Positions 1 to 64,000 of a stretch of DNA of 64,000 bases are shown here, piece after piece. The DNA is taken from NCBI RefSeq assembly GCF_007991755.1, contig NZ_BJYY01000014.1:146181-210180 (forward strand), in the 5' to 3' direction. Origin of the DNA: Cellulomonas aerilata (GTDB taxonomy: Bacteria > Actinomycetota > Actinomycetes > Actinomycetales > Cellulomonadaceae). How positions within the stretch are numbered: the first letter of the stretch is position 1; every line of letters starts with the position of its first letter. Below the pieces are notes generated by a model. That model saw only the letters and a list, made by a program, of their open reading frames with translations. It made no database searches and had not been told where the DNA came from. Made by a program: the position numbers and the translations under genes.

Positions 1-1
1 G

Positions 2-991
2 GCGATCGAGCGTGCCGTCCTGGCGTGCCTCGCCGAGCGGCCGACCGCGCCGCCGGAGCCGCTGCAGCTCGCCGACGACGTGGACGGGGACCTCGGTCAC
101 GCCGTGCCGGCGCCCGTGGTCGACGCTGCGGAGGCTGGGCCGGTGACCGAGCGCGTGCCGACGGCGACTGCGCCGGTGCGCACGGCGCAGGGCGCTCCGC
201 CGGTGCCGCCGCAGTCCGAGACCGAGCCGGAGTCAGCTGCGGGGTCGGTGCCCGTCCTCGGGTCGGAGCCCGTGTCGGAGTTGGCGGTCGCACCGGAGCC
301 GGAGGTCGAGCCGGAACCGGAACCCGCTCTCGGGTCGGAGCCCGTCCCGCGGACGCTGCCCCGCCCGGCGCCGGTGCCGACGCCGGGCTCGACGCCGCTG
401 CCGACGCCGGACCCGGTGCCGACGCCGCACCCACTACCGCCCACCGAGGCCCGGGTCGCGGCCCCGCCCGTCGACCTGCCTCCGATCGTGCTGCCTCCGG
501 TGGAGCTCCCGCCGGCGGAGCCGACCGGACCGCGCCCGGACCAGGGGACCGGCGCACCGACCCGCGACGTGGAGCCGCCGTCCAGCGCGGACGCGACCGG
601 CGACGTCCGACCGGCCCCGGCCGGTCGCGCGGACAGGCCTGAGCCGGACGTGTCGGAGCCGGCCGCGCCGGCGCCCGCGCCCGCGCGACCGTCGACCCGG
701 CGCGGGCGTGCGGTGATGCCCTCCATCCGCGCGACACCGGCCCGGCCGTTCGTCGATCAGCCGAGGCTGCCCGTGCGGCCGCGGCCGCGTCCCGCCGTGC
801 CCGCCGGCCTGCCGATCACCGCCTACGGGGACGACCAGCTCGACGAGGTGGCGACCTGGATCATGTCGGACGGCGTCCCCCGCGCCGAGGCGCAGCTCGA
901 CGCGGCCCTGCGGGCCGAGCTCGGCCTGACCCGGCGCGGTGTCCGGGTCGACGCGGCCGTGGCCGGCGCCGTGCGTCGGGCCCTGCGGTGA
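2..991 (+). CDS. C-terminal part of a large protein (5' end outside window)
   Basis: The reading frame is already open at base 2, so this is the last 329 residues of a longer protein. About 200 residues are low-complexity Pro/Glu/Val/Ala sequence with PEPE-type repeats. The final ~60 residues are compact, with alternating acidic and arginine-rich helices ending in RRGVRVDAAVAGAVRRALR. That tail resembles the winged-helix-like end of actinobacterial SF1 helicase/endonuclease fusions (DUF4011/DUF3320 type), but this is from memory and weak. The stop overlaps the start of the next ORF by four bases, so the two are translationally coupled. Confidence 0.6.
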   Translation, partial: AIERAVLACLAERPTAPPEPLQLADDVDGDLGHAVPAPVVDAAEAGPVTERVPTATAPVRTAQGAPPVPPQSETEPESAAGSVPVLGSEPVSELAVAPEPEVEPEPEPALGSEPVPRTLPRPAPVPTPGSTPLPTPDPVPTPHPLPPTEARVAAPPVDLPPIVLPPVELPPAEPTGPRPDQGTGAPTRDVEPPSSADATGDVRPAPAGRADRPEPDVSEPAAPAPAPARPSTRRGRAVMPSIRATPARPFVDQPRLPVRPRPRPAVPAGLPITAYGDDQLDEVATWIMSDGVPRAEAQLDAALRAELGLTRRGVRVDAAVAGAVRRALR

Positions 992-1194
992 CCGAGCCGG
1001 CCGCCCCGCCGCCCGGCCCGGGTGCCGCCCCGATCCGGCGACCCCGCCGCGCCGTCCGCCAGGGCGCGGGTGCCCCGGACCCGTCGGTCGACCTGCGCAG
1101 CGCCGACGACACCGACGTGGGGTGGCAGCCCGATGCGGCGGGCCTGGACAGCAACGACGAGCGACTGCGCCGGGACGTCCCCCCGCACTGGTGA
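988..1194 (+). CDS. small hypothetical protein, 68 aa
   Basis: This ORF starts at GTG inside the GTGA overlap with the preceding gene, which supports it as the second cistron of that operon. The product is Pro/Arg-rich at the N-terminus and acidic in the middle (DLRSADDTDVGW). It ends in DERLRRDVPPHW, a tail I recall from small conserved actinobacterial proteins of unknown role. There is no signal peptide or membrane segment. Function unknown. Confidence 0.6.
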   Translation: MTEPAAPPPGPGAAPIRRPRRAVRQGAGAPDPSVDLRSADDTDVGWQPDAAGLDSNDERLRRDVPPHW

Positions 1195-1240
1195 CCGGCC
1201 GTTGCGGCGCTGCGCCGGGCATTGGCACGGCCGGGCGGCC

Positions 1241-1365
1241 TGGTGCCCGAGCCAGCGGGGTGCGCGAGTCAGCGTGGTGCCCGAGTCGGCCGGGCGCGCG
1301 AGTCAGCGGGGCGCCCGAGTCAGCGGGGCGCCCGAGTCAACCGGACCTCCCGAGTCAGCCGAGCG
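1241..1365. repeat. degenerate ~17-18 bp tandem repeat
   Basis: About seven imperfect copies of a unit like GGCGCCCGAGTCAGCGG lie head to tail between the small ORF and the end of mscL. The GAGTCAGC core is the best-kept part and the flanking bases vary. No protein is convincingly encoded, and there is no palindrome as expected of a REP element or CRISPR. It is probably a replication-slippage minisatellite between converging transcripts. Confidence 0.7.
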
Positions 1366-1403
1366 CGCCCCGTCGGGCCGGTCCGATCGGCCCGGTCAGC
1401 CGG

Positions 1404-1913
1404 TCAGCCCGCGTGCCGGGGCGCGCGGTCGGACGCCGGGGTGGGCTCCTCGCCGCCGGCACCGCCAACACCGGCGGCGCTCCCGGCCCCACCGACCCGG
1501 GCAGTGGTGGTCGCCTGCTGGGTCAGCAGGTCGCGGATCTCCCGGAGCAGGACGACGTCCGCCGGCTCGAGCGGCGCGGCGGCAGCCGCCTCGGCCTCGT
1601 CGCGCTCGCGCAGCCGGGCCAGGGTGGTCAGCGGCATCTTGATGAAGAAGTAGACCGCCGCCGCGACCAGCAGGAACGTGATGAGGGCGTCGATCGCCAG
1701 GCCCGGCCGGAACGGCGTGCCGGCCACCTCGAAAGCGCCGACCTGGCTGAGGTCGTTGCGGCCGGCGACCAGGGCGACGAGCGGGTTGAGCAGCCCCTCG
1801 ACCAGGCCGTTGACCAGGGCGGTGAACGCGGTGCCGATGACGACCGCGATCGCGAGCTCCACCACGTTGCCGCGCATGATGAAGTCCTTGAACCCGGTGA
1901 ACAGGGACCGCAC
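1404..1913 (-). CDS. mscL: large-conductance mechanosensitive channel MscL
   Basis: Homopentameric inner-membrane pore that opens under membrane tension and releases solutes during osmotic downshock. The 169-residue product has the amphipathic N-terminal helix (SLFTGFKDFIMRGNVVELA), TM1 at about residues 17-48, a short periplasmic loop, TM2 at about 72-95, and the cytoplasmic helix ending EIRDLLTQQ. It is longer than usual because of a Gly/Ala-rich tail after that helix. The GTG start is chosen because GAGGAG lies eight bases upstream and the protein then begins exactly at the family N-terminus. The next gene upstream, on the same strand, ends 40 bp away. Confidence 0.95.
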   Translation of the reverse strand: MRSLFTGFKDFIMRGNVVELAIAVVIGTAFTALVNGLVEGLLNPLVALVAGRNDLSQVGAFEVAGTPFRPGLAIDALITFLLVAAAVYFFIKMPLTTLARLRERDEAEAAAAAPLEPADVVLLREIRDLLTQQATTTARVGGAGSAAGVGGAGGEEPTPASDRAPRHAG

Positions 1914-1953
1914 GGGTGCTCTCCTCGCAGGTCGACGGCAGGACGACGGGCGA

Positions 1954-2802
1954 TCATTCCACGAGCACCGCACTGATCCCAGCCCACCCGGAGGCGCCTG
2001 CGAGGGCCGCCGCCTCCTCCGGCGCGACCGCGACCAGCGTCAGGGCACCGGCGACGTCGTCCTGCGGGGCCCCGCCCAGCAGACCGGACGACGGAGGCGA
2101 CCGGTCGTCCTCCACGGCGGGGCGGGGCAGCACGACGGCACGCTCGGCGAGCCGCCGGCTGACCGGGTCGCCGGTGCCGGACGTCGTCGCGGCGACGAGA
2201 TCGACCCGGTCGCCGGGCCGCAGCAGCGCGGCCACGCCCGGGTCCGCGAGCCGGACCGGGACCACCACCGTGCCCGGCGGTCCGGACCCGGCCAGCCGGT
2301 CGGCGCCGAGCAGCGAGTCGACGATCGGCAGCCCGGACGGCACGGCCACCACGGGCGCGCGCCCCAGCACGGCGGCCACGTCGGGGTGCGCGCCGGCGAC
2401 GGCCGTCGCGACCGGGACGGGCACCACCCGGACGTCGTCCGTCGTGAGCGCAGCGCCCGCCACGAGGTCCCGCGCCGCCGTGACCACGGGCACCGTCGGC
2501 GGGGACGGCGGGCGCAGCTGAGCGACGGCCAGTGCGGCGGCCGTCCCGAGGAGGAGGGCCGCCAGCGCGAACCGGGCGCGCCAGGCGAGCACCCGCCAGC
2601 GGTAGGGCGGGGAGCGGTGCGGCGGCCGGGGCCCCGCGCCCGAGGAGGACGAGCTCGCGCCGGACCCGCGCAGCGTGAGCGCGTGACCCGAGCCACCGCG
2701 GATCCGGGCCGGACGCGAGCCGCCCACCCGCACGCCGCCGTCGGGCGCAGGGAGCGAGGGCCACCGCGAGATCGGGACGTCGGGAGAGCCGGAGATGGTC
2801 AC
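1954..2802 (-). CDS. SAF-domain (CpaB/RcpC-like) membrane protein
   Basis: The 282-residue protein has a cytoplasmic Arg/Ser/Gly-rich N-terminus and one membrane helix at about residues 78-95. A SAF domain follows (about 104-165, VTAARDLVAGAALTTDDVRV), then a beta-rich domain with PGDRVDLVA. This is the layout of CpaB/RcpC proteins, which assemble the outer parts of Flp/Tad pili. Actinobacteria often carry a stand-alone copy next to fmdB and mscL without other pilus genes, as here, so its role is uncertain. The GTG start has no clear ribosome-binding site, and an internal start is possible. Confidence 0.75.
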   Translation of the reverse strand: MTISGSPDVPISRWPSLPAPDGGVRVGGSRPARIRGGSGHALTLRGSGASSSSSGAGPRPPHRSPPYRWRVLAWRARFALAALLLGTAAALAVAQLRPPSPPTVPVVTAARDLVAGAALTTDDVRVVPVPVATAVAGAHPDVAAVLGRAPVVAVPSGLPIVDSLLGADRLAGSGPPGTVVVPVRLADPGVAALLRPGDRVDLVAATTSGTGDPVSRRLAERAVVLPRPAVEDDRSPPSSGLLGGAPQDDVAGALTLVAVAPEEAAALAGASGWAGISAVLVE

Positions 2803-2945
2803 GGCCCGGACGCTAGGCGGACGGTCGCGCCTGCCCGATCCCGGTCAGTGGCGTCGGTGGACGAGCCGACGCGACGTCGACCTGGGGGCGGCGGACCGCC
2901 CGTCGACGGCGTCGCGAGGCGCAGGACCTCGGCGACGCCCGGCCG

Positions 2946-3308
2946 TCAGGAGCTCTTCGCCGCCGCAGGCGCCGAAGCGGACGACGAGGATCCCGACGAC
3001 GAGGACCCGGACGACGGTGTGCTGCCGGAGCCGGAAGTGCCCGAGGAGCCCGACGCCCCGGACGAGCCGGCGCCCGACGTGCCCGCCGGTGCGGAGCCGC
3101 CCTCGCCGCCGGACGACGCGGCCACGCTGCCGGACCGCGAGTCGGTGCGGTAGAAGCCGGAGCCCTTGAAGACGACGCCGACGCTCGAGAACACCTTGCG
3201 AAGCTTGCCCGAGCACTCCGGGCACTGCGTCAGGGACGCGTCGGTGAAGGACTGCTGCACCTCGAACGTGTGTCCGCACGCGGTGCAGGCGTAGGGGTAG
3301 ATGGGCAC
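2946..3308 (-). CDS. FmdB-family zinc-ribbon regulatory protein
   Basis: Small zinc-ribbon protein of the FmdB/CxxC_CxxC_SSSS family. It begins MPIYPYACTACGHTFEV and carries two CxxC knuckles (C8/C11 and C29/C32) that should bind one zinc ion. After residue ~60 comes a long Ser/Gly/Ala-rich tail of about 60 residues, the typical disordered extension but longer than average. The GTG start has GAGGAG seven bases upstream. Family members are proposed transcriptional regulators, and the real target is unknown. It is the first gene of a run on this strand with the SAF protein and mscL. Confidence 0.85.
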   Translation of the reverse strand: MPIYPYACTACGHTFEVQQSFTDASLTQCPECSGKLRKVFSSVGVVFKGSGFYRTDSRSGSVAASSGGEGGSAPAGTSGAGSSGASGSSGTSGSGSTPSSGSSSSGSSSSASAPAAAKSS

Positions 3309-3485
3309 GCGGGTCTCCTCTGCCGACGCCAGCCGAGCTGGCACTCGCTTCATCCGAGTGCTAATGATACCGGCCGCTCCGCCCGGTGCGCTCTGTGACG
3401 TGCCCGACGGCCCGCGGCCGTCCCGCCGCTCGTGCGTCGGAGCCCTCCCGCCGCTCGCGCGTCCGGGCCGTCGCGCCGCTGCGGC

Positions 3486-3498
3486 TACTCTCCCAGGC
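3486..3498 (+). promoter_or_regulatory. -10 box of a leaderless promoter (penicillin amidase gene)
   Basis: TACTCT at 3486-3491 lies seven bases before the GTG start with no Shine-Dalgarno sequence between them. The transcript would therefore begin at or next to the start codon. Confidence 0.6.
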
Positions 3499-6228
3499 GT
3501 GACCCGCCGCCGAGCCACCCGACTCCTCGCTGTCGTCGCCGCCGTGCTGGTGCTGGTGCTCGCCGCGACCACCGTGGCGGCGGTGCTGGTCGTCCGCCGT
3601 CCGCTGCCCCAGACCACCGGCACGCTGGACGTGCCGGGGCTGGCTGACGAGGTGACGGTCGTGCGCGACGCCCGCGGCGTCCCGACGATCACCGCGCGGA
3701 CCTCCGAGGACCTGTTCCGCGCCCAGGGGTTCGTGCACGCGCAGGACCGGTTCTTCGAGATGGACTACCGCCGGCACGTCACTGCGGGCCGCCTCTCCGA
3801 GCTCGTCGGGGCGAACCCGGACGCCCTCGCGGCGGACCGGGTGATTCGCACCTTCGGCTGGCGCCGGGTCGCCGAGCAGGAGCTGCCGATCGTGGCCGAG
3901 TCCACCCGCGCCTACCTGCAGGCCTACGCCGACGGCGTCAACGCCTACCTCGAGTCCCGCGGCACGGAGTCGCTGGGCGTGGAGTACACGGTCCTCGGCA
4001 CGCAGGTGTCGGTCCCCGAGCCCGCGCCCTGGGACCCGGTGGACTCCCTGGCGTGGCTCAAGGCGATGGCCTGGGACCTGCGCGGCAACTACGACGAGGA
4101 GCTCGCGCGCGCCACGACGTACGCGTCCGTGCAGGACGTCGCCCGGGTCGCCGAGCTCTTCCCGGCGTACCCGCAGGCGGTCAACGTCCCCATCGTGGCC
4201 GCCGCCGACCTCACCTCCGCGCCCGCCGCCGCCCCGGTCACCGCAGCCGCGCAGGCTGCGGGTGCGCCGCCTGCCGCGCCGGCGGCCGCGCCCGCCACGC
4301 CGACGTCGGCCGCCGTCCCCGCCGGGACGACCGAGCCGACCGCGCCGAGCGAGCCGACCGAGCCCACCGAGCCGGGCGACCCGACCCTCGCACCCGAGCC
4401 GACCGGACCCGACCTCGCCTCGGCCGACCTCCAGCGCGCCCTCGCCTCGGCGACCGAGGCGCTGGCCGCCGTCCCGCACCTGGTCGGCGAGGGCGAGGGC
4501 ATCGGGTCCAACTCCTGGGTGGTCTCCGGCGAGCACACGAGCACGGGGGCGCCGATGCTCGCCAACGACCCGCACCTGGGCATCTCCGCCCCGGGCATCT
4601 GGACCCAGGTGGGCCTGCGGTGCGCCGACGTCGGGACCGACTGCCCGTTCGACGTGAGCGGGTTCTCGTTCGCCGGCTTCCCCGGGGTGATCATCGGCCA
4701 CAACGCGCAGCTCGCCTGGGGCATCACGAACATGGCCGCGGACGTCACGGACTTCTTCGTCGAGCGGACCGACGGCGACGAGTACGAGAAGGACGGCGCG
4801 CGCCTGCCGATGACGGTGCGCACCGAGACCATCCGGGTCAACGGCGGCGAGGACGTCGAGCTTACCGTCCGCTCCACCGAGCACGGCCCGATCGTCTCCG
4901 GGGTGCTCGTGGAGACCCTGTCCGCACGGGTCGGGCCCGGCGACCCGGACGCCTTCGCCGGCGACCACGAGCTCGCCCTCGCCTGGACCGCGCTGACCCC
5001 CGGCCGCACTGCGGACGCCGTCTTCGCGATCGACACGGCCACGGGCGCCGCCGACCTCGCCGCCGCGGCGACGCTGTTCGACGTCCCGGCGCAGAACATC
5101 GTGTTCGCCACCACCGACGGGCACATCGGTTACCAGGCGCCCGGCAAGATCCCGGTGCGCGCGGTCGTGCCCGGCGCGCCGGTCCCGTCGGACGGGTCCT
5201 GGCCGCGCCCGGGCTGGGACAGCCGGTACGACTGGCAGGGCACCGTGGACCCGGCCCAGCTGCCCGCGGCCCTCGACCCGCCGGAGGGCTTCATCGTGGC
5301 GGCCAACCAGGCCGTCACGGCAGCCGGCGTCGGGCCGTTCCTCACCGGGGACTGGGACTACGGGTACCGGTCGCAGCGGATCCGGACCGTCCTGCAGGAG
5401 ACGATCTCCGCGGGCGACGACGTCGACGTGGACGCGATGAACGACCTGCAGCTCGACGAGCGCAGCCCCTACGCCGGGGTCCTGCTCGACGCCCTGGTGC
5501 AGGTGGACCTGGAGTCGTCGTTCGACGAGGCGGGTCAGGACCTGCTGCGTGACTGGGACGGCGTCGCCGCCGCGGACTCGGCCGGCGCGGCGTACTTCTC
5601 CGCCGTCTGGTCGACGCTGCTCCAGCTGATCTTCTGGGACGAGCTGCCGCAGTCCGTCCGGCCCACCGGCGGCGACCGGTGGCTGGAGGTCGTCTCAGGC
5701 CTGCTGCAGCGGCCCGACGACGCCTGGTGGGACGACCGGACCACCGTCGGCCTGGTCGAGGGGCGCGACGAGATCCTGTCCCGCGCGCTGACGTCCGCCC
5801 GGCTGGAGCTCGCGGTCGAGATGGGCAAGGAGGCCACGGGATGGGAGTGGGGCAAGGTGCACGTCCTGGCCCCGCAGCACCCGGTCCTGGGCGGCGACGG
5901 CGTCCCCGGGCCGGTGCGCCGGCTGGTCAACCCCGAGGGCGTCGGCGTGGGCGGCGGCTCGAGCGTCGTCAACGCGACGAGCTGGGACGCCGACACCGAC
6001 TCCTACGCGGTCACCGCGGCGCCGTCGATGCGGATGGTCGTCGACCTCGGCGACCTGGACGCCTCCACCTGGGTCAACCTGACCGGCGTCAGCGGGCACC
6101 CGGGCAGCCCGCACTACGCGGACCAGCTGGGTCCGTGGGCGGCGGGGGAGACCTTCCCGTGGCCGTACACGGCCGAGGCCGTGGAGGCGGCCGCGGACGA
6201 CCGGCTCACCCTGCGTCCGGGCTCCTGA
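3499..6228 (+). CDS. penicillin amidase (acylase) family N-terminal nucleophile hydrolase
   Basis: Secreted or membrane-anchored amidase of the S45 family, expected to cleave acyl amides (beta-lactams, acyl-homoserine lactones or related compounds). It has 909 residues: a membrane/signal helix at about 8-30, an A-chain, then the autoprocessing junction GIG-SNSW with Ser337 as the predicted N-terminal nucleophile of the B-chain, and the B-chain motif PGVIIGHNAQLAWGITN. About 70 residues just before the cleavage site (roughly 238-310) are Ala/Pro/Thr/Glu-rich low-complexity sequence where the spacer peptide lies. The GTG start is chosen because the membrane helix follows at once and a -10 box sits in front. 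The 3' end overlaps the convergent folate gene by 23 bp. Substrate cannot be told from sequence. Confidence 0.9.
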   Translation: MTRRRATRLLAVVAAVLVLVLAATTVAAVLVVRRPLPQTTGTLDVPGLADEVTVVRDARGVPTITARTSEDLFRAQGFVHAQDRFFEMDYRRHVTAGRLSELVGANPDALAADRVIRTFGWRRVAEQELPIVAESTRAYLQAYADGVNAYLESRGTESLGVEYTVLGTQVSVPEPAPWDPVDSLAWLKAMAWDLRGNYDEELARATTYASVQDVARVAELFPAYPQAVNVPIVAAADLTSAPAAAPVTAAAQAAGAPPAAPAAAPATPTSAAVPAGTTEPTAPSEPTEPTEPGDPTLAPEPTGPDLASADLQRALASATEALAAVPHLVGEGEGIGSNSWVVSGEHTSTGAPMLANDPHLGISAPGIWTQVGLRCADVGTDCPFDVSGFSFAGFPGVIIGHNAQLAWGITNMAADVTDFFVERTDGDEYEKDGARLPMTVRTETIRVNGGEDVELTVRSTEHGPIVSGVLVETLSARVGPGDPDAFAGDHELALAWTALTPGRTADAVFAIDTATGAADLAAAATLFDVPAQNIVFATTDGHIGYQAPGKIPVRAVVPGAPVPSDGSWPRPGWDSRYDWQGTVDPAQLPAALDPPEGFIVAANQAVTAAGVGPFLTGDWDYGYRSQRIRTVLQETISAGDDVDVDAMNDLQLDERSPYAGVLLDALVQVDLESSFDEAGQDLLRDWDGVAAADSAGAAYFSAVWSTLLQLIFWDELPQSVRPTGGDRWLEVVSGLLQRPDDAWWDDRTTVGLVEGRDEILSRALTSARLELAVEMGKEATGWEWGKVHVLAPQHPVLGGDGVPGPVRRLVNPEGVGVGGGSSVVNATSWDADTDSYAVTAAPSMRMVVDLGDLDASTWVNLTGVSGHPGSPHYADQLGPWAAGETFPWPYTAEAVEAAADDRLTLRPGS

Positions 6229-6865
6229 ACCACCGCACGCCGGACGGCGTCGCCACGGCGTCCACGGTGCGGTCGTGCGGCAGGCGCGGCAGGGGTCGCG
6301 CGTCGGCCTCGTACACCTCGTCGGCGTAGACGACGGCGACCACCGGGACACCCGGGCGGGCGTGCTCCAGGGCGCGGTCGTACCAGCCACCGCCCTGCCC
6401 CAGCCGTGCCCCGGAGGTGTCGACCGCGAGCGCCGGGGCGACCACGACGTCCGCGTGGGCCAGCGCGGCGGGGCCCAGCTGCGGCGTGCCCGGCTCGGGC
6501 GGGCGACCGGGGGCGCGCTGCCGCAGGTCGTCCGCGCCCGCGTAGGCGGCCCAGTCGCGCTGCAGACCCGTGCCGAGCACGGGCATGAGGATGCGGGTGC
6601 CCCGGGCGGCGAGCAGGTCCAGCAGCGGACCGGTGTCCGGCTCACCCGGACGGGCGGCGTACACCGCGACGCAGCCGGCGGCGGCGACGGCCGGGATCCC
6701 GGCGACGACCTGGGCGAGGGCCTCGGCCGCCTCGTGGCGACGGCGCTCCGACCGCGCCGAGCGCGCGGCGCGGATGGACTTGCGCAGCGTCTCCTTGGCG
6801 TGCTCGACCTGCTCGGCGTCGTCCTCGCCGGCACGGGACGGGGACGGCACGGCAGCGCTGCTCAT
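6206..6865 (-). CDS. 5-formyltetrahydrofolate cyclo-ligase
   Basis: Cytosolic enzyme converting 5-formyl-THF to 5,10-methenyl-THF with ATP, which salvages the storage form of folate. The 219-residue product has the N-terminal basic helix that binds ATP (KETLRKSIRAARSARSERRR), the central ILMPV strand, and the family signature LGQGGGWYDRAL. The ATG at 6865 is chosen because GATACT, a -10-like box, lies six bases upstream, which implies a leaderless transcript. An in-frame ATG six codons earlier would fall ahead of the transcription start. It diverges from moeA with 95 bp between starts, and its end overlaps the amidase gene. Confidence 0.92.
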   Translation of the reverse strand: MSSAAVPSPSRAGEDDAEQVEHAKETLRKSIRAARSARSERRRHEAAEALAQVVAGIPAVAAAGCVAVYAARPGEPDTGPLLDLLAARGTRILMPVLGTGLQRDWAAYAGADDLRQRAPGRPPEPGTPQLGPAALAHADVVVAPALAVDTSGARLGQGGGWYDRALEHARPGVPVVAVVYADEVYEADARPLPRLPHDRTVDAVATPSGVRWFRSPDAG

Positions 6866-6960
6866 GCGGTCAGTATCGGACATGGGCGGCGCCGAGGGGC
6901 GTCGACGGGCCCCGGCTCGCGCTCCGGGCCGGACGGCGTCCGCGTCCCTACACTCCAGAG
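6866..6960. promoter_or_regulatory. divergent leaderless promoters (folate cyclo-ligase / moeA)
   Basis: On the minus strand GATACT (6872-6877) precedes the ATG at 6865 by six bases. On the plus strand TACACT (6949-6954) precedes the GTG at 6961 by six bases. Neither start has a ribosome-binding site, so both mRNAs are probably leaderless. Confidence 0.6.
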
Positions 6961-8193
6961 GTGATCTCCGTCCAGGACCAGCTCGCGGCCGTGCTGGCCG
7001 CGGTCGGGCCCGTCCCCCCGCTCGACGTCGCCCTGCACGACGCCGTCGGCTGCATCCTCGCCACCGACGTCGTCGCCCACGCCGACCTCCCGCTGCACCC
7101 GCTGGCGACGCGCGACGGGTACGCCGTGGCCGCCGCGGAGACCGCCGTCGCCGGTGGTGCGATCCCGCTGCACCTGCCGGTCGCGCACGACGTGCACGCC
7201 GGGGACGCCGCCCCGCTGCGCCTGGCACCCGGGCAGGTGGTGCGCGTCGCGTCCGGCGGTCCGCTGCCGCACGGCGCGGACGCCGTCGTCCCGCTGGAGG
7301 AGACCGACCGCGGGACGGCGCGCGTGCTGGTGAGGCGTCCGGCGCGCGCGGGGGAGAACGTGCGCCGCGCGGGCGTGGACGCCGCGAGCGGCGACGTCCT
7401 CATCGCCGCGGGCACCCGGCTCGGCGCACGGCAGCTGTCCATGGCCGCCGCGGTGGGCCGGGCGCGCGTGCGCGTCCACCCGACGCCGCGCGTGGTGGTC
7501 CTGTCGGTGGGGGACGAGCTGATCGAGCCCGGCGCCCCCGCCGCTCCCGGCGACGTGCACGACGCCAACAGCCACGCGCTGGCCACCGCCGTCCAGGACG
7601 CGGGCGCGACGGCGATCCGGGTCGGCGTCGTCGGCGACGGCCGGGCCCGGCTGCGCGAGGCGATCGAGGACCAGCTGGTGCGCGCGGACCTGCTGCTCAC
7701 CACCGGCGGCCTGAGCGAGACGGACCGGGACACCGTCAAGGACGTGCTCGCGCCGCTGGGGACGGTCCGCTTCGACCACGTGGCCATGAGCCCCGGCCGG
7801 CGGCAGGGGTTCGGCACCGTCGGCGGGCTCGACGACGGCGGCGACCCGGTGCCGATCTTCGCGCTGCCCGGGCACCCGGTCGCGGCGCACGTGTCGTTCG
7901 AGGTGTTCGTCCGGCCGGCGCTGCGTGCGATCGCCGGGCGGTCCGAGCTGTTCCGGCCGTCGGTGCCCGCGGCGGCGACGGTCGGCTGGTCGTCCCCGGC
8001 CGGGGTCCGGCAGTTCGTGCCCGCGCTCGTGGTCGGCAGCCCGGGCGAGGGGTACGGCGTGACCCCCGTCGGCGACCCCGGCGAGGTGTCCGTCTCCGCG
8101 CTGTCCCGCGCCAACGCCCTGGCCGTCGTCCCCGAGGACGAGACCGCCGTCCGCCCCGGCGACCACGTCCACTGCCTCGTGCTGGAGGGCTGA
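6961..8193 (+). CDS. moeA: molybdopterin molybdotransferase MoeA
   Basis: Inserts molybdate into adenylated molybdopterin, the last step of Mo-cofactor synthesis. The 410 residues show the full MoeA architecture: the N-terminal segment with ATRDGYAV, the central MoCF-binding domain (TTGGLSETDRDTVKDVL, ALPGHPVAA), and a C-terminal beta domain. Actinobacteria often have several MoeA paralogues, and this one (also called Glp) sits by the folate and rimJ-like genes as in related genomes. The GTG start has no SD but has a -10 box at leaderless distance. The next gene begins three bases after the stop. Confidence 0.93.
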   Translation: MISVQDQLAAVLAAVGPVPPLDVALHDAVGCILATDVVAHADLPLHPLATRDGYAVAAAETAVAGGAIPLHLPVAHDVHAGDAAPLRLAPGQVVRVASGGPLPHGADAVVPLEETDRGTARVLVRRPARAGENVRRAGVDAASGDVLIAAGTRLGARQLSMAAAVGRARVRVHPTPRVVVLSVGDELIEPGAPAAPGDVHDANSHALATAVQDAGATAIRVGVVGDGRARLREAIEDQLVRADLLLTTGGLSETDRDTVKDVLAPLGTVRFDHVAMSPGRRQGFGTVGGLDDGGDPVPIFALPGHPVAAHVSFEVFVRPALRAIAGRSELFRPSVPAAATVGWSSPAGVRQFVPALVVGSPGEGYGVTPVGDPGEVSVSALSRANALAVVPEDETAVRPGDHVHCLVLEG

Positions 8194-8196
8194 CCG

Positions 8197-8817
8197 GTGG
8201 CGACGCGGTGGCCGGTCGTGCTGGAGGACGGCGACGTCCGGCTGCGCCCGCTGCGCCGGCGCGACGCCAAGGCGTGGCTCGCGCTGCGCGCGGTGAACGC
8301 CCGCTGGCTGGAGCGGTGGGAGGCGTCGTCGCCGGTGCCCACGGAGGGCCCGTCCCCGACCTTCGGCGAGTTCGTGCGGATGCTGTCCGCGCAGGCCCGG
8401 CAGGGCACCGCGCTGCCGTTCGCGGTGGACCACCGCGGCCAGCTGGTCGGTCAGCTCACGGTGTCGAGCATCGTCTACGGGTCGCTGCGGTCGGCCTCGA
8501 TCGGCTACTGGGTGTCGCAGCACGTCGCCGGGCAGGGGGTCATCCCGACGTCGGTCGCGCTGGCCACCGACCACTGCTTCGGCCCGCTGGCGCTGCACCG
8601 CGTGGAGGTCAACATCCGCCCCGAGAACGCGCCGAGCCTGCGCGTGGTGGAGAAGCTCGGCTTCCGCGACGAGGGCCTGCGCGCCCGGTACCTGCACATC
8701 AACGGCGACTGGTGCGACCACCGGACGTTCGCCCTCACGGTCGAGGACGTCCCGGAAGGCCTGCTCGCCCGGTGGCACGCGAGGCGGGTCAGGGCTGCGT
8801 CCGTCGACGGAGAATGA
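8197..8817 (+). CDS. GNAT-family N-acetyltransferase (RimJ/RimL type)
   Basis: The 206-residue GCN5-related acetyltransferase belongs to the ribosomal-protein-alanine acetyltransferase group. It opens with VRLRPLRRRDAKAWLALR and has the acetyl-CoA loop at HVAGQGVIPTSVAL. The family C-terminus NAPSLRVVEKLGFRDEGLRARYLHINGDW is split over residues ~146-175. It would transfer acetyl from acetyl-CoA to a protein N-terminus or small amine, and the true target is unknown. GTG starts three bases after moeA, so the two are co-transcribed. Confidence 0.88.
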   Translation: MATRWPVVLEDGDVRLRPLRRRDAKAWLALRAVNARWLERWEASSPVPTEGPSPTFGEFVRMLSAQARQGTALPFAVDHRGQLVGQLTVSSIVYGSLRSASIGYWVSQHVAGQGVIPTSVALATDHCFGPLALHRVEVNIRPENAPSLRVVEKLGFRDEGLRARYLHINGDWCDHRTFALTVEDVPEGLLARWHARRVRAASVDGE

Positions 8818-8881
8818 CAGCCGTGTAGTTCTGCCCGCCGACACGCCGGGCCCGGTGACCGGGACGCGTCGAGCCCTCACC

Positions 8882-8893
8882 TACCGTCGGGGC
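8882..8893 (+). promoter_or_regulatory. -10 box of a leaderless promoter
   Basis: TACCGT (8882-8887) is followed by six bases and then the GTG at 8894. There is no SD, so the downstream membrane-protein mRNA is probably leaderless. Confidence 0.55.
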
Positions 8894-10039
8894 GTGCACG
8901 ACATCGCAGGCCTGGTCGCACTCGCGATCGTGGGCCTGTGGATCGCGTACCTGGTGCCGCACCGGCTGCGGTACCGGCAGCAGCTGCTCGAGTCGCGCAC
9001 GGAGGACCGGTTCTCCGACGCGTTGCGCGTCCTCGTCGTCACGGACCCTCGCGGTCGTGCCGACCGGGGCGCCGACCGGGCGGAGTGCGGCGCGGACCGT
9101 TCCAAGCGGTGCGAGCTGCTCAGCCCGGCGCGGGGTGTCCCCGTGGCCGGGCGACAGGCGTTGACGGACAGAGAGGGCGGGGTCGTGGAGCGACCGTACG
9201 GGACCCAGGACAAGATCAGCGCGGACGCCGCCCGACGCCAGGCCCAGCTGCGCTCGCAGCGTGCCGCGGCACTGGCCCGCCGTGCCGCCGCCGCCCGACG
9301 GCGGGCGCTGCTCACCGTCGCGCTGCTGGTGGTCGCGGCCGGTGCGTGGGTCGTGGTCGGCCTGACGTCGCTCGCCGTCATGGCCGCCGTCGTCCCGACG
9401 GTGCTGCTCGTGGGCGTGCTCGGCCTCGGTCGCCGCGCCGTGCTGCAGGGCCAGGCGGCCGACGCCGCGTGGGAGCAGCAGCAGCGGCGGCTCGCCACCG
9501 TGCAGGCCGTCGGGGGACGCCGCAGCGGCCCGATCACCGGCCGCGCGCTGCACCCGTCCGACAGCCACACTGAGGCCGTGCCGCAGGTGCGGTCCGGGGG
9601 TGTCGTCTCCGCACCCGGTGACCGGCGTGCCGCCGAGATCGTCGCGGCGTCGACCCCGGTGGCCACGGCTGGGACGACCGTGTCGGTCCTCGAGGCGCCT
9701 GGCGCCACGACGTCCGACCGCGCGTCGACGTCGTCCGACGACGACGTGTCGGCGACGACCGTCGAGGCCGAGGCCGAGGCCGAGGCTGGGGCTGCGGAGG
9801 TGGCCGCGGGCGAGGGTGCCGACAAGGACGCCGACGGCTGGTCGCCCGTGCCGGTGCCGCGCCCCACCTACACGACCAAGGCGACGGCGCCGCGCCGCGA
9901 GCCGCTGCCCCTGGTGGTCGAGGAGCCCGCGGCAGCGGTGGACGGTGGCTCTGCCGAGGACGCCGAGGCGCCGGTCAGCACCCCGCCGGCGATCGACCTG
10001 GACGCCGTCCTGGCCCGCCGCCGCGCCGCCGGGGAGTGA
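8894..10039 (+). CDS. conserved actinobacterial membrane protein, unknown function
   Basis: A 381-residue protein. It has an N-terminal membrane helix (residues ~4-18, LVALAIVGLWIAYLVP), a cytoplasmic stretch with arginine-rich charged segments, a pair of membrane helices (~139-175, separated by a short turn), and a long acidic Glu/Ala/Pro-rich C-terminal tail. Proteins of this layout recur between the moeA/GNAT region and a tRNA in Cellulomonas-like genomes, without a known role. The start was moved to GTG 8894, where the first helix begins and a -10 box lies six bases upstream. An earlier GTG at 8855 would lie upstream of the promoter. Confidence 0.75.
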   Translation: MHDIAGLVALAIVGLWIAYLVPHRLRYRQQLLESRTEDRFSDALRVLVVTDPRGRADRGADRAECGADRSKRCELLSPARGVPVAGRQALTDREGGVVERPYGTQDKISADAARRQAQLRSQRAAALARRAAAARRRALLTVALLVVAAGAWVVVGLTSLAVMAAVVPTVLLVGVLGLGRRAVLQGQAADAAWEQQQRRLATVQAVGGRRSGPITGRALHPSDSHTEAVPQVRSGGVVSAPGDRRAAEIVAASTPVATAGTTVSVLEAPGATTSDRASTSSDDDVSATTVEAEAEAEAGAAEVAAGEGADKDADGWSPVPVPRPTYTTKATAPRREPLPLVVEEPAAAVDGGSAEDAEAPVSTPPAIDLDAVLARRRAAGE

Positions 10040-10095
10040 CCGCGGAGGCCGATTTCTCGGATCGGCCCGGCTCGGGCTAGTCTTGAGCCGCTCGA

Positions 10096-10170
<75 letters not shown>

Positions 10171-10177
10171 CCACGAG

Positions 10178-10223
10178 AACCCCGTCTGACCAGCAGAGAT
10201 GCTCCGGTCAGGCGGGGTTTCCT
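10178..10223 (+). terminator. rho-independent-type terminator after tRNA-Ala
   Basis: AACCCCGTCTGACC pairs with GGTCAGGCGGGGTT (14 bp, one wobble) around a 14-nt loop, and the right arm ends in TTT. It lies 9 bp past the tRNA. Confidence 0.85.
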
Positions 10224-10265
10224 CATGTTCACCGTGCCCCGGTGTCGTGACGTGTTCTCCCTGTG

Positions 10266-10510
10266 CGCCCTCACCGTTCAGACGGTCCGATCCGGCCCGG
10301 TCAGCGGTGGTGCCGAGGTGGCGCGGGCCGATGTTCGTCGTCGCGATCGACACCGTGCCCGAGCCAGGTCTGAACGGCCACCGCGTCGCCGCCCGCGCCA
10401 GCCACAGGCACGCCGCGGTGTGCCGCAGCTCGTGGATGCGCCGGCCGCCGCGCCGGCGCTCTGCCTGGTCGTGCAGAGCGTCTTGGAGCGGGGCGACCGG
10501 CAACCCTCCT
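10266..10510 (-). pseudogene. remnant of a tyrosine-recombinase (phage/ICE integrase) C-terminus
   Basis: Reading the minus strand gives IHELRHTAACLWLA, the box-II arginine motif of tyrosine recombinases. After a frame change comes VAVQTWLGHG (the LGH box), and after a return to the first frame TTNIGPRHLGTTADRAG. Intact relatives read roughly TTNIYxHHLG at that last place, so the catalytic tyrosine codon has become glycine and two frameshifts break the frame. No start or N-terminal domain remains. Its 3' end points at the tRNA-Ala 3' end, the usual position of an integrase beside its attachment site. I infer a vestige of a lost integrated element. Confidence 0.75.
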
Positions 10511-10621
10511 GAGGCCGTGGGTGGCAGTCGGTCGCTGAGCTCCTGTGAGCCGGAGGTGCCGAGGGCGGCGGGCCCGCGAGGCGCTCGTCGGCGTCCCCGG
10601 CGGCTGAGCCGGACCGCTCGG

Positions 10622-10633
10622 TACCCTGGGACG
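10622..10633 (+). promoter_or_regulatory. -10 box of a leaderless promoter
   Basis: TACCCT (10622-10627) lies six bases before the ATG at 10634 and no SD is present. Confidence 0.6.
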
Positions 10634-12124
10634 ATGCGGCGGCCACGGCGGCGCGAGCGGGACGCGGGACTCGTCGTCGAGGTCGTCGAGGTCGACGACG
10701 CAGCGGCCCCCGGATCCTCGACCGACCCGGCCACGACGTCCGGCCGGCCGCACCGCCGCCGGGTCCGGCTCGCCGTCGGCGCCGCCCTCGTCGGGGTCGT
10801 CGGGGTGGTCGGCGTGGTCGACCAGTGGCAGGCGCGCAGCCGAGCGGCGGCGCTGCGCGACGTACCTGGGCTCCTCCTGCCGCTCCCTGCGGCGCCGACG
10901 GAGGTGTGGCGGCGGGACGACGCGTCGTCGGTCCTCGGGGTGTCGGCAGGCCGGCTCGTCCTCGGCACGAGCGACGGCCTCGCGGGGGTCGACGCCACGC
11001 ACGGCACCGAGGCGTGGCGGGTGGATGGCGACGGGCTCTGGTGCACCGCCGTGCCGACCGCCGGCCGCGCCGCGTTCGACGGGTCGTCGAGGGCCCTCGA
11101 ATCAGGGCCGCCGGGCGGTGACCTGGCGCTCTGCGTCGGCGTCACCGTCCCGGACGACCTCGGGGCCGGCGACACCTCTGCCGGGTCGGGCCCCGGCTCG
11201 GTCGTGATGACGGTCGACCTGCGGGCGGGGGAGGTGCTGCACCGCCTGGACCTCCCGGGCCGGCTGGTCCACGCGCTCCCGCACGAGGGTGACGCCGTGT
11301 ACGCCACGGAGGTGGGCGGCCTCACCCTCCACGTGGTGCGTTGGGACCCGACCTCGGGCGTCGTGCGCTGGCGGTACGCGAGCCGCGAGGGCTTCGTGTC
11401 GCCGTCGAGCGGGGTGCGCATGGAGTCGGACGGCGGCGTCCTCACGCTCGCGGCGCCGGACAGCATCGCCCTGGACCTGGCGACGGGCCTCGAGGTGCCC
11501 CAGCCGCCCCGGCGGCCGCCGGAGACCAGCATCGAGGAGCGGGAGCTGACCGACGGCACGGTGGTGCGGACGACGTACGACTGGACGGACGCCACCTCGA
11601 GCACCGAGGTCCTGGCCGCTGGTGGCGAGACCCTGTACGCGCTCGACGAGGCGGTGCTGCTGCCCGGGGTCGACGCCGACACCCGGAACGCCGTGCTGCT
11701 GGTCCAGCACGACGAGGGCGGCGTCAGCGCGCTCGACCCGCGCACCGGCGCCGAGGTGTGGGCCCTTCCCGACCTCGACGGCGAGAGCGCCGTCGTCGAG
11801 GTCGGCGGCGTCCTCGTCGTCCTGTCGGCGACCGGCCGCGCGGTCGGTCTGGACGTCGGGGACGGCACCGTGCTGTGGGAGCAGCCGGTGGGCAGCTCCC
11901 TGCCCACCTCGGGGCTCACGGACGGCGACGTCGTGCTGCTGGGGCTGCCCGGTCGGGACGCCGAGGGTCCTGCGGGCACCGACCTGGTGGCGCTCGACGT
12001 GCGGTCCGGAACCGAGCGCTGGCGCACCGCGCTGCCCCCGAGAACCCGTCACGTCACCTCGGTGGGTGGGCGGGTGGTCGCCGCGACGGACGAGGGCCTC
12101 GTCGTGCTCGCAGCGCCGGACTGA
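10634..12124 (+). CDS. membrane-anchored PQQ-type beta-propeller protein
   Basis: A 496-residue protein with an Arg-rich cytoplasmic N-terminus, one membrane helix at about residues 43-60 (LAVGAALVGVVGVVGVVDQW), then an extracytoplasmic domain of repeated PQQ/BamB-like blades. The blade motif Gly-x-Glu-x-Trp recurs (GTEAWRVDG, GAEVWALPDLDG, GTVLWEQPVG, GTERWRTALP). Such proteins are annotated as PQQ-binding-like in actinobacteria, but no cofactor-dependent dehydrogenase residues are evident, so a scaffold or sensor role is as likely. It is a single-gene unit with a leaderless start. The frame is open far upstream, but that stretch is the integrase remnant read in antisense. Confidence 0.8.
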   Translation: MRRPRRRERDAGLVVEVVEVDDAAAPGSSTDPATTSGRPHRRRVRLAVGAALVGVVGVVGVVDQWQARSRAAALRDVPGLLLPLPAAPTEVWRRDDASSVLGVSAGRLVLGTSDGLAGVDATHGTEAWRVDGDGLWCTAVPTAGRAAFDGSSRALESGPPGGDLALCVGVTVPDDLGAGDTSAGSGPGSVVMTVDLRAGEVLHRLDLPGRLVHALPHEGDAVYATEVGGLTLHVVRWDPTSGVVRWRYASREGFVSPSSGVRMESDGGVLTLAAPDSIALDLATGLEVPQPPRRPPETSIEERELTDGTVVRTTYDWTDATSSTEVLAAGGETLYALDEAVLLPGVDADTRNAVLLVQHDEGGVSALDPRTGAEVWALPDLDGESAVVEVGGVLVVLSATGRAVGLDVGDGTVLWEQPVGSSLPTSGLTDGDVVLLGLPGRDAEGPAGTDLVALDVRSGTERWRTALPPRTRHVTSVGGRVVAATDEGLVVLAAPD

Positions 12125-12491
12125 CCCCCCGGCGCCGCGGCGCAGCCGATCACCAGCCTGGTGAGCACCTGACCGGCAGCGTGGCCGCCGGCACGTCGCC
12201 GGCGCACCGGATGACGGTGAGCACGAGCGGAGCCGTATCGCTCGACCCCGGCGACCCCGGCGACGCCGTCAGCCGGCGCCGAGCCCGAGCGCCGTGCGGC
12301 TGCCGGACGCACGGGGTCCGAGTGCCGCTCCACCGCATGCCGACGACCGTCGGTGGGATGTGGATCCATGGGCCGCCCGGGTGAAGCCCGGCCGTTCCCC
12401 TCCGTTCCGGGCGTCGGTGGCCGGGCGGCGTCGGTAGCGTGACGGCACGGGCAACCGTCCCCCCGCATCACGACCCCCTGAAGGACGTACC
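12125..12491. other. intergenic region with promoter-like -10 for the hexosaminidase gene
   Basis: No gene is supported in these 367 bases. TAGCGT at 12435-12440 is a plausible -10 box 52 bp before the hexosaminidase start, with no good -35. GGGTGAA at 12379-12385 matches the half-site seen repeatedly in the exopolysaccharide island. A short direct repeat of CGACCCCGG lies near 12242-12260. Confidence 0.4.
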
Positions 12492-13961
12492 GTGACCGAC
12501 CTTCCGCTCGTGCCCGTGCCGCTCACCGTGGAGCGCACCGGCCGTGCCCCGTTCGTCCTGGGCCCCTGGACGATGTTCGCCACCGGCGACAGCTCCGAGG
12601 AGATCAGCGCCGGCGTGCTCGCCGCGGAGCTGCTCGGGCCCGTCGTCGACTTCCCGATCGGCCTGTCCACCGAGGACCTGCGCCTGCCGGGGACCATCGC
12701 GATCGAGATCGACGCCGCCGCCGGCCCCGCGGACGCCGACCCCGCCGAGCGGTACACCGTCACCGTCGACACTGACCGCATCGAGGTCCGCGCGCCGCGA
12801 CCCGCCGGGCTGATGCGCGGCGTCGCCACGCTCCAGCAGCTCGTGACCCCGCAGCCGGACGGGAGCGTCGAGGTGCCTGCGCTGGAGGTGCACGACGCCC
12901 CGCGCTTCCCGTGGCGCGGCCTGAGCCTGGACGTCGCCCGGCACTTCTTCACCGTCGGGCAGGTGTGCGCGGTGCTGTGCGTGATGTCCCAGCTCAAGCT
13001 GAACGTCCTGCACCTGCACCTGACCGACGACCAGGGCTGGCGCATCGACCTGCCGTCGCGGCCGGGTCTCGCGGGGCGGTCCTCCGGGAGCGAGGTCGGT
13101 GGCGGACGCGGCGGCTGCTACTCGGCGCAGGACTACGCCGCGATCGTCGCCCACGCGGCGGCGCGGAGCATCACCGTCGTCCCCGAGATCGACGTCCCCG
13201 GGCACGTCAACGCCGCGCTGCACGCGCTGCCCGAGCTCACGCCGGACGGCGTCGCGCCGCCCGTCTACACCGGGACCGACGTCGGCTTCAGCCGCCTCCA
13301 CCGCGACGTCCCGGCGACCGTGCCGTTCCTCCGGGACGTCTTCGGCGACCTCGCGGCGATGACGCCGGGGCCGTACCTGCACATCGGCGGCGACGAGGTC
13401 CTGGAGATGGGGTCGGACGAGTACGCGTGGTTCGTGCGCTCCGCGCAGGACGCCGTCCGGCAGGCCGGCAAGGTCACCGTCGGCTGGCAGGAGATCGCGC
13501 ACGGCGAGGTCGACGCCGGGACGGTCGTGCAGTACTGGGACCCGCGCGAGGACCCGGCGCCGTTCGTCGCGGCCGCCAGCCGCGGGGCGCGCCTGCTGCT
13601 CTCGCCGGCGTCGCGCGTCTACCTCGACATGAAGTACGACGCCGCCACCCGCCTCGGCCTGCACTGGGCGGGGCACGTCGAGCTGCGGGACGCCTACGAC
13701 TGGGAGCCGGACGACGTCATCCCCGGCGTGGCGCCCGGCTCGATCCTGGGCGTCGAGGCGGCGGTGTGGACCGAGACGATCGAGACCACCGAGGACCTGT
13801 TCACGATGCTGCTGCCGCGGCTCGCCGCCGTCGCCGAGGTCGCCTGGTCCGCCGCCGACCGCCGCGGCTGGGACGGCTTCCGGGGGCGCGTCGCGCACCT
13901 CGCCGACGGCTGGGACCGCGACGGGTTCGCCTGGTACGCCAGCCCGCAGGTGCACTGGTAG
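12492..13961 (+). CDS. beta-N-acetylhexosaminidase, glycoside hydrolase family 20
   Basis: Exo-acting hydrolase that removes terminal GlcNAc or GalNAc from chito-oligosaccharides or glycans using substrate-assisted catalysis. The 489 residues comprise an N-terminal GH20b-like alpha/beta domain (1-~135) and the TIM barrel (~140-489). The barrel carries LNVLHLHLTDDQGWRID and the catalytic pair in HIGGDEVL (Asp301-Glu302). There is no signal peptide, so it is predicted cytoplasmic, which fits use on imported chitobiose. The GTG start has AAGGA seven bases upstream. It converges on the mannosyltransferase gene with a 41-bp gap. Confidence 0.95.
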   Translation: MTDLPLVPVPLTVERTGRAPFVLGPWTMFATGDSSEEISAGVLAAELLGPVVDFPIGLSTEDLRLPGTIAIEIDAAAGPADADPAERYTVTVDTDRIEVRAPRPAGLMRGVATLQQLVTPQPDGSVEVPALEVHDAPRFPWRGLSLDVARHFFTVGQVCAVLCVMSQLKLNVLHLHLTDDQGWRIDLPSRPGLAGRSSGSEVGGGRGGCYSAQDYAAIVAHAAARSITVVPEIDVPGHVNAALHALPELTPDGVAPPVYTGTDVGFSRLHRDVPATVPFLRDVFGDLAAMTPGPYLHIGGDEVLEMGSDEYAWFVRSAQDAVRQAGKVTVGWQEIAHGEVDAGTVVQYWDPREDPAPFVAAASRGARLLLSPASRVYLDMKYDAATRLGLHWAGHVELRDAYDWEPDDVIPGVAPGSILGVEAAVWTETIETTEDLFTMLLPRLAAVAEVAWSAADRRGWDGFRGRVAHLADGWDRDGFAWYASPQVHW

Positions 13962-14002
13962 CAGCCAGAGCGGGGCCGCGAGCCGGACCGGAGGAGCGGC
14001 GC

Positions 14003-15991
14003 TCAGATCCAGCCCGGCATCCATATGTGCAGCTGCCAGAACCGGTGCGGCACCACCTGCGCCGTCCACACCGGGTAGAAGAACGCGCTGACCGCGACGA
14101 CGAGGAGGACGAACGCGACCGTCACGGTGATCGCCAGCCGCCGGTGCCGGGTCGACCGCCGCAGCCGGTCGAGCCCCCACACGACGACGAGCACGACCCA
14201 GGGCGTGAACGCGATCGAGTAGAAGGCGAAGATCGTGCGGTGGGCGTAGGCGAGCCACGGCACCCACCCGGCGAGGAAGCCGGACAGCACCGCCGCGGCC
14301 CGCCAGTCCCGGTGCCGCACCAGCCACCACACCGCCACGAGCACGGCCAGGGACGCAGCCCACCACAGCACCGGGTTGCCCAGCGCGGTGATCGCGGCCG
14401 CGCACCGGTCGGACCCGCACGCCGCGCCGGCCGGGACCGGGGTCTCGAAGAAGAACGCCGTCGGGCGCCACTGGATCGGCCAGCCCAGCGGGTTCGCCGC
14501 GTAGGGGTGCGGCGAGGTCAGGGTCGTGTGGAACTGCCACATCGACTGGTGGTAGTGCCAGAAGGACCGCAGGGCCTCCGGCAGCCAGGTCACGCCCTCG
14601 CCCGGGTGCGTGGCCGCCCACTGCCGCTCGTACGCACCGGGGGTGCGGAACCAGCTGAACCAGGTCGCCACATAGGTGGCCAGCGCGACCGGGACCAGCG
14701 AGACGAACGCCGCGGCGCCGTCGCGCACCAGCCCTCCCACCGCCCACCTCGGCAGACCGGCCGCGCGCCGCGCCGCCAGGTCCCAGGCGACCGTCACCAG
14801 CCCGAAGACGGCGAGGAAGTACAGACCGGACCACTTGGTGCCGATCGCCAGCCCGAGCAGCAGACCCGCGGCCAGCCGCCACGGCCGCAGCCCCAGACCC
14901 GGACCGGTTCCTGTCAATGGCAGGCCGCGCTCGCGCGCCTCGTCCACCCGCCGGGCCAGCCGCCGTCGGGCGCTGTCGCGGTCCACGAGGAGCGCGCCGA
15001 ACGCCGCCAGCGCGAAGAGCATGAGAAAGCCGTCCAGCAGCGCCGTCCGTGAGTGGACGATCGCCATCCCGTCCACGGCGAGGAGCCCGCCGGCGAGCGT
15101 GCCCATCGCGGTCGAGGCGAACAGGCGCCGGGCGATCCGGGCGAGCAGGAGCACGCTGAGCGTCCCGGCGACCGCGGCGGCCAGGCGCCAGCCGACCGGT
15201 GTCGGTCCGGCGAGCTGCATGCCCAGCGCGATCAGCCACTTGCCGACCTGCGGGTGCACCGAGTAGTCGGCCGTCGGCAGGAACGTGTCCACCTGCCCGG
15301 CCTCGAACGCCGGGTTCGGATCGTCCGGCCAGCGCGCCTCGAAGCCCACCTGCAGCAGCGTCCAGGCGTGCTTGACGTAGTGGGTCTCGTCGAACACGAG
15401 GGTCGGCGGGCGGCCGAGGTGGACGAAGCGCAGCACGGCGGCGAGCGCGGTGACGAGCAGCGGGCCGAGCCAGCCCCACAGGCGGTCGCGGGGGGTGGCG
15501 TCCAGCCGGAGGGTCGCGGTGCCGAGCAGGCGGGCGAGGGTGCCGGGACCGTTGCTGCGACCCTGGGGGTCGACGGTCTGCGCGAGGTCCGGGGGGCGGA
15601 CGGCGTCGCGGGTCCCGACGGCGTCGTACGTGCCGATGAGCTCGTGCGTGGCGACGGGGTCGGGGGTGTCGACGGCGTCGCGGATTCTGTCGGTGGCGCG
15701 GGTCCGGACGGCGTCGTGCGTTCCCTTCGGGTCGCGGGTCCGGACGGGGTCGCGGGTCCGGACGGGGTCGCGGGTCGGGACGGGGTCGCGCGTCCCGACG
15801 TCGTCGCGCGTCCCGAGGTCGTCGTGGACCAGGACGTCGTCGTGGTCGCCCGAGCCCGGAGCGTCGTCCCCCAGGTCGGGCGGCGTCGGGGACGTCGGAG
15901 GGCGGACGGAGGAGGCGACGTCGTCCACCGCATGCCACCGCGGCAGGCCCCGCGCGGGCGGCTCGCCGGCAGCCTGCGGGGCGGTCGTCAC
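14003..15991 (-). CDS. dolichyl-phosphate-mannose-protein mannosyltransferase (PMT, GT39)
   Basis: Membrane enzyme that transfers mannose from polyprenyl-phosphate-mannose to Ser/Thr of secreted proteins in actinobacteria. The 662-residue product has a ~165-residue hydrophilic N-terminus and about ten or more membrane helices. The catalytic Asp-Glu pair lies in the first outer loop (LVFDETHYVK, Asp201-Glu202), and the C-terminus is WQLHIWMPGWI. The N-terminal tail is odd: 15 head-to-tail hexapeptides of the type TRDPVR at residues 55-144. The GTG start was chosen because TACGAT lies six bases upstream (leaderless), and upstream in-frame codons would fall before the transcription start. Divergent from rsmI, the usual actinobacterial arrangement. 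Confidence 0.93.
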   Translation of the reverse strand: MTTAPQAAGEPPARGLPRWHAVDDVASSVRPPTSPTPPDLGDDAPGSGDHDDVLVHDDLGTRDDVGTRDPVPTRDPVRTRDPVRTRDPKGTHDAVRTRATDRIRDAVDTPDPVATHELIGTYDAVGTRDAVRPPDLAQTVDPQGRSNGPGTLARLLGTATLRLDATPRDRLWGWLGPLLVTALAAVLRFVHLGRPPTLVFDETHYVKHAWTLLQVGFEARWPDDPNPAFEAGQVDTFLPTADYSVHPQVGKWLIALGMQLAGPTPVGWRLAAAVAGTLSVLLLARIARRLFASTAMGTLAGGLLAVDGMAIVHSRTALLDGFLMLFALAAFGALLVDRDSARRRLARRVDEARERGLPLTGTGPGLGLRPWRLAAGLLLGLAIGTKWSGLYFLAVFGLVTVAWDLAARRAAGLPRWAVGGLVRDGAAAFVSLVPVALATYVATWFSWFRTPGAYERQWAATHPGEGVTWLPEALRSFWHYHQSMWQFHTTLTSPHPYAANPLGWPIQWRPTAFFFETPVPAGAACGSDRCAAAITALGNPVLWWAASLAVLVAVWWLVRHRDWRAAAVLSGFLAGWVPWLAYAHRTIFAFYSIAFTPWVVLVVVWGLDRLRRSTRHRRLAITVTVAFVLLVVAVSAFFYPVWTAQVVPHRFWQLHIWMPGWI
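15560..15829 (-). repeat. 15-copy 18-bp coding tandem repeat (hexapeptide TRDxVx)
   Basis: It encodes consecutive hexapeptides such as TRDDVG, TRDPVP, TRDPVR (twice), TRDPKG, THDAVR, IRDAVD and TRDAVR in the N-terminal tail of the mannosyltransferase. The middle copies are nearly identical at DNA level and the outer ones are diverged, as expected of slippage-driven expansion. Confidence 0.85.
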
Positions 15992-16031
15992 GCGGTCATC
16001 GTAGGTGGCGGGTGCATGGCAGGCTCGAACC
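15992..16031. promoter_or_regulatory. divergent promoters of PMT gene and rsmI
   Basis: Only 40 bp separate the two starts. On the minus strand TACGAT (complement of 15998-16003) lies six bases before the PMT GTG. On the plus strand CAGGCT (16020-16025) lies six bases before the rsmI ATG, a weaker box. Both mRNAs look leaderless. Confidence 0.5.
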
Positions 16032-16880
16032 ATGACCGCAGGCCGCCTCGTCCTCGCCGCGACCCCGATCGGGGACGTGGAGGACGCGTCACCCCGCCTG
16101 CGCCGGCTGCTGACGGAGGCCGACGTCGTCGCCGCGGAGGACACCCGGCGCCTGCGCGCGCTCGCGGCCCGGATGGGCGTCGTCGTCGGCGGGCGGGTGG
16201 TGAGCTATCACGAGCACAACGAGTCCGAGCGGGCGGGGGAGCTGCTGGACGTGGTCCGCGACGGCGGCACCGTGCTCGTGGTGACCGACGCCGGGATGCC
16301 GGTCGTGTCCGACCCCGGCTTCCGGGTGGTGGCCGCCGCGGTCGACGCCGGCCTGCCGGTCACCGCCGCTCCCGGCCCGAGCGCCGTGCTGACCGCGCTG
16401 GCGCTGTCCGGCCTGCCGACGGACCGGTTCTGCTTCGAGGGGTTCCCGCCGCGCAAGGGCGGGGAGCGCGGGCGGGCCTTCGCCGAGCTGGCGGCCGAGC
16501 GGCGGACCATGGTGTTCTTCGAGTCCCCGCACCGGCTGGCGGACACCCTGACGGACATGGTGACCGCCTTCGGCGCCGATCGCGCCGCCGCGGTGTGCCG
16601 GGAGCTGACCAAGACGTACGAGGAGGTCGTCCGGCGCCCGCTCGGGGAGCTGGCCGAGTGGGCGGCGAGCACGGACATCCGCGGGGAGATCTGCGTCGTG
16701 GTGTCCGGGGCGTCCGTGCCCGCCGCGACGCCGGTCGCGGACCTGCTGGCCGAGGTCATGGCGCGGGTGGACGGCGGCGAGCGCCTGAAGGACGCCGTCG
16801 CGGAGGTCGCCGCGGCGGGGGGAGCGGCGAAGCGGGAGCTGTACGCGGCGGCGATCGCGCGGCGGGCCGAGGGGCGATAG
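16032..16880 (+). CDS. rsmI: 16S rRNA (cytidine1402-2'-O)-methyltransferase RsmI
   Basis: SAM-dependent tetrapyrrole-methylase-fold enzyme that 2'-O-methylates C1402 of 16S rRNA at the decoding centre. The 282 residues carry the family signatures LVLAATPIGDVEDASPR, AEDTRRLRALAARMG, VVTDAGMPVVSDPG and LPTDRFCFEGFPPRK, plus the C-terminal KRELYAAAIA. The ATG at 16032 gives the family N-terminus. An earlier in-frame ATG at 16005 would lie close to or above the transcription start. Confidence 0.95.
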   Translation: MTAGRLVLAATPIGDVEDASPRLRRLLTEADVVAAEDTRRLRALAARMGVVVGGRVVSYHEHNESERAGELLDVVRDGGTVLVVTDAGMPVVSDPGFRVVAAAVDAGLPVTAAPGPSAVLTALALSGLPTDRFCFEGFPPRKGGERGRAFAELAAERRTMVFFESPHRLADTLTDMVTAFGADRAAAVCRELTKTYEEVVRRPLGELAEWAASTDIRGEICVVVSGASVPAATPVADLLAEVMARVDGGERLKDAVAEVAAAGGAAKRELYAAAIARRAEGR

Positions 16881-16975
16881 CTCGCCGCAGGCGCCGTCCG
16901 GTCAGGGGTGACGTTGGCGGGCCACGGGTCTTCCACATATCTCGACCGGGCCCGCGGCGTGTCGGCGGCAGCGGA

Positions 16976-16997
16976 TAGGCTTCGAACACCAGTTCGA
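16976..16997 (+). promoter_or_regulatory. -10 box overlapped by a perfect LexA (SOS) box
   Basis: TAGGCT (16976-16981) is a good -10. Directly after it lies TCGAAC-ACCA-GTTCGA (16982-16997), an exact match to the actinobacterial/Gram-positive SOS box TCGAAC-N4-GTTCGA. LexA bound here would cover the transcription start, so the downstream DUF222/HNH gene should be repressed until DNA damage. Confidence 0.85.
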
Positions 16998-17016
16998 GTC
17001 GAGCGAGGTGACCGGG

Positions 17017-18648
17017 ATGACAGCCGTCGACATTGGAGTCGGCACCCGTGTCGGCTTGCCGTCGTCCGCAGGAGCGCTGTCCGAGGTGGCCGGGATCGGT
17101 GCGGCGATGGCCCGGCTGGCGGCACAGGTCACGGACGCGCGCCGGTGGCCGGACCTGGATCGCCGCCGGATGCTCGACGAGCTGGATCGCGTGGTCGACG
17201 GGCTCTCGATGGTCCGGGCGACGGTGCTGGTGGCGGAGCGCGACTCAGGAGAGTGGCACGGCGCGGGTGACCGGTCCTTCGAGGCGTGGCGTGCCCGCAC
17301 CAGCCGGGCCGGGCAGCGCGCCGCCGTGGCCCAGGTCCGGCAGGCCGAGCGGCTGGCGGCTGTCCCCTCGGCGGTCGCCGCAGTGACCGAGGGGCGGTTG
17401 AGCGCGGGGCACGCCGCGGTCATCGGTGCCGTCGCTGCCACCGGCACGCCTGTCCAGCGGGACGCGGTGCGGAGCGAGGCCCAGCAGCTGATGGCTCTGG
17501 CCGAGACGCAGGACGCCGGCACGTTCGCCACCACCGTCGCTCGCTGGGCTGCCTCCGTCGACCCTGCCGCGCTCGAGGCCGACCACCAGGCGCAGCGCTC
17601 CGCCCGCTACCTGTCCGTGTCCACCACGCCACGCGGCACGCTGATCAAGGGTCAGCTCGACGACGTCGCCGGGCACCGCCTGACCCTCGCGCTCGAGGCC
17701 CTGTCCCCGCGGCCGGCGGCGGAGGACGACCGTGACCCCGGCCAGCGGCGCGCCGACGCCCTGGACACCATGGCCGGCCGCATCCTCGCCCTGGCCGACA
17801 CCAAGCCCGGCGGTCACGTCCCGCCGCAGATCTCCCTGATCCTCACCGCGGACACGTGGCTCGCCACCCGGGCCGACCGCGACCGCCGCCGCGCGCAGGC
17901 TCGCGCAGGGGCGGGTGCAGCGGTGCGCCGCGGCACCATGGCCGAGCCATCCCTCGCGACCGCCGTGTGCGCCGATGCTGCGGAACGAACGGATGGGCAG
18001 GGGAGCGACGCCGGCACCGCCACGGGCATCGGCACCGGCACCGGGACCGGCACCGGCGGCGCCACGGGCGACGGGGCCGCGGGCTACCTGCCGGCCACAC
18101 TGGAGGACGGGACCGCCGTCGCGGCCAGCGAGCTGGCCGCGGCCATGTGCGACTGCGAGATCACCCGGATCGTCATCGACGCGGACGGCGTCCCCCTCGA
18201 CGTCGGCCGGGCGCAGAGGGTCTTCACCGGTCTGCAACGGCGAGCGGTCATCGCTCGCGACCGCGAGTGCGCCTGGCCCGAGTGCCACGCCCACGCCCGC
18301 TGGTGCGAGGTCCACCACATCGCCTGGTGGGAGAGGGACACCGGTCCGACGAGCGTCGAGAACGGCGTCCTGCTGTGCAGCTTCCACCATCACGAGGTCC
18401 ACCGCCGCGACCTGGCGATCACCCGCGTCCCACCGCAGGCGTCCGCGGGGCCGCCGCGGTCCCTGCTTGCCGGTTCACCGGCCGTGGTCGGGTACGAGTT
18501 CCGCGACGCCGCCGGGCGCGTCGTCGGGCAGGCAGCCGCCGCACGCCCGAGTCCGATCGCCGAGGCGCAGGACATCCCACCGCCGCTGGAGTGGGCGACC
18601 GACCCGATGACCGGCGCGCGGACGCCGACGCTCTTCCTGACGGGATGA
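17017..18648 (+). CDS. DUF222 / HNH endonuclease domain protein (13E12 repeat family)
   Basis: A 543-residue protein with an N-terminal helical DUF222 domain (~1-290), a Gly/Thr-rich linker near residue 340 (TGTGTG), and a C-terminal HNH nuclease domain (~405-470: DRECAWPECHAHARWCEVHHIAWW, split by the usual zinc cysteines, then CSFHHHEVH). This is the family called 13E12 in mycobacteria, multicopy in actinobacteria and of uncertain function, sometimes considered mobile. The ATG at 17017 is chosen because GAGGTGA lies six bases upstream, and GTG 17008 lies inside that SD. A perfect SOS box in the promoter predicts DNA-damage induction. Confidence 0.88.
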   Translation: MTAVDIGVGTRVGLPSSAGALSEVAGIGAAMARLAAQVTDARRWPDLDRRRMLDELDRVVDGLSMVRATVLVAERDSGEWHGAGDRSFEAWRARTSRAGQRAAVAQVRQAERLAAVPSAVAAVTEGRLSAGHAAVIGAVAATGTPVQRDAVRSEAQQLMALAETQDAGTFATTVARWAASVDPAALEADHQAQRSARYLSVSTTPRGTLIKGQLDDVAGHRLTLALEALSPRPAAEDDRDPGQRRADALDTMAGRILALADTKPGGHVPPQISLILTADTWLATRADRDRRRAQARAGAGAAVRRGTMAEPSLATAVCADAAERTDGQGSDAGTATGIGTGTGTGTGGATGDGAAGYLPATLEDGTAVAASELAAAMCDCEITRIVIDADGVPLDVGRAQRVFTGLQRRAVIARDRECAWPECHAHARWCEVHHIAWWERDTGPTSVENGVLLCSFHHHEVHRRDLAITRVPPQASAGPPRSLLAGSPAVVGYEFRDAAGRVVGQAAAARPSPIAEAQDIPPPLEWATDPMTGARTPTLFLTG

Positions 18649-18720
18649 CCGGATGACGGGATGACGGGCTAACCGGCTAACCGGCTGACGCGGCGATCGG
18701 GCTGGACGGGATGACCGGCT
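18643..18720. repeat. short degenerate direct repeats (GGATGACGG / GCTAACCG)
   Basis: After the HNH gene stop, GGATGACC/GGATGACG units and GGCTAACC units repeat several times in a row. No coding role is seen. Confidence 0.5.
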
Positions 18721-18814
18721 GGGGGTCGACGCGGCTACCAACGAACTGCTGGCGACAGTGCTCCGGGGCGCTCGGGCGCTCGGGCGGCCCGGACCCGTGC
18801 GACGAGCGCGGGTG

Positions 18815-19504
18815 TCAGCCCTCGCCGGCACCCTCGCGCACCGTCTTGCCGGACGACTTGCCCGGGGCGCCTCCGGGGACCTGACCCGACGGCTCCTGCG
18901 CGACCTGGGAGGACGGGATGAGCTGGACGCCGGCCGCGGCGAGCTCGGCGCGGGCCGCTTCGCCCTGCTCAGGGGTGACCGGGGCGGTGAGGTCGGTGAG
19001 CACCCGCACGGTGAGGCCCTCGCGGACGGCGTCCAGCGCGGTCGCCTTGACGCAGTGCGACTCCGCGAGCCCGACGACGTCGACGTCGGTGATCTCGTAC
19101 TCGCGCAGGATGGCGGCCAGGGGGCGGTCGTCGCCGTCGACGGCCTCGAAGCCCGAGTACGCCGCGGCGTGCATGCCCTTCTTCACGGTGACCTCGGGGT
19201 ACAGCTCGGAGAGCGCCGGGTGCAGCTCGGCCTCCTCGGTGCCGGCGACGCCGTGCGGCGGCCAGCTGTCGACGAAGTCGGGCTCGTCGGAGAAGTGGTC
19301 ACCGGGGTCGACGTGCCAGTCCTGCGTGGTGACGAGGGTGTCGTAGTGGTCGCGGTGCAGCGACGCGAACGACGCGACGGCGTGCGCGACGTCGTTGCCG
19401 CCGGCCACCGGCAGCGACCCGCCCTCGCAGAAGGTGGGCTGGACGTCGACGATGAGCAGCGCCCGGTGGGTCGGGGTGTCGATCGGGTGGGTGCTGGTGC
19501 TCAT
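18815..19504 (-). CDS. pncA: nicotinamidase/pyrazinamidase (isochorismatase family)
   Basis: Hydrolyses nicotinamide to nicotinate in NAD salvage. The 229 residues include the catalytic triad Asp20 (LLIVDVQPTF), Lys109 (VKKGMHAAAYSGF) and Cys151 (ESHCVKATAL), and the metal ligands Asp62, His64 and His70 (QDWHVDPGDHF). The ~25-residue Gly/Ser/Lys-rich C-terminal tail is an extension beyond the fold. Convergent toward the HNH gene and divergent from metG, which starts 206 bp away. Confidence 0.92.
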   Translation of the reverse strand: MSTSTHPIDTPTHRALLIVDVQPTFCEGGSLPVAGGNDVAHAVASFASLHRDHYDTLVTTQDWHVDPGDHFSDEPDFVDSWPPHGVAGTEEAELHPALSELYPEVTVKKGMHAAAYSGFEAVDGDDRPLAAILREYEITDVDVVGLAESHCVKATALDAVREGLTVRVLTDLTAPVTPEQGEAARAELAAAGVQLIPSSQVAQEPSGQVPGGAPGKSSGKTVREGAGEG

Positions 19505-19698
19505 GGCGTCCTCCGGTGGTGCTCGCGTGCGGGTGACTGCTCGGCGGTCCTCCGCGGCCCACGGGGCGCGGGCAGGACCACCGCCCAGCCTGGCAGCAGG
19601 CGACCGGGGTCGCAGCCCGCCACCTCTCGTCGCGGCCCGGCAGGTGTCGCAGCCCGGCGCCCACCACCCCCCCGCCAGGACGGTCGGCGGGGCGGACC

Positions 19699-19710
19699 TA
19701 CGATGTGCGC
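19699..19710 (+). promoter_or_regulatory. -10 box of leaderless metG promoter
   Basis: TACGAT (19699-19704) is followed by six bases and the ATG at 19711, with no SD. Confidence 0.65.
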
Positions 19711-21339
19711 ATGCCGGAGCCGACCGCGTTCTACCTGACCACGCCGATCTACTACGTGAACGACGCCCCCCACATCGGGCACGCGTACACGACGGTCGCG
19801 GCGGACATGGTCACGCGCTGGCACCGGCAGCGGCAGGAGCCGGTCTGGTTCCTCACCGGCACCGACGAGCACGGTCAGAAGGTGCTGCGCACCGCCGAGG
19901 CGAACGGCGTCTCGCCGCAGGACTGGGCCGACCGCCTCGTGACCGAGTCGTGGCAGCCGGTGCTCGGCCTCCTCGACGTGGCGAACGACGACTTCATCCG
20001 CACCACGCAGGAGCGTCACACGACTCGCGTCCAGGCGTTCATCCAGGACCTGTACGACAAGGGCGAGATCTTCGCCGGCTCCTACGAGGGCCCGTACTGC
20101 GTCGGCTGCGAGGAGTACAAGCTGCCCGGCGACCTCGTCGCCGGGACGGGGGAGTTCGAGGGGCAGCAGGTCTGCGCGATCCACGGCCGGCCTGTGGAGA
20201 TGCTGTCGGAGCAGAACTACTTCTTCCGGATGAGCGCGTACACCCAGCGCCTGCTGGACTTCTACGAGGCCAACCCGACGTTCGTGCAGCCGGCCAGCGC
20301 CCGCAACGAGGTCATGGCCTTCGTCCGGCAGGGCCTGCAGGACCTGTCCATCTCGCGCAGCACGTTCGACTGGGGCGTGCCGATCCCGTGGGACACCTCG
20401 CACGTGCTCTACGTGTGGTTCGACGCGCTGCTCAACTACGCCACCGCGATCGGGTACGGCGCGCAGGACCCCGGGGAGAAGGCCAGGTTCGAGCGGACCT
20501 GGCCGGCCGACGTGCACCTCGTCGGCAAGGACATCCTGCGGTTCCACGCGGTGATCTGGCCGGCCATGCTCATGGCGGCGGGCCTGGAGCTGCCCAAGCA
20601 GGTGTTCGCGCACGGCTGGCTGCTGGTCGGCGGCGAGAAGATGAGCAAGTCCAAGCTGACCGGCATCGCCCCGAGCCAGATCGTCGACCACTTCGGCTCC
20701 GACGCGTTCCGCTACTACTTCCTGCGCGCGATCCCGTTCGGCCAGGACGGCTCGTTCTCCTGGGAGGACCTCGCCGCCCGGTACAACGCCGAGCTCGCCA
20801 ACGGCTTCGGCAACCTCGCCTCGCGCGTGGCGGCGATGATCGGCAAGTACTTCGGCGGTGCGCTGCCGCAGGCCGGCCCGCCCGGACCGGCCGAGCAGGC
20901 GCTGGAGGCCGTGGCCGTCCGCGCGGTGGCGGAGGCCGAGGCCGCGATCGACCGGCTCGCTCTGCACGAGGCGATCGGCGCGGTCTGGACGCTGGTCGAG
21001 GCGACCAACGGGTACCTCACCGAGCAGGCGCCGTGGCAGGTCGCTAAGGACGCCGCCGAGTCCGACGGCGATGGTCACCTCCAGGGCGGGCGGCTCGCGA
21101 CCATCCTCGTCACCGCCGCCGAGGCGCTGCGCGCGCTGGCGATCCTGCTGCACCCCGTCACGCCGCAGGCCGCCGCGTCGCTGTGGCAGCAGCTCGGCGC
21201 GGACGCACCGCTGGGGCCGCTGGAGTCGCAGCCGGTCGCGAGCGCGGCCGACCTCGCGGGCCTGCCGCCCGGCACCCGGGTGACCAAGGGCGCGTCCCTG
21301 TTCCCGCGCCTGGAGGACCCGGCGGACGCCCCCGCGTGA
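19711..21339 (+). CDS. metG: methionyl-tRNA synthetase
   Basis: Class I synthetase that charges tRNA-Met, essential for initiation and elongation. The 542 residues show the HIGH motif as HIGH at 21-24 (NDAPHIGHAY), a single zinc knuckle (CVGC at 130-133 and CAIH further on), KMSKS at 310-314, and the helical anticodon-binding domain. The C-terminal dimerisation/EMAP domain of longer MetRS enzymes is absent, as is common in actinobacteria. The first gene of the metG-tatD-rpf-rsmA-ispE cluster. Start chosen from the leaderless promoter. Confidence 0.97.
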   Translation: MPEPTAFYLTTPIYYVNDAPHIGHAYTTVAADMVTRWHRQRQEPVWFLTGTDEHGQKVLRTAEANGVSPQDWADRLVTESWQPVLGLLDVANDDFIRTTQERHTTRVQAFIQDLYDKGEIFAGSYEGPYCVGCEEYKLPGDLVAGTGEFEGQQVCAIHGRPVEMLSEQNYFFRMSAYTQRLLDFYEANPTFVQPASARNEVMAFVRQGLQDLSISRSTFDWGVPIPWDTSHVLYVWFDALLNYATAIGYGAQDPGEKARFERTWPADVHLVGKDILRFHAVIWPAMLMAAGLELPKQVFAHGWLLVGGEKMSKSKLTGIAPSQIVDHFGSDAFRYYFLRAIPFGQDGSFSWEDLAARYNAELANGFGNLASRVAAMIGKYFGGALPQAGPPGPAEQALEAVAVRAVAEAEAAIDRLALHEAIGAVWTLVEATNGYLTEQAPWQVAKDAAESDGDGHLQGGRLATILVTAAEALRALAILLHPVTPQAAASLWQQLGADAPLGPLESQPVASAADLAGLPPGTRVTKGASLFPRLEDPADAPA

Positions 21340-21349
21340 GCGGCGCCCC

Positions 21350-22261
21350 GTGAGCCGCCGGACCCGCGACCGCAGCTGGCCCGCCGACCCCGACCCGCTG
21401 CCGGTCCCGGTCGTCGACAACCACACCCACCTCGACACCGAGGCCGAGCTGCCCGACGGCGAGGCGCCGCCGTCGGTCGCCGAGCAGATCGCCCGGGCGG
21501 CCGCCGTCGGCGTCCCGCGCATGGTGCAGATCGGGTGCGACCTGGACGCGGCCCGGTGGACCGACCGGGTCGTGCGCGACCACCCCGCGCTGCTCGGCGG
21601 GGTCGCGATCCATCCCAACGAGGCGACCCTGTTCGCCGGCGCGACGGACCCGGGGCCGGACGGGCTCGTCCCGCGCCCCCGGCCCGAGCACGAGCGCGGC
21701 CTGGACGCGGCGGTGACCGAGATCGCCGACCTCGCCCGCGGCAACGACCGCATCCGGGTGATCGGGGAGACGGGACTGGACCACTTCCGCTCGGGACCGG
21801 ACGGCCGCGCGGCCCAGGTCGAGTCGTTCCGGGCGCACGTCGCGCTCGCCAAGGAGCTCGGCCTCGCGCTGCAGATCCACGACCGCGACGCGCACGCCGA
21901 GGTGCTCGAGGTGCTCGCCCGCGACGGCGCGCCCGAGCGCACGGTGTTCCACTGCTTCTCCGGCGACGCCGAGATGGCACGGTTCTGCGCCGGGCAGGGC
22001 TGGTACCTGTCCTTCGCAGGCACGGTGACCTTCGCCGGGGCGGGCGGGCTGCGCGAGGCCCTCGCGCAGGTGCCGCTCGGCCAGGTGCTCGTCGAGACGG
22101 ATGCGCCGTACCTCACCCCGCACCCGTACCGCGGCCGGCCGAACGCGCCCTACCTCGTCCCGCTCACGATGCGGACGATCGCCGACGTGCTCGACGTCGA
22201 CCTCGCGACGGCGTGCGACGCGGTGGCGGCGACCTCCGAGGCGGTCTACGGCCCCTGGTGA
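21350..22261 (+). CDS. tatD: TatD-family metal-dependent hydrolase (DNase)
   Basis: TIM-barrel hydrolase related to the TatD 3'-5' DNase. The 303 residues have the metal-binding VVDNHTHLD (His25, His27), GETGLDHFR, LQIHDRDAH, FHCFSGD and the final Asp in VLVETDAPYLTPHPYRG. It begins ten bases after metG and is probably co-transcribed with it. The same order (metG-tatD-rpfB-rsmA) is found in mycobacteria and other actinobacteria. Confidence 0.93.
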   Translation: MSRRTRDRSWPADPDPLPVPVVDNHTHLDTEAELPDGEAPPSVAEQIARAAAVGVPRMVQIGCDLDAARWTDRVVRDHPALLGGVAIHPNEATLFAGATDPGPDGLVPRPRPEHERGLDAAVTEIADLARGNDRIRVIGETGLDHFRSGPDGRAAQVESFRAHVALAKELGLALQIHDRDAHAEVLEVLARDGAPERTVFHCFSGDAEMARFCAGQGWYLSFAGTVTFAGAGGLREALAQVPLGQVLVETDAPYLTPHPYRGRPNAPYLVPLTMRTIADVLDVDLATACDAVAATSEAVYGPW

Positions 22262-22317
22262 CCGGCGGCTGGCGAGCCGCCCTGGCGGCCAGGTGGGGAC
22301 GCCGCTACCCGGTCCGG

Positions 22318-22337
22318 TCACGGATCGGTTACGGTCG
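22318..22337 (+). promoter_or_regulatory. promoter element shared by the two rpf-type genes (copy 1)
   Basis: TCACGGATCGGTTACGGTCG differs in only two bases from the element in front of the second rpf gene. It contains the -10 box TACGGT (22330-22335). The start used for the gene (22444) then has an untranslated leader of about 100 nt. Confidence 0.65.
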
Positions 22338-22443
22338 ACCGCCGGTGGCGACGAGCGAGGTCGCTCGGCGCCCGCGCAGACCGCAGTCCTGGGTCCGGCC
22401 CGCCACCGTGCGCCCGGCCCGACCCGCACCGAGGAGGACGCCC

Positions 22444-23730
22444 GTGCCCGACCCCACGACGGCGGAGCCGGTGCGCGTGCCGCGGCCGTCCGGACGGGCG
22501 AGGTCCCGGGTCGCCCGGGTGGCCGCGCAGGGGCTCGTGCTGGCGCTGGTCACGGGTGCGACCAGCGCGTTCGCCCTCCTGCACAAGGACGTCACGGTCG
22601 ACGTCGACGGCACCACCACGCAGATCAGCGCGTTCGGCCGCACCGTCGGGGACGTGCTGGCCGACGCCGGCATCGACGCCGGGGCGCGGGACCTCGTCGC
22701 ACCGGCCCTGGACGCGCCGGTCCGCGACGGCGGCGAGGTCGTCGTCCGGCACGGACGCGAGATGACCGTCGAGGTCGACGGCGAGACCCGCACCGTGTGG
22801 ACGACCGCCCTGACGGTGGGCGAGGCGATCGGCGACCTCGGGGTGCGGGGCGACGGCGCGCGCACGTCCGCCTCACGGTCCGCGCTGCTCGGTCGCGGCG
22901 AGGTGCTGCGGGTGTCGACCGAGAAGACGATCCACCTGGCCGTGGACGGTCAGGTCGTCGACGGGGCGACCAGCGCCCCGACCGTGCGCGAGGCCCTGCA
23001 GGACCTGGGGCTCGTGCTCCGCGAGGGCGACCAGGTGTCCGTCCCGCTGGACGCGACCGCCGTCGACGGGCTCGTGGTGCTCGTCACCCGCGCGGCGACC
23101 ACCACGACGACCGCGGTGGAGGCGCTGCCGTTCACCGAGACCGTCGTCGAGGACCCGACGCTGCCCCAGGGTGAGCGCGAGGTCGACACCGAGGGTCAGG
23201 AGGGTCGGCGCCAGCTCACGTACAGCGCCGCGACCGTCGGTGGCGCCGAGGTCGGCCGATCCGTCGTCGCCGACGTGGTGCTCGCCGAGCCGGTCACCCA
23301 GGTCGTCCGCGTCGGGACGAAGCCGCCGGAGCTCGAGCCCGAGCCGGCCGAGCCCGGGACGGACGGGCCCGCGTCCGACGGAGCCGCGTCCGAGGCGCCG
23401 CCGTCGACCCCGCCGGTGGAGGTGAGCCCCGGCAGCGCGCAGGCGATCGCCCGCGAGATGCTCGCCGCCCGTGGCTGGGGCGAGGACCAGTTCTCCTGCC
23501 TCGTGCAGCTGTGGAACCGGGAGAGCCGCTGGCGCGTCGACGCCGACAACCCGACGAGCAGCGCCTACGGCATCCCGCAGGCGCTCCCGGGCAGCAAGAT
23601 GGCGAGCGCGGGCGACGACTGGCGGACCAACCCCGCGACCCAGATCACGTGGGGCCTGGGCTACGTCGAGAGCCGCTACGGCACCCCGTGCGGGGCGTGG
23701 AGCTCCTTCCGCGCCAAGGGCTGGTACTGA
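22444..23730 (+). CDS. RpfB-like cell-wall protein with DUF348, G5 and lytic-transglycosylase-type C-terminus
   Basis: Secreted or membrane-anchored wall-active protein of 428 residues. It has a cytoplasmic start, a membrane helix (~28-46), three DUF348 ubiquitin-like repeats (~50-220, each beginning like VTVDVDGTTTQ), a G5 domain (~225-295), a Pro/Glu/Ser linker, and a C-terminal lysozyme-fold domain (CLVQLWNRESRW, Glu360 the likely acid; SAYGIPQALPGSKM). The end domain is of the SLT/aggregation-promoting-factor type rather than the canonical Rpf domain of the next gene. The GTG start has GAGGAGG six bases upstream. It looks like a diverged duplicate of the downstream rpfB. Confidence 0.9.
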   Translation: MPDPTTAEPVRVPRPSGRARSRVARVAAQGLVLALVTGATSAFALLHKDVTVDVDGTTTQISAFGRTVGDVLADAGIDAGARDLVAPALDAPVRDGGEVVVRHGREMTVEVDGETRTVWTTALTVGEAIGDLGVRGDGARTSASRSALLGRGEVLRVSTEKTIHLAVDGQVVDGATSAPTVREALQDLGLVLREGDQVSVPLDATAVDGLVVLVTRAATTTTTAVEALPFTETVVEDPTLPQGEREVDTEGQEGRRQLTYSAATVGGAEVGRSVVADVVLAEPVTQVVRVGTKPPELEPEPAEPGTDGPASDGAASEAPPSTPPVEVSPGSAQAIAREMLAARGWGEDQFSCLVQLWNRESRWRVDADNPTSSAYGIPQALPGSKMASAGDDWRTNPATQITWGLGYVESRYGTPCGAWSSFRAKGWY

Positions 23731-23763
23731 CCGACCCGGGCCGACGGGCCCGCCGCCTGATCG

Positions 23764-23779
23764 TGTGAGACGCCTCACG
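23764..23779 (+). promoter_or_regulatory. CRP/GlxR-type binding site upstream of rpfB
   Basis: TGTGA-GACGCC-TCACG matches the CRP-family consensus TGTGA-N6-TCACA at nine of ten positions. Its centre is about 48 bp ahead of the transcription start inferred from TACGGT at 23809. CRP-family control of rpf genes is known in Mycobacterium (rpfA) and Corynebacterium (rpf2). Confidence 0.65.
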
Positions 23780-23796
23780 GGCCCTTGGCCCGTAGG

Positions 23797-23816
23797 TCAC
23801 AGATCAGTTACGGTCG
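23797..23816 (+). promoter_or_regulatory. promoter element shared by the two rpf-type genes (copy 2)
   Basis: TCACAGATCAGTTACGGTCG holds the -10 TACGGT (23809-23814) and matches copy 1 at 18 of 20 bases. A short hairpin ACGGGCC-CTT-GGCCCGT (23777-23793) lies just before it and overlaps the end of the CRP-type site. Confidence 0.65.
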
Positions 23817-24033
23817 CGTGTCGCTACAGCGCGCCCCGGACGAGCCCCCTCGCTCCGCAGGGCCGGGTCGCGGCCGGCCGGTGGTGCCGACACCGCAGGC
23901 CGTGACGGCCGGATCGGGGATCCGGGAAGCAGACGTGGCGCCCCCGCGGCGCACGCCCGACCACGGTCGGGGATCTGCGGCGCCGTGCGGCGTGCCCACC
24001 CCCGTGCCCGGGCAGACCGACGTCTGGAACCCA

Positions 24034-25272
24034 GTGGCTCGCTTCGCCCGCCTCACCGCCCCCCTGTCCGCCCGCCTGCGCCGCGGCGCCCCCGAGGTCA
24101 CGCGCCTCCATGAGCACCGTGGCCGCCTCGTGGCCGCCACCGCGACCCTCGCCGTGCTGGCCGGTGGCACCACCGCCTACGCCGTGGCCCACAAGACCGT
24201 GACCCTCGACGTCGACGGCGACGTCACCCGGGTCTCCACCTTCGCCGGGTCCGTCGACGGCGTCCTGGCCGAGGCCGGGGTGGACCTGGGCGGCCGCGAC
24301 ACCGTCGCACCCGCCGAGCCGACCGCGCTGGCCGACGGCGCCGAGATCGTCGTGCGCCACGCGCGCCAGGTCACGGTCACCGTCGACGGTGCCGAGACGG
24401 CCGTGTGGACCACCGCGCTGACCGCCGACGAGGCGCTCGGCACGCTCGCCACCCGTGGCGGCGACGTCCGGCTCGTGGCGTCCCGTTCCGCGTCCGGGGG
24501 CCGCGCCGAGATCCCGCTGGACCTGGACGGGCCGGTCGACGTCGTCGTGGACGGCGTGACGCACACCGTGGCCGAGCCCGCCGGCGGCGTCGCCGGGGTC
24601 CTCGACGGCCTGGGCGTGACCCTCACCGACCTGGACCGGGTGTCCGTGCGGCACTCCGAGACCGGGGCGGTGACCGTGGTGGTCAACCGCGTCGTCGTGC
24701 AGGACGTCGCCGAGGTGCACCCCATCGCGTTCGAGGCCGTCGAGCAGGAGGACGGCGACCGCTTCGTCGGCACCCGTGAGGTCGTCACCGCGGGGGTCGA
24801 GGGTCAGCGCACGATCGTCAACCGCGTCACGACCGTCGACGGCGCCGAGACCGCGCGCGAGCTGCTGTCCGACGCCGTCACGACCGAGCCGGTCACCGAG
24901 GTCACCGCCGTCGGCACCAAGAAGCGTCCGGTCGCGCCGCGCCCGGCGCCCGTCGCTGCGGCGGCCGCACCGGCGTCCCCGTCGGCCGAGGGCGGCGAGG
25001 CTGCTGCGGAGGCGCCGGCACCCAGTGGCGGCGGCGGGCTGAACTGGGCCGCGCTGGCGGCCTGCGAGTCCGGTGGTCGCGCGAACGCGGTGTCCGCCAC
25101 GGGCAAGTACCACGGGCTGTACCAGTTCTCCGTGAGCACGTGGGCCGCCGTCGGCGGGTCCGGGCTGCCGTCGCAGGCGTCCGCCGAGGAGCAGACCATG
25201 CGCGCGCAGATGCTGTTCGACCGCTCCGGTGCCGGCCAGTGGCCGCACTGCGGGCCGCGCCTGTTCCGCTGA
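24034..25272 (+). CDS. rpfB: resuscitation-promoting factor, RpfB type
   Basis: Peptidoglycan-cleaving growth factor that helps dormant actinobacterial cells resume growth. With the start used here it has 412 residues: a membrane helix (~30-50), three DUF348 repeats, a G5 domain (~240-310), an Ala/Pro linker and the Rpf domain (~335-412; [12 protein letters not shown] with catalytic Glu345, then [14 protein letters not shown]). It sits directly before rsmA and ispE, as in Mycobacterium. The start is uncertain. In-frame GTGs at 23935, 23992 and 24004 exist and none has a good SD. A structured leader of ~200 nt separates promoter and start. Confidence 0.9.
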
Positions 25273-25280
25273 CCGACCGC

Positions 25281-25315
25281 AGGGGGCGTCGACGGTCCAC
25301 CGTCGGCGCCCCCTT
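25281..25315 (+). terminator. terminator hairpin after rpfB
   Basis: AGGGGGCG-t-CGACGG pairs with CCGTCG-g-CGCCCCCT around a TCCA loop and ends in TT. The last T is also the first base of the rsmA -10 box TAGGCT, so terminator and next promoter abut. Confidence 0.75.
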
Positions 25316-25327
25316 AGGCTCGCCCCC
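25315..25327 (+). promoter_or_regulatory. -10 box of leaderless rsmA promoter
   Basis: TAGGCT (25315-25320) lies seven bases before the ATG at 25328, without an SD. Confidence 0.65.
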
Positions 25328-26206
25328 ATGACCGAGACCTCAGGAGCCCTGCTGGGCCCGGCCGAGATCCGGGACCTGGCGGGTCGCCTGGGCATCCGGC
25401 CGACCAAGACGCTCGGGCAGAACTTCGTCATCGACGGCGGCACCGTCCGAAAGATCGTGCGGCAGGCGGGGGTCACCGCCGGCGAGCGCGTGGTCGAGGT
25501 CGGTCCCGGCCTGGGCTCCCTGACCCTCGGTCTGCTCGACGCCGGCGCCTCGGTCGTCGCGGTCGAGATCGACCCGGTGCTGGCCCGCCTGCTGCCCGAG
25601 ACCGTGGCGGCGCACCTGCCGGACGTCTACCCCGACGGCGGGGACCCCCGGCTGACCGTCGTCGGCGCGGACGCCCTGGACGTGACCGAGCTGCCCGGGC
25701 CCCCGCCGACCGCGCTGGTCGCGAACCTGCCGTACAACGTGTCCGTCCCGGTGCTGCTCACCTTCCTGCAGCGGTTCGACAGCATCCAGCGCGTGCTGGT
25801 GATGGTGCAGGCGGAGGTCGCCGACCGGCTCGCCGCGCCGCCGGGCAGTCGCACCTACGGGGTGCCGTCGGCCAAGGTCGCCTGGTACGCCTCCGCCCGC
25901 CGGACGTCCACGATCGCGCGCACCGTGTTCTGGCCGGTCCCGAACGTGGACTCCGCCCTGGTGGCGCTCGAGCGGCGCGACCCGCCGTCCACGACGGCGT
26001 CACGGCAGGACGTCTTCGCGGTCGTCGACGCGGCCTTCGCCCAGCGCCGCAAGATGCTCCGCTCCGCGCTCGCCGGGCTGGCCGGCTCGCCCGAGGCGGC
26101 GACCCGTGCCCTGCTCGCCGCGGGTGTCGACCCGCAGGCCCGCGGGGAGCGGCTGGACGTCGCGGACTTCGCCCGGGTCGCGCAGGCCCTGGCCGTCCCG
26201 TCGTGA
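25328..26206 (+). CDS. rsmA: 16S rRNA (adenine1518/1519-N6)-dimethyltransferase (KsgA)
   Basis: SAM-dependent enzyme that dimethylates two adjacent adenines near the 3' end of 16S rRNA during 30S maturation; its loss gives kasugamycin resistance. The 292 residues have [16 protein letters not shown] at the N-terminus, SAM motif [13 protein letters not shown], the catalytic NLPYNVSVP, and the C-terminal helical domain with [13 protein letters not shown]. The ATG is supported by a leaderless -10 box. An earlier in-frame GTG would read through the terminator. ispE follows after 22 bp. Confidence 0.96.
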
Positions 26207-26228
26207 GCGACCTGGCATTGTGGGGGCC

Positions 26229-27200
26229 GTGAGCCTCTCCGGACAGACCCGCACCGAGCGCGAGGTCCGCGTGCGAGCGCCCGGCAAGGTCAACCTGTCG
26301 CTGCGCGTCGGCGCCCGCGAGCCCGACGGCTACCACCCGCTGGCGACGGTGTTCCAGGCGGTCTCGCTCTACGAGGACGTCGTGGCGCGCCCGTCGGACG
26401 AGATGACGCTGACCGTCTCGGGCCAGCAGGCCGAGCGGGTCCCCACCGACGAGACGAACCTCGCGCTGCGGGCGGCCCGGCTCCTCGCGGTGCACACCGG
26501 GGTCCAGGCCGGGGTCCACCTGCACCTGCACAAGGGCGTCCCGGTCGCGGGCGGCATGGCCGGCGGCTCGGCGGACGCCGCCGCGGCGCTGGTCGCGTGC
26601 GACGCCCTGTGGCGGACCGGCGTCTCCCGCGAGGAGCTCACCGACCTGGCGGCCGAGCTCGGCTCCGACGTCCCCTTCCCGCTCACCGGGCACACCGCCG
26701 TCGGCACCGGGCGCGGGCACCTGCTCACCGCCGCCATGGTGCGCGGGGAGTACCACTGGGCCTTCGCCGTCCGGGACGAGGGGCTGTCCACCGCCCTGGT
26801 GTTCGCCACGTTCGACGAGCTCATCTCCGGCGGCACCCGGCTCGACCCGGACGCCGACCGCGCGCTCATGCAGGCGCTGCGTGCCGGCGACGCCCCGGCG
26901 CTCGGCCGGGCGCTGCACAACGACCTGCAGCACGCCGCGCTCGAGCTCGCGCCGTCCCTCGCGGAACCGCTCGCGGTCGCCGAGGACGCCGGTGCCCTCG
27001 GTGTGCTGGTCTCCGGCTCGGGGCCGACGGTCGCCGCCCTCGCCCGCAGCCGCCAGCACGCCCTGGTCATCGCCGCCGCGATGACCGCCGCGGGAGTGGC
27101 CGACGACGTCGCGACCGCCGTCGGGCCCGTGCCCGGGGCGCGCATCGTCCCGGCCGGGACGGCAGGACCCCTCGAGGACCCGGCCGACCGGTCGCTCTGA
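26229..27200 (+). CDS. ispE: 4-diphosphocytidyl-2-C-methyl-D-erythritol kinase
   Basis: GHMP-family kinase that phosphorylates CDP-methylerythritol in the MEP isoprenoid pathway. The 323 residues include RAPGKVNLSLRVG with the catalytic lysine, the glycine-rich ATP loop PVAGGMAGGSADAAAA, and the C-terminal VSGSGPTVAAL motif. The GTG start gives the family N-terminus. CATTGT seven bases upstream could be a weak leaderless -10, or the gene may simply be co-transcribed with rsmA. Confidence 0.95.
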   Translation: MSLSGQTRTEREVRVRAPGKVNLSLRVGAREPDGYHPLATVFQAVSLYEDVVARPSDEMTLTVSGQQAERVPTDETNLALRAARLLAVHTGVQAGVHLHLHKGVPVAGGMAGGSADAAAALVACDALWRTGVSREELTDLAAELGSDVPFPLTGHTAVGTGRGHLLTAAMVRGEYHWAFAVRDEGLSTALVFATFDELISGGTRLDPDADRALMQALRAGDAPALGRALHNDLQHAALELAPSLAEPLAVAEDAGALGVLVSGSGPTVAALARSRQHALVIAAAMTAAGVADDVATAVGPVPGARIVPAGTAGPLEDPADRSL

Positions 27201-27337
27201 GGCCCGCCCCCGGCCCACCCGGTCCACCCCGGTCCACGGCGCACCCCGGGGCGACCTACGCTCGTGCTCACGGCGCGACCGCGCCGGCACCCGGCCTCCG
27301 CACGCCGCGCCCTGCAGCCCACCCGGAAAAAGGATCG

Positions 27338-29173
27338 ATGGCCCACCTGCTCGGAGCGGACTCCGTCTCGCTCACCCTCGGCACCCGCACCCTGCTCGAC
27401 GGCGTCAGCCTCGGCGTCGACGACGGCGACCGGATCGGGGTGGTCGGGCCCAACGGCGCCGGCAAGTCGACCCTCCTGCGGGTCCTCGCCGGCCGCGCCG
27501 CCCCCGATGCCGGGCGGGTGACCAGCGCCGGCAGCTTCGACGTCGCCCTGCTCGACCAGCGCGACGAGATGCCGGCCCGGACCACGGTCCGCGAGCTCGT
27601 GCACGGCTCCGCGGCCGAGCACACCTGGGCGTCCGACCCGCGCTCCCGCTCGGTGCACGAGGGGCTGCTGGGCGACCTGGACCTGGAGGCGGACGTCGCC
27701 TCGCTCTCCGGCGGGCAGCGCCGCCGGGCCGCGCTGGCGGCGCTGCTGGTCGGCGACCACGACGTCATCGCGCTGGACGAGCCGACCAACCACCTCGACG
27801 TCGAGGGCGTCGCGTGGCTCGCCGACCACCTCGCCGACCGCTTCGGGCGGGCCGGCAGCGCCAAGGGCGCGCTCGTGGTGGTGACCCACGACCGGTGGTT
27901 CCTCGACGCGGTGTGCACCCGGATGTGGGAGGTGCACGACGGCGTCGTCGACGGCTACGAGGGTGGCTACGCCGCCTACGTGCTCGCGCGCGCCGAGCGT
28001 GCCCGCACCGCCGCCGTGACGCAGGAGAAGCGCAACAACCTGCTGCGCAAGGAGCTCGCGTGGCTGCGCCGCGGCGCCCCCGCCCGGACGTCGAAGCCGA
28101 AGTTCCGGCTGGACGCCGCCGCCGCGCTGATCGCCGACGAGCCGCCGCCGCGCGACCAGCTCGAGCTGACGCGCATGGCCACCACCCGGCTCGGCAAGGA
28201 CGTCCTGGACCTGGAGGACGTCACGCTGGCGGTCGGCGAGGGCGACGACCGCCGCGTGCTGCTGCAGGACGTGACCTGGCGGCTCGGCCCCGGCGACCGG
28301 TACGGCGTCGTCGGCGTCAACGGCGCCGGCAAGACGTCGCTCCTGCGCCTGCTCGGCGGGCGGCTCCAGCCGGTCGCCGGGCGGGTCAAGCGCGGCAAGA
28401 CGATCCAGGTCGCCGAGCTCAAGCAGGACGTGGAGGACCTCGACGAGGTCGGCGGCCTGCGGGTGGTCGAGCTCATCGAGAGCGAGAAGCGGACCGTCTC
28501 GGTCGGCGGCAAGGAGCTCACCGCGTCCCAGCTCGTGGAGCGCCTCGGGTTCAGCAACGACCGCGCGAGGACCCTGGTCCGGGACCTGTCCGGCGGCGAG
28601 CGCCGGCGGCTGCAGCTGCTGCGCCTGCTGGTCGGCGAGCCGAACGTGCTGCTGCTCGACGAGCCGACCAACGACCTGGACACCGACACCCTGGCCGCGC
28701 TGGAGGACCTCCTGGACGGCTGGCCCGGCACGCTCATCGTGGTCTCGCACGACCGCTACCTGCTCGAGCGGGTGTGCGACCGGCAGGTCGCGCTGCTCGG
28801 CGACGGCACGATCCGCGACCTCCCCGGCGGCGTGGAGCAGTACCTCGACCTGCGTCGCGCCGGCGCCGGCGGTGCGCCGTCCCGGGCGGGGGACGCGACC
28901 GATGGCGGCGCGGCGACCGCTCGTGCCGGCGCGGCGCCGGACGCCGACGCCCCGAGCGCGGCCGACGTGCGCGCCGCGCGCAAGGACATCGCCCGGATCG
29001 AGCGCCGGCTGGCCAAGATCGCGGACCTGGAGAGCCGGCTGCACACGCGGATGGCCGAGCAGGCCACGGACCACACGGCCGTGCAGGGGCTCGACGCGGA
29101 GCTGCGCACGCTCGCGGCGGAGCGTGCCGAGCTCGAGGAGGCGTGGCTCGAGGCGGCCGAGGTCGCCGGCTAG
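27338..29173 (+). CDS. ABC-F family ATPase (Uup/EttA type)
   Basis: Cytosolic protein with two ABC domains and no membrane part. ABC-F proteins act on ribosomes (translation factors or antibiotic protection) or in DNA precision functions (Uup). The 611 residues show Walker A GPNGAGKST and signature LSGGQRRRAALA in domain 1, and Walker A GVNGAGKTS and signature LSGGERRRLQLL in domain 2. A linker (~210-270) and a C-terminal coiled coil (~540-611) are of Uup type. The ATG has AAAAAGGA five bases upstream. TACGCT near 27255 is a possible -10. It ends 15 bp from the convergent marR gene and follows ispE as in related genomes. Confidence 0.92.
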   Translation: MAHLLGADSVSLTLGTRTLLDGVSLGVDDGDRIGVVGPNGAGKSTLLRVLAGRAAPDAGRVTSAGSFDVALLDQRDEMPARTTVRELVHGSAAEHTWASDPRSRSVHEGLLGDLDLEADVASLSGGQRRRAALAALLVGDHDVIALDEPTNHLDVEGVAWLADHLADRFGRAGSAKGALVVVTHDRWFLDAVCTRMWEVHDGVVDGYEGGYAAYVLARAERARTAAVTQEKRNNLLRKELAWLRRGAPARTSKPKFRLDAAAALIADEPPPRDQLELTRMATTRLGKDVLDLEDVTLAVGEGDDRRVLLQDVTWRLGPGDRYGVVGVNGAGKTSLLRLLGGRLQPVAGRVKRGKTIQVAELKQDVEDLDEVGGLRVVELIESEKRTVSVGGKELTASQLVERLGFSNDRARTLVRDLSGGERRRLQLLRLLVGEPNVLLLDEPTNDLDTDTLAALEDLLDGWPGTLIVVSHDRYLLERVCDRQVALLGDGTIRDLPGGVEQYLDLRRAGAGGAPSRAGDATDGGAATARAGAAPDADAPSAADVRAARKDIARIERRLAKIADLESRLHTRMAEQATDHTAVQGLDAELRTLAAERAELEEAWLEAAEVAG

Positions 29174-29188
29174 ACCGGGGCGATCAGG

Positions 29189-29758
29189 TCAGGACGCGTC
29201 GAGCGGGGCGACGACGTCGCGCAGGAGGTCGGCCAGCCGGGCCCGGCCGGACTCGTCCAGGCCGGCCAGCAGGTTCGACTCGACGTCCAGCAGGTCCGAC
29301 ATCGCCGCGTCGACCCGTGCCCGGCCCTCGTCGGTGAGCTGCACCAGCACCCCGCGGCGGTCCGCGGGGGACTTCTGACGCCGCACCAGGCCGCGCTGGG
29401 CGAGCCGGTCGATCCGGTTCGTCATCGTCCCGGACGTCACGAGCGTCTGGGTCAGCAGCGCCCCGGGGGACAGCTGGTAGGGCGCCCCGTCGCGCCGCAG
29501 CGCGGAGAGCACGTCGAACTCCCACGCCTCGAGCCCGTGCCGCGCGAACGACGCGCGTCGGGCGAGGTCGAGGTGACGGGCCAGCCGCGTCACGCGGGAC
29601 AGGACCGTGAGCGGCTCGACGTCCAGGTCCGGACGCTCCCGGCGCCAGGCCGCCACGATGCGGTCGACCTCGTCCTCGCCCGACCGGACCACCGGCCTGC
29701 CCACGGACCGGCCCACGGACCGGCCCACGGGCGGCTCCGGGTCGGTCGCGGGTGCCAT
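29189..29758 (-). CDS. MarR-family transcriptional regulator
   Basis: Winged-helix dimeric regulator of 189 residues. After a Pro/Arg-rich start with a GRSVGRSVGR repeat come the dimer helices and the HTH (~95-135: LLTQTLVTSGTMTNRIDRLAQRGLV), the wing (SPADRRGVLVQLTDEG) and the C-terminal dimer helices. Ligand unknown. A good inverted repeat overlaps its own -10 box, so it very likely represses itself. No divergent target gene lies beside it, so any other target is elsewhere. The start is leaderless. Confidence 0.9.
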   Translation of the reverse strand: MAPATDPEPPVGRSVGRSVGRPVVRSGEDEVDRIVAAWRRERPDLDVEPLTVLSRVTRLARHLDLARRASFARHGLEAWEFDVLSALRRDGAPYQLSPGALLTQTLVTSGTMTNRIDRLAQRGLVRRQKSPADRRGVLVQLTDEGRARVDAAMSDLLDVESNLLAGLDESGRARLADLLRDVVAPLDAS

Positions 29759-29786
29759 GGCGCGAGATTACCTCGACGTCGAGATA
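29759..29786 (-). promoter_or_regulatory. marR promoter with MarR-type operator
   Basis: On the minus strand TAATCT (complement of 29765-29770) lies six bases before the ATG. The 18-bp inverted repeat TATCTCGACGTCGAGGTA (29769-29786, one mismatch) begins within that -10 box. Palindromes of the TATCTCGA/TCGAGATA type are typical MarR operators in actinobacteria, so autorepression is expected. Confidence 0.7.
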
Positions 29787-29816
29787 CCGCCGAGGGTCGG
29801 CGCGCGCACGGCGGCG

Positions 29817-30464
29817 TCAGGCGTGGCTGGCGGGCGCCTGCGTCAGGGTCGGCCGGCGCTCGAGCCCGCTGAGGCCGTTCCAGGCGAGGTTGACCAGGTG
29901 CGCGGCGACGTCGGACTTCGCCGGGCTGCGCGAGTCCAGCCAGTGCTGGCCGGTGAGCGCCACCATGCCGACCAGCATCCGGGCGTAGATGGGTGCGGTG
30001 CGCGGGTCCAGCCCCTGCTGGGTGAACTGGTCGGCGAGCAGGTGCTCGACCTCGGTCGCGACGTCGCCGATGAGGCTCGAGAAGGTCCCGGTCGCCTGTG
30101 CGACGGGGGAGTCGCGCACCAGGATCCGGAACCCGTCGGTGTTCTGCTCGATGTACGTCAGCAGCGCCAGGGCGGTGCGCTCCAGCAGCACCTTGGGGTG
30201 CCCGCCGGCGGTGAGCGCGTCGGTCAGCGCTCCGGTCAGCAGGCGGACCTCGCGGTCGACGACGACCGCGTACATGCCCTCCTTGCCGCCGAAGTGCTCG
30301 TAGACCACCGGCTTGGAGACCTTGGCACGGGAGGCGATCTCCTCCACGCTCGTGCCGTCGAAGCCCTTGTGCGCGAACAGCGAGCGGGACACGTCGAGCA
30401 GCTGCTCCCGCCGCTCGGTCCCCGTCATCCGCGCACGCGCGGGTCGCTTGCTCTCGGCGGCCAC
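29817..30464 (-). CDS. TetR-family transcriptional regulator
   Basis: The 215-residue repressor-type protein has an N-terminal HTH (residues ~13-60: RREQLLDVSRSLFAHKGF, then TSVEEIASRAKVSKPVVYEHF) and a helical ligand/dimer domain. The ligand and targets are not evident. It stands alone between marR and tRNA-Gln. The GTG at 30464 is used because CATGAT, a -10-like box, lies six bases upstream. The ATG at 30428 (MTGTERR) is the alternative and would drop twelve Arg/Lys-rich residues. Confidence 0.9.
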   Translation of the reverse strand: MAAESKRPARARMTGTERREQLLDVSRSLFAHKGFDGTSVEEIASRAKVSKPVVYEHFGGKEGMYAVVVDREVRLLTGALTDALTAGGHPKVLLERTALALLTYIEQNTDGFRILVRDSPVAQATGTFSSLIGDVATEVEHLLADQFTQQGLDPRTAPIYARMLVGMVALTGQHWLDSRSPAKSDVAAHLVNLAWNGLSGLERRPTLTQAPASHA

Positions 30465-30525
30465 CGCGCCATCATGCCGTGCGGGGCTGGCAGACTTGTC
30501 CCGTCGCCCGCGCGGGCGCAGTCGG

Positions 30526-30597
30526 TCCGCCCTGGTGTAACGGCAGCACGCAGGCCTTTGGTGCCTTGCAGTCCGGGTTCGAATCCTGGGGGCGGAG
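30526..30597 (+). tRNA. tRNA-Gln (anticodon TTG)
   Basis: The acceptor stem TCCGCCC/GGGCGGA is perfect, the D-arm contains GTGTAACGGCAGCAC, and the anticodon loop CTTTGGT gives TTG. The T-arm is CCGGG-TTCGAAT-CCTGG. The closing pair of the anticodon stem is a C-T mismatch. The discriminator is G and CCA is not encoded. Confidence 0.92.
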
Positions 30598-30762
30598 CGC
30601 CGGCCGTGGCCCCGTCGGCTCCGCCGCCGCCCGGCGGTGCCCATCGGGTGACCCCGCGGCGCCCGAGGGCGGGACCCTCCTCCCGCACCGGTAGAGTGGC
30701 CGCGCGCCACATCCGCTGCACCCCGGGTACCTCTCGGGCACCTCCGACGGGAGTCCCACGTC

Positions 30763-32436
30763 GTGACCCACACCCGGCCCGCCGCCGTGATCGTCCTCGC
30801 CGCCGGCGAGGGCACCCGCATGCGATCGAGCACCCCCAAGGTCCTGCACACCCTCGGGGGGCGGTCGATGCTCGGGCACGCCGTCGCCGCCGCGGAGGAG
30901 CTGGAGCCGCGCCGCGTCGTCGTGGTCGTCCGGCACGCCCGTGACCAGGTCGTCGAGCACGCCCGCTCGCTCTCCCGCGCGCTCCTGGTCGCGGACCAGG
31001 ACGACGTCCCGGGCACCGGTCGCGCCGTGCAGTGCGCGCTGTCCGTGCTGGACGCCGCCGCCCACGCCGGGATGGCGGCGGACGCCGACCGCGACGGCGT
31101 CCCGGCCCAGCCGTCCTCCGCGCGGCTCGAGGGCCCGGTCGTCGTCGTCGCCGGCGACGTCCCGCTGCTGGACGGCGCCACGCTCGGCCAGCTGCTCGCC
31201 GCCCACACCGCGGACGGCAACGCCGTGACGGTGCTCACCACCGAGGTGGACGACCCCACGGGCTACGGCCGCGTGGTGCGCGACCCGGCCACCGGCCACG
31301 TGGTCGCCGTGGTCGAGCAGAAGGACGCCGACCCGGACCAGCTGGCCATCACCGAGATCAACTCGTCCGTGTACGTCTTCGACTCCGCGGTGCTGCGGGA
31401 CGCGCTGAGCCGCCTCGGCCGCGACAACGCCCAGGGCGAGGTCTACCTCACCGACGTGCTGGCGATCGCGCACGCCGGCGGCGGGGCGGTCCGCGCCGTC
31501 AGGACGGACGACCCGATGCTGGTCGAGGGCGTCAACGACCGCGCCCAGCTCGCGGTGCTGCGGGCCGAGCTGAACCGCCGCCTGCTCGACGCCTGGATGC
31601 GGGCCGGTGTCACGGTCGTCGACCCTGCGACCACGTGGGTCGACGTCGACGTCGAGCTCGCGCAGGACGTCACCCTGCTGCCCGGCACCCAGCTGCACGG
31701 CCGCACCTCGGTCGCCTCGGGCGCCACGATCGGGCCGGACACCACGCTGCTCGACGTGACGGTGGGCCCGCGTGCGAGCGTCGTGCGCACGCACGGGTCC
31801 GGCGCCGTGATCGGCGCCGACGCGACCGTCGGGCCCTTCGCCTACCTGCGCCCGGGCACCGTGCTGGGCGACGAGGGCAAGATCGGCACCTTCGTCGAGA
31901 CCAAGAACGCGTCGATCGGCACCGGCTCCAAGGTCCCGCACCTGTCCTACGTCGGCGACGCGACGATCGGCGAGCAGACGAACATCGGCGCCGCCTCGGT
32001 CTTCGTCAACTACGACGGCGTCCACAAGCACCACACCACGATCGGCTCCTACGCCCGCACCGGGTCGGACAACATGTTCGTCGCCCCGGTGACCGTCGGC
32101 GACGGCGCCTACACCGGCGCGGGCTCGGTGATCCGCCGCGACGTGCCGCCCGGCGCGCTCGCCGTCAGCGCCGGGGCGCAGCGCAACATCGAGGGCTGGG
32201 TCACGCGCAGCCGGTCCGGCACGCCCGCCGCCGAGGCCGCGGCCCGCGCCCTCGCGCAGCGCGGCGGCTCGGACGAGCTGTCGCCGCAGGCCCGCGCCGA
32301 GCGCGCCCGCGCCGGGCAGGCCGCCTCCACGCCGGCGCCGACCCCTCCACCCCCCTTGCCCCCGGCTCACGGTTCCTCCACCGTCGCCGCGACGCCCACG
32401 ACCTCCGCCGCGAACGACAAGGACAGCCACCGATGA
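30763..32436 (+). CDS. glmU: bifunctional GlmU (GlcN-1-P acetyltransferase / GlcNAc-1-P uridylyltransferase)
   Basis: Makes UDP-GlcNAc from glucosamine-1-phosphate, acetyl-CoA and UTP, feeding peptidoglycan and other glycans. The 557 residues comprise the Rossmann-like uridylyltransferase ([21 protein letters not shown]) and a left-handed beta-helix acetyltransferase with hexapeptide repeats (~265-470, including [11 protein letters not shown] and [12 protein letters not shown]). A C-terminal Ala/Pro/Thr tail of ~70 residues is an actinobacterial feature. TAGAGT near 30692 is a likely -10. The GTG start has GGGAG about ten bases upstream. Stop and prs start overlap as ATGA. Confidence 0.97.
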
Positions 32437-33416
32437 GCACCGGGATCACCTCCAAGGACAGCGAGAAGCGGCTGGTGCTGGTCTCCGGACGCGCCCACCC
32501 CGCCCTCGCCACGGCCGTCGCGCGCGAGCTCGGCAGCGAGCTCGTCCCGACCACGGCGTACGACTTCGCCAACGGCGAGATCTACGTCCGGTTCGGGGAC
32601 TCGGTGCGGGGGTGCGACGCCTTCGTCCTGCAGAGCCACACGGCGCCGATCAACGAGTGGATCATGGAGCAGCTGCTCATGGTCGACGCGCTCAAGCGCG
32701 CCTCGGCCAAGACGATCACCGTGATCATGCCGTTCTACGGGTACTCCCGGCAGGACAAGAAGCACCGCGGCCGCGAGCCGATCTCGGCGCGCCTGATGGC
32801 CGACCTGTTCAAGACCGCCGGCGCCGACCGGATGATGAGCGTCGACCTGCACACCTCGCAGATCCAGGGCTTCTTCGACGGGCCGGTCGACCACCTCATG
32901 GCGCTGCCGCTGCTCGCGAGCTACGTGCGCAGCAAGGTGGACCTCGCCACCCTCACCGTCGTCTCGCCGGACGCCGGCCGGGTGCGCCTGGCCGACCAGT
33001 GGTCGGACCGCCTCGGCGCGCCGCTGGCGATCATCCACAAGCGTCGCGACCCCAGCGTCCCGAACCAGGTCAAGGTCCACGAGCTCGTCGGTGAGGTCAA
33101 GGGCCGCACCTGCGTGCTGGTGGACGACATGATCGACACCGGCGGCACCATCGTGCAGGCCGCCGAGGCGCTCTTCGAGCACGGGGCGGCCGACGTCATC
33201 GTGGCCTCCACGCACGCGATCCTGTCCGGGCCGGCCGTGGACCGGCTGAAGAACTCCCGGATCTCCGAGGTGGTGGTGTCCGACACGCTGCCGATCCCGG
33301 ACGACCGGAACTTCCCCCAGCTCACCGTGCTGTCGATCGCGCCGCTGCTCGGCCGCGCGATCCGACAGGTGTTCGACGACGGCTCGGTCACCTCGCTCTT
33401 CGACGGCCACGCCTGA
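32433..33416 (+). CDS. prs: ribose-phosphate pyrophosphokinase
   Basis: Transfers pyrophosphate from ATP to ribose-5-phosphate, giving PRPP for nucleotide, His and Trp synthesis. The 327 residues carry [11 protein letters not shown], the conserved [20 protein letters not shown] (ATP loop), the [11 protein letters not shown] segment, and the PRPP-binding signature [13 protein letters not shown]. Its ATG overlaps the glmU stop, so translation is coupled. This glmU-prs pairing is widespread in bacteria. Confidence 0.97.
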
Positions 33417-33436
33417 CCGACGTCCCGCGACGCCCT

Positions 33437-33476
33437 ACGGCCCGGCCCCCGCGTGCACCGCGGGACGCCGGGCCGT
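33437..33476 (+). terminator. terminator hairpin after prs
   Basis: ACGGCCCGGC pairs with GCCGGGCCGT, and a nested CCGCG/CGCGG helix closes on TGCAC. It lies 20 bp past the stop. There is no long T-run, as is usual in GC-rich actinobacteria. Confidence 0.7.
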
Positions 33477-33540
33477 CGGCGTCCGGCGGCGTGGCGGGAC
33501 CTGTGACGCAGCCGCGGTTCCACCCCGGGGGTGAGCCGGG

Positions 33541-33785
33541 TAGACTCGTCAGGTTGCCTCGGCGAGGGACGTCGGACGGGCCCCGCGGCGCTGAACCCAG
33601 CACCTGCGGTACCCACCAGTGCTGTGCGGGACCTCGGTCCCGCCACGGCTGACGACTTCCGTGATCGACCTGGCGGTCGCTCGCACGCGTGCCCGTCCAG
33701 CGTCCCGCGTCGAGGCCACCGCCACCTGCGCACCACCGGTGCCAGCACCTGCCCGACCTGACGTCCCGCCCGAGGAGCCACCGAA
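33541..33785 (+). promoter_or_regulatory. rplY promoter and long 5' leader
   Basis: TAGACT at 33541-33546 is a strong -10 box, which gives a leader of about 230 nt before the rplY GTG. No ORF is supported in it. It contains the hairpin GGGACC-TC-GGTCCC near 33640-33655 and other GC-rich pairing. GAGGAG precedes the start codon by nine bases. A leader this long on a ribosomal-protein gene suggests autogenous control, but no known leader RNA family was recognised. Confidence 0.5.
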
Positions 33786-34421
33786 GTGTCCGAGACCAAG
33801 CTCGTCGCCACCGCCCGCACCGACTTCGGCAAGGGCGCCGCCCGCCGCACGCGCCGCGCCGGCCTCATCCCCGCCGTCCTGTACGGGCACGGCACCGCGC
33901 CGGTCCACGTGTCCCTGCCGGGCCACCAGACCTACCTCGCCCTCAAGCACTCGTCGAACCCGCTCTTCGAGATCGACATCGACGGGACCACGCAGCTCGC
34001 CCTGGCGAAGGACGTGCAGCGCGACCCCATGCGCGACGAGGCGATCGAGCACCTCGACCTCCTCATCGTCAACCGTGGCGAGAAGGTCACCGTCGACGTC
34101 CCGGTGCACGTGGTCGGCGAGTCCGCGCCCGGCACGATCCACGTCGTGGAGAGCCAGACGGTCACCGTCGAGGCGGACGCCACCCAGCTCCCCGAGGCCA
34201 TCGAGGTCTCCGTCGAGGGTCTGGTCGACGGGACGCAGGTCACCGCCGGCGAGCTCGTCCTGCCGGCCGGCTCCACCCTCGTCGTCGCCCCGGAGCACGT
34301 CGTCGTCAGCATCTCCGAGCCGCGCGGCTCCGCCGCCGACGAGGCCGCCGACGCCGAGGTCGCCGCCGAGCAGTCCGCGGCCTCCGCAGCGGCCGACGCG
34401 GCCGCGGGCGACGAGTCCTGA
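33786..34421 (+). CDS. rplY: 50S ribosomal protein L25 (CTC form)
   Basis: Binds 5S rRNA in the central protuberance of the 50S subunit. The 211-residue product is the long general-stress (CTC) form, with an N-terminal L25 domain (~1-95, beginning ETKLVATARTDFGKGAARR) and the C-terminal beta domain (~100-185). An Ala/Asp/Glu-rich tail follows. The GTG start with GAGGAG upstream matches the family N-terminus. Followed by a terminator hairpin and then pth. Confidence 0.95.
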   Translation: MSETKLVATARTDFGKGAARRTRRAGLIPAVLYGHGTAPVHVSLPGHQTYLALKHSSNPLFEIDIDGTTQLALAKDVQRDPMRDEAIEHLDLLIVNRGEKVTVDVPVHVVGESAPGTIHVVESQTVTVEADATQLPEAIEVSVEGLVDGTQVTAGELVLPAGSTLVVAPEHVVVSISEPRGSAADEAADAEVAAEQSAASAAADAAAGDES

Positions 34422-34463
34422 CGAGCGACGGCACCACGGCACGACCTCTCTGACGCGCGACGC

Positions 34464-34495
34464 AGCGCCCGGCACCCCCACGGTGCCGGGCGCTT
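34464..34495 (+). terminator. terminator hairpin between rplY and pth
   Basis: AGCGCCCGGCACC and GGTGCCGGGCGCT form a perfect 13-bp stem with a 5-nt loop, followed by TCGTCG. Attenuation rather than full stop is possible, as pth begins 55 bp later. Confidence 0.75.
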
Positions 34496-34549
34496 CGTCG
34501 TCCCGGACCACGGACCCCGGACCCGACCGACCCGACGTGAGGAGCGACC

Positions 34550-35158
34550 ATGACCGACGGCCTGTGGCTCGTCGTCGGCCTCGGCAACCCCGGACCCGCC
34601 TACGCGGGCAACCGGCACAACGTCGGCCAGATGGTCCTCGACGAGCTGGCGAGGCGCGCGGGGACCGGGTTCTCCAGCCGAGCCGTGGGCGGTGCGCGCG
34701 CCGCGACGGCCGAGGCCCGACTGGGTGTGCTGCCCGGCGGGGCCCCCGGTCCACGGGTGGTGCTCGCCAAGCCGTCCACCTACATGAACGTCTCCGGGGG
34801 GCCGGTCGCCGGGCTGGTGCAGTACTTCGGCGTGACGCCCGAGCACGTCGTCGTCGTGCACGACGAGCTGGACATCCCGTTCGCGGACATCCGGCTCAAG
34901 ATCGGCGGCGGCGAGGGCGGGCACAACGGCCTGCGGGACATCACCAAGGCCCTGGGCACGAAGGACTACGTCCGCGTGCGCGTCGGCGTCGGCCGGCCGC
35001 CGGGCCGGATGGACGCGGCGGACTACGTCCTGAAGGACTTCGCCGGGCCCGAGCGCAAGGAGCTGCCGTGGCTCGTCGACGCGGCGGCCGACGCCGTGGA
35101 GCTCGTCCTGACCCAGGGACTGCAGCAGGCGCAGCTCGTCCTGCACACGCGTTCGTGA
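34550..35158 (+). CDS. pth: peptidyl-tRNA hydrolase
   Basis: Cleaves peptidyl-tRNA released by stalled ribosomes, recycling tRNA. The 202 residues have [20 protein letters not shown] with catalytic His23, [10 protein letters not shown], the catalytic-water Asp in VVHDELDIP, and [11 protein letters not shown]. The ATG is preceded by GAGGAG-like GTGAGGAGCGACC. In many actinobacteria mfd comes next, but here the exopolysaccharide island intervenes. Confidence 0.96.
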
Positions 35159-35309
35159 GCCGCGACGGGTTGAGGCGGCGAACGGGTGAACTGCGTCTCA
35201 TTCACGCCGACGACCGGGTGAAAACTTACATCCCGGACATCCGCTCGACGCAGGACGCGGATACGGTGGCACGAATCCAACGAAGACGAATTGAGGGTAG
35301 GGATCCGTC
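35159..35309 (+). promoter_or_regulatory. promoter region of the first exopolysaccharide gene
   Basis: Three copies of a GGGTGAA-type half-site occur: GGGTGAA (35184-35190), TTCACGC (35201-35207) facing it, and GGGTGAAAA (35216-35224). TACGGT at 35262-35267 is a plausible -10. The stretch is visibly richer in A/T than its surroundings. This is the left edge of the island. Confidence 0.5.
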
Positions 35310-36845
35310 GTGACGTTGACTGTAGGTCGGGATGTCGAGTGGATTGACTCCTCGGGCGACCGTCGTGGTCGGGCTGCAGGCGTCCGCCGGTCCTGGGCCT
35401 CAGCTCAGCCGTTCGAGCCGCGGCGCACCGAGGAGAACGACCTCGCGCCCCAGGTGGCGGAGCGTCGGTGGAAGGTCGTGGCCCGTGGCTACGTCCGCAC
35501 CACGGTGCTCCTGGACGCGACCGTGGCGGCGCTCGTCGCCCTGGCTGTGCTGGTCCCGCTCATGGGCGTGACCACCGGCGCGCTGGGTGGCGCACTCGTC
35601 GGGGCGGCGCTGTTCGTCCTCATGGTGGCGCTGTTCCGCGGCTACGACCCGGACGGGATGGGTGACGGTCCGGGCGAGTTCCAGGCCGTCCTGCGCGGTG
35701 GCTCGATGGTCGCGGTGGCCCTGATGACGGCGGCCTTCACGCTCGACGTCGACATCTCCCGGGCCCTGGTCTTCCTCGGTGCCCCGGCGCTCATCGTCGC
35801 GTCGAGCCTGGCGCGGTACGGCCACCGCCACCACCTGCACCACCGGCGCACCGCCGGTGAGGCGATGATGCGCACCATCGTCGTCGGCGAGCCGGAGGCC
35901 GTCGAGCAGGTCGTCGGCGAGCTGTCCGCCGCGCCGTTCCACGGCTACCAGGTGACCGGCGTGTGCCTGCCGTCGCTGGACAACAAGCCCCCGATGATCG
36001 GCCGCCCGGTGCTCGGCGCCATCTCCGACCTGCCGCAGGTCGTGGTGGACAACGCGATCGACGTCGTCATCGTCGCGGGTCACTACCTCAGCGGGAGCGC
36101 GCTGCGCCGGCTGTCCTGGGCGCTGGGCCGCACGTCCGCGCAGCTCGTCGTCGCTCCGGACCTCGTCGAGGTGACGGGCCCGCGCCTGTCGGTGCGCCCG
36201 ACGGCCGGCCTGTCGCTGCTCGAGGTGGAGATCGGTGCCCCGCGTCGCCGCCTCGTCGCCAAGACGGTGCTGGACCGCACCGCCGCGACCCTCGGCCTGC
36301 TGGCGCTGTCCCCGGTCATCGGCGGCGCCGCGCTGGCCGTGAAGCTCACGTCCCCCGGCCCCGCGTTCTACCGCCAGACCCGGGTGGGCGTGGACGGGTC
36401 GACCTTCACGATCTGGAAGCTGCGGAGCATGTACGTGGACGCCGACGCGCGCCGCGACGCCCTGCTCGAGCAGAACGAGGGCCAGGGCCTGCTGTTCAAG
36501 ATGCGCCAGGACCCGCGCGTCACCCCGGTGGGCCGCGTGCTGCGCCGGTACTCGATCGACGAGCTGCCGCAGCTGTTCAACGTGGTCCGTGGCGAGATGT
36601 CGCTCGTGGGTCCGCGTCCGCCGCTGGTCGCCGAGGTCGAGGCGTACCCGGACATGGTGCAGCGCCGGCTGCACGTCAAGCCGGGCCTGACGGGCCTGTG
36701 GCAGGTCAGCGGGCGCTCGGACCTCAGCTGGGACGAGGCGGTCCGCCTGGACCTGCGGTACGTCGACAACTGGTCCGTCGCGATGGACCTGATGATCCTG
36801 TGGAAGACCGGGCGTGCGGTGTTCGCCGGGTCCGGGGCGTACTGA
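35310..36845 (+). CDS. exopolysaccharide biosynthesis polyprenyl glycosylphosphotransferase
   Basis: Initiates repeat-unit assembly by moving a sugar-1-phosphate from UDP-sugar to undecaprenyl phosphate at the inner membrane. The 511 residues have a hydrophilic start, four membrane helices (~70-175), a CoA-binding-like domain (~185-300, TIVVGEPEAVEQVVG), a fifth helix (LGLLALSPVIGGAALAVKL), and the catalytic sugar-transferase domain from ~320. That domain carries FTIWKLRSMY, the KMRQDPRVTPVGRVLRRYSI region with DELPQLFNV, SLVGPRPPL and KPGLTGLWQVSGRS. The sugar is probably glucose or galactose, not provable here. First gene of the cluster. Confidence 0.94.
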   Translation: MTLTVGRDVEWIDSSGDRRGRAAGVRRSWASAQPFEPRRTEENDLAPQVAERRWKVVARGYVRTTVLLDATVAALVALAVLVPLMGVTTGALGGALVGAALFVLMVALFRGYDPDGMGDGPGEFQAVLRGGSMVAVALMTAAFTLDVDISRALVFLGAPALIVASSLARYGHRHHLHHRRTAGEAMMRTIVVGEPEAVEQVVGELSAAPFHGYQVTGVCLPSLDNKPPMIGRPVLGAISDLPQVVVDNAIDVVIVAGHYLSGSALRRLSWALGRTSAQLVVAPDLVEVTGPRLSVRPTAGLSLLEVEIGAPRRRLVAKTVLDRTAATLGLLALSPVIGGAALAVKLTSPGPAFYRQTRVGVDGSTFTIWKLRSMYVDADARRDALLEQNEGQGLLFKMRQDPRVTPVGRVLRRYSIDELPQLFNVVRGEMSLVGPRPPLVAEVEAYPDMVQRRLHVKPGLTGLWQVSGRSDLSWDEAVRLDLRYVDNWSVAMDLMILWKTGRAVFAGSGAY

Positions 36846-36862
36846 TCGGTCCTGCTCGCACC

Positions 36863-36895
36863 GACGCGGACGTGTGCACGGCGCACGTCCGCGTC
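36863..36895 (+). terminator. terminator hairpin after the glycosylphosphotransferase gene
   Basis: GACGCGGACGTGTGC pairs with GCGCACGTCCGCGTC (15 bp, one wobble) around ACG. It lies 17 bp past the stop. Confidence 0.7.
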
Positions 36896-37119
36896 GTGCG
36901 CCCGGGTCCTGCGCCCCGGTCCCCGGTCGTCCCCTGACCGCCGCCGGACCACCTGCGAGGTTGTGGGCGTCCCGGCGGCCAGGCGGGCGACACACCGGGT
37001 GAAGGTGCGTCCGGGTCGGTCGCCTGCCGTCCCGGCCGGGTCATCATGCAGGGCAGCGCGTGCCGCCGCCGGCGGTTCCCGGCGCATCCCTCGTACGCCG
37101 ACCCCTCGGAGGCACGTCC

Positions 37120-37983
37120 ATGACCCCCTCGCCCGTCCCCCGGTCCCTGATCGCCTACAACGGGTACGACTCCGGCCTGGGCAACCGGGTGCGGGTGGTG
37201 CTGGGGGCCAAGAGCCTGGCGGAGCTCGAGGGCCGGCGGTTCGCGTACGTGTGGCCGACCGGCAAGCTCTTCGGGCCCAGGTTCTCCGACCTGTGGCACT
37301 ACCGGGGGCTGACCGTCCCGAGGGCCGTCTCCCGCGCCCTGGCGTACCGCTACCCGTACGTGGACGAGTCGCTGACCTGGCTCGACGACCGCAAGCGGAC
37401 CGAGACCCTGTGGCAGATCCGCACCGGCAGCCCGCTGCGGCTGCCGCCCGAGGCCAGGCCGTGGCAGGACGAGCTGCGGGCGCTGACGCCCGTCCCGGAG
37501 GTGGCCGGCGCGGTCACCCGGTTCTACGACGAGAACCTGCGCGGCGAGCCGTACATCGGCGTGATGATCCGTGCGCACGCCGTCTCGCACGCCCGTACGC
37601 GCGAGGCGTCCCCGGTGGAGTGGTACCTGCGCCGGATGGCCGAGATCGTCGAGCGCGATCCGGGGACCCGCTTCTTCCTGTCTTGCGACGTCCCCGAGGT
37701 CCAGCGCCGGGTCATGGACGCCTTCCCGACCTGCGTCGCCCAGCAGGGCAAGGGCGGGTACAACTCGGTGGCCGGCGTGCGGTCGGCCCTCGTCGACCTG
37801 TACCTGCTCGCGTGCTCGGGGTACATCCTCGGCCCGTACTTCTCGAGCTTCGTGCACCTCGCCGAGCACCTCGCCGGGGACCGGCTGACCTTCGAGACCT
37901 CCGTGGTGGAGAGCCCGGGCACGATCGACGCCGCGGCGGCCGGGCTCGCCGCTGACCCGCTGCGGCCCTTCGAGCGGCTCTGA
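37120..37983 (+). CDS. putative glycosyltransferase, NodZ/fucosyltransferase-like
   Basis: A 287-residue soluble protein that opens SLIAYNGYDSGLGNRVRVVLGAKSLAE. The G-x-GNR loop and the following helix recall the NodZ/GT23 and O-fucosyltransferase-like GT-B fold. MIRAHAVSHAR and FFLSCDVPEVQRRVM fit the nucleotide-binding half of that fold. The assignment is by recollection of motifs, so the donor is unknown. Its position in the cluster supports a glycosyltransferase. The ATG has GGAGG seven bases upstream, and GGGTGAA at 36997-37003 lies in its promoter region. Confidence 0.55.
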   Translation: MTPSPVPRSLIAYNGYDSGLGNRVRVVLGAKSLAELEGRRFAYVWPTGKLFGPRFSDLWHYRGLTVPRAVSRALAYRYPYVDESLTWLDDRKRTETLWQIRTGSPLRLPPEARPWQDELRALTPVPEVAGAVTRFYDENLRGEPYIGVMIRAHAVSHARTREASPVEWYLRRMAEIVERDPGTRFFLSCDVPEVQRRVMDAFPTCVAQQGKGGYNSVAGVRSALVDLYLLACSGYILGPYFSSFVHLAEHLAGDRLTFETSVVESPGTIDAAAAGLAADPLRPFERL

Positions 37984-38015
37984 CGCGACAGGCCCGCCAC
38001 CCGGCACGGACGACG

Positions 38016-38051
38016 ACGGGGCCCGCTCTCCATCAGGAGAGCGGGCCCCGT
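38016..38051. terminator. bidirectional terminator between converging genes
   Basis: ACGGGGCCCGCTCTCC and GGAGAGCGGGCCCCGT form a perfect 16-bp stem with an ATCA loop, between the NodZ-like gene (plus) and the beta-helix gene (minus). Confidence 0.9.
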
Positions 38052-38072
38052 GGTCGTGCGGGACGTGCTGGG

Positions 38073-39686
38073 TCAGCCCTTCGACACGGTGACCGGCTTG
38101 CCGTCGGTGTAGAAGTTGTCGTCCACGGTGAGCCTCGTGGTCGGCGGCGCCAGGATCGCGCAGTTGTCGTGCCGCGTGTCCCGACCGAAGGTGTTGTCCA
38201 GGACGGACATGCCCTGGATGGCGCCCCGGCCCTTCTCGGCCACGTTGATGGTGCAGGCCCCGCCGTCGGCCCAGTTGCCCGCGAAGGTCACGTTCGCGAC
38301 CTTGCCGGTGTCCTGGGTGATCATCACGGCCGCGTTGTTGGCGTCCTCGATGGTGTTGCCCACGATCGCGATGCCGGACCCGGCCTGGATCTGGATGCTG
38401 TCGTCGTGCGAGCCGTCCCGGTGGTTGGGGTCGTTCGCGTAGTGCAGGTTGTCGTGCAGCCAGGACGACTCGATCCGGACGTTGCCGCCGGTGATGGCCA
38501 CCTGGTCGATGACGTGGTGGATGTCGACGCGGCGCAGCGTGAAGCTCTTGCCCACGATGCCGCTGATCCACACGGACTGGTACTGCGGGACGAGCTCGGA
38601 GTCCTGGACCAGCAGGCCGGTGCTCGAGGCCTGGATGAGGTGCATCCCGCCGGAGATCGGCTTGCCGCGGACGATCGAGTTCTTGATCGTGACGTCCGGC
38701 GCCTTGACGCGGACGAAGCCACGGATGTCCAGGCCGTCGATCACGGTGCCGGCCGTCGTGATGGTGAGGTCACCGTGGTGCACCTTGAGGGTCTTGCCGG
38801 CGGGCACGCCGGTGTTCGCCGCGCCGGGCTTGCCACCGACCGGCTGAGCCGGCGCCGGCGCGGGCTTGGGAGCCGGGGCGGGTGCGGGCTTGGGAGCAGG
38901 TGCGGGCTTGGGGGCCGGCGCGGCGACGGGCGCGGGAGCCGGCTTCGCGCCCTCGGGGACGATGAAGCGCACGATCTCGGGCGTGACGCGCACCGACGCG
39001 TGGTCGTTGTGCAGGGTGACGCGGTTCTTGTCGTTGCTGCCCAGCGTCACGACCTGCGTGCCCGTGTTGGTCTGGCCCTTGTGGGCGACGAGGATCGGGT
39101 CACGGTCGCACCGGCCCCAGCTGGTGCAGGCGAGCACCGAGGTCGTGCGCCAGGCGCCGGAGCCGGTCAGGCGCAGCTCGACCGCGGTGGCGCCCGCGGG
39201 CTTGTCCTTGAAGGTCAGCACGGACATGCCGCCGGGGCCGATGACGCGGCTGGGCAGCTTGAGCAGGGCCTTCACCGCGGCCTGCGCGTCGGCCTGCGCT
39301 GCGACCTCGGGCGCGACCGCGTCCGCGGGCTGGACCGCGTCGGCCTCGTCGGTGATCTCCGCGTCGGGGTCCGGCGACGCCTCGGGCTCGGCAGCCTCGT
39401 CCGGGACGACGTCCTCCGCGGGCGCCTCGTCCGGGACGACGTCCTCGACGGGCGCCTCGTCAGCGGGCGTGCCAGAGTCGGAGGCGGCAGCCTCGTCCGG
39501 CGACGGCGCGCTGGTGGTGTCGTCGGCAGGGATCGCGACCTCGGCGGTGAGGTCGGCGGGCGGGGCGTCAGCGGCCTGCGCCGGCATCGCGACCGCGAGG
39601 ATCGACGTGGCGGCGACGAGGACGGTGCACGCCGCCCGGAGGGTCGACTGCTTCCGGCTCGGGGCGTGCGTGTAGGACTGAAGCAC
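38073..39686 (-). CDS. secreted right-handed parallel beta-helix protein
   Basis: Exported 537-residue protein. A signal peptide spans ~1-39 (cut after AQA). It is followed by an acidic repeat region with DEAPVEDVVP units (~60-120), a small beta domain (~135-245), a PAPK-type linker (PAPKPAPAPKPAPAPAPK), and a C-terminal parallel beta-helix (~290-537: LTITTAGTVIDGLDIRG, VTIKNSIVRG, DIHHVIDQVAI, SWLHDNLHYANDP, HDDSIQIQ). The helix domain is closely similar to that of the gene at 40196-42340. The fold occurs in polysaccharide lyases, epimerases and polymer-binding proteins; the HDD and HHVIDQ clusters may be active-site or metal residues. The GTG start has GAGGGAG upstream. Confidence 0.85.
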   Translation of the reverse strand: MLQSYTHAPSRKQSTLRAACTVLVAATSILAVAMPAQAADAPPADLTAEVAIPADDTTSAPSPDEAAASDSGTPADEAPVEDVVPDEAPAEDVVPDEAAEPEASPDPDAEITDEADAVQPADAVAPEVAAQADAQAAVKALLKLPSRVIGPGGMSVLTFKDKPAGATAVELRLTGSGAWRTTSVLACTSWGRCDRDPILVAHKGQTNTGTQVVTLGSNDKNRVTLHNDHASVRVTPEIVRFIVPEGAKPAPAPVAAPAPKPAPAPKPAPAPAPKPAPAPAQPVGGKPGAANTGVPAGKTLKVHHGDLTITTAGTVIDGLDIRGFVRVKAPDVTIKNSIVRGKPISGGMHLIQASSTGLLVQDSELVPQYQSVWISGIVGKSFTLRRVDIHHVIDQVAITGGNVRIESSWLHDNLHYANDPNHRDGSHDDSIQIQAGSGIAIVGNTIEDANNAAVMITQDTGKVANVTFAGNWADGGACTINVAEKGRGAIQGMSVLDNTFGRDTRHDNCAILAPPTTRLTVDDNFYTDGKPVTVSKG

Positions 39687-40042
39687 GGGGGCTCCCTCAG
39701 GTAGGCGACGGGGTCGTCACACCGTGCTCCCGACGCGTGCCCGCCCCCCCGGCCTCGCGTCAGTCCCCACGGTGTTCAGCGGCCCGACGCCACCCCTCCA
39801 GAAGGGCTGACCCGGGAACCGGAGCACACGCTAGGCCACCCGGGTGACGGCTGAAAATGCCCTACGTCACACCGCAGCAGGGCGCTGACCAGCACCGTTG
39901 GGCGGACGACCGGCAGGCGGCGGCGCCGGTGGCCGGGCGCTGAGGGCCGTTATGCGTCTGTGACCTGGCGTTTCCCCGGGTCTCGGGCGGCCTGTCGTCG
40001 GCCCCGAGGCGCGTCAGGATCGAGCCCCGCTCGATGTGTCAA

Positions 40043-40058
40043 TGTGATCATGATCACG
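40043..40058. promoter_or_regulatory. CRP/GlxR-type binding site
   Basis: TGTGA-TCATGA-TCACG matches TGTGA-N6-TCACA at nine of ten fixed positions, and its core GTGATCATGATCAC is a perfect 14-bp palindrome. It lies about 210 bp ahead of the inferred start of the beta-helix transcript. Confidence 0.65.
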
Positions 40059-40096
40059 CACGCCGATCGGTTTTCGGTCCCACTTCCAGCGTCATC

Positions 40097-40108
40097 GAAA
40101 GCGCTTTC
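40097..40108. promoter_or_regulatory. LacI-family-type operator palindrome
   Basis: GAAAGCGCTTTC is a perfect 12-bp palindrome with the central CG of LacI/GalR operators. CelR and similar sugar regulators in actinobacteria bind related AGCGCT-centred sites. It lies between the terminator of the PKD/beta-helix gene and the promoter of the second beta-helix gene. Confidence 0.5.
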
Positions 40109-40143
40109 CACAGTCCCAGGTTGCTGCCCGACCACGAACACCA

Positions 40144-40175
40144 CGACCCCCTGGCCGGGGGAGGCCAGGGGGTCG
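40144..40175 (-). terminator. terminator hairpin after PKD/beta-helix gene
   Basis: CGACCCCCTGGCC and GGCCAGGGGGTCG form a perfect 13-bp stem with a 6-nt loop, 20 bp beyond the stop of the minus-strand gene. Confidence 0.85.
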
Positions 40176-40195
40176 GGACCGGGACAGCGGTGGGA

Positions 40196-42340
40196 TCAGC
40201 CCTTCTTGACGGTGACCGCGACGCCGTCGGTGTAGCGGCTGTTGGTGACCGTGACGGGGGTGGTGGGCTTGGCCAGGACGGCGCAGCCGGCGATGCGGGT
40301 GCCGCGGCCGAAGGTGCTGTCGGTGACGGTGACGCCCTGGACCGGGCCGTAGGTCTTCTCGGCGATGTTGATGGTGCAGGCGCCGTTGTCGGCCCAGTTC
40401 CGGGTCCACGCGACGGTGGACACCTTGCCGCGGTCCTGCGTGATCATCATCGCGGCGTTGTGCGAGCCGGTGATCGTGTTGCCGGTGAACGTGAGGTTGG
40501 AGCCGACCTGGACCTGGATGTTGTCGTCGTGGCTGCCGTCGGCGTGGTTGGGGTCGACGCCGGCGGCGTAGTGCAGGTTGTCGTGCAGCCAGCTGGCCTC
40601 GACCCGGACGTTGTTGCCGATGATGTGGACCTGGTCGATGACGTGGTGGATGTCGGAGCGCACGACGGTGAAGTTCCGTCCCACGATGCCGTTGATGTAG
40701 GGGGAGGGGTTGGCGGCGAATACCTCCGAGTCCTGCAGGGTGAGGCTGTAGGTGTCGCCGTCGACGGTGATCAGGGAGGCGCCGGACGTGGCGGCCGCGC
40801 CACCGCGGACGATGGAGTTCTTGATGGTGACGCCTGCGGCCTTGACGTTGACGCGGCCACGGATGTCCAGGCCGTCGATGACGGTGCCGGGGGTGGTGAT
40901 GGTGAGGTTGCCGTCGTGCACCCGCAGCGCGGTGCCGGCCGGCACCCCGGTGTTCGAGTCGTCCGGCCGGGCGCCGGGGTTGCTCGGCGCGGCGACCGTG
41001 ACGGCTCGCTGCGTGCGCGCGGTGGCGCCCCGGTTGTCGGTGACGGTCAGCGCGACGGTGTAGGTGCCGGCTGCCGGGTAGGTGTGGGTTCCGGTGGCGC
41101 CGGTGCCCGTGGTGCCGTCGCCGTAGGCCCAGGCGTAGCTCGTGATGGTGCCGTCCGCGTCGGTGGACCTGGTGCCGTCCAGCGCGACGGTCAGGCCGGT
41201 CGGCGTGGCCGCCACGGCCGCGGTCGGCGCGACGTTCGGGGCCGTCACGGTGACGTCGCGGCGCGCCGTGGCGGTCGCCCCACGGTCGTCGGTCACGGTG
41301 AGCGTCACGGGGTAGGTGCCGGCGGCCGGGTAGGTGTGCGACGCCGCGGCGCCCGAGGTGGTGGTGCCGTCGCCGTTGTCCCAGGCGTACGCGACGATCC
41401 TGCCGTCCCGGTCGGTGGAGCCGGCCGCGGACAGCGCGACGGACAGGTCCGTGGGGGTAGCCGTCGCGGCCGCGGTGGGCACGACGTTGGGGACGTCGGC
41501 GACCACGACGGCACCGGCCGTCGCCGCGGTGGAGGCGACCCGCAGGTCGGAGTACGTCGCGGTCACCGGGCGGGTCGCCGTGCCGGACACGTACGTGGTG
41601 AGGCCGACGGCGCCGGCGGTCTGGAGACCGGCGGTGGAGTCCGTCCTGGTGACCTGCCACGTGGTGGGCTCGGTGGCCGAGGCCCGCCACACCTTGGCGC
41701 GGATCGTCGTCGGAGCGGTGCCCGTCACCTGCACGCGCACGGCGAGCTTCGTGCCGGGTGCGTAGCTCAGACCGGCCACGTCGGTCGCCGCGAGGGAGGT
41801 GCCCGAGCGGGCGATCTGCAGGTTGACGGCGCCGTTGGGCAGCACCTTGACCCGTGCGTGGTAGCTGCTGGTGCCCACCTGGCGGCCGACGACCGACAGG
41901 TAGGTGCCGCCCCCGGTCGGTGCGGCGTCCAGGGCGACGTCCGTCCGGACGTCGGCCGTGGTCGTCGTCGCGCTGTGGAGGAAGCTCGAGGCGGTGTGCG
42001 CGACGGGGACGCGCTGCCGACCGCCGTTCGCCGACACGGAGAACGTCGCGGCGGCGTTGACGCTGGTCCAGGCGCCACCGACCTCCGCGGTCCCCCAGCC
42101 GCCGGTGAGCGACCGGCCGAACCGGTCGAGCGCGACGTCGGTGCCCTGCGTCGTGGTGGCGGCCGTCGCAGCGGGGAGGGCGGCGACGGCGGTGGCGGCC
42201 TGCGCAGGGGCCACCGCGGCGGCGAGCAGGCCCGCGGCGACGGCGGAGCACGCTGCTGCCCGGGCGACCCGGCGGGCGAGGTGCGGTGAGGTGGTCCGGG
42301 CAGTCGGATGGGCGCCCGCGAGGGGCAGCGCTGTGCGCAC
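40196..42340 (-). CDS. secreted jelly-roll module / PKD / parallel beta-helix protein under c-di-GMP riboswitch
   Basis: Exported protein of 714 residues. It has a signal peptide (~1-48, cut after AQA) and a ~200-residue beta module (~68-270) beginning DRFGRSLTGGWGTAEVGGAW, which recurs in two other island proteins. Two PKD domains follow (~285-365, ~366-445; GDGTTTSGAAASHTY, YGDGTTGTGATGTHTY), then a C-terminal parallel beta-helix (~460-714) closely similar to the neighbour at 38073. The architecture suggests a secreted polysaccharide-binding or -modifying matrix protein. The GTG at 42340 is chosen because GGAG lies six bases upstream and directly follows a c-di-GMP riboswitch. Earlier in-frame starts (42451, 42388) lie inside that RNA. 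Confidence 0.88.
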   Translation of the reverse strand: MRTALPLAGAHPTARTTSPHLARRVARAAACSAVAAGLLAAAVAPAQAATAVAALPAATAATTTQGTDVALDRFGRSLTGGWGTAEVGGAWTSVNAAATFSVSANGGRQRVPVAHTASSFLHSATTTTADVRTDVALDAAPTGGGTYLSVVGRQVGTSSYHARVKVLPNGAVNLQIARSGTSLAATDVAGLSYAPGTKLAVRVQVTGTAPTTIRAKVWRASATEPTTWQVTRTDSTAGLQTAGAVGLTTYVSGTATRPVTATYSDLRVASTAATAGAVVVADVPNVVPTAAATATPTDLSVALSAAGSTDRDGRIVAYAWDNGDGTTTSGAAASHTYPAAGTYPVTLTVTDDRGATATARRDVTVTAPNVAPTAAVAATPTGLTVALDGTRSTDADGTITSYAWAYGDGTTGTGATGTHTYPAAGTYTVALTVTDNRGATARTQRAVTVAAPSNPGARPDDSNTGVPAGTALRVHDGNLTITTPGTVIDGLDIRGRVNVKAAGVTIKNSIVRGGAAATSGASLITVDGDTYSLTLQDSEVFAANPSPYINGIVGRNFTVVRSDIHHVIDQVHIIGNNVRVEASWLHDNLHYAAGVDPNHADGSHDDNIQVQVGSNLTFTGNTITGSHNAAMMITQDRGKVSTVAWTRNWADNGACTINIAEKTYGPVQGVTVTDSTFGRGTRIAGCAVLAKPTTPVTVTNSRYTDGVAVTVKKG

Positions 42341-42358
42341 GGTGGTCTCCGGTCGTTT

Positions 42359-42430
42359 CGGTAGCCTGGCGGACCGCGTGGGTCCCATGGCTTTGCGTCC
42401 CTGCCTCGCGGCAGGTTTGCCCTTGTCGTG
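42359..42430 (-). promoter_or_regulatory. cyclic-di-GMP-I riboswitch (GEMM)
   Basis: Reading the minus strand, the conserved parts occur in order: CACGACAAGGGCAAACC, a P2 helix TGCC/GGCA closed by a GCGA (GNRA) tetraloop, the invariant GGGACGCAAAGCC (complement of 42389-42401), a second helix GGACC/GGTCC, and the closing CAGGCTACCG. This is the hallmark pattern of the c-di-GMP-I aptamer. The Shine-Dalgarno sequence of the secreted PKD/beta-helix gene begins about nine bases after it. GACCAC next to that SD (complement of 42342-42347) can pair with GTGGTC upstream of the aptamer (complement of 42446-42451), a possible translational switch. Confidence 0.93.
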
Positions 42431-42705
42431 GACGCCTCCCAGATCGACCACACGCGATTCCGTGACGAGGTTTCCGGCGGTGTGACGTGGATCTCACCCG
42501 TCCGTGTGGGGCCGTGAGCGTGGCGCGGGTCGCCGCGACGCCCGCCGGGCCGAGCCCGCTGCTCCGGACGGGTGACGACGGCATCGGCCCGGGCCGCTCC
42601 GGAGCGCTGCGCTATCCTCGCCCGGCCCGCGACGCGGGCGCTGCGGTGCCAGGTGCGGCCGGCGTGGCCGGCCGGCCGCGGGACGAACGGGCGAGGGGGT
42701 CGTGC
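42431..42705. other. divergent promoter region (riboswitch transcript / glycosyltransferase)
   Basis: No gene is supported. For the plus strand TATCCT (42613-42618) is a good -10, which gives a leader of ~80 nt to the GTG at 42706. TCACCC (42494-42499) and GGGTGA (42570-42575) are half-sites of the island motif. The -10 of the minus-strand riboswitch transcript is not obvious. Confidence 0.45.
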
Positions 42706-43977
42706 GTGAGTCACAGGGCACGCGTGGGCAGGGGACGCAGGGGACTGGTCCGTGCGGCCTCGGCGCCGGGGACCGCGGGGACGCCGGACGCGGGGAGCGG
42801 CCCTGCGCGCCGGCAGCCTCGGCTGCTGATCGCCCACCCCTCACCGGACGTCTACGGCTCCGACCGGCAGCTGCTGGAGACGGTCGACGGTGCCCGCCGT
42901 GCCGGCTGGACGGTGCAGGTGGTGCTGCCCAGCCCCGGCCCGCTCGTGGAGCTGCTGCGCGAGCGAGGCGCCACGGTCCGGGTCGTCGACTTCCCGGTGC
43001 TGCGCAAGGCGCTGCTGCGCCCCGGTCCCCTGGTCGGGCTGGCGGCGCGCGGCGCAGTCAGCGTGGCCACGGTGGCCCGCGGTCTGCGCCGGCTCGGTCC
43101 GGACGTGGTCTACGTCAACACGGTGACGATCCCGTTCTGGCTGCTCGCCGCACGACTGGCGGGGGTGCCGGCCCTCGCGCACGTGCACGAGGCGGAGGAG
43201 GACCAGCCCATGCTGGTCCGGCGTGCCCTCGCCGCCCCGTTCCTCCTCGCCGACGAGGTCGTCGTCAACAGCGCCGCCGCCCGGCGGGTCCTGCTGGACG
43301 CGGTCCCGGCGCTGGCGGGCCGGACCACCGTGGTGCACAACGGCGTGCCCGGGCCGCCCGCCGATGCGCCGCCACCCCGGCCCCGGCGAGCGGGTGACCC
43401 GGCGCGGCTGGCCCTGGTGGGTCGGCTCTCCCCGCGCAAGGGGATCGACGTCGCACTCGAGGCCGTCGCCCTGCTGGTGGCCCAGGGGCGCGACGTCTCC
43501 CTGACCGTGTGCGGGACGCCGTTCCCCGGCTACGAGTGGTACGAGCAGGAGCTGACGGAGCGGGCCGCGCGGCCGGACCTCGCCGGTCGGGTCCACCTGG
43601 CCGGCTACGTCCACCCGACCTGGGACGTCCTGGCGGACGCCGACGTCGTGCTGGTGCCCTCGCGGGTGGAGCCGTTCGGCAACACCGCGGCGGAGGCGCT
43701 GCTGGCCCGCCGGCCGGTCGTCGCCTCCGGCGTCCAGGGCCTGGCCGAGGTCGTCGTCGACGGCCGCACGGGGCTGCTCGTGCCGGCCGGCGACGCACCC
43801 GCCCTGGCCTCGGCGGTCGCGGCGCTGCTGGACGAGCCCGGGACGGCCCGCCGGCTGGCCGACGAGGGGCTGGCCGACGCCCGACGCCGGTTCTCCACCG
43901 AGCGGTACGGGCGCGACGTCGTCGCCGCGCTGGAGCGCTGCGGGGGTCCGTCGACGACGCGCGGCACGTCCGCCTGA
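42706..43977 (+). CDS. glycosyltransferase family 4
   Basis: GT-B glycosyltransferase of 423 residues acting on the cytoplasmic face, adding one sugar to the lipid-linked repeat unit. It has an N-terminal acceptor domain (LLIAHPSPDVYGSDRQLLETVDGARRAG over ~40-70), a middle VHNGVPG, and a C-terminal donor domain (LALVGRLSPRKGIDVALEAV). The GT4 signature E-x7-E is in EPFGNTAAEAL. The donor is unknown. The GTG at 42706 has GAGGGG upstream and lies downstream of the TATCCT promoter. The open frame extends further left but would precede the transcript. Confidence 0.88.
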   Translation: MSHRARVGRGRRGLVRAASAPGTAGTPDAGSGPARRQPRLLIAHPSPDVYGSDRQLLETVDGARRAGWTVQVVLPSPGPLVELLRERGATVRVVDFPVLRKALLRPGPLVGLAARGAVSVATVARGLRRLGPDVVYVNTVTIPFWLLAARLAGVPALAHVHEAEEDQPMLVRRALAAPFLLADEVVVNSAAARRVLLDAVPALAGRTTVVHNGVPGPPADAPPPRPRRAGDPARLALVGRLSPRKGIDVALEAVALLVAQGRDVSLTVCGTPFPGYEWYEQELTERAARPDLAGRVHLAGYVHPTWDVLADADVVLVPSRVEPFGNTAAEALLARRPVVASGVQGLAEVVVDGRTGLLVPAGDAPALASAVAALLDEPGTARRLADEGLADARRRFSTERYGRDVVAALERCGGPSTTRGTSA

Positions 43978-44013
43978 CCGACGAGCCGGCGTGGTCGGCC
44001 CACGTGCGGGCGG

Positions 44014-44772
44014 TCAGGACAGCGTGCGCATCTCCCGGTACCAGCGCACCGCACCGGCGAGCAGGAACAGGGTGTTGATCACGGCGAGTGCGCCGTAGAG
44101 CACCACGAACACCCGGGAGAAGCCGATGAGAGCGAAGACGACGCACAGCAGCCCGTAGTCCCCGGGCAGCACGACCAGGGACCGCAGGTAGGGGGCGGGC
44201 TCGGACGACGCCGGCCGGGACGACGGCGTGGTGCCCGCGGCGGACCGGCGCAGCTGCTCGGTGAGGATGAGCGCGAAGAAGAACACCGACGCCTGCACCG
44301 CGAACAGCATCGGGACGAGCAGCAGACGCTCGTCGGGGAGGTCGTACCAGCGGTACCAGGAGATCAGGACCGCGAGGTGGATGATCGCGATCTTCGTCCC
44401 GTCGACGACGTGGTCCAGCCACTCACCCGCCGCGCTGCCCCCGCCGCGCAGCCGGGCCAGCTGGCCGTCGGCGGCGTCGAAGGCGTAGCCGGCCATGAGC
44501 AGCAGCGCGATGAGGACGCCGACGGCCGGCGTCGGCCGGACGAGCGCGATCACCGCGAGACCGCTGAAGGTGAGCACGGCGCTGATCAGGGTGACCTGGT
44601 TCGGGGTCAGTCCCTGCCGGTACGCCAGCGCCGCGATGTACCGGCCGACCGGCCGGTTGACCCAGCGCGAGTAGGCCGCGGCCCCGCGGTTGCTCTTCTG
44701 GGCGCGCGCGAGCCGGGCGACGATGTCGGCCAGCGGCTCCGTCGGGGTGGTCGTGCGGGTCGGGGACTTCAT
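44014..44772 (-). CDS. CDP-alcohol phosphatidyltransferase family protein
   Basis: Integral-membrane enzyme of 252 residues with about six helices and the complete catalytic motif D-x2-DG-x2-AR-x8-G-x3-D-x3-D (DAADGQLARL through DHVVD). Members join a CDP-activated group to an alcohol (phosphatidylglycerol phosphate, phosphatidylinositol or polyol phosphates). In this island it could move a CDP-polyol-derived phosphate onto the polymer or onto a lipid. That link rests on context only. Its ATG overlaps the upstream GT2 stop (ATGA), so it is the third gene of a flippase-GT2-CDP-transferase operon. Confidence 0.9.
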   Translation of the reverse strand: MKSPTRTTTPTEPLADIVARLARAQKSNRGAAAYSRWVNRPVGRYIAALAYRQGLTPNQVTLISAVLTFSGLAVIALVRPTPAVGVLIALLLMAGYAFDAADGQLARLRGGGSAAGEWLDHVVDGTKIAIIHLAVLISWYRWYDLPDERLLLVPMLFAVQASVFFFALILTEQLRRSAAGTTPSSRPASSEPAPYLRSLVVLPGDYGLLCVVFALIGFSRVFVVLYGALAVINTLFLLAGAVRWYREMRTLS

Positions 44773-45704
44773 CGGGAGACCTTCCGGGGGGCGGGGGAGG
44801 ACGGGGCGGCCGGCTCGGACGACAGCGCGGCGGGCAGGGCGATCCGGACGCCGGCGAGCGAGCCGGCCAGCGCCGCCCGCAGCAGCGGCAGGGACCGGGG
44901 GTGCAGCAGCCGGCGGTACCCGCCGCGCCGCAGCACCTCCAGCGCGTACGCCGGCGTCCGCAGCAGCCAGGTGCGCACGTCGTGCGGCGGGAGGTTGCGG
45001 GCGGCGAACAGCAGCCGGTTGCGGCAGTTGAAGCGGACGTACACGGGGGACTTGTCGCTGCCGGACTGCGTGCCGCCCGCGTCGTGCACGACCTCGAGGT
45101 CCGGCCGGTGGACGAGCCGGCCACCGGCGGCGCGCAGCCGCCACGACAGGTCGACGTCCTCCCAGTACAGGAAGAAGTCGTCGCCGAACCCGCCGACGAG
45201 GTCCCACGCCGGGGCGCTCACCGCCAGGCAGGCACCGGTCAGCCACGGGTGCGCCACCGCCGGGTCGGCCCCGTCGGCCTTGCCGGTGCGGCCGGCGTCC
45301 ACCAGGACCTGCGCGCCGCCGAACCACAGGCTCCCGTCGGAACGGACGATCCGCGGCCCCACGAGGGCGAGCGTGTCGTCGGCCGCGGCGCGCAGGAGCG
45401 CCGCGACGGTGCCGGGTGGCGCGGTCGCGTCGGGGTTGAGCAGCACGAACGTCGTGCAGCCGAGCGCGCGGGCCCGCGCCACCCCGACGTCCACGCCGGT
45501 GCCGAAGCCCAGGTTGCGCTCCGGGGCGACGAGGTCCCAGCCGCGGTCGGCCGCGAGCGCCGCCACGGCCTCGCGCTCGGCCGGTGTGGTCCAGTTGTCC
45601 ACGACGACGACGTGCTCAGCACCGCAGGCGTCGGCCGCGGGGAGGTTGTGGGCCAGGAGCCGGTGGGAGCCGTAGCTCACCACCACGAGGGCGGTCGCGC
45701 TCAT
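44769..45704 (-). CDS. glycosyltransferase family 2 (rhamnosyltransferase-like)
   Basis: A 311-residue GT-A enzyme: ALVVVSYGSHRLL at the N-terminus, nucleotide-sugar residues VVVDNWTTPA and LLNPDATAPPG, the acceptor loop HPWLTGACLAV, and the ED motif FFLYWEDVDLSWRLRAAGG. It most resembles the WbbL/rhamnosyltransferase branch. It is coupled on both sides by 4-bp ATGA overlaps with the flippase gene and the CDP-alcohol transferase gene. Confidence 0.9.
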   Translation of the reverse strand: MSATALVVVSYGSHRLLAHNLPAADACGAEHVVVVDNWTTPAEREAVAALAADRGWDLVAPERNLGFGTGVDVGVARARALGCTTFVLLNPDATAPPGTVAALLRAAADDTLALVGPRIVRSDGSLWFGGAQVLVDAGRTGKADGADPAVAHPWLTGACLAVSAPAWDLVGGFGDDFFLYWEDVDLSWRLRAAGGRLVHRPDLEVVHDAGGTQSGSDKSPVYVRFNCRNRLLFAARNLPPHDVRTWLLRTPAYALEVLRRGGYRRLLHPRSLPLLRAALAGSLAGVRIALPAALSSEPAAPSSPAPRKVSR

Positions 45705-47245
45705 GCCGGCACGGTCCGGCGGGTGGCGAGCCGGGCGACGTCGAGGACGCCGCGGATGTCGGACCGCACGGCGGGGACGAGCGCGGTGGCCACCGCGTAG
45801 ACGACGACCGTGGAACCGGCCGCGGCGAGCACCTGCAGGACGGCGGGGGCACCGGCCATGGCGGTCGTCACCCCCGCGCCGGCCAGTGCGCCGGCGGCGC
45901 TCATCGCCAGGATGCGCAGCGCCCCGAGCGCCAGCGCCCGGCCGGGGTACGCCGGCGTCAGCCGGGAGAGCCAGGCCAGCGACAGCGGCCACTCGATCGC
46001 CGCAGCCAGCGCGTAGCCGGCGGCGGTGCCCTGGACGCCCCACAGGCTGCCCACGGCGACGCAGGTGATCTTGATCAGGGCCGCGACGAGGGAGTAGCGC
46101 AGCAGGGCCCGGGTGAGCCCGCGGGACAGGTACACCCAGTACCCGACGTACGCCAGGGTCTGGCACGCGCCGGCGACGGCGAGCAGCCGCAGGAGGGGCG
46201 TGACCGCCTCCCACCGGGCGCCGAGGAACAGGTCGGTGATGGGCTCGGCGGCACCGACGACGAAGCCGAGCCCGGCCACCAGCGAGTAGCCCAGGGCCAG
46301 CTGGCCGCGCCGGACGAACTCCCCGTAGCGCCGAGGCTCGTCGGCCAGCCTGGACAGCACGGGCAGCGCCACCGTGGTCGACGGTGCCCGGAGCTGGGTC
46401 AGCGGCGACATCAGGAGCTGGAAGGCCCGGTTGTACACGCCGAGCGGGCCTGCCCCGAACCGCACCCCGATCAGGAGCGAGTCCACGTTGTTCGCCGCGT
46501 ACCCGACGAGCTGGCTGCCCACCATGTCCCAGCCGAAGCGCAGCAGCCCGGCCATCGGCTCGCCGCGCCGCGGCCGGCCCGGCAGCCACCGGGCGGCGGC
46601 GACCAGGCCGAGCAGCAGCACGAGCGACTGGGCGACCTGCTGGGCGACCAGGGCCCACAGCCCCCAGCCGGACAGCGCGGCGAGCGCCGCGAGGGTGAGC
46701 CCCACCGCGGGCGCGGTGACGTCGACGACGGCCAGCCGCCGGAACTGCAGCCGCCGCACGAGGTCGGCGCGGAACTGGGTGGCGAGCCCGTTGAGCAGGA
46801 AGGTGACCGCCAGCACCCGGGTCACGTCGACGAGCGCGGGCTCCCCGTACAGCGCGGCCAGCGGGACGGAGATGGCGAAGGCGATCGCCGCGAGGACCAG
46901 CCCGATCCCCGCGTTCGTCCAGAACAGGTTGTCGCGCTGGCCGGTCGACAGGCTCTTGGCCTGGACCGCGGCGTTGGACAGCCCGAAGTCACGGAAGATC
47001 TCCCCGACCCCGATCACCGCCAGGACCATCGCCAGGATGCCGTAGTCGTGGGGGTCGAGCAGCCGGGCGAGCACGACCACCGACACCAGCTGCAGGACGA
47101 TGCGTGCCGCCTGGCCGCCCAGCGTGACGAAGGCTCCGCGCGCCGCCCGCTGGCCCAGCCCCCGGCTCCCGGCGCCGGCCGGGGCGGCGGCTTCGGAGAC
47201 GTCCGTCCGGCCGACGTCGGGCCGCGTCGCGTCAGGCTCGGTCAC
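45701..47245 (-). CDS. polysaccharide flippase Wzx-like (lipopolysaccharide biosynthesis/oligosaccharide flippase family)
   Basis: Membrane protein of 514 residues with about 12-14 helices, of the MOP-superfamily WzxC/MATE-like type (GAFVTLGGQAARIVLQLVSV; VVLARLLDPHDYGILAMV; FGLSNAAVQ). It should flip the undecaprenyl-linked repeat unit to the outer leaflet. The GTG start has GGAAGG six bases upstream. A 23-codon ORF with a stronger SD overlaps this start. First gene of the three-gene minus-strand operon. Confidence 0.9.
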   Translation of the reverse strand: MTEPDATRPDVGRTDVSEAAAPAGAGSRGLGQRAARGAFVTLGGQAARIVLQLVSVVVLARLLDPHDYGILAMVLAVIGVGEIFRDFGLSNAAVQAKSLSTGQRDNLFWTNAGIGLVLAAIAFAISVPLAALYGEPALVDVTRVLAVTFLLNGLATQFRADLVRRLQFRRLAVVDVTAPAVGLTLAALAALSGWGLWALVAQQVAQSLVLLLGLVAAARWLPGRPRRGEPMAGLLRFGWDMVGSQLVGYAANNVDSLLIGVRFGAGPLGVYNRAFQLLMSPLTQLRAPSTTVALPVLSRLADEPRRYGEFVRRGQLALGYSLVAGLGFVVGAAEPITDLFLGARWEAVTPLLRLLAVAGACQTLAYVGYWVYLSRGLTRALLRYSLVAALIKITCVAVGSLWGVQGTAAGYALAAAIEWPLSLAWLSRLTPAYPGRALALGALRILAMSAAGALAGAGVTTAMAGAPAVLQVLAAAGSTVVVYAVATALVPAVRSDIRGVLDVARLATRRTVPA

Positions 47246-47303
47246 GTCGGCCTTCCGCCGTGGCCGGCGCGACGCGGCGCGCCCGGAGCACGGGGACTGG
47301 CAT
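47232..47303 (-). CDS. possible 23-aa leader peptide upstream of the flippase gene
   Basis: ATG (complement of 47301-47303) has an excellent AGGAGG five bases upstream, better than that of the flippase gene. The ORF runs 23 codons (MPVPVLRARRVAPATAEGRR and three more) and stops at 47232, fourteen bases past the first base of the flippase GTG in another frame. The overlap suggests translational coupling. It could also be a relic of an older start. No homology is known to me. Confidence 0.4.
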   Translation of the reverse strand: MPVPVLRARRVAPATAEGRRDRA

Positions 47304-47664
47304 GGGGACCTCCTGCGGTCACTGACGGGGGACTCGTGGCCCGGGTCTCGCCGGTGTGCGCAGGCGACCGGTCGCGCGAGGGCGGGGTGGCGCCGCGTCG
47401 ACAGGGCTCCGTGGGCCAGCGTATCTCCGGCGCAGGGACGGCACGGTGCCGGGGCGGCGCCGCTGCTCCGTCCGGGCGGGTGAAACGTGGCCGGGAGTGT
47501 CCGCCTCTGCGGTGGTCTGCGCCGGTATGGGGTCGCTGAGTGGGTGATTGCGCCGCTCGAGTCGTCGTCGCCGAGGACGGACCACCTATCCTCGGTGGAC
47601 GAGCAGGTGCCCGCGAGTGACGTGCAGCGTGCTCGCCGTGGATTCGGCAGGACGACGGGGGACC
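47304..47664. promoter_or_regulatory. divergent promoter region (flippase operon / DUF1972 glycosyltransferase)
   Basis: TATCCT (47587-47592) is the likely -10 for the plus-strand gene, followed by a ~60-nt leader. The half-sites GGGTGAA (47478-47484) and GGGTGA (47542-47547) occur upstream. No gene is supported, and the flippase promoter is not obvious. Confidence 0.45.
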
Positions 47665-48885
47665 ATGAGGCCAGCACGGACGGACACGTCTCCACTCAGC
47701 ATCGCCATGGTCGGGACCCGGGGCGTCCCCGCGCGCTACGGCGGCTTCGAGACGTGCGTCGAGGAGGTCGGTGCCCGGCTCGCCGAGCGGGGCCACGACG
47801 TGCTCGTCTACTGCCGCGAGCAGGCCGGGGGGACCGGGCCGGAGGCCTACCGGGGGATGCGGCTCGTGCACCTGCCCGCCATGCGCAAGCGCTCGCTGGA
47901 GACCCTCAGCCACACCGGGCTCTCGGTCGCGCACCTCGTGCGGCACCGCACCGACGTCGCCGTCGTGTTCAACGCCGCGAACGCCCCCTGGCTGCCGGTG
48001 CTGCGGGCCGCGGGCATCCCGTTCGCCACCCACGTCGACGGCCTGGAGTGGAAGCGCGCCAAGTGGGGCCCCACCGGCCGCCGGTACTACCGCGCGGCGG
48101 AGGCGCTGTCGGTGCGCTGGTCCGACGCGCTGATCGCCGACGCCGTCGGCATCCAGGACTACTACCGCGCCGAGTTCGGCGCGGACAGCACGCTGATCCG
48201 CTACGGCGCCCCCGTGCTGGACGACTCCGGGTCCGGCCGCGTCGAGGCGCTGGGCCTCCAGCCGCACGGGTACCACCTGGTGGTCGCGCGCTTCGAGCCC
48301 GAGAACCACGTCGACCGGATCGTCGACGGCTACCGGCGCAGCGGCGCCCGGCTGCCCCTGGTCGTGGTGGGCTCGGCGCCGTACGCGGACGAGTACACCG
48401 CGCGCGTGCACGCGCTGGGCGACGAGCGGGTCCGGTTCCTCGGCGGCGTCTGGGACCAGGACCTGCTCGACGAGCTGTACGCCAACGCCTTCACCTACCT
48501 GCACGGGCACTCCGTGGGGGGCACCAACCCGTCGCTGCTGCGCGCGATCGGCGCCGGCGCGGCGACCATCGCGTTCGACGTGTCGTTCAACTGGGAGGTG
48601 CTCGGTGAGGCCGGGCGCTACTTCACGACCGTCGAGGACGTCACCCACACGCTGGACGCCGCCGAGGCGGACCCCGACGGCGTCATGCTGCGCGGCCGCA
48701 ACCTGCGCGAGCGCGCCAAGGGCTACGACTGGGAGGCCGTCACCGACGGCTACGAGGCGCTGTGCCGCGCGCTCGCGAGCGGCGCGGTCGCGGAGCGCGC
48801 CACCGGCCGCCGGCGTCGTCAGGCGGACGACGACGTCCAACCGGCCGAGGGCCGCACGCCCATGGTCGCCGTGCGGCAGGTATGA
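47665..48885 (+). CDS. glycosyltransferase with DUF1972 (rhamnosyltransferase N-terminal) domain
   Basis: A 406-residue GT-B enzyme. The N-terminal DUF1972 signature is AMVGTRGVPARYGGFETCVEE, followed by VHLPAMRKRSLETLSHT, and the C-terminal donor domain has YLHGHSVGGTNPSLLRAIGAG. Family members attach rhamnose or a similar deoxysugar in exopolysaccharide synthesis. The ATG has GGGGGA close upstream. The next ATG (47707, MVGTRG) would remove only the leader residues. It ends in an ATGA overlap with the next gene. Confidence 0.9.
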   Translation: MRPARTDTSPLSIAMVGTRGVPARYGGFETCVEEVGARLAERGHDVLVYCREQAGGTGPEAYRGMRLVHLPAMRKRSLETLSHTGLSVAHLVRHRTDVAVVFNAANAPWLPVLRAAGIPFATHVDGLEWKRAKWGPTGRRYYRAAEALSVRWSDALIADAVGIQDYYRAEFGADSTLIRYGAPVLDDSGSGRVEALGLQPHGYHLVVARFEPENHVDRIVDGYRRSGARLPLVVVGSAPYADEYTARVHALGDERVRFLGGVWDQDLLDELYANAFTYLHGHSVGGTNPSLLRAIGAGAATIAFDVSFNWEVLGEAGRYFTTVEDVTHTLDAAEADPDGVMLRGRNLRERAKGYDWEAVTDGYEALCRALASGAVAERATGRRRRQADDDVQPAEGRTPMVAVRQV

Positions 48886-49640
48886 GCCGCACGTCCGACC
48901 CCCGGGAGCCCGCCCGGCCCGGTGACCGCCCCGGGGCGCGTCCGCCGACCGGACCCCCGACCGGGCGCCGCCGCACCCTCGCCGTGGCCGCCGGTGCTCT
49001 CGTCGCCCTCCTGCTGGTCGTGTGGGCCCTGACGCAGCGGGACGACGACCGTGCACCGGTGACCGCCGACGACGCCGAGCCCACCGTCACCTCGTCGGCG
49101 ACGCCCGAGCCGTCGGCGACCCCGAGCTCGACGCCGAGCGCGACGCCGGGCGTCGTCCCGGCCCCGGCGCCGGCGCCCGGGCCGGCCGCACCGGACCCGG
49201 CCACCCCCGAGCAGCCGGCGCTGCCGCCGCCGCTGACGCCACGGGCGCTGACCGAGGAGGCCGAGATCGGCCCTGAGGCGGTCGCGCGGGTCAGCCGCCT
49301 CGAGGCAGTCGAGGGAGAGCCCCAGGGCGTCGGCGAGATCGGTGGTCCCGCGCTGCGGTTCACGATCGAGCTGCAGAACACCGGCACCGGGCCGATCCGC
49401 GTGCAGGATGCCGTGGTCAACGTCACGTACGGCGACGAGGCCACCCCGGCGACCGAGGTGAGCGGTCCCGGACGGCAGCCGTTCGTGGGCGACGTCGCCC
49501 CCGGCGCCACGGCCACCGGCACGTACGTCTTCGTGGTGCCGACCGAGCAGCGGGGTGCGGTGAGCGTCTCGCTGGAGTACCGGGCCGGTGCCCCGGTCGC
49601 CGTCTTCCAGGGGTCCGCGGCCGCTGCTCCGGCGGGGTGA
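48882..49640 (+). CDS. membrane-anchored protein with Ig-like C-terminal domain, unknown function
   Basis: A 252-residue protein with a Pro/Arg-rich cytoplasmic start, one membrane helix (~31-50, LAVAAGALVALLLVVWAL), a long Ser/Thr/Ala/Pro linker (~60-125), and an outer beta-sandwich (~130-245: LRFTIELQNTGTGPIRV, GDVAPGATATGTYVF). The last part resembles DUF4352-type extracellular domains. Translation is coupled to the glycosyltransferase by an ATGA overlap. The Thr/Pro-rich linker is a plausible mannosylation target, which is inference. Confidence 0.75.
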   Translation: MSRTSDPREPARPGDRPGARPPTGPPTGRRRTLAVAAGALVALLLVVWALTQRDDDRAPVTADDAEPTVTSSATPEPSATPSSTPSATPGVVPAPAPAPGPAAPDPATPEQPALPPPLTPRALTEEAEIGPEAVARVSRLEAVEGEPQGVGEIGGPALRFTIELQNTGTGPIRVQDAVVNVTYGDEATPATEVSGPGRQPFVGDVAPGATATGTYVFVVPTEQRGAVSVSLEYRAGAPVAVFQGSAAAAPAG

Positions 49641-49695
49641 ACGCGCGCTTTCACCCGGTCCGACCTCTAAGCCGCACCGAGCGCCACCATATCCT
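49635..49695 (+). promoter_or_regulatory. promoter with palindromic GGGTGAA-N8-TTCACCC element (giant protein 1)
   Basis: GGGTGAA (49635-49641) and TTCACCC (49650-49656) form a perfect inverted repeat with eight bases between, overlapping the stop codon of the previous gene. TATCCT at 49690-49695 is the -10, 32 bases after TTCACCCG. The same TTCACCCG-N32-TANCCTCGTGG layout precedes the paralogous gene at 54451. Confidence 0.6.
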
Positions 49696-49748
49696 CGTGG
49701 CAGCGCCGCGTCGACAGACGCGACCACTGCGGGAGACACGAGGAATCT

Positions 49749-52700
49749 ATGCGTCCGGATCTGAACCGGCTGGCCCGACGGGCGACGGCCACGGTGGGTG
49801 TGCTGTCGATGGCTCTGGTCGGGATGGTGGTGTCCCCGGCAGCGGCGGACACCGCGCCGGCCGTCGAGGCGGGCCTTCCGCAGACCGTGAGCTCGGACTC
49901 CCTGCCGACGGCGCAGATCGACGGGATCGCGTGGGACCAGAAGATCGCCGGCAACACCGTGTACGTCGGCGGCCGCTTCACCAGCGTCCGGCCCGCCGGC
50001 GCGGCGCCCGGGGCGTCCACGGTCGCGCGGTCGAACATGATGGCGTACGACATCCGGACCGGGCAGCACACCGGCTTCGCGCCCACGTTCAACGGCCAGG
50101 TGCGCCAGCTCGCGGTCTCCCCGGACGGGACCCGCGTGTACGCCGCCGGCGAGTTCACGACGGTCAACGGGACGACGATGTACCGGGTCGCCGCGTTCAA
50201 CGCCGCGACCGGCGCCCTCATCACCTCGTTCCGCCCCGCGGTCAACGCCCGCATCGCCTCCATCGCGGTGACGAACACGACCGTCTACATCGGCGGCATC
50301 TTCTCCTCGGTCAACAACCAGCCGCGGGCACGCGTCGCCGCCATCAACGCGGCGAACGGCGCCGTCCTGCCCGCCGTCGGCTCGGCGGACGACGGCGCGG
50401 TCAACGCGCTCGTGGTCTCCCCGGACGGCTCCAAGCTGGTCGTCGGCGGCAGCTTCACCACCTTCAACGCGTCGTCCAAGCCGGGCTACGGGCTCGCGAT
50501 GGTCGACACGGCCAGCGGGCAGATGCTGCCGCTGCCGGCGAACGACCTGATCCGCAACGGCGGCGCGAACGCCTCGATCACGAGCCTGAGCTCCGACGCG
50601 GACACGTTCTACGGCTCCGGCTACGTGTACGGCGCCGGCGGCAACCTCGAGGGCGCCTTCGCCGCCCGCTGGTCCGACGGCGGCATCGCCTGGGTCGAGG
50701 ACTGCCACGGCGACACCTATCAGTCCAAGCCGATCGGCGGCGTCCTGTACTCCGCCAGCCACAAGCACTACTGCGGCAACGTCGGCGGCTTCCCCGAGAC
50801 CACGCCGCGGTCCTTCTACCGCGCCACCGCGACGACCATCGACGCGCGGCGCACGGTCACCAAGGAGCCGACCGGCAGCTACTACAACTACGCCGGCACC
50901 CCGGCGCCGGAGCTGCTCAACTGGTTCCCCGCGATGGACACCGGCACCTTCTCCGGCTCGAACCAGGGCCCGTGGGCCGTCGACGGCACCGGCCAGTACG
51001 TCGTCATGTCTGGTGAGTTCACCAGGGTCAACAACGTGGGGCAGCAGGGCCTCGCCCGGTTCGCGGTCCCGTCGATCGCGCCGAACCGGGACGGTCCGCG
51101 CCTGAGCGGCGCCACCATCAACCCGCGGCTGCGGTCGGTCACGCCGGGCGAGGTCCGGATGACCTGGCCGGCGAACTGGGACCGCGACAACGCGACCCTG
51201 ACCTACCGGGTCTACCGGACGAGCTCGACCACCCCGCCGATCTTCGAGCAGACGGTCACCGCGTCGTTCTGGGAGACCGAGGACCTGCAGTTCGTCGACA
51301 CCGGGCTCGAGCCGGGCTCGACGCAGCGGTACCGCGTCACCGCGACCGACCCCTACAACAACACCGTGCAGTCCGAGTTCGTCACGGTCACGGTCGCCTC
51401 GGCGCAGACCGCGAACGCGTACGCCGGGGAGGTGCTGGCGGACGGTGCGTCGTCCTACTGGCGGCTGGACGAGGTGTCCGGGACCACGGTGCAGGACTGG
51501 GCCGGCCGGAACGACGCGGTCGCCGCGGCCGGCGTGACCCGTGGCGCGGCAGGTGCCGTCCCCGGCACCGCCTCGACCTTCGACGGCACCACCAGCGGGT
51601 GGGCCGCCTCGCAGAAGGCCGCGCCCGGGCCGAACACCTTCACGGTGGAGGCCTGGTTCAGCACGACCTCGACCACGGGCGGCAAGATCGTCGGCTACGG
51701 CAGCTCGGCCACCGCGCCGTCGGGCAGCTACGACCGCCAGGTCTACATGGACAACGCCGGCCGGATCGTGTTCGGGGTCCACCCGGGCACGAACCGCACC
51801 GTCGTCAGCACCGGGTCGTTCAACGACGGCCAGTGGCACCACGTGGCGGCCTCGCTGGGCTCCAACGGCATGCGCCTGTACGTCGACGGCAAGATCGTCG
51901 GCCAGCGCACCGACACCACGAGCGGGCAGGCGTACAACGGCTACTGGCGCATCGGCGGCGACACCATCGGGGTGAGCTGGACCAACTCGCCGACCAGCAA
52001 GTACCTGGCCGGTGCCATCGACGACGTCGCCGTCTACCCGACCGTCCTGGTGCAGGAGCAGCTGCTCGACCACTACCTGGTCTCCGGTCGCACCTCCACG
52101 CTGCCGGTCAAGCCGTCCGACGCGTACGGCGCCGCGGTCCGCGACGCCGGGCCGGAGCTCTACTGGCGCCTCGGTGAGACCGAGGGCACGCAGGCGGTCG
52201 ACACCGGGCTCGCGGGCCTGCACGGCACCTACCGCAGCGGCGTGACGCTCGGCGCCGCCGGGCCGCTCGCGTCCGGTGCCACCACGGCCGTGACCCTCGA
52301 CGGCGTGGACGACTACGTCTCCGGCGACACGTCCGTCGTCAACCCGAGGGTCTACTCCCAGGAGCTGTGGTTCTCCACGACCACGACCCGCGGCGGCCGG
52401 CTCATCGGCTTCGGCACCAGCAAGGACGCCGTGTCGACCTCCTACGACCGCACGGTGTACATGGAGACCGACGGCCGGCTGTCCTTCGGCGCGCTGACCT
52501 CCGTCAAGAACGTCATCTCCTCCACGGCGCCCTACAACGACGGCGCCTGGCACCACCTGGTCGCCACCCAGTCGTCCGAGGGCATGCGCCTGTACGTCGA
52601 CGGTGTGCTGGTCGCGCAGAACGCGGTGACCGGCGCGCAGTCCTACACCGGGTACTGGCGGGTGGGCGCGGACCGCAACTGGGGTCCGTCGCAGGGCTTC

Positions 52701-54236
52701 GACGGCAAGGTCGACGAGGCCGCGATCTACTCCCGTGCGCTCGGCGCCCAGACGGTGGCCGACCACTTCGCGCTGGGCACCACCGGCGGGCCGGCCGACG
52801 GGCTGCCCACCGCGGCCTTCACCTCGGCCGTGGACGCCCTGGGTGTCACGGTGGACGGCACGGCGTCGTCCGACCCCGAGGGCGGTGCGCTCACCTTCGC
52901 GTGGGAGTTCGGGGACGGCGCGACCGGCACCGGCCCGACGGCCGCTCACACGTACGCCGTCGACGGCACGTACACCGTGCGTCTGACGGTGACCGACGCC
53001 GCGGGCGGGACGGACACCGAGCAGGCGACCGTGAAGGTCGCCGCGCCGGCCAACGTCGCACCGACGGCAGCGTTCACCCCCGGCGTCCGGAACCTGGTCG
53101 TCGACCTCGACGCGCGGGCGTCCGCCGACAGCGACGGCACCATCGCCTCGTACGACTGGAGCTTCGGCGACGGGACCACGGGCACGGGCGCGACCACGTC
53201 GCACACCTACTCCGCCGCGGGCACCTTCACCGTGGGCCTGACCGTGACGGACGACGACGGCGCCAGGACCCAGACCTCCCAGCAGGTCACGGTCGCGCCG
53301 GCCCCGCCCGCCAACGTCGCGCCGACGGCCTCCTTCACCTCGTCGGCGCAGGGTCTGGCGCTGTCGGTGAACGGCTCCGGGTCGAGCGACCCGGACGGCA
53401 CCGTGGCGTCCTACGCCTGGGCCTTCGGTGACGGCGGCACGGCCACCGGCCCGACGGCGTCGTGGACCTACGCCGAGCCGGGCACCTACACGGTCGTCCT
53501 CACGGTGACCGACGACGACGGCGGCAAGGGCACGAAGTCGGCGACGGTCACGGTGACCGCCCCGCCCGCCCCGCCCACGCCCCCGGCGTCGACCGCCGTC
53601 GCGCAGGACGCCTTCGGGCGCACCGTCGCCAACGGCTGGGGCACCGCCGAGGTCGGCGGCGCGTGGACGACGACGGGCTCGGCGTCGCTGTTCTCCGTGG
53701 ACGGCAGCGTCGGGCGCCAGCGCCTGGCGACCGCCGGTGCCGACCTCAAGGCGTCGCTGAACGGCGCCACGTCGACCGACACCGAGCTCCAGGCGCAGAT
53801 GAGCCTGGACAAGCCGACGACCGGCGGCGGCGTGTACTTCTCCGTCGTCGGCCGCCAGGTGGGGTCCGAGGACTACAAGGCCCGCCTGCGCATCTACCCG
53901 ACCGGGAAGGTGGACCTGACGCTGGCCCGCACCGGGACGACCCTGGGCGCGGTGACCGTCCCCGTCACGTACACGGCGGGCGACGCGCTCCAGGTCCGGC
54001 TGCAGGTGACCGGTACGGCTCCGACCACCATCCGGGCGAAGGTGTGGAAGGTCGGCGAGTCCGAGCCCGCCGACTGGCAGCGGACGGTGACCGACGCCAC
54101 GGCCGGGCTGCAGGTCGCCGGCGGGATCGGGCTGGGTGCGTACCTGTCCGGCTCGTCGACGAACGCCCCGACGGTCGCGAGCTTCGACCGCGTGTGGGCC
54201 GGTCCCACCGCCGGCGCCCCGGTCGCGGGAGCCTGA
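49749..54236 (+). CDS. giant secreted protein: beta-propeller, FN3, two LamG, three PKD, C-terminal jelly-roll module
   Basis: Exported protein of 1495 residues. Domains in order: signal peptide (~1-37, ends AAADT); propeller-like repeats with the motif YVGGRFTSV / YAAGEFTTV / YIGGIFSSV / VVGGSFTTF (~45-440); FN3 (~455-553); LamG 1 (~554-782); LamG 2 (~790-1014); PKD 1-3 (~1018-1099, 1100-1185, 1187-1274); and the ~200-residue module (~1281-1490) that begins QDAFGRTVANGWGTAEVGGA. There is no membrane anchor or sorting signal. LamG and PKD domains typically bind carbohydrate or mediate adhesion, so a polymer-bound matrix role is inferred. Paralogous to the next gene over the first ~780 residues. 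Confidence 0.9.
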   Translation: MRPDLNRLARRATATVGVLSMALVGMVVSPAAADTAPAVEAGLPQTVSSDSLPTAQIDGIAWDQKIAGNTVYVGGRFTSVRPAGAAPGASTVARSNMMAYDIRTGQHTGFAPTFNGQVRQLAVSPDGTRVYAAGEFTTVNGTTMYRVAAFNAATGALITSFRPAVNARIASIAVTNTTVYIGGIFSSVNNQPRARVAAINAANGAVLPAVGSADDGAVNALVVSPDGSKLVVGGSFTTFNASSKPGYGLAMVDTASGQMLPLPANDLIRNGGANASITSLSSDADTFYGSGYVYGAGGNLEGAFAARWSDGGIAWVEDCHGDTYQSKPIGGVLYSASHKHYCGNVGGFPETTPRSFYRATATTIDARRTVTKEPTGSYYNYAGTPAPELLNWFPAMDTGTFSGSNQGPWAVDGTGQYVVMSGEFTRVNNVGQQGLARFAVPSIAPNRDGPRLSGATINPRLRSVTPGEVRMTWPANWDRDNATLTYRVYRTSSTTPPIFEQTVTASFWETEDLQFVDTGLEPGSTQRYRVTATDPYNNTVQSEFVTVTVASAQTANAYAGEVLADGASSYWRLDEVSGTTVQDWAGRNDAVAAAGVTRGAAGAVPGTASTFDGTTSGWAASQKAAPGPNTFTVEAWFSTTSTTGGKIVGYGSSATAPSGSYDRQVYMDNAGRIVFGVHPGTNRTVVSTGSFNDGQWHHVAASLGSNGMRLYVDGKIVGQRTDTTSGQAYNGYWRIGGDTIGVSWTNSPTSKYLAGAIDDVAVYPTVLVQEQLLDHYLVSGRTSTLPVKPSDAYGAAVRDAGPELYWRLGETEGTQAVDTGLAGLHGTYRSGVTLGAAGPLASGATTAVTLDGVDDYVSGDTSVVNPRVYSQELWFSTTTTRGGRLIGFGTSKDAVSTSYDRTVYMETDGRLSFGALTSVKNVISSTAPYNDGAWHHLVATQSSEGMRLYVDGVLVAQNAVTGAQSYTGYWRVGADRNWGPSQGFDGKVDEAAIYSRALGAQTVADHFALGTTGGPADGLPTAAFTSAVDALGVTVDGTASSDPEGGALTFAWEFGDGATGTGPTAAHTYAVDGTYTVRLTVTDAAGGTDTEQATVKVAAPANVAPTAAFTPGVRNLVVDLDARASADSDGTIASYDWSFGDGTTGTGATTSHTYSAAGTFTVGLTVTDDDGARTQTSQQVTVAPAPPANVAPTASFTSSAQGLALSVNGSGSSDPDGTVASYAWAFGDGGTATGPTASWTYAEPGTYTVVLTVTDDDGGKGTKSATVTVTAPPAPPTPPASTAVAQDAFGRTVANGWGTAEVGGAWTTTGSASLFSVDGSVGRQRLATAGADLKASLNGATSTDTELQAQMSLDKPTTGGGVYFSVVGRQVGSEDYKARLRIYPTGKVDLTLARTGTTLGAVTVPVTYTAGDALQVRLQVTGTAPTTIRAKVWKVGESEPADWQRTVTDATAGLQVAGGIGLGAYLSGSSTNAPTVASFDRVWAGPTAGAPVAGA

Positions 54237-54270
54237 CGCAGGTCGGCCACCAGCACGTCCACCGCACGGC

Positions 54271-54302
54271 GACGGTCCGGCACCCACGGGTGCCGGACCG
54301 TC
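54271..54302 (+). terminator. terminator hairpin after giant protein 1
   Basis: GACGGTCCGGCACC and GGTGCCGGACCGTC form a perfect 14-bp stem with a CACG loop, 34 bp past the stop. Confidence 0.9.
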
Positions 54303-54358
54303 CGTCGTCGCCGGCGTGCCCGTGCGACCGGCCGCGTGCCCGAGCACGCCGACCGCAG

Positions 54359-54404
54359 TTCACCCGCGCGGCCCGGTCCGCGTGTCAGGGTGAGCGGTTA
54401 GCCT
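54359..54404 (+). promoter_or_regulatory. promoter with TTCACCCG element (giant protein 2)
   Basis: TTCACCCG (54359-54366) is followed after exactly 32 bases by the -10 TAGCCT (54399-54404), the same spacing as in front of giant protein 1. GTTCACCCGCGCGGCC here also resembles GTTCACCCGCACGGCC at 63104. Confidence 0.6.
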
Positions 54405-54450
54405 CGTGGCGCCCACACCTGTTGCACCACCCGAGCGACGCGGGGATCCC

Positions 54451-57400
54451 ATGGGACCGAGACTCGACCGGCTGACCCGACGAGCGACCGCGGCGGTGGG
54501 GGCTCTCGCCGTGGGCCTGGCAGGGGCGCTGACGGCCGTGTCCGCGGCGGCTCCCGCAGCGGCGGACACCGCACCGTCGGACACCACGCTGCCGAGGACG
54601 GTGAGCTCGGACGCCCTGCCGACGGCGCAGATCAACGGCGTGGTGTGGGACCAGCAGATCATCGGCAACACCGTCTACGTCGGCGGGGAGTTCACTGCGG
54701 TGAGGCCCGCCGGCGCCGCTCCGGGCGTGTCCACGGTCGCGCGCACGAACCTCATGGCGTACGACATCCGCACGGGGCAGTACACGGCGTTCGCGCCCAG
54801 GCTCAACAGCAAGGTCGAGGCGCTCGGGGCGTCGCCCGACGGCAGCCGGCTCTACGTCGGCGGCAACTTCACCGACGTGAACGGTGACACGACACGCGAC
54901 TACCTGGTCGCGTACAGCACCGCGACGGGGGCGCTCGACGCGGCCTTCAAGCCGAGCGTCAACGGTGCGGTCCGCGCGATCACGGCGACCAGCTCGACGG
55001 TGTACCTGGGCGGCGTCTTCAGCTCGGTCGGGGGGCAGGAGCGCGTCCGGATCGCGGCGGTGAACACGGCGGGTGCAGTGCAGGCGTCGATCGGCAACGC
55101 GAACGACCAGGTCCGTGCCCTGCAGCTGTCACCGACAGCCAGCCACCTCATCGTCGGCGGAGCGTTCACCACGTTCAACGGGGCCTCGACACCGGGTTAC
55201 GGCCTCGCGCGGGTCGACCTCGCGACGCGCCAGTCCGTCGCGCTGCCGGCGAACAACCTCATCCGCAACGGCGGCGCCAACTCCGCGATCACCAGCCTCA
55301 GCGGGGACGCCCAGTACTTCTACGGCTCCGGCTACCACTTCGGGTCCGGAGGCAACCTCGAGGGGTCGTTCGCCGCCAGGTGGAGCGACGGCGCGATCGA
55401 GTGGGTGGAGGACTGCCACGGCGACACGCACCAGTCGTTCGCGATCGGCGGGGTGATCTACTCCGCGAGCCACAAGCACTACTGCGGCAACATCGGCGGC
55501 TTCCCCGAGTTCAGCCCGCGGCAGGAGTACCGCGCCACGGCGACGACCACGGCGGCGCGGGGCACGGTGACGAGGGACCCCCACGGGTACTTCAACTTCG
55601 CCGGGAACAAGGCGCCGCAGCTGCTCAACTGGTTCCCCGCGGTGAACAGCGGCACGTTCACCGGGCAGAGCCAGGGTCCGTTCGCCGTCACCGGCACCAG
55701 CGAGTACGTGGTGATGGGCGGCGAGTTCACCAAGGTGAACGGCACCGGCCAGCAGGGTCTGGTGCGGTTCGCCGTCTCGGCCATCGCACCCGACAAGGAC
55801 GCCCCGCGCCAGGTGCAGGCCTCGGTCAACCCGCGCGTGCGGTCGGTCAAGGCCGGCGAGGTCCGGGTCTCCTGGCCGGCGTACTGGGACCGGGACAACG
55901 CGACGCTGACCCACCGGGTCTACCGGACGACCACGACGTCGCCGACCACGCCGCCGAACTACGAGAAGGCGGTCACCGCGCCCTTCTGGAGTGCCAGGTC
56001 CGGCACGTTCGTGGACACGGCGCCCGGGGCGACCCCCAAGTACCTGCTCGCCGTCAGCGACCCGATGGGGAACACCACCAAGACCAGCCTGGTCGGCGTC
56101 ACCACCGCGACCACCACGCAGCCGTACCCGGCCAAGGTCTTCGACGACGGCGCGTCGCTGTACTGGCGGCTCGGCGAGGCGTCCGGGACCGCGGTGCAGG
56201 ACTGGGTCGGCTTCACCGACGCGACGGCAGGCACCGGCGTGACGCGGGGCGCGCCGGGCGCGGTCGCGGGGGACGGCGCGTCGGCCTTCAACGGGACGTC
56301 CACCGGCTTCGCGGCGGCCCGGACCATCGCCCCCGAGCCCGGCCCGAACACGTTCACCGTCGAGGCGTGGGTCAAGACGTCGTCCACGGCCGGCGGCAAG
56401 ATCGTCGGCTACGGCAACGCGCTGACCGGCGGCTCGACGAGCTACGACCGGCACCTCTACATGGACAACGCCGGGAAGATCTACTTCGGCGTCAACTCCA
56501 ACGGCACGAAGACCGTGTCCAGCACCCAGTCGTACAACAACGGCGCCTGGCACCACGTCGCGGCGTCGCTGGGGTCGGGCGGCCTGAAGCTGTACGTCGA
56601 CGGCGCGCTGGTCGGCTCGCGCACCGACGCCACCGCGGGCCAGGCCTTCCGGGGCTACTGGCGCATCGGCGGCGACTCGCTCGGGCCGAGCTGGGCGGGC
56701 ACGAAGACGAGCGGCTACCTGAACGGCTCGATCGACGAGGTGGCGGTGTACCCGACGGCCCTGAGTGCGACGCAGATCGCCGGCCACGAGGCCTTGGGCG
56801 GGCCGGCCACGGCGAGCCCACCGGCGGACGCGCCGGCGGCGAGCCCGCCTGCGGACGCGCCGGCGGCCGACGAGGCGAACGCGGGTCCGACCGCCTCGTT
56901 CACCGCCACCACCGACGGGCTGGCCGTGACCGTCGACGGGTCCGCGTCCAGCGACCCGGACGGCGCCGTCGCCTCGTACGCCTGGGACTTCGGCGACGGC
57001 ACGACCGCCACCGGACCGACCGCGTCCCACACGTACGCGGCGCCGGGCACCTACACCGTCGGCCTGCGGGTCACCGACGACGCCGCCGCGGCCGCGTCCA
57101 CCACCCAGCCCGTCACGGTCACCGCGGCGACCCCGCCGGCCCTGCCCGCCGGGGAGCTCGCCCGCGACGCCTTCGACCGCACGGTGACCGGTGGCTGGGG
57201 CACGGCCGCCGTCGGTGGTGCGTGGGCCACGAGCGGCGCGGCGTCCAGCTTCTCCGTCGACGGCGGGGTGGGGCGCCAGGTGCTCCCGGCGCCCGGCCGG
57301 GACGTGACCTCCGTGCTGGCCGGGTCCTCGACCGACACCGAGGTCCAGGTGGTGGTCGGTCTGGGCACGCCTCCGACCGGCGGGGGTACCTATGTGTCCG

Positions 57401-57780
57401 TGATCGGACGCAAGGTCGGCACGGCCGGCGACTACCGCGCACGGCTGCGGCTGTACCCGACCGGCGTCGTGAACCTCCAGGCCGCCCGCGGCGGCACGGC
57501 GGTCCGGGCCGTGGACGTCCCCGGCCTGAGCTACGCCGCCGGTGACCGGCTCGCGGTGCGCCTGCAGGTCACCGGGACGTCGCCGACCACGCTGCGGGTC
57601 AAGACGTGGCCCGCCGGGGACGCCGAGCCGGACGCCTGGCAGATCACCGCGACCGACGCCACACCCGCGCTGCAGGCCGGCGGAGGCGTCGGGGTGGGGA
57701 CGTACCTGTCGTCCACCTCCACCAACGCCCCCGCGGTCGCGACGTACGACGACCTCTGGGCCGGTGCACCGCGTGGCTGA
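54451..57780 (+). CDS. giant secreted protein: beta-propeller, FN3, LamG, PKD, C-terminal jelly-roll module
   Basis: Exported 1109-residue paralogue of the preceding protein. It has a signal peptide (~1-36, AAAPAAADT), propeller-like repeats (~45-440; YVGGEFTAV, YVGGNFTDV, YLGGVFSSV, IVGGAFTTF), FN3 (~455-555) and one LamG (~558-783). An Ala/Pro linker with two SPPADAPAA units follows (~788-810), then one PKD (~810-891) and the shared C-terminal module (~897-1109, DAFDRTVTGGWGTAAVGGAW). It lacks the second LamG and two PKD domains of its neighbour, so the pair looks like a tandem duplication followed by domain loss or gain. The ATG at 54451 is followed directly by the twin of the neighbour's signal peptide. 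Confidence 0.9.
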   Translation: MGPRLDRLTRRATAAVGALAVGLAGALTAVSAAAPAAADTAPSDTTLPRTVSSDALPTAQINGVVWDQQIIGNTVYVGGEFTAVRPAGAAPGVSTVARTNLMAYDIRTGQYTAFAPRLNSKVEALGASPDGSRLYVGGNFTDVNGDTTRDYLVAYSTATGALDAAFKPSVNGAVRAITATSSTVYLGGVFSSVGGQERVRIAAVNTAGAVQASIGNANDQVRALQLSPTASHLIVGGAFTTFNGASTPGYGLARVDLATRQSVALPANNLIRNGGANSAITSLSGDAQYFYGSGYHFGSGGNLEGSFAARWSDGAIEWVEDCHGDTHQSFAIGGVIYSASHKHYCGNIGGFPEFSPRQEYRATATTTAARGTVTRDPHGYFNFAGNKAPQLLNWFPAVNSGTFTGQSQGPFAVTGTSEYVVMGGEFTKVNGTGQQGLVRFAVSAIAPDKDAPRQVQASVNPRVRSVKAGEVRVSWPAYWDRDNATLTHRVYRTTTTSPTTPPNYEKAVTAPFWSARSGTFVDTAPGATPKYLLAVSDPMGNTTKTSLVGVTTATTTQPYPAKVFDDGASLYWRLGEASGTAVQDWVGFTDATAGTGVTRGAPGAVAGDGASAFNGTSTGFAAARTIAPEPGPNTFTVEAWVKTSSTAGGKIVGYGNALTGGSTSYDRHLYMDNAGKIYFGVNSNGTKTVSSTQSYNNGAWHHVAASLGSGGLKLYVDGALVGSRTDATAGQAFRGYWRIGGDSLGPSWAGTKTSGYLNGSIDEVAVYPTALSATQIAGHEALGGPATASPPADAPAASPPADAPAADEANAGPTASFTATTDGLAVTVDGSASSDPDGAVASYAWDFGDGTTATGPTASHTYAAPGTYTVGLRVTDDAAAAASTTQPVTVTAATPPALPAGELARDAFDRTVTGGWGTAAVGGAWATSGAASSFSVDGGVGRQVLPAPGRDVTSVLAGSSTDTEVQVVVGLGTPPTGGGTYVSVIGRKVGTAGDYRARLRLYPTGVVNLQAARGGTAVRAVDVPGLSYAAGDRLAVRLQVTGTSPTTLRVKTWPAGDAEPDAWQITATDATPALQAGGGVGVGTYLSSTSTNAPAVATYDDLWAGAPRG

Positions 57781-57832
57781 GGCGGTCGACCGTCCGTCGC
57801 CGGGCTCGGCGCAGGACCTCGAGGGTGACGCC

Positions 57833-58774
57833 GTGCCCGCACAGCCCGCGCTGCCCGTCAGCCAGTCGGTCACGGTCGCCGTGCTGACGTACCGGCGCCC
57901 GGGGGACCTGGCCGCGGTGCTGCCGGCGCTGGACCAGCAGGCGCGCACCCTGGACCCTCCGGCCGGCGTCCTCGTGGTCGACAACGACCCCGACGGAGGG
58001 GCGCGGACGACCGTGGTGGACCACGGGTCCGACCTGGTCCGCTACGTGCACGAGCCCGAGCCGGGGATCGCCGCCGCCCGGAACCGGGCGCTGACCGAGG
58101 CCGGTACCGACCTCCTGGTGTTCATCGACGACGACGAGCGGCCGAGCGAGCACTGGCTCGTGGACCTGGTGCGGACCTACCTCGTCGACCGGCCCGCCGC
58201 CGTCGTTGGCCCGGTGGTCTCCGAGTACGAGCGCGACCCCGACGCGTGGGTGGCGGCCGGGCGGTTCTTCGACCGTCGCCGCCTGCCCACCGGCACCACG
58301 GTCGAGCTGGCCGCCACGAACAACCTGCTGCTCGACCTCGCGCAGGTGCGCCGCGAGGGCCTCACCTTCGACCTCGGCCTGGGGATCACCGGCGGGTCGG
58401 ACACCCTGTTCACCCGGCAGCTGACCCGGGCGGGCGGTCGCCTGGTGTGGTGCGACAGCGCCCTCGTGGTCGACGTCGTCCCGGCGTCCCGGCTGTCACG
58501 GGAGTGGGTCCTGCGCCGGGCGTTCCGCTCGGGCAACTCCTGGAGCCACACCTCGCTCCTGCTGGCCGCGTCCCCGCGCGAGCGGGCCGTGCAGCGGGCC
58601 GTGCTGACCACGCGCGGGACGATCCGCGTGGTGGCCGGGGCGGCGCGGGCCGGCGTCGGGGCCGTCACCGGATCGCTGCCGCACCGGGTGCGGGGCGTCC
58701 GGACCGTCGCCCGGGGCGCCGGGCTGGTCGCCGGGGCCTGGGGTTCGGTGTACTCGGAGTACCGCCGGCCGTAG
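57833..58774 (+). CDS. glycosyltransferase family 2
   Basis: A 313-residue GT-A glycosyltransferase: SVTVAVLTYRRPGDLAAVLP, VVDNDPDGGA, the EPGIAAARNRAL loop, and a DxD-type metal site in FIDDDERPS. GITGGSDTLF and a C-terminal amphipathic region follow. The GTG at 57833 is chosen because GAGGGTGA lies four bases upstream. GTGs at 57764 and 57773 overlap the preceding gene and have no SD. It probably reads through from giant protein 2, as no terminator intervenes. Converges on the GT4 gene. Confidence 0.88.
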   Translation: MPAQPALPVSQSVTVAVLTYRRPGDLAAVLPALDQQARTLDPPAGVLVVDNDPDGGARTTVVDHGSDLVRYVHEPEPGIAAARNRALTEAGTDLLVFIDDDERPSEHWLVDLVRTYLVDRPAAVVGPVVSEYERDPDAWVAAGRFFDRRRLPTGTTVELAATNNLLLDLAQVRREGLTFDLGLGITGGSDTLFTRQLTRAGGRLVWCDSALVVDVVPASRLSREWVLRRAFRSGNSWSHTSLLLAASPRERAVQRAVLTTRGTIRVVAGAARAGVGAVTGSLPHRVRGVRTVARGAGLVAGAWGSVYSEYRRP

Positions 58775-58816
58775 CGGGAGCCGGGCCTCCTGCAGGACGC
58801 AGCCCGTCGGTCGGCG

Positions 58817-59836
58817 TCAGCCCGCCCGGCGGGCCGTGACCGCCGCACGGTAGGTGTCGCGGTGGAGCCGGCCGATGTCGGTCCAGTCGCGCCGGCTCAG
58901 GTCCGGTCCCGGCACGCCGTCGACCGGCAGGGACAGGGCCTCCTCGACGGCCGCGGTGGTGACCGCGTCGCCCGGGTAGGTCCGGACCCAGTGCCCGCCG
59001 ACCTCCTGCGCCAGCGCCTCGGTGACCTCGTTGGACGGGACCAGCACCGGGCGGCCGAGGGACAGCGCGAGCAGCAGCGCCCCGGAGTTGTGCATCCGCC
59101 GGTAGGGCAGCACGACGAGCGACGCGGACCCCACCTCGTGCGCCAGGGTCTCGTCGTCGACGTAGTCGAGCAGGGTGCTGACCCGCGCATCGGTCCGCTC
59201 CGCGGCCCGGATGCGTGCGGCCAGGCCGTCGTCGGTCGCCCGGCCGACCAGGCGCAGCTGAGCGCCCGGCGTGGTGACGGCGGCGAAGGCGTCCAGCAGC
59301 TCCTCGACACCCTTGTACGGGCGGACGAGACCGAAGTGCAGCACCCGCCCGGGCACGGGGTCCGGCACAGTCTGGTCGGCATACCAGCGCGTGTAGTCCC
59401 CGTGCAGGATCGTGTCGACCGGCGCCGCCGTCGGCGGCTCGGTGGCCGGGTTGAGCCGGACGTACCGCGTCGTGGACCGGTCGAGCCACCGCAGCAGCGC
59501 CCGCTCGGACGCCGAGCCGCCCTCGTGCGGGGAGACGTTGTGCAGGGTCCGCACGACGGCGGACCGCCGCAGGAGCAGCCGGAGCATCAGCGCCGTGAAC
59601 GCCAGCCGGCGCAGCGCCGTCCGGCCGCGCCCGGCGGACCGGACCAGCAGCTCCGGCCAGTGCACGTGCAGCACGTCGTAGTCGCCCCGCAGCGCGTCCC
59701 GCCACGAGAACGTGCGCGCGCGCACGTCGGCCGGCAGCGAGTCCAGCAGCTGCACGAGGTAGGGGTTGGTGGTCGGGCGTGGGCCGCCGAAGGACTGCAG
59801 CACCCGGACGGGCCGCTGCTCGCGCGGGTCGCTCAT
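58817..59836 (-). CDS. glycosyltransferase (GT-B, GumI/GT4-like)
   Basis: A 339-residue GT-B enzyme that starts RVLQSFGGPRPTTNPYLVQL, with DVLHVHWPELLVRSAGRGR and a C-terminal donor domain (VLHFGLVRPYKGVEELLDAF; SASLVVLPYRRMHNSGALLLAL). The WPE and xPYxxxxNSG motifs resemble beta-mannosyltransferases of the GumI type. The acceptor and linkage cannot be known from sequence. Its ATG overlaps the polymerase stop (ATGA). Last gene of the kinase-polymerase-GT operon. Confidence 0.85.
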   Translation of the reverse strand: MSDPREQRPVRVLQSFGGPRPTTNPYLVQLLDSLPADVRARTFSWRDALRGDYDVLHVHWPELLVRSAGRGRTALRRLAFTALMLRLLLRRSAVVRTLHNVSPHEGGSASERALLRWLDRSTTRYVRLNPATEPPTAAPVDTILHGDYTRWYADQTVPDPVPGRVLHFGLVRPYKGVEELLDAFAAVTTPGAQLRLVGRATDDGLAARIRAAERTDARVSTLLDYVDDETLAHEVGSASLVVLPYRRMHNSGALLLALSLGRPVLVPSNEVTEALAQEVGGHWVRTYPGDAVTTAAVEEALSLPVDGVPGPDLSRRDWTDIGRLHRDTYRAAVTARRAG

Positions 59837-61137
59837 GCGCCGACCACGCGGGACCGTGCGGGCTCGCGAGCGAGCAGGCCGAGACCGAGCGCGAGCCCGA
59901 GCGTCGGCGCCGCGCTGTACAGCGGGCTGAACAGCAGGTTCCACGCCGTCCAGCACGTGAGGAAGACCACGAGGCCGCTGGCGGTGCGCGCGGCCAGCTG
60001 GCGTGCGAGGTTCCCGAGCAGCAGCAGGGCGACGACGGCCATGAGCAGCAGCCCGGCGAAGCCGAAGTAGGCCCAGCTGTCCCCGACCATGGAGTGCAGC
60101 TTGAAGTCGTCGCCGAACATGTAGTTCTCGACGTAGCCGTTGTTCGGCTGGTAGCCGATGGACGCCATGCCCTCCTTGGCCGTGAGCACGTCGGCCGGGC
60201 CGGGGACGGCGCCGGACCCGAAGCCCAGGGGATGCTCTCGCATGAGCGCCAGCGTCGCGGTGAGCTCCGGCCGGCCGCCCACCAGGATCGACCCGCTCGT
60301 CTCGATCTGCGCGATCGAGCGCTCCTGCGCCTCCCGCCCCAGGTACCCCTGAACCAGGAGGGAGCTGCCGACCTGGTACACGACCAGCCCGATCGCGCTG
60401 ACCACGAGCACGGTCCCGACAGCGGACCCCCGCCGGCTGCCGGTCGGTCGCAGCTGCCACGCGACGAGCAGGGCCGCCAGCATGAAGGTGGCGAAGTACG
60501 ACCGGGAGTCCTGCAGCGCGGACGCGCCGGCGAGAGCGACCAGGGCGAGGACCTGCCGGACCGTGCCGCGCGGCCGGTGCACGAGCGAGAGCAGGGCGAT
60601 CGCGATCGGGATGCCGAAGGCGAACTTCCACGGGTTGTCGCTGAGCCGGGCCGCGCCCGTCGCCGCGGACGCGAGCATCCCCAGCGCGAACCACAGCCCC
60701 ATGTGGCTGACTGGCAGGACGTCGCGTGCCCACAGCAGGACGCCCGCCGTGCACACCACCCCGAGCAGCAGGGCCGTGGTCCCGACCAGGTTCGCCAGGC
60801 TGGCCCCGCGCTCGGCGAGCGACGCCTCCGTCAGCCACAGGCCCCACACCAGCGCGAGCCCGGCGCAGACCGCGACCGTCCGCGCACCCCGGTAGCGCGC
60901 GAGCGCCGGAGCCCACACCGGTGCGAGCGCCAGGGCGAGCACCAGGCCCGACGTCACCCCGACCGCGACGGTCTGGCGCAGCCCCAGCGCGAGCAGGAGC
61001 GCCGCGGCGACCCAGTACCGCAGCACGGCGGGCGCCGAGGTGGCCTGCGGGAGCACCCGGACGGCCGGCAGACCCGGCCGCGGCGGCTCTCGTCGCTCCG
61101 GTGGTGGCGCGGCGGGCCGGAGCCCCACGGCGGTCAT
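59833..61137 (-). CDS. O-antigen polymerase/ligase-like protein (Wzy)
   Basis: Polytopic membrane protein of 434 residues with about eleven helices and a large outer loop (~285-365: GRPELTATLALMREHPLGFGSG, split; YQPNNGYVENYMFGDD). The MREHPxGxGxG motif and the layout are those of the O-antigen polymerase/ligase (Wzy/WaaL) family, which joins repeat units on the outer leaflet. It overlaps its neighbours by 4 bp on both sides. Confidence 0.82.
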   Translation of the reverse strand: MTAVGLRPAAPPPERREPPRPGLPAVRVLPQATSAPAVLRYWVAAALLLALGLRQTVAVGVTSGLVLALALAPVWAPALARYRGARTVAVCAGLALVWGLWLTEASLAERGASLANLVGTTALLLGVVCTAGVLLWARDVLPVSHMGLWFALGMLASAATGAARLSDNPWKFAFGIPIAIALLSLVHRPRGTVRQVLALVALAGASALQDSRSYFATFMLAALLVAWQLRPTGSRRGSAVGTVLVVSAIGLVVYQVGSSLLVQGYLGREAQERSIAQIETSGSILVGGRPELTATLALMREHPLGFGSGAVPGPADVLTAKEGMASIGYQPNNGYVENYMFGDDFKLHSMVGDSWAYFGFAGLLLMAVVALLLLGNLARQLAARTASGLVVFLTCWTAWNLLFSPLYSAAPTLGLALGLGLLAREPARSRVVGA

Positions 61138-62810
61138 CGCCGCCTGGACCCCTGGTCCGTGCCGGACGGGACCTGCGTCCGGCTGCGCAGGTCGTGCTGC
61201 GTCGCCGCGGCGTCGTCCGTCGTGAGGTGCGTGTCACCGAGCACCGGCGGCACGGCGGGCGACATGCCCGGGACGTCACCGGGGACCGCCTGCACCGGCG
61301 CCGTCCGGGTGTCGCTCTCGGCGCTGACGAGGCCGCCGGGCGCCCGCGCCGGCGCGACCCTGACGACGCCGCTGCGGCCGGGTGCCACCTCGGGGACGTC
61401 GGGACGACGTCGTCGGGGACCCTTGCGCCGCACGGCCCGCCCGCGACCGGCGGACTGCGCGGCCAGCTCCTCGGGCGCGTAGCCGTAGTAGCCCTCGGTC
61501 TCGCGCCGCGCCACGCGGTTGAGCACGACGCCCAGGCACACCGCGCCGACGGCGTTGAGGCTGCCGATGGCCTCGGCCAGCTGGGGGCGCCGGGTCTTGC
61601 GGGCGGCGGCGACCACCAGGGCGCCGTCGGCGAGGCGGGCCAGGATCGCGGAGTCGGCCACCGGCAGCAGCGGCGGGGAGTCCAGGATCACGAGGTCGTA
61701 GGACGCCACCATCTGGGCGAGCAGGTCCACCATCGCCGGCGAGCTCAGCAGCTGGGTCGGGTTCGGCGGGATGGCGCCGGAGGGCAGCACGTCGAGGTTG
61801 CCCTCGCCGTACGGCTGGACGACCTCGTGCAGGTCCGCGCCGCCGATGAGGACCGTGGTCAGGCCCACCGACCCCTCGAGGCCCAGGTACTCCGCGACGG
61901 ACGGGCGGCGCAGGTCGGCGTCGACGAGGAGCACCCGCGCCGGTCCCTCGGCGAGCGACAGCGCCAGGTTCGTGGAGGTCGTGGACTTGCCGTCACCGGG
62001 CAGCGGCGAGGTCACGACGACGGAGTGCAGGGGACCGGCGAAGTCCAGGAACCGGAGGTTGGTCCGCAGGCGCCGGTAGGCCTCCGCCGTCTGGCTGTGC
62101 GGCTCCACCTGCATGACCGGACCCGCGTCGCGCAGACGCGTGCGTGCCCCGATCGAGCCGAGCACCGCGGCGTCGGTCACCCGGGCGACGTCCTTGCTCT
62201 CGCGGACCTTGGTGTCCAGCAGCTCACGCGCGAGAGCGAAGACCACACCGATCACCAGGCCGGCGAGGAGTCCGGTCGCCACCAGGAACCGGGTGTTCGG
62301 CGCGATCGGGAAGCGCGGGACGTCGGCGGGCGCGACGGTGCGCATCGACACCGTCTCGCTGCGGGTGCCGGCCGACGCGGACAGCTCCTCGACGACGACC
62401 GCGAGCTGCTCCGCGACCGCGTCCGCGACCAGCGCGGCCTGGGCGGGGGAGCTGTCGGTCGCGGCGATCTCCACGATCACGGTGTTGATCGGCGCCTCCG
62501 CCGTGATGGTGCGCGCCATCGTCCGGGACGTGGTGTCCAGCCCCAGCTCGTCGATGACCGGGTCGAGGACCACCGGCATGGTGGCCAGCGCGACGTACGA
62601 CTGCACGAGGTTCTGCGTGTACGTGGAGCCCTGGACCAGCTCGCTGACGGTCTCGCCGCCCTGCAGCGAGACGAACACCTTGGTCGTCGCGCGGTACACG
62701 GGCGTGGTCGTGGCCGCGATCGCGTAGCCGACCGACGCCCCGACCAGCGCGAGGACGGCGATGACCACCCAGCGCTTGCGCAGCGCCCGGAGGTAGTCGC
62801 TCGGATCCAT
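61134..62810 (-). CDS. Wzz chain-length determinant fused to BY-kinase (CapAB-like)
   Basis: Polysaccharide co-polymerase of 558 residues that controls chain length and export. It has an N-terminal Wzz domain (~1-230) with two membrane helices (WVVIAVLALVGASVGYAI; FLVATGLLAGLVIGVVFAL), then a cytoplasmic tyrosine-kinase domain. The kinase carries Walker A SPLPGDGKSTTS, Walker A' VLLVDADLRRP and Walker B LVILDSPPLL. The usual C-terminal tyrosine cluster is reduced to EGYYGYAPEE, followed by a ~110-residue Pro/Arg/Thr tail. The ATG at 62810 with AAGGGA upstream gives the exact Wzz N-terminus. First gene of a three-gene minus-strand operon. Confidence 0.93.
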   Translation of the reverse strand: MDPSDYLRALRKRWVVIAVLALVGASVGYAIAATTTPVYRATTKVFVSLQGGETVSELVQGSTYTQNLVQSYVALATMPVVLDPVIDELGLDTTSRTMARTITAEAPINTVIVEIAATDSSPAQAALVADAVAEQLAVVVEELSASAGTRSETVSMRTVAPADVPRFPIAPNTRFLVATGLLAGLVIGVVFALARELLDTKVRESKDVARVTDAAVLGSIGARTRLRDAGPVMQVEPHSQTAEAYRRLRTNLRFLDFAGPLHSVVVTSPLPGDGKSTTSTNLALSLAEGPARVLLVDADLRRPSVAEYLGLEGSVGLTTVLIGGADLHEVVQPYGEGNLDVLPSGAIPPNPTQLLSSPAMVDLLAQMVASYDLVILDSPPLLPVADSAILARLADGALVVAAARKTRRPQLAEAIGSLNAVGAVCLGVVLNRVARRETEGYYGYAPEELAAQSAGRGRAVRRKGPRRRRPDVPEVAPGRSGVVRVAPARAPGGLVSAESDTRTAPVQAVPGDVPGMSPAVPPVLGDTHLTTDDAAATQHDLRSRTQVPSGTDQGSRRR

Positions 62811-63237
62811 GGGGCGTCCCTTCGTTCCAGGCCGAGTGGTGGTGGCCGTGGTGGCCGTCGTGCCGTGGTTCCTAGTGGACCGCACTCTTGGGCCCGCGAG
62901 TGCGGTGACGAGCCCGTTCGCAGCAGACGACGTGCTCACCGGCGACCAAGTTCACCCACCTGCTCACCCACATGCGCGCCGGGGGATGGCGTGGGGCCAC
63001 CGGCCGCGACACGGGCGGGAGGAGGCCCCGTCAGTCTACCGCCGCGACCCTGCGGCCCACCGGTGGCCCCCGCCGGCCACGACGGGGCACCGGCGCGGGC
63101 GAGGTTCACCCGCACGGCCGTGGCGGGCCGGCGAGGGGCACCGCCTACCATGGGAGCGCGGGCCGAGGGGCGGACCCGCACCCCCCGGTGCTGTGGGCAC
63201 GCACGAGGCACGCCCTGACAGCGCACGAGGAGGACCT
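62811..63237. promoter_or_regulatory. divergent promoter region (Wzz/BY-kinase operon / cytidylyltransferase)
   Basis: The region holds no supported gene. For the plus-strand gene, TTCACCCG (63105-63112) is followed after 33 bases by the -10 TACCAT (63146-63151), giving a leader of ~80 nt. For the minus strand, two GGGTGA-type half-sites (complement of 62951-62957 and 62963-62969) lie in direct repeat, with TAGGAA near 62872 a weak -10. Confidence 0.5.
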
Positions 63238-63684
63238 GTGACGAAGATCGTCGGCTACGCGCCGGGCGCGTACGACATGTTCCACGTCGGGCACCTCAAC
63301 ATCCTGCGCCAGGCGAAGCAGCACTGCGACCACCTGATCGCGGGCGTGGTCTCCGACGAGATGTGCCTGCTGACCAAGGGCAAGTCGCCGGTCGTCCCGC
63401 TCGCGGAGCGGATGGAGATCGTCAGCCACATCTCGTTCGTCGACGAGGTGGTGGCCGAGGTGGTCCCGGACAAGGTCGAGACCTGGCGGTCCGTGCAGTT
63501 CGACGTGATCTTCAAGGGCGACGACTGGCGGGGCACCCCCAAGGGCCTGAAGCTCGAGCGGGACTTCGCCGCCGTCGGCGTGGACGTCGTCTACTTCCCC
63601 TACACGATCCACACCTCCAGCACCCTGCTGCGCCAGGCGCTGGACGGTATGGTCGCCGGGCGCCCTGAGGCCGCTCGCGCCTGA
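63238..63684 (+). CDS. TagD-like cytidylyltransferase (glycerol-3-phosphate cytidylyltransferase family)
   Basis: Cytosolic nucleotidyltransferase of 148 residues: GAYDMFHVGHLNIL with the HxGH CTP-binding motif, LAERMEIVSHISFVDEVV, FKGDDWRGTPKG, and the C-terminal HTSSTLLRQ in place of the ISTT-x-R motif. It would make CDP-glycerol or another CDP-polyol. Together with the CDP-alcohol transferase at 44014 it suggests a phosphopolyol substituent on the polysaccharide or a teichoic-type polymer. The GTG has GAGGAGG five bases upstream. Right-hand end of the island. Confidence 0.88.
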   Translation: MTKIVGYAPGAYDMFHVGHLNILRQAKQHCDHLIAGVVSDEMCLLTKGKSPVVPLAERMEIVSHISFVDEVVAEVVPDKVETWRSVQFDVIFKGDDWRGTPKGLKLERDFAAVGVDVVYFPYTIHTSSTLLRQALDGMVAGRPEAARA

Positions 63685-63884
63685 CCTCCGGGGCCGGGCC
63701 CCGTGGGACCGGCGTCCACGGACCGCGTTCACTCCGGGCGGACCCCGCGCCCTCGGGCGGTGTCGGTCCGCCGTCCTACGATGGGTGAGCACCCCGGCTC
63801 CTGACGGATCCGGGGCGTCTGCGCTGTCCCGGTGGTGCGCCGGGCGGCACCTCACGCCCCTCGGAAGACAGTGGTCCCACGCGC
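63685..63884 (+). promoter_or_regulatory. intergenic region with mfd promoter
   Basis: A short GGGGCC-G-GGCCCC hairpin (63690-63702) may end the cytidylyltransferase transcript. TACGAT (63777-63782) is a good -10, leaving a ~95-nt leader before the ATG at 63885. Confidence 0.5.
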
Positions 63885-64000
63885 ATGAACCTCTCCGGTC
63901 TGCTCCCCGCCCTCCTCGCCGACCCGGCCGCCGCGCGGGCGGTCGAGCTCGTCCCCGCGCGCGGGGCGCTCGACGTCGTCGCCCCGGCCGGCGTGCGCCC
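63885..64000 (+). CDS. mfd: start of transcription-repair coupling factor Mfd (partial)
   Basis: The 38 visible codons read MNLSGLLPALLADPAAARAV and continue with LDVVAPAGVR. This fits the N-terminus of actinobacterial Mfd, the translocase that removes stalled RNA polymerase and recruits UvrA. The call leans on synteny: pth-mfd are neighbours in many actinobacteria, and pth is the last housekeeping gene on the other side of the island. The window ends inside the gene. Confidence 0.6.
   Translation, partial: MNLSGLLPALLADPAAARAVELVPARGALDVVAPAGVR

Follow-up and report, generated by a model that had tools for sequence, protein, structure and literature searches.

The class I c-di-GMP riboswitch Vc1 of Vibrio cholerae precedes gbpA, the gene of a secreted carbohydrate-binding protein, and is reported to raise expression with c-di-GMP (PMC4744006). 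The element studied here lies in a 64,000-nucleotide stretch of DNA from Cellulomonas aerilata (referred to as the window; contig NZ_BJYY01000014.1, positions 146,181 to 210,180), and it keeps the features of another V. cholerae aptamer, Vc2 (RF01051), namely the three helices, a GNRA-capped P2, the bases G20/A47/C92, the C44 and G83 positions, and A95.

When the whole window was searched with cmscan, a c-di-GMP-I aptamer was found at 42430-42356 on the minus strand, to which all features of the leader and gene described below belong. The top Rfam name was c-di-GMP-I-GGC (RF03167), the best-scoring model, which matched over its full length with 70.0 bits (E value of 1.6e-14; cut-off, 59); the tool omitted one lower-scoring match, likewise above cut-off, to a family from the clan of RF03167, located either at this place or at another in the window. 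A separate search with RF01051, the check proposed in a preliminary description of this DNA, yielded 65.5 bits at the same place versus a cut-off of 35. As that description had stated, the minus strand carries all the GEMM blocks in their proper order: GGGCAAACC, P2 capped by a GCGA loop (a GNRA tetraloop at 42406-42409), GGGACGCAAAGCC, and GGCTACCG. In addition to this tetraloop on P2, the interhelical C44-G83 positions of RF01051 are occupied by C and G, and the aptamer is flanked by GUC (42431-42433) and GAC (42352-42354), which pair as the 5′ and 3′ strands of an outer P1. Over 131 distinct aptamer rows, 95.2% of the cells pair and both partners vary in 12 of 20 pairs, which was reached in 0 of 500 shuffles. 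We consider it highly probable that the element is a c-di-GMP-I riboswitch and that c-di-GMP is its ligand. It is a sound further representative of an established class of riboswitches; its sub-class label needs correcting. Binding of c-di-GMP is predicted for it, and it likely sets how strongly a PKD/beta-helix gene is translated.

The regulated gene (40196-42340) encodes a protein of 714 amino acids with a signal-like N terminus (by inspection), two PKD domains (amino acids 292 to 446; 41003-41467; PF18911, 139.2 bits; PF00801, 106 bits), and a C-terminal right-handed beta-helix domain (40199-40975) that is common to other proteins encoded after such elements. The product is probably secreted, and the gene neighborhood is an exopolysaccharide cluster, which agrees with the product and surroundings previously proposed. 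The earlier term "matrix-type protein" can be narrowed: the C-terminal domain is predicted to adopt the right-handed beta-helix fold of polysaccharide lyases and epimerases, and because of this resemblance the product would act on or in extracellular polysaccharide. Fifteen alignment columns are invariant among 23 domain sequences, including D114, H131, H149, D151, and Q154 (domain numbering). To our knowledge, there is no RNA control of rbmB, the V. cholerae gene for the polysaccharide lyase RbmB. The window domain shares 13% identity with RbmB (described in PMC11637428); phage tailspikes score like RbmB against this domain, and the fold alone shows no function.

The stop codon is followed by a strong GC hairpin (40141-40177; the stretch 40135-40195 folds at −37.2 kcal/mol, z −4.48), likely the end of a one-gene transcript. 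Farther along, a paralogous beta-helix gene (38073-39686, also on the minus strand), 62% identical in the domain, showed no riboswitch match in the Rfam search. Sub-threshold matches to a microRNA model were seen on both strands at 38005-38062 (37.5 and 35.6 versus 79 bits), probably no more than an inverted repeat following this paralogous gene. The same polysaccharide cluster contains two more large PKD/laminin-G proteins (window 49749-54236 and 54406-57780), also devoid of a riboswitch match.

Element matches were detected in 51 of the 199 genomes searched, that of C. aerilata included. The 140 places collected were reduced to a 132-row alignment by removing four duplicates and leaving out four weak matches (L136 to L139). 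No start codon was present within the distance used for L130 and L137, the former being among the 132, and 131 leaders were therefore grouped. These two are weaker matches (50.4 and 30.4 bits) located upstream of pilin-like frames (by inspection) in two genomes from another family of the order. Gene starts were picked automatically, with some frames mislabeled and one of them (L117) corrected by hand, and the groups are our own: BldC (by sequence motif), short (by length), misc, and secreted (n = 30; by eye from the N termini, not blind). By this grouping, the leaders precede 49 short frames, 44 BldC-type genes, 30 putatively secreted proteins, and 8 others.

In the C. aerilata genome (4.06 Mb) there are four c-di-GMP-I elements, all above the RF01051 cut-off. 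One lies in front of the window gene and one in front of a 66-residue frame (L002); the other two precede a BldC-type regulator (L004; G000:C12:130254-130329) and another putatively secreted protein (L003), which matched nothing in Pfam or NCBIfam at E 0.01. Elements directly before BldC-type regulators occur in many genomes of the family (L004, L022, L075, and others), and the group representative L022 scored 100.3 bits against the NCBIfam BldC model, versus a threshold of 77. At one locus (L076; G078:C31), elements at 119790-119864 and 120226-120300 lie 436 bases apart, and each is followed by a BldC-type frame of its own. EAL proteins come after two elements (L068 and L134) and a GGDEF protein after a third (L128). 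Many of the short frames (L002, L048, L069, L078, and others) have ca. 45 to 66 residues and end near a VPAQ/VPTQ-like motif; possibly they are small proteins, and the one tested had no match in Pfam or NCBIfam.

As for the beta-helix domain, homologues of the window protein carry names such as Cellulomonas, and in the relatives, proteins encoded after the element carry the domain C-terminal to PKD, to DUF4214, or to an N-terminal part without a known domain. Among 34 domain genes (E < 1e-30) from element-carrying genomes of the family, 9, the window gene included, have an element directly upstream and 25 have none; in 5 of the 9, the element itself is immediately preceded by a paralogue on the same strand. 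At L041, L051, and L129, the contig breaks off within the domain, or where it starts, in the gene following the element. Rfam searches of the stretch around each of four named domain loci revealed one element, L170, from a genome already in the set (G118).

The window leader is very short. The GTG start codon (42340-42338) is separated from the aptamer end by 15 bases, and the Shine-Dalgarno (SD) sequence GGAG (42347-42350), located 6 bases ahead of it, lies 5 bases past the aptamer, and the interval up to the start codon is too short for a long expression platform; a T-run terminator was looked for in this leader and not found. Over 136 leaders, TANNNT was counted 50 times at −20 to −10 from the aptamer; 200 shuffles gave 10.6 ± 3.0 and at most 21. 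The frequency of TTG peaks at −39 and −38. Because of this −10 box, conserved in relatives, we infer that the usual transcription start is near −3, at the G in the common GUC, the strand paired with GAC, which would place the mRNA 5′ end of the window gene near 42431-42433. The position of the relatives' −10 box is taken in the window by CGATCT (42441-42446), a poor −10, and no recognizable −10 box or sigma-70 promoter was found upstream of the window aptamer. Transcription beginning just before P1 would leave little more than the aptamer and the SD in the leader, and control would act on translation, which we regard as probable.

Two further candidates in this region were rejected. The WhiG/FliA motif is GCCGAT. 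A promoter of this type was considered for the CGAT that the window shares with some relatives at −16, but only 7 upstream regions have CGAT starting there, and TAAA occurs a single time in the whole set. The second candidate stems from the apparent extensions of the reading frame that the preliminary description had placed inside the aptamer. The in-frame ATG at 42388 does lie in P3, but the GTG at 42451 precedes the aptamer by 21 bases. Selection for a second start at the AUG in P3 is not apparent, since AUG was found 7, 8, and 8 times in the three frames of the secreted group.

How might ligand binding reach the SD? Folding of the unliganded RNA suggested a candidate switch hairpin (42349-42361), in which C42361, C42360, and G42359 pair with C42351, G42350, and G42349, involving C92 and half the SD. 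The pair probability of this CCG/CGG hairpin was 0.38 to 0.51 in four runs, and in the shortest RNA folded the SD paired instead with CCG at the start codon. Without ligand, SD bases C42351 to G42349 would thus be held by G42359 to C42361, including C92; upon binding, the ligand would take C92 and P1 the next two bases, and the SD would be freed. An ON switch would follow from these needs of ligand and P1, and c-di-GMP would turn on synthesis through direct competition for C92.

The change in SD opening on forming the aptamer was then computed over the relatives, a change exceeding 0.5 kcal/mol being scored as eased or hindered, and the result depends on the assumed RNA ends. In the secreted group (n = 29), with the RNA starting at −3, opening was eased/hindered in 21/1, 16/5, and 17/5 leaders for folding to +6, +20, and +40, respectively. 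The corresponding values were 15/6, 11/11, and 12/8 for a start at −5 and 10/11, 7/15, and 13/11 for a start at −9 (mean, +0.09 to +0.44). With the RNA from −3 to +6, opening was eased in 33 and hindered in 1 of 47 short-frame leaders; in BldC leaders the effect was smaller than in both other groups (19 eased and 7 hindered of 44). The easing effect shrinks and then reverses with a longer RNA or an earlier start. For the window itself, the change ranged from −1.06 to +0.35 kcal/mol over nine settings and was negative in seven. Inside the aptamer, the largest share of SD pairing falls to the ACC strand of J3/1, yet it is small (0.11 to 0.19 per SD base on average; unliganded, start at −3), and downstream pairing of the SD is of similar size or larger once more coding sequence is folded. 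Because the outcome shifts with the assumed RNA ends, we hold that c-di-GMP turns translation of the window gene ON with a confidence barely above an even chance, and OFF is the main rival.

In the OFF alternative, the ligand would stabilize P1, and because the 3′ strand of that helix borders on or overlaps the SD, high c-di-GMP would shut off synthesis, such that the protein is made on leaving the matrix, like a dispersal enzyme. Two observations elsewhere point in this direction: before bldC, the mean SD-opening change with a start at −9 is +0.97 to +1.07 kcal/mol, and at L003, also from C. aerilata, all of the SD can be paired by the 5′ strand. In the window, however, the P1 extension consists only of GUC/GAC and stops short of the SD; the relatives' −10 box puts the start near −3, which excludes most of that extension; and the window values at a start of −9 are still negative (−0.98, −0.20, and −0.42). 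We therefore view an OFF switch at the window gene as unlikely, albeit a serious competitor. The ON reading taken as a whole, comprising the aptamer, c-di-GMP as ligand, translational ON control, and a polysaccharide-acting product, is the best explanation and is somewhat favored.

The identity of the ligand was examined at the level of the contact bases. Vc2 numbering was transferred to the window via the conserved blocks. Alignment and a position tally then assigned G20 to 42421, A47 to 42394, and, by the tally, C92 to 42361, all three being ligand-contact bases of the class (for G20, PMC4744006). The window thus carries the canonical c-di-GMP set of RF01051. All 15 conserved or contact positions of Vc2 that we chose, a selection without C59, G79, and G90, match in the window (positions named in PMC4744006 and PMC3764141). 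Of 132 aligned aptamers, the window included, 121 have G20/A47/C92, and the others have A20 (7), C20 (2), T20 (1), or C47 (1). The consensus of RF03167 has G at the A47 position. Judging from the model, the letters GGC in its name would stand for positions 20, 47, and 92, but position 47 is A in 131 of the 132 aptamers and C in the other, and G47 occurs in none. Given this tally and the 15 matched positions, the element, though scoring best with RF03167, appears to have an ordinary c-di-GMP-I pocket; the class proposed earlier holds, and what needs correction is the sub-class, since the top Rfam name implies a G47 that the window replaces with A47.

A change to A20 shifts preference toward cGAMP. 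Natural variants with A20 in place of G20 were L047, L075, L107, L108, L119, L121, and L129. Their presence, together with the higher score of RF03167 than of RF01051 (70.0 versus 65.5 bits), would be in line with the sensing of another cyclic dinucleotide, such as 3′,3′-cGAMP, as the name c-di-GMP-I-GGC might suggest. We judge this very improbable for the window element, which has G20/A47/C92 in a set of aptamers devoid of G47, and whose genome contains 37 GGDEF matches, a few of them partial; the canonical contact bases and the GGDEF-rich genome argue for c-di-GMP, the ligand expected from the outset.

Least credible of all is the switch helix of the preliminary description, between GTGGTC upstream of the aptamer and GACCAC beside the SD: its six perfect pairs do exist (42451-42446 and 42347-42342), but 678 of 5,000 mononucleotide shuffles of the upstream stretch reach the same score, 131 loci show no enrichment (the observed mean is equaled or exceeded in 162 of 200 permutations), nor do the 37 whose genes encode large or other proteins (360 of 500), and the GTGGTC arm overlaps the position of the relatives' −10 box, DNA that is probably untranscribed in the relatives and would be absent from the RNA if the window starts at the same position. 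The CCG/CGG hairpin, which weakly suggests ON, is the better switch candidate.

Aptamer types also differ by target. A compensatory U-A at model pair 44-69 was found in 22 of 30 secreted-group aptamers versus 0 of 93 in the BldC and short-frame groups, and an SD with C before GGA in 16 of 30 versus 5 of 93, relatedness not being removed from either count; the SD type may follow lineage rather than function. A broader, rather doubtful proposal is that in the Cellulomonas family c-di-GMP runs a multi-gene program via RNA, in which the C44-G69/AGGAG type would shut off BldC, and the U44-A69/CGGAG type, that of the window, would turn on proteins acting on matrix polysaccharide via a contest between ligand and SD for C92, picking one paralogue from tandem arrays. 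The most interesting lead, beyond the coordinates first noted, is the presence of elements ahead of bldC-type genes, together with the way the aptamer types divide by target. In Streptomyces, c-di-GMP governs development through the protein BldD; beside it, a riboswitch ahead of BldC would add another route at the RNA level.

Taken together, the window element differs from the RF01051 type represented by Vc2 in being GC-rich, with an SD 5 bases after the aptamer and neither a T-run terminator nor a long platform, and from RF03167, its best model, in having A where that consensus has G. In an actinobacterial family, it would place a likely secreted polysaccharide-cluster protein under probable direct RNA control by c-di-GMP, and, with so short a leader, it offers a good minimal system in which to study how such an aptamer reaches a ribosome-binding site. 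Compared with Vc1, whose leader exceeds 200 bases (PMC4744006), the window start codon follows its aptamer after 15 bases, and the proteins encoded differ.
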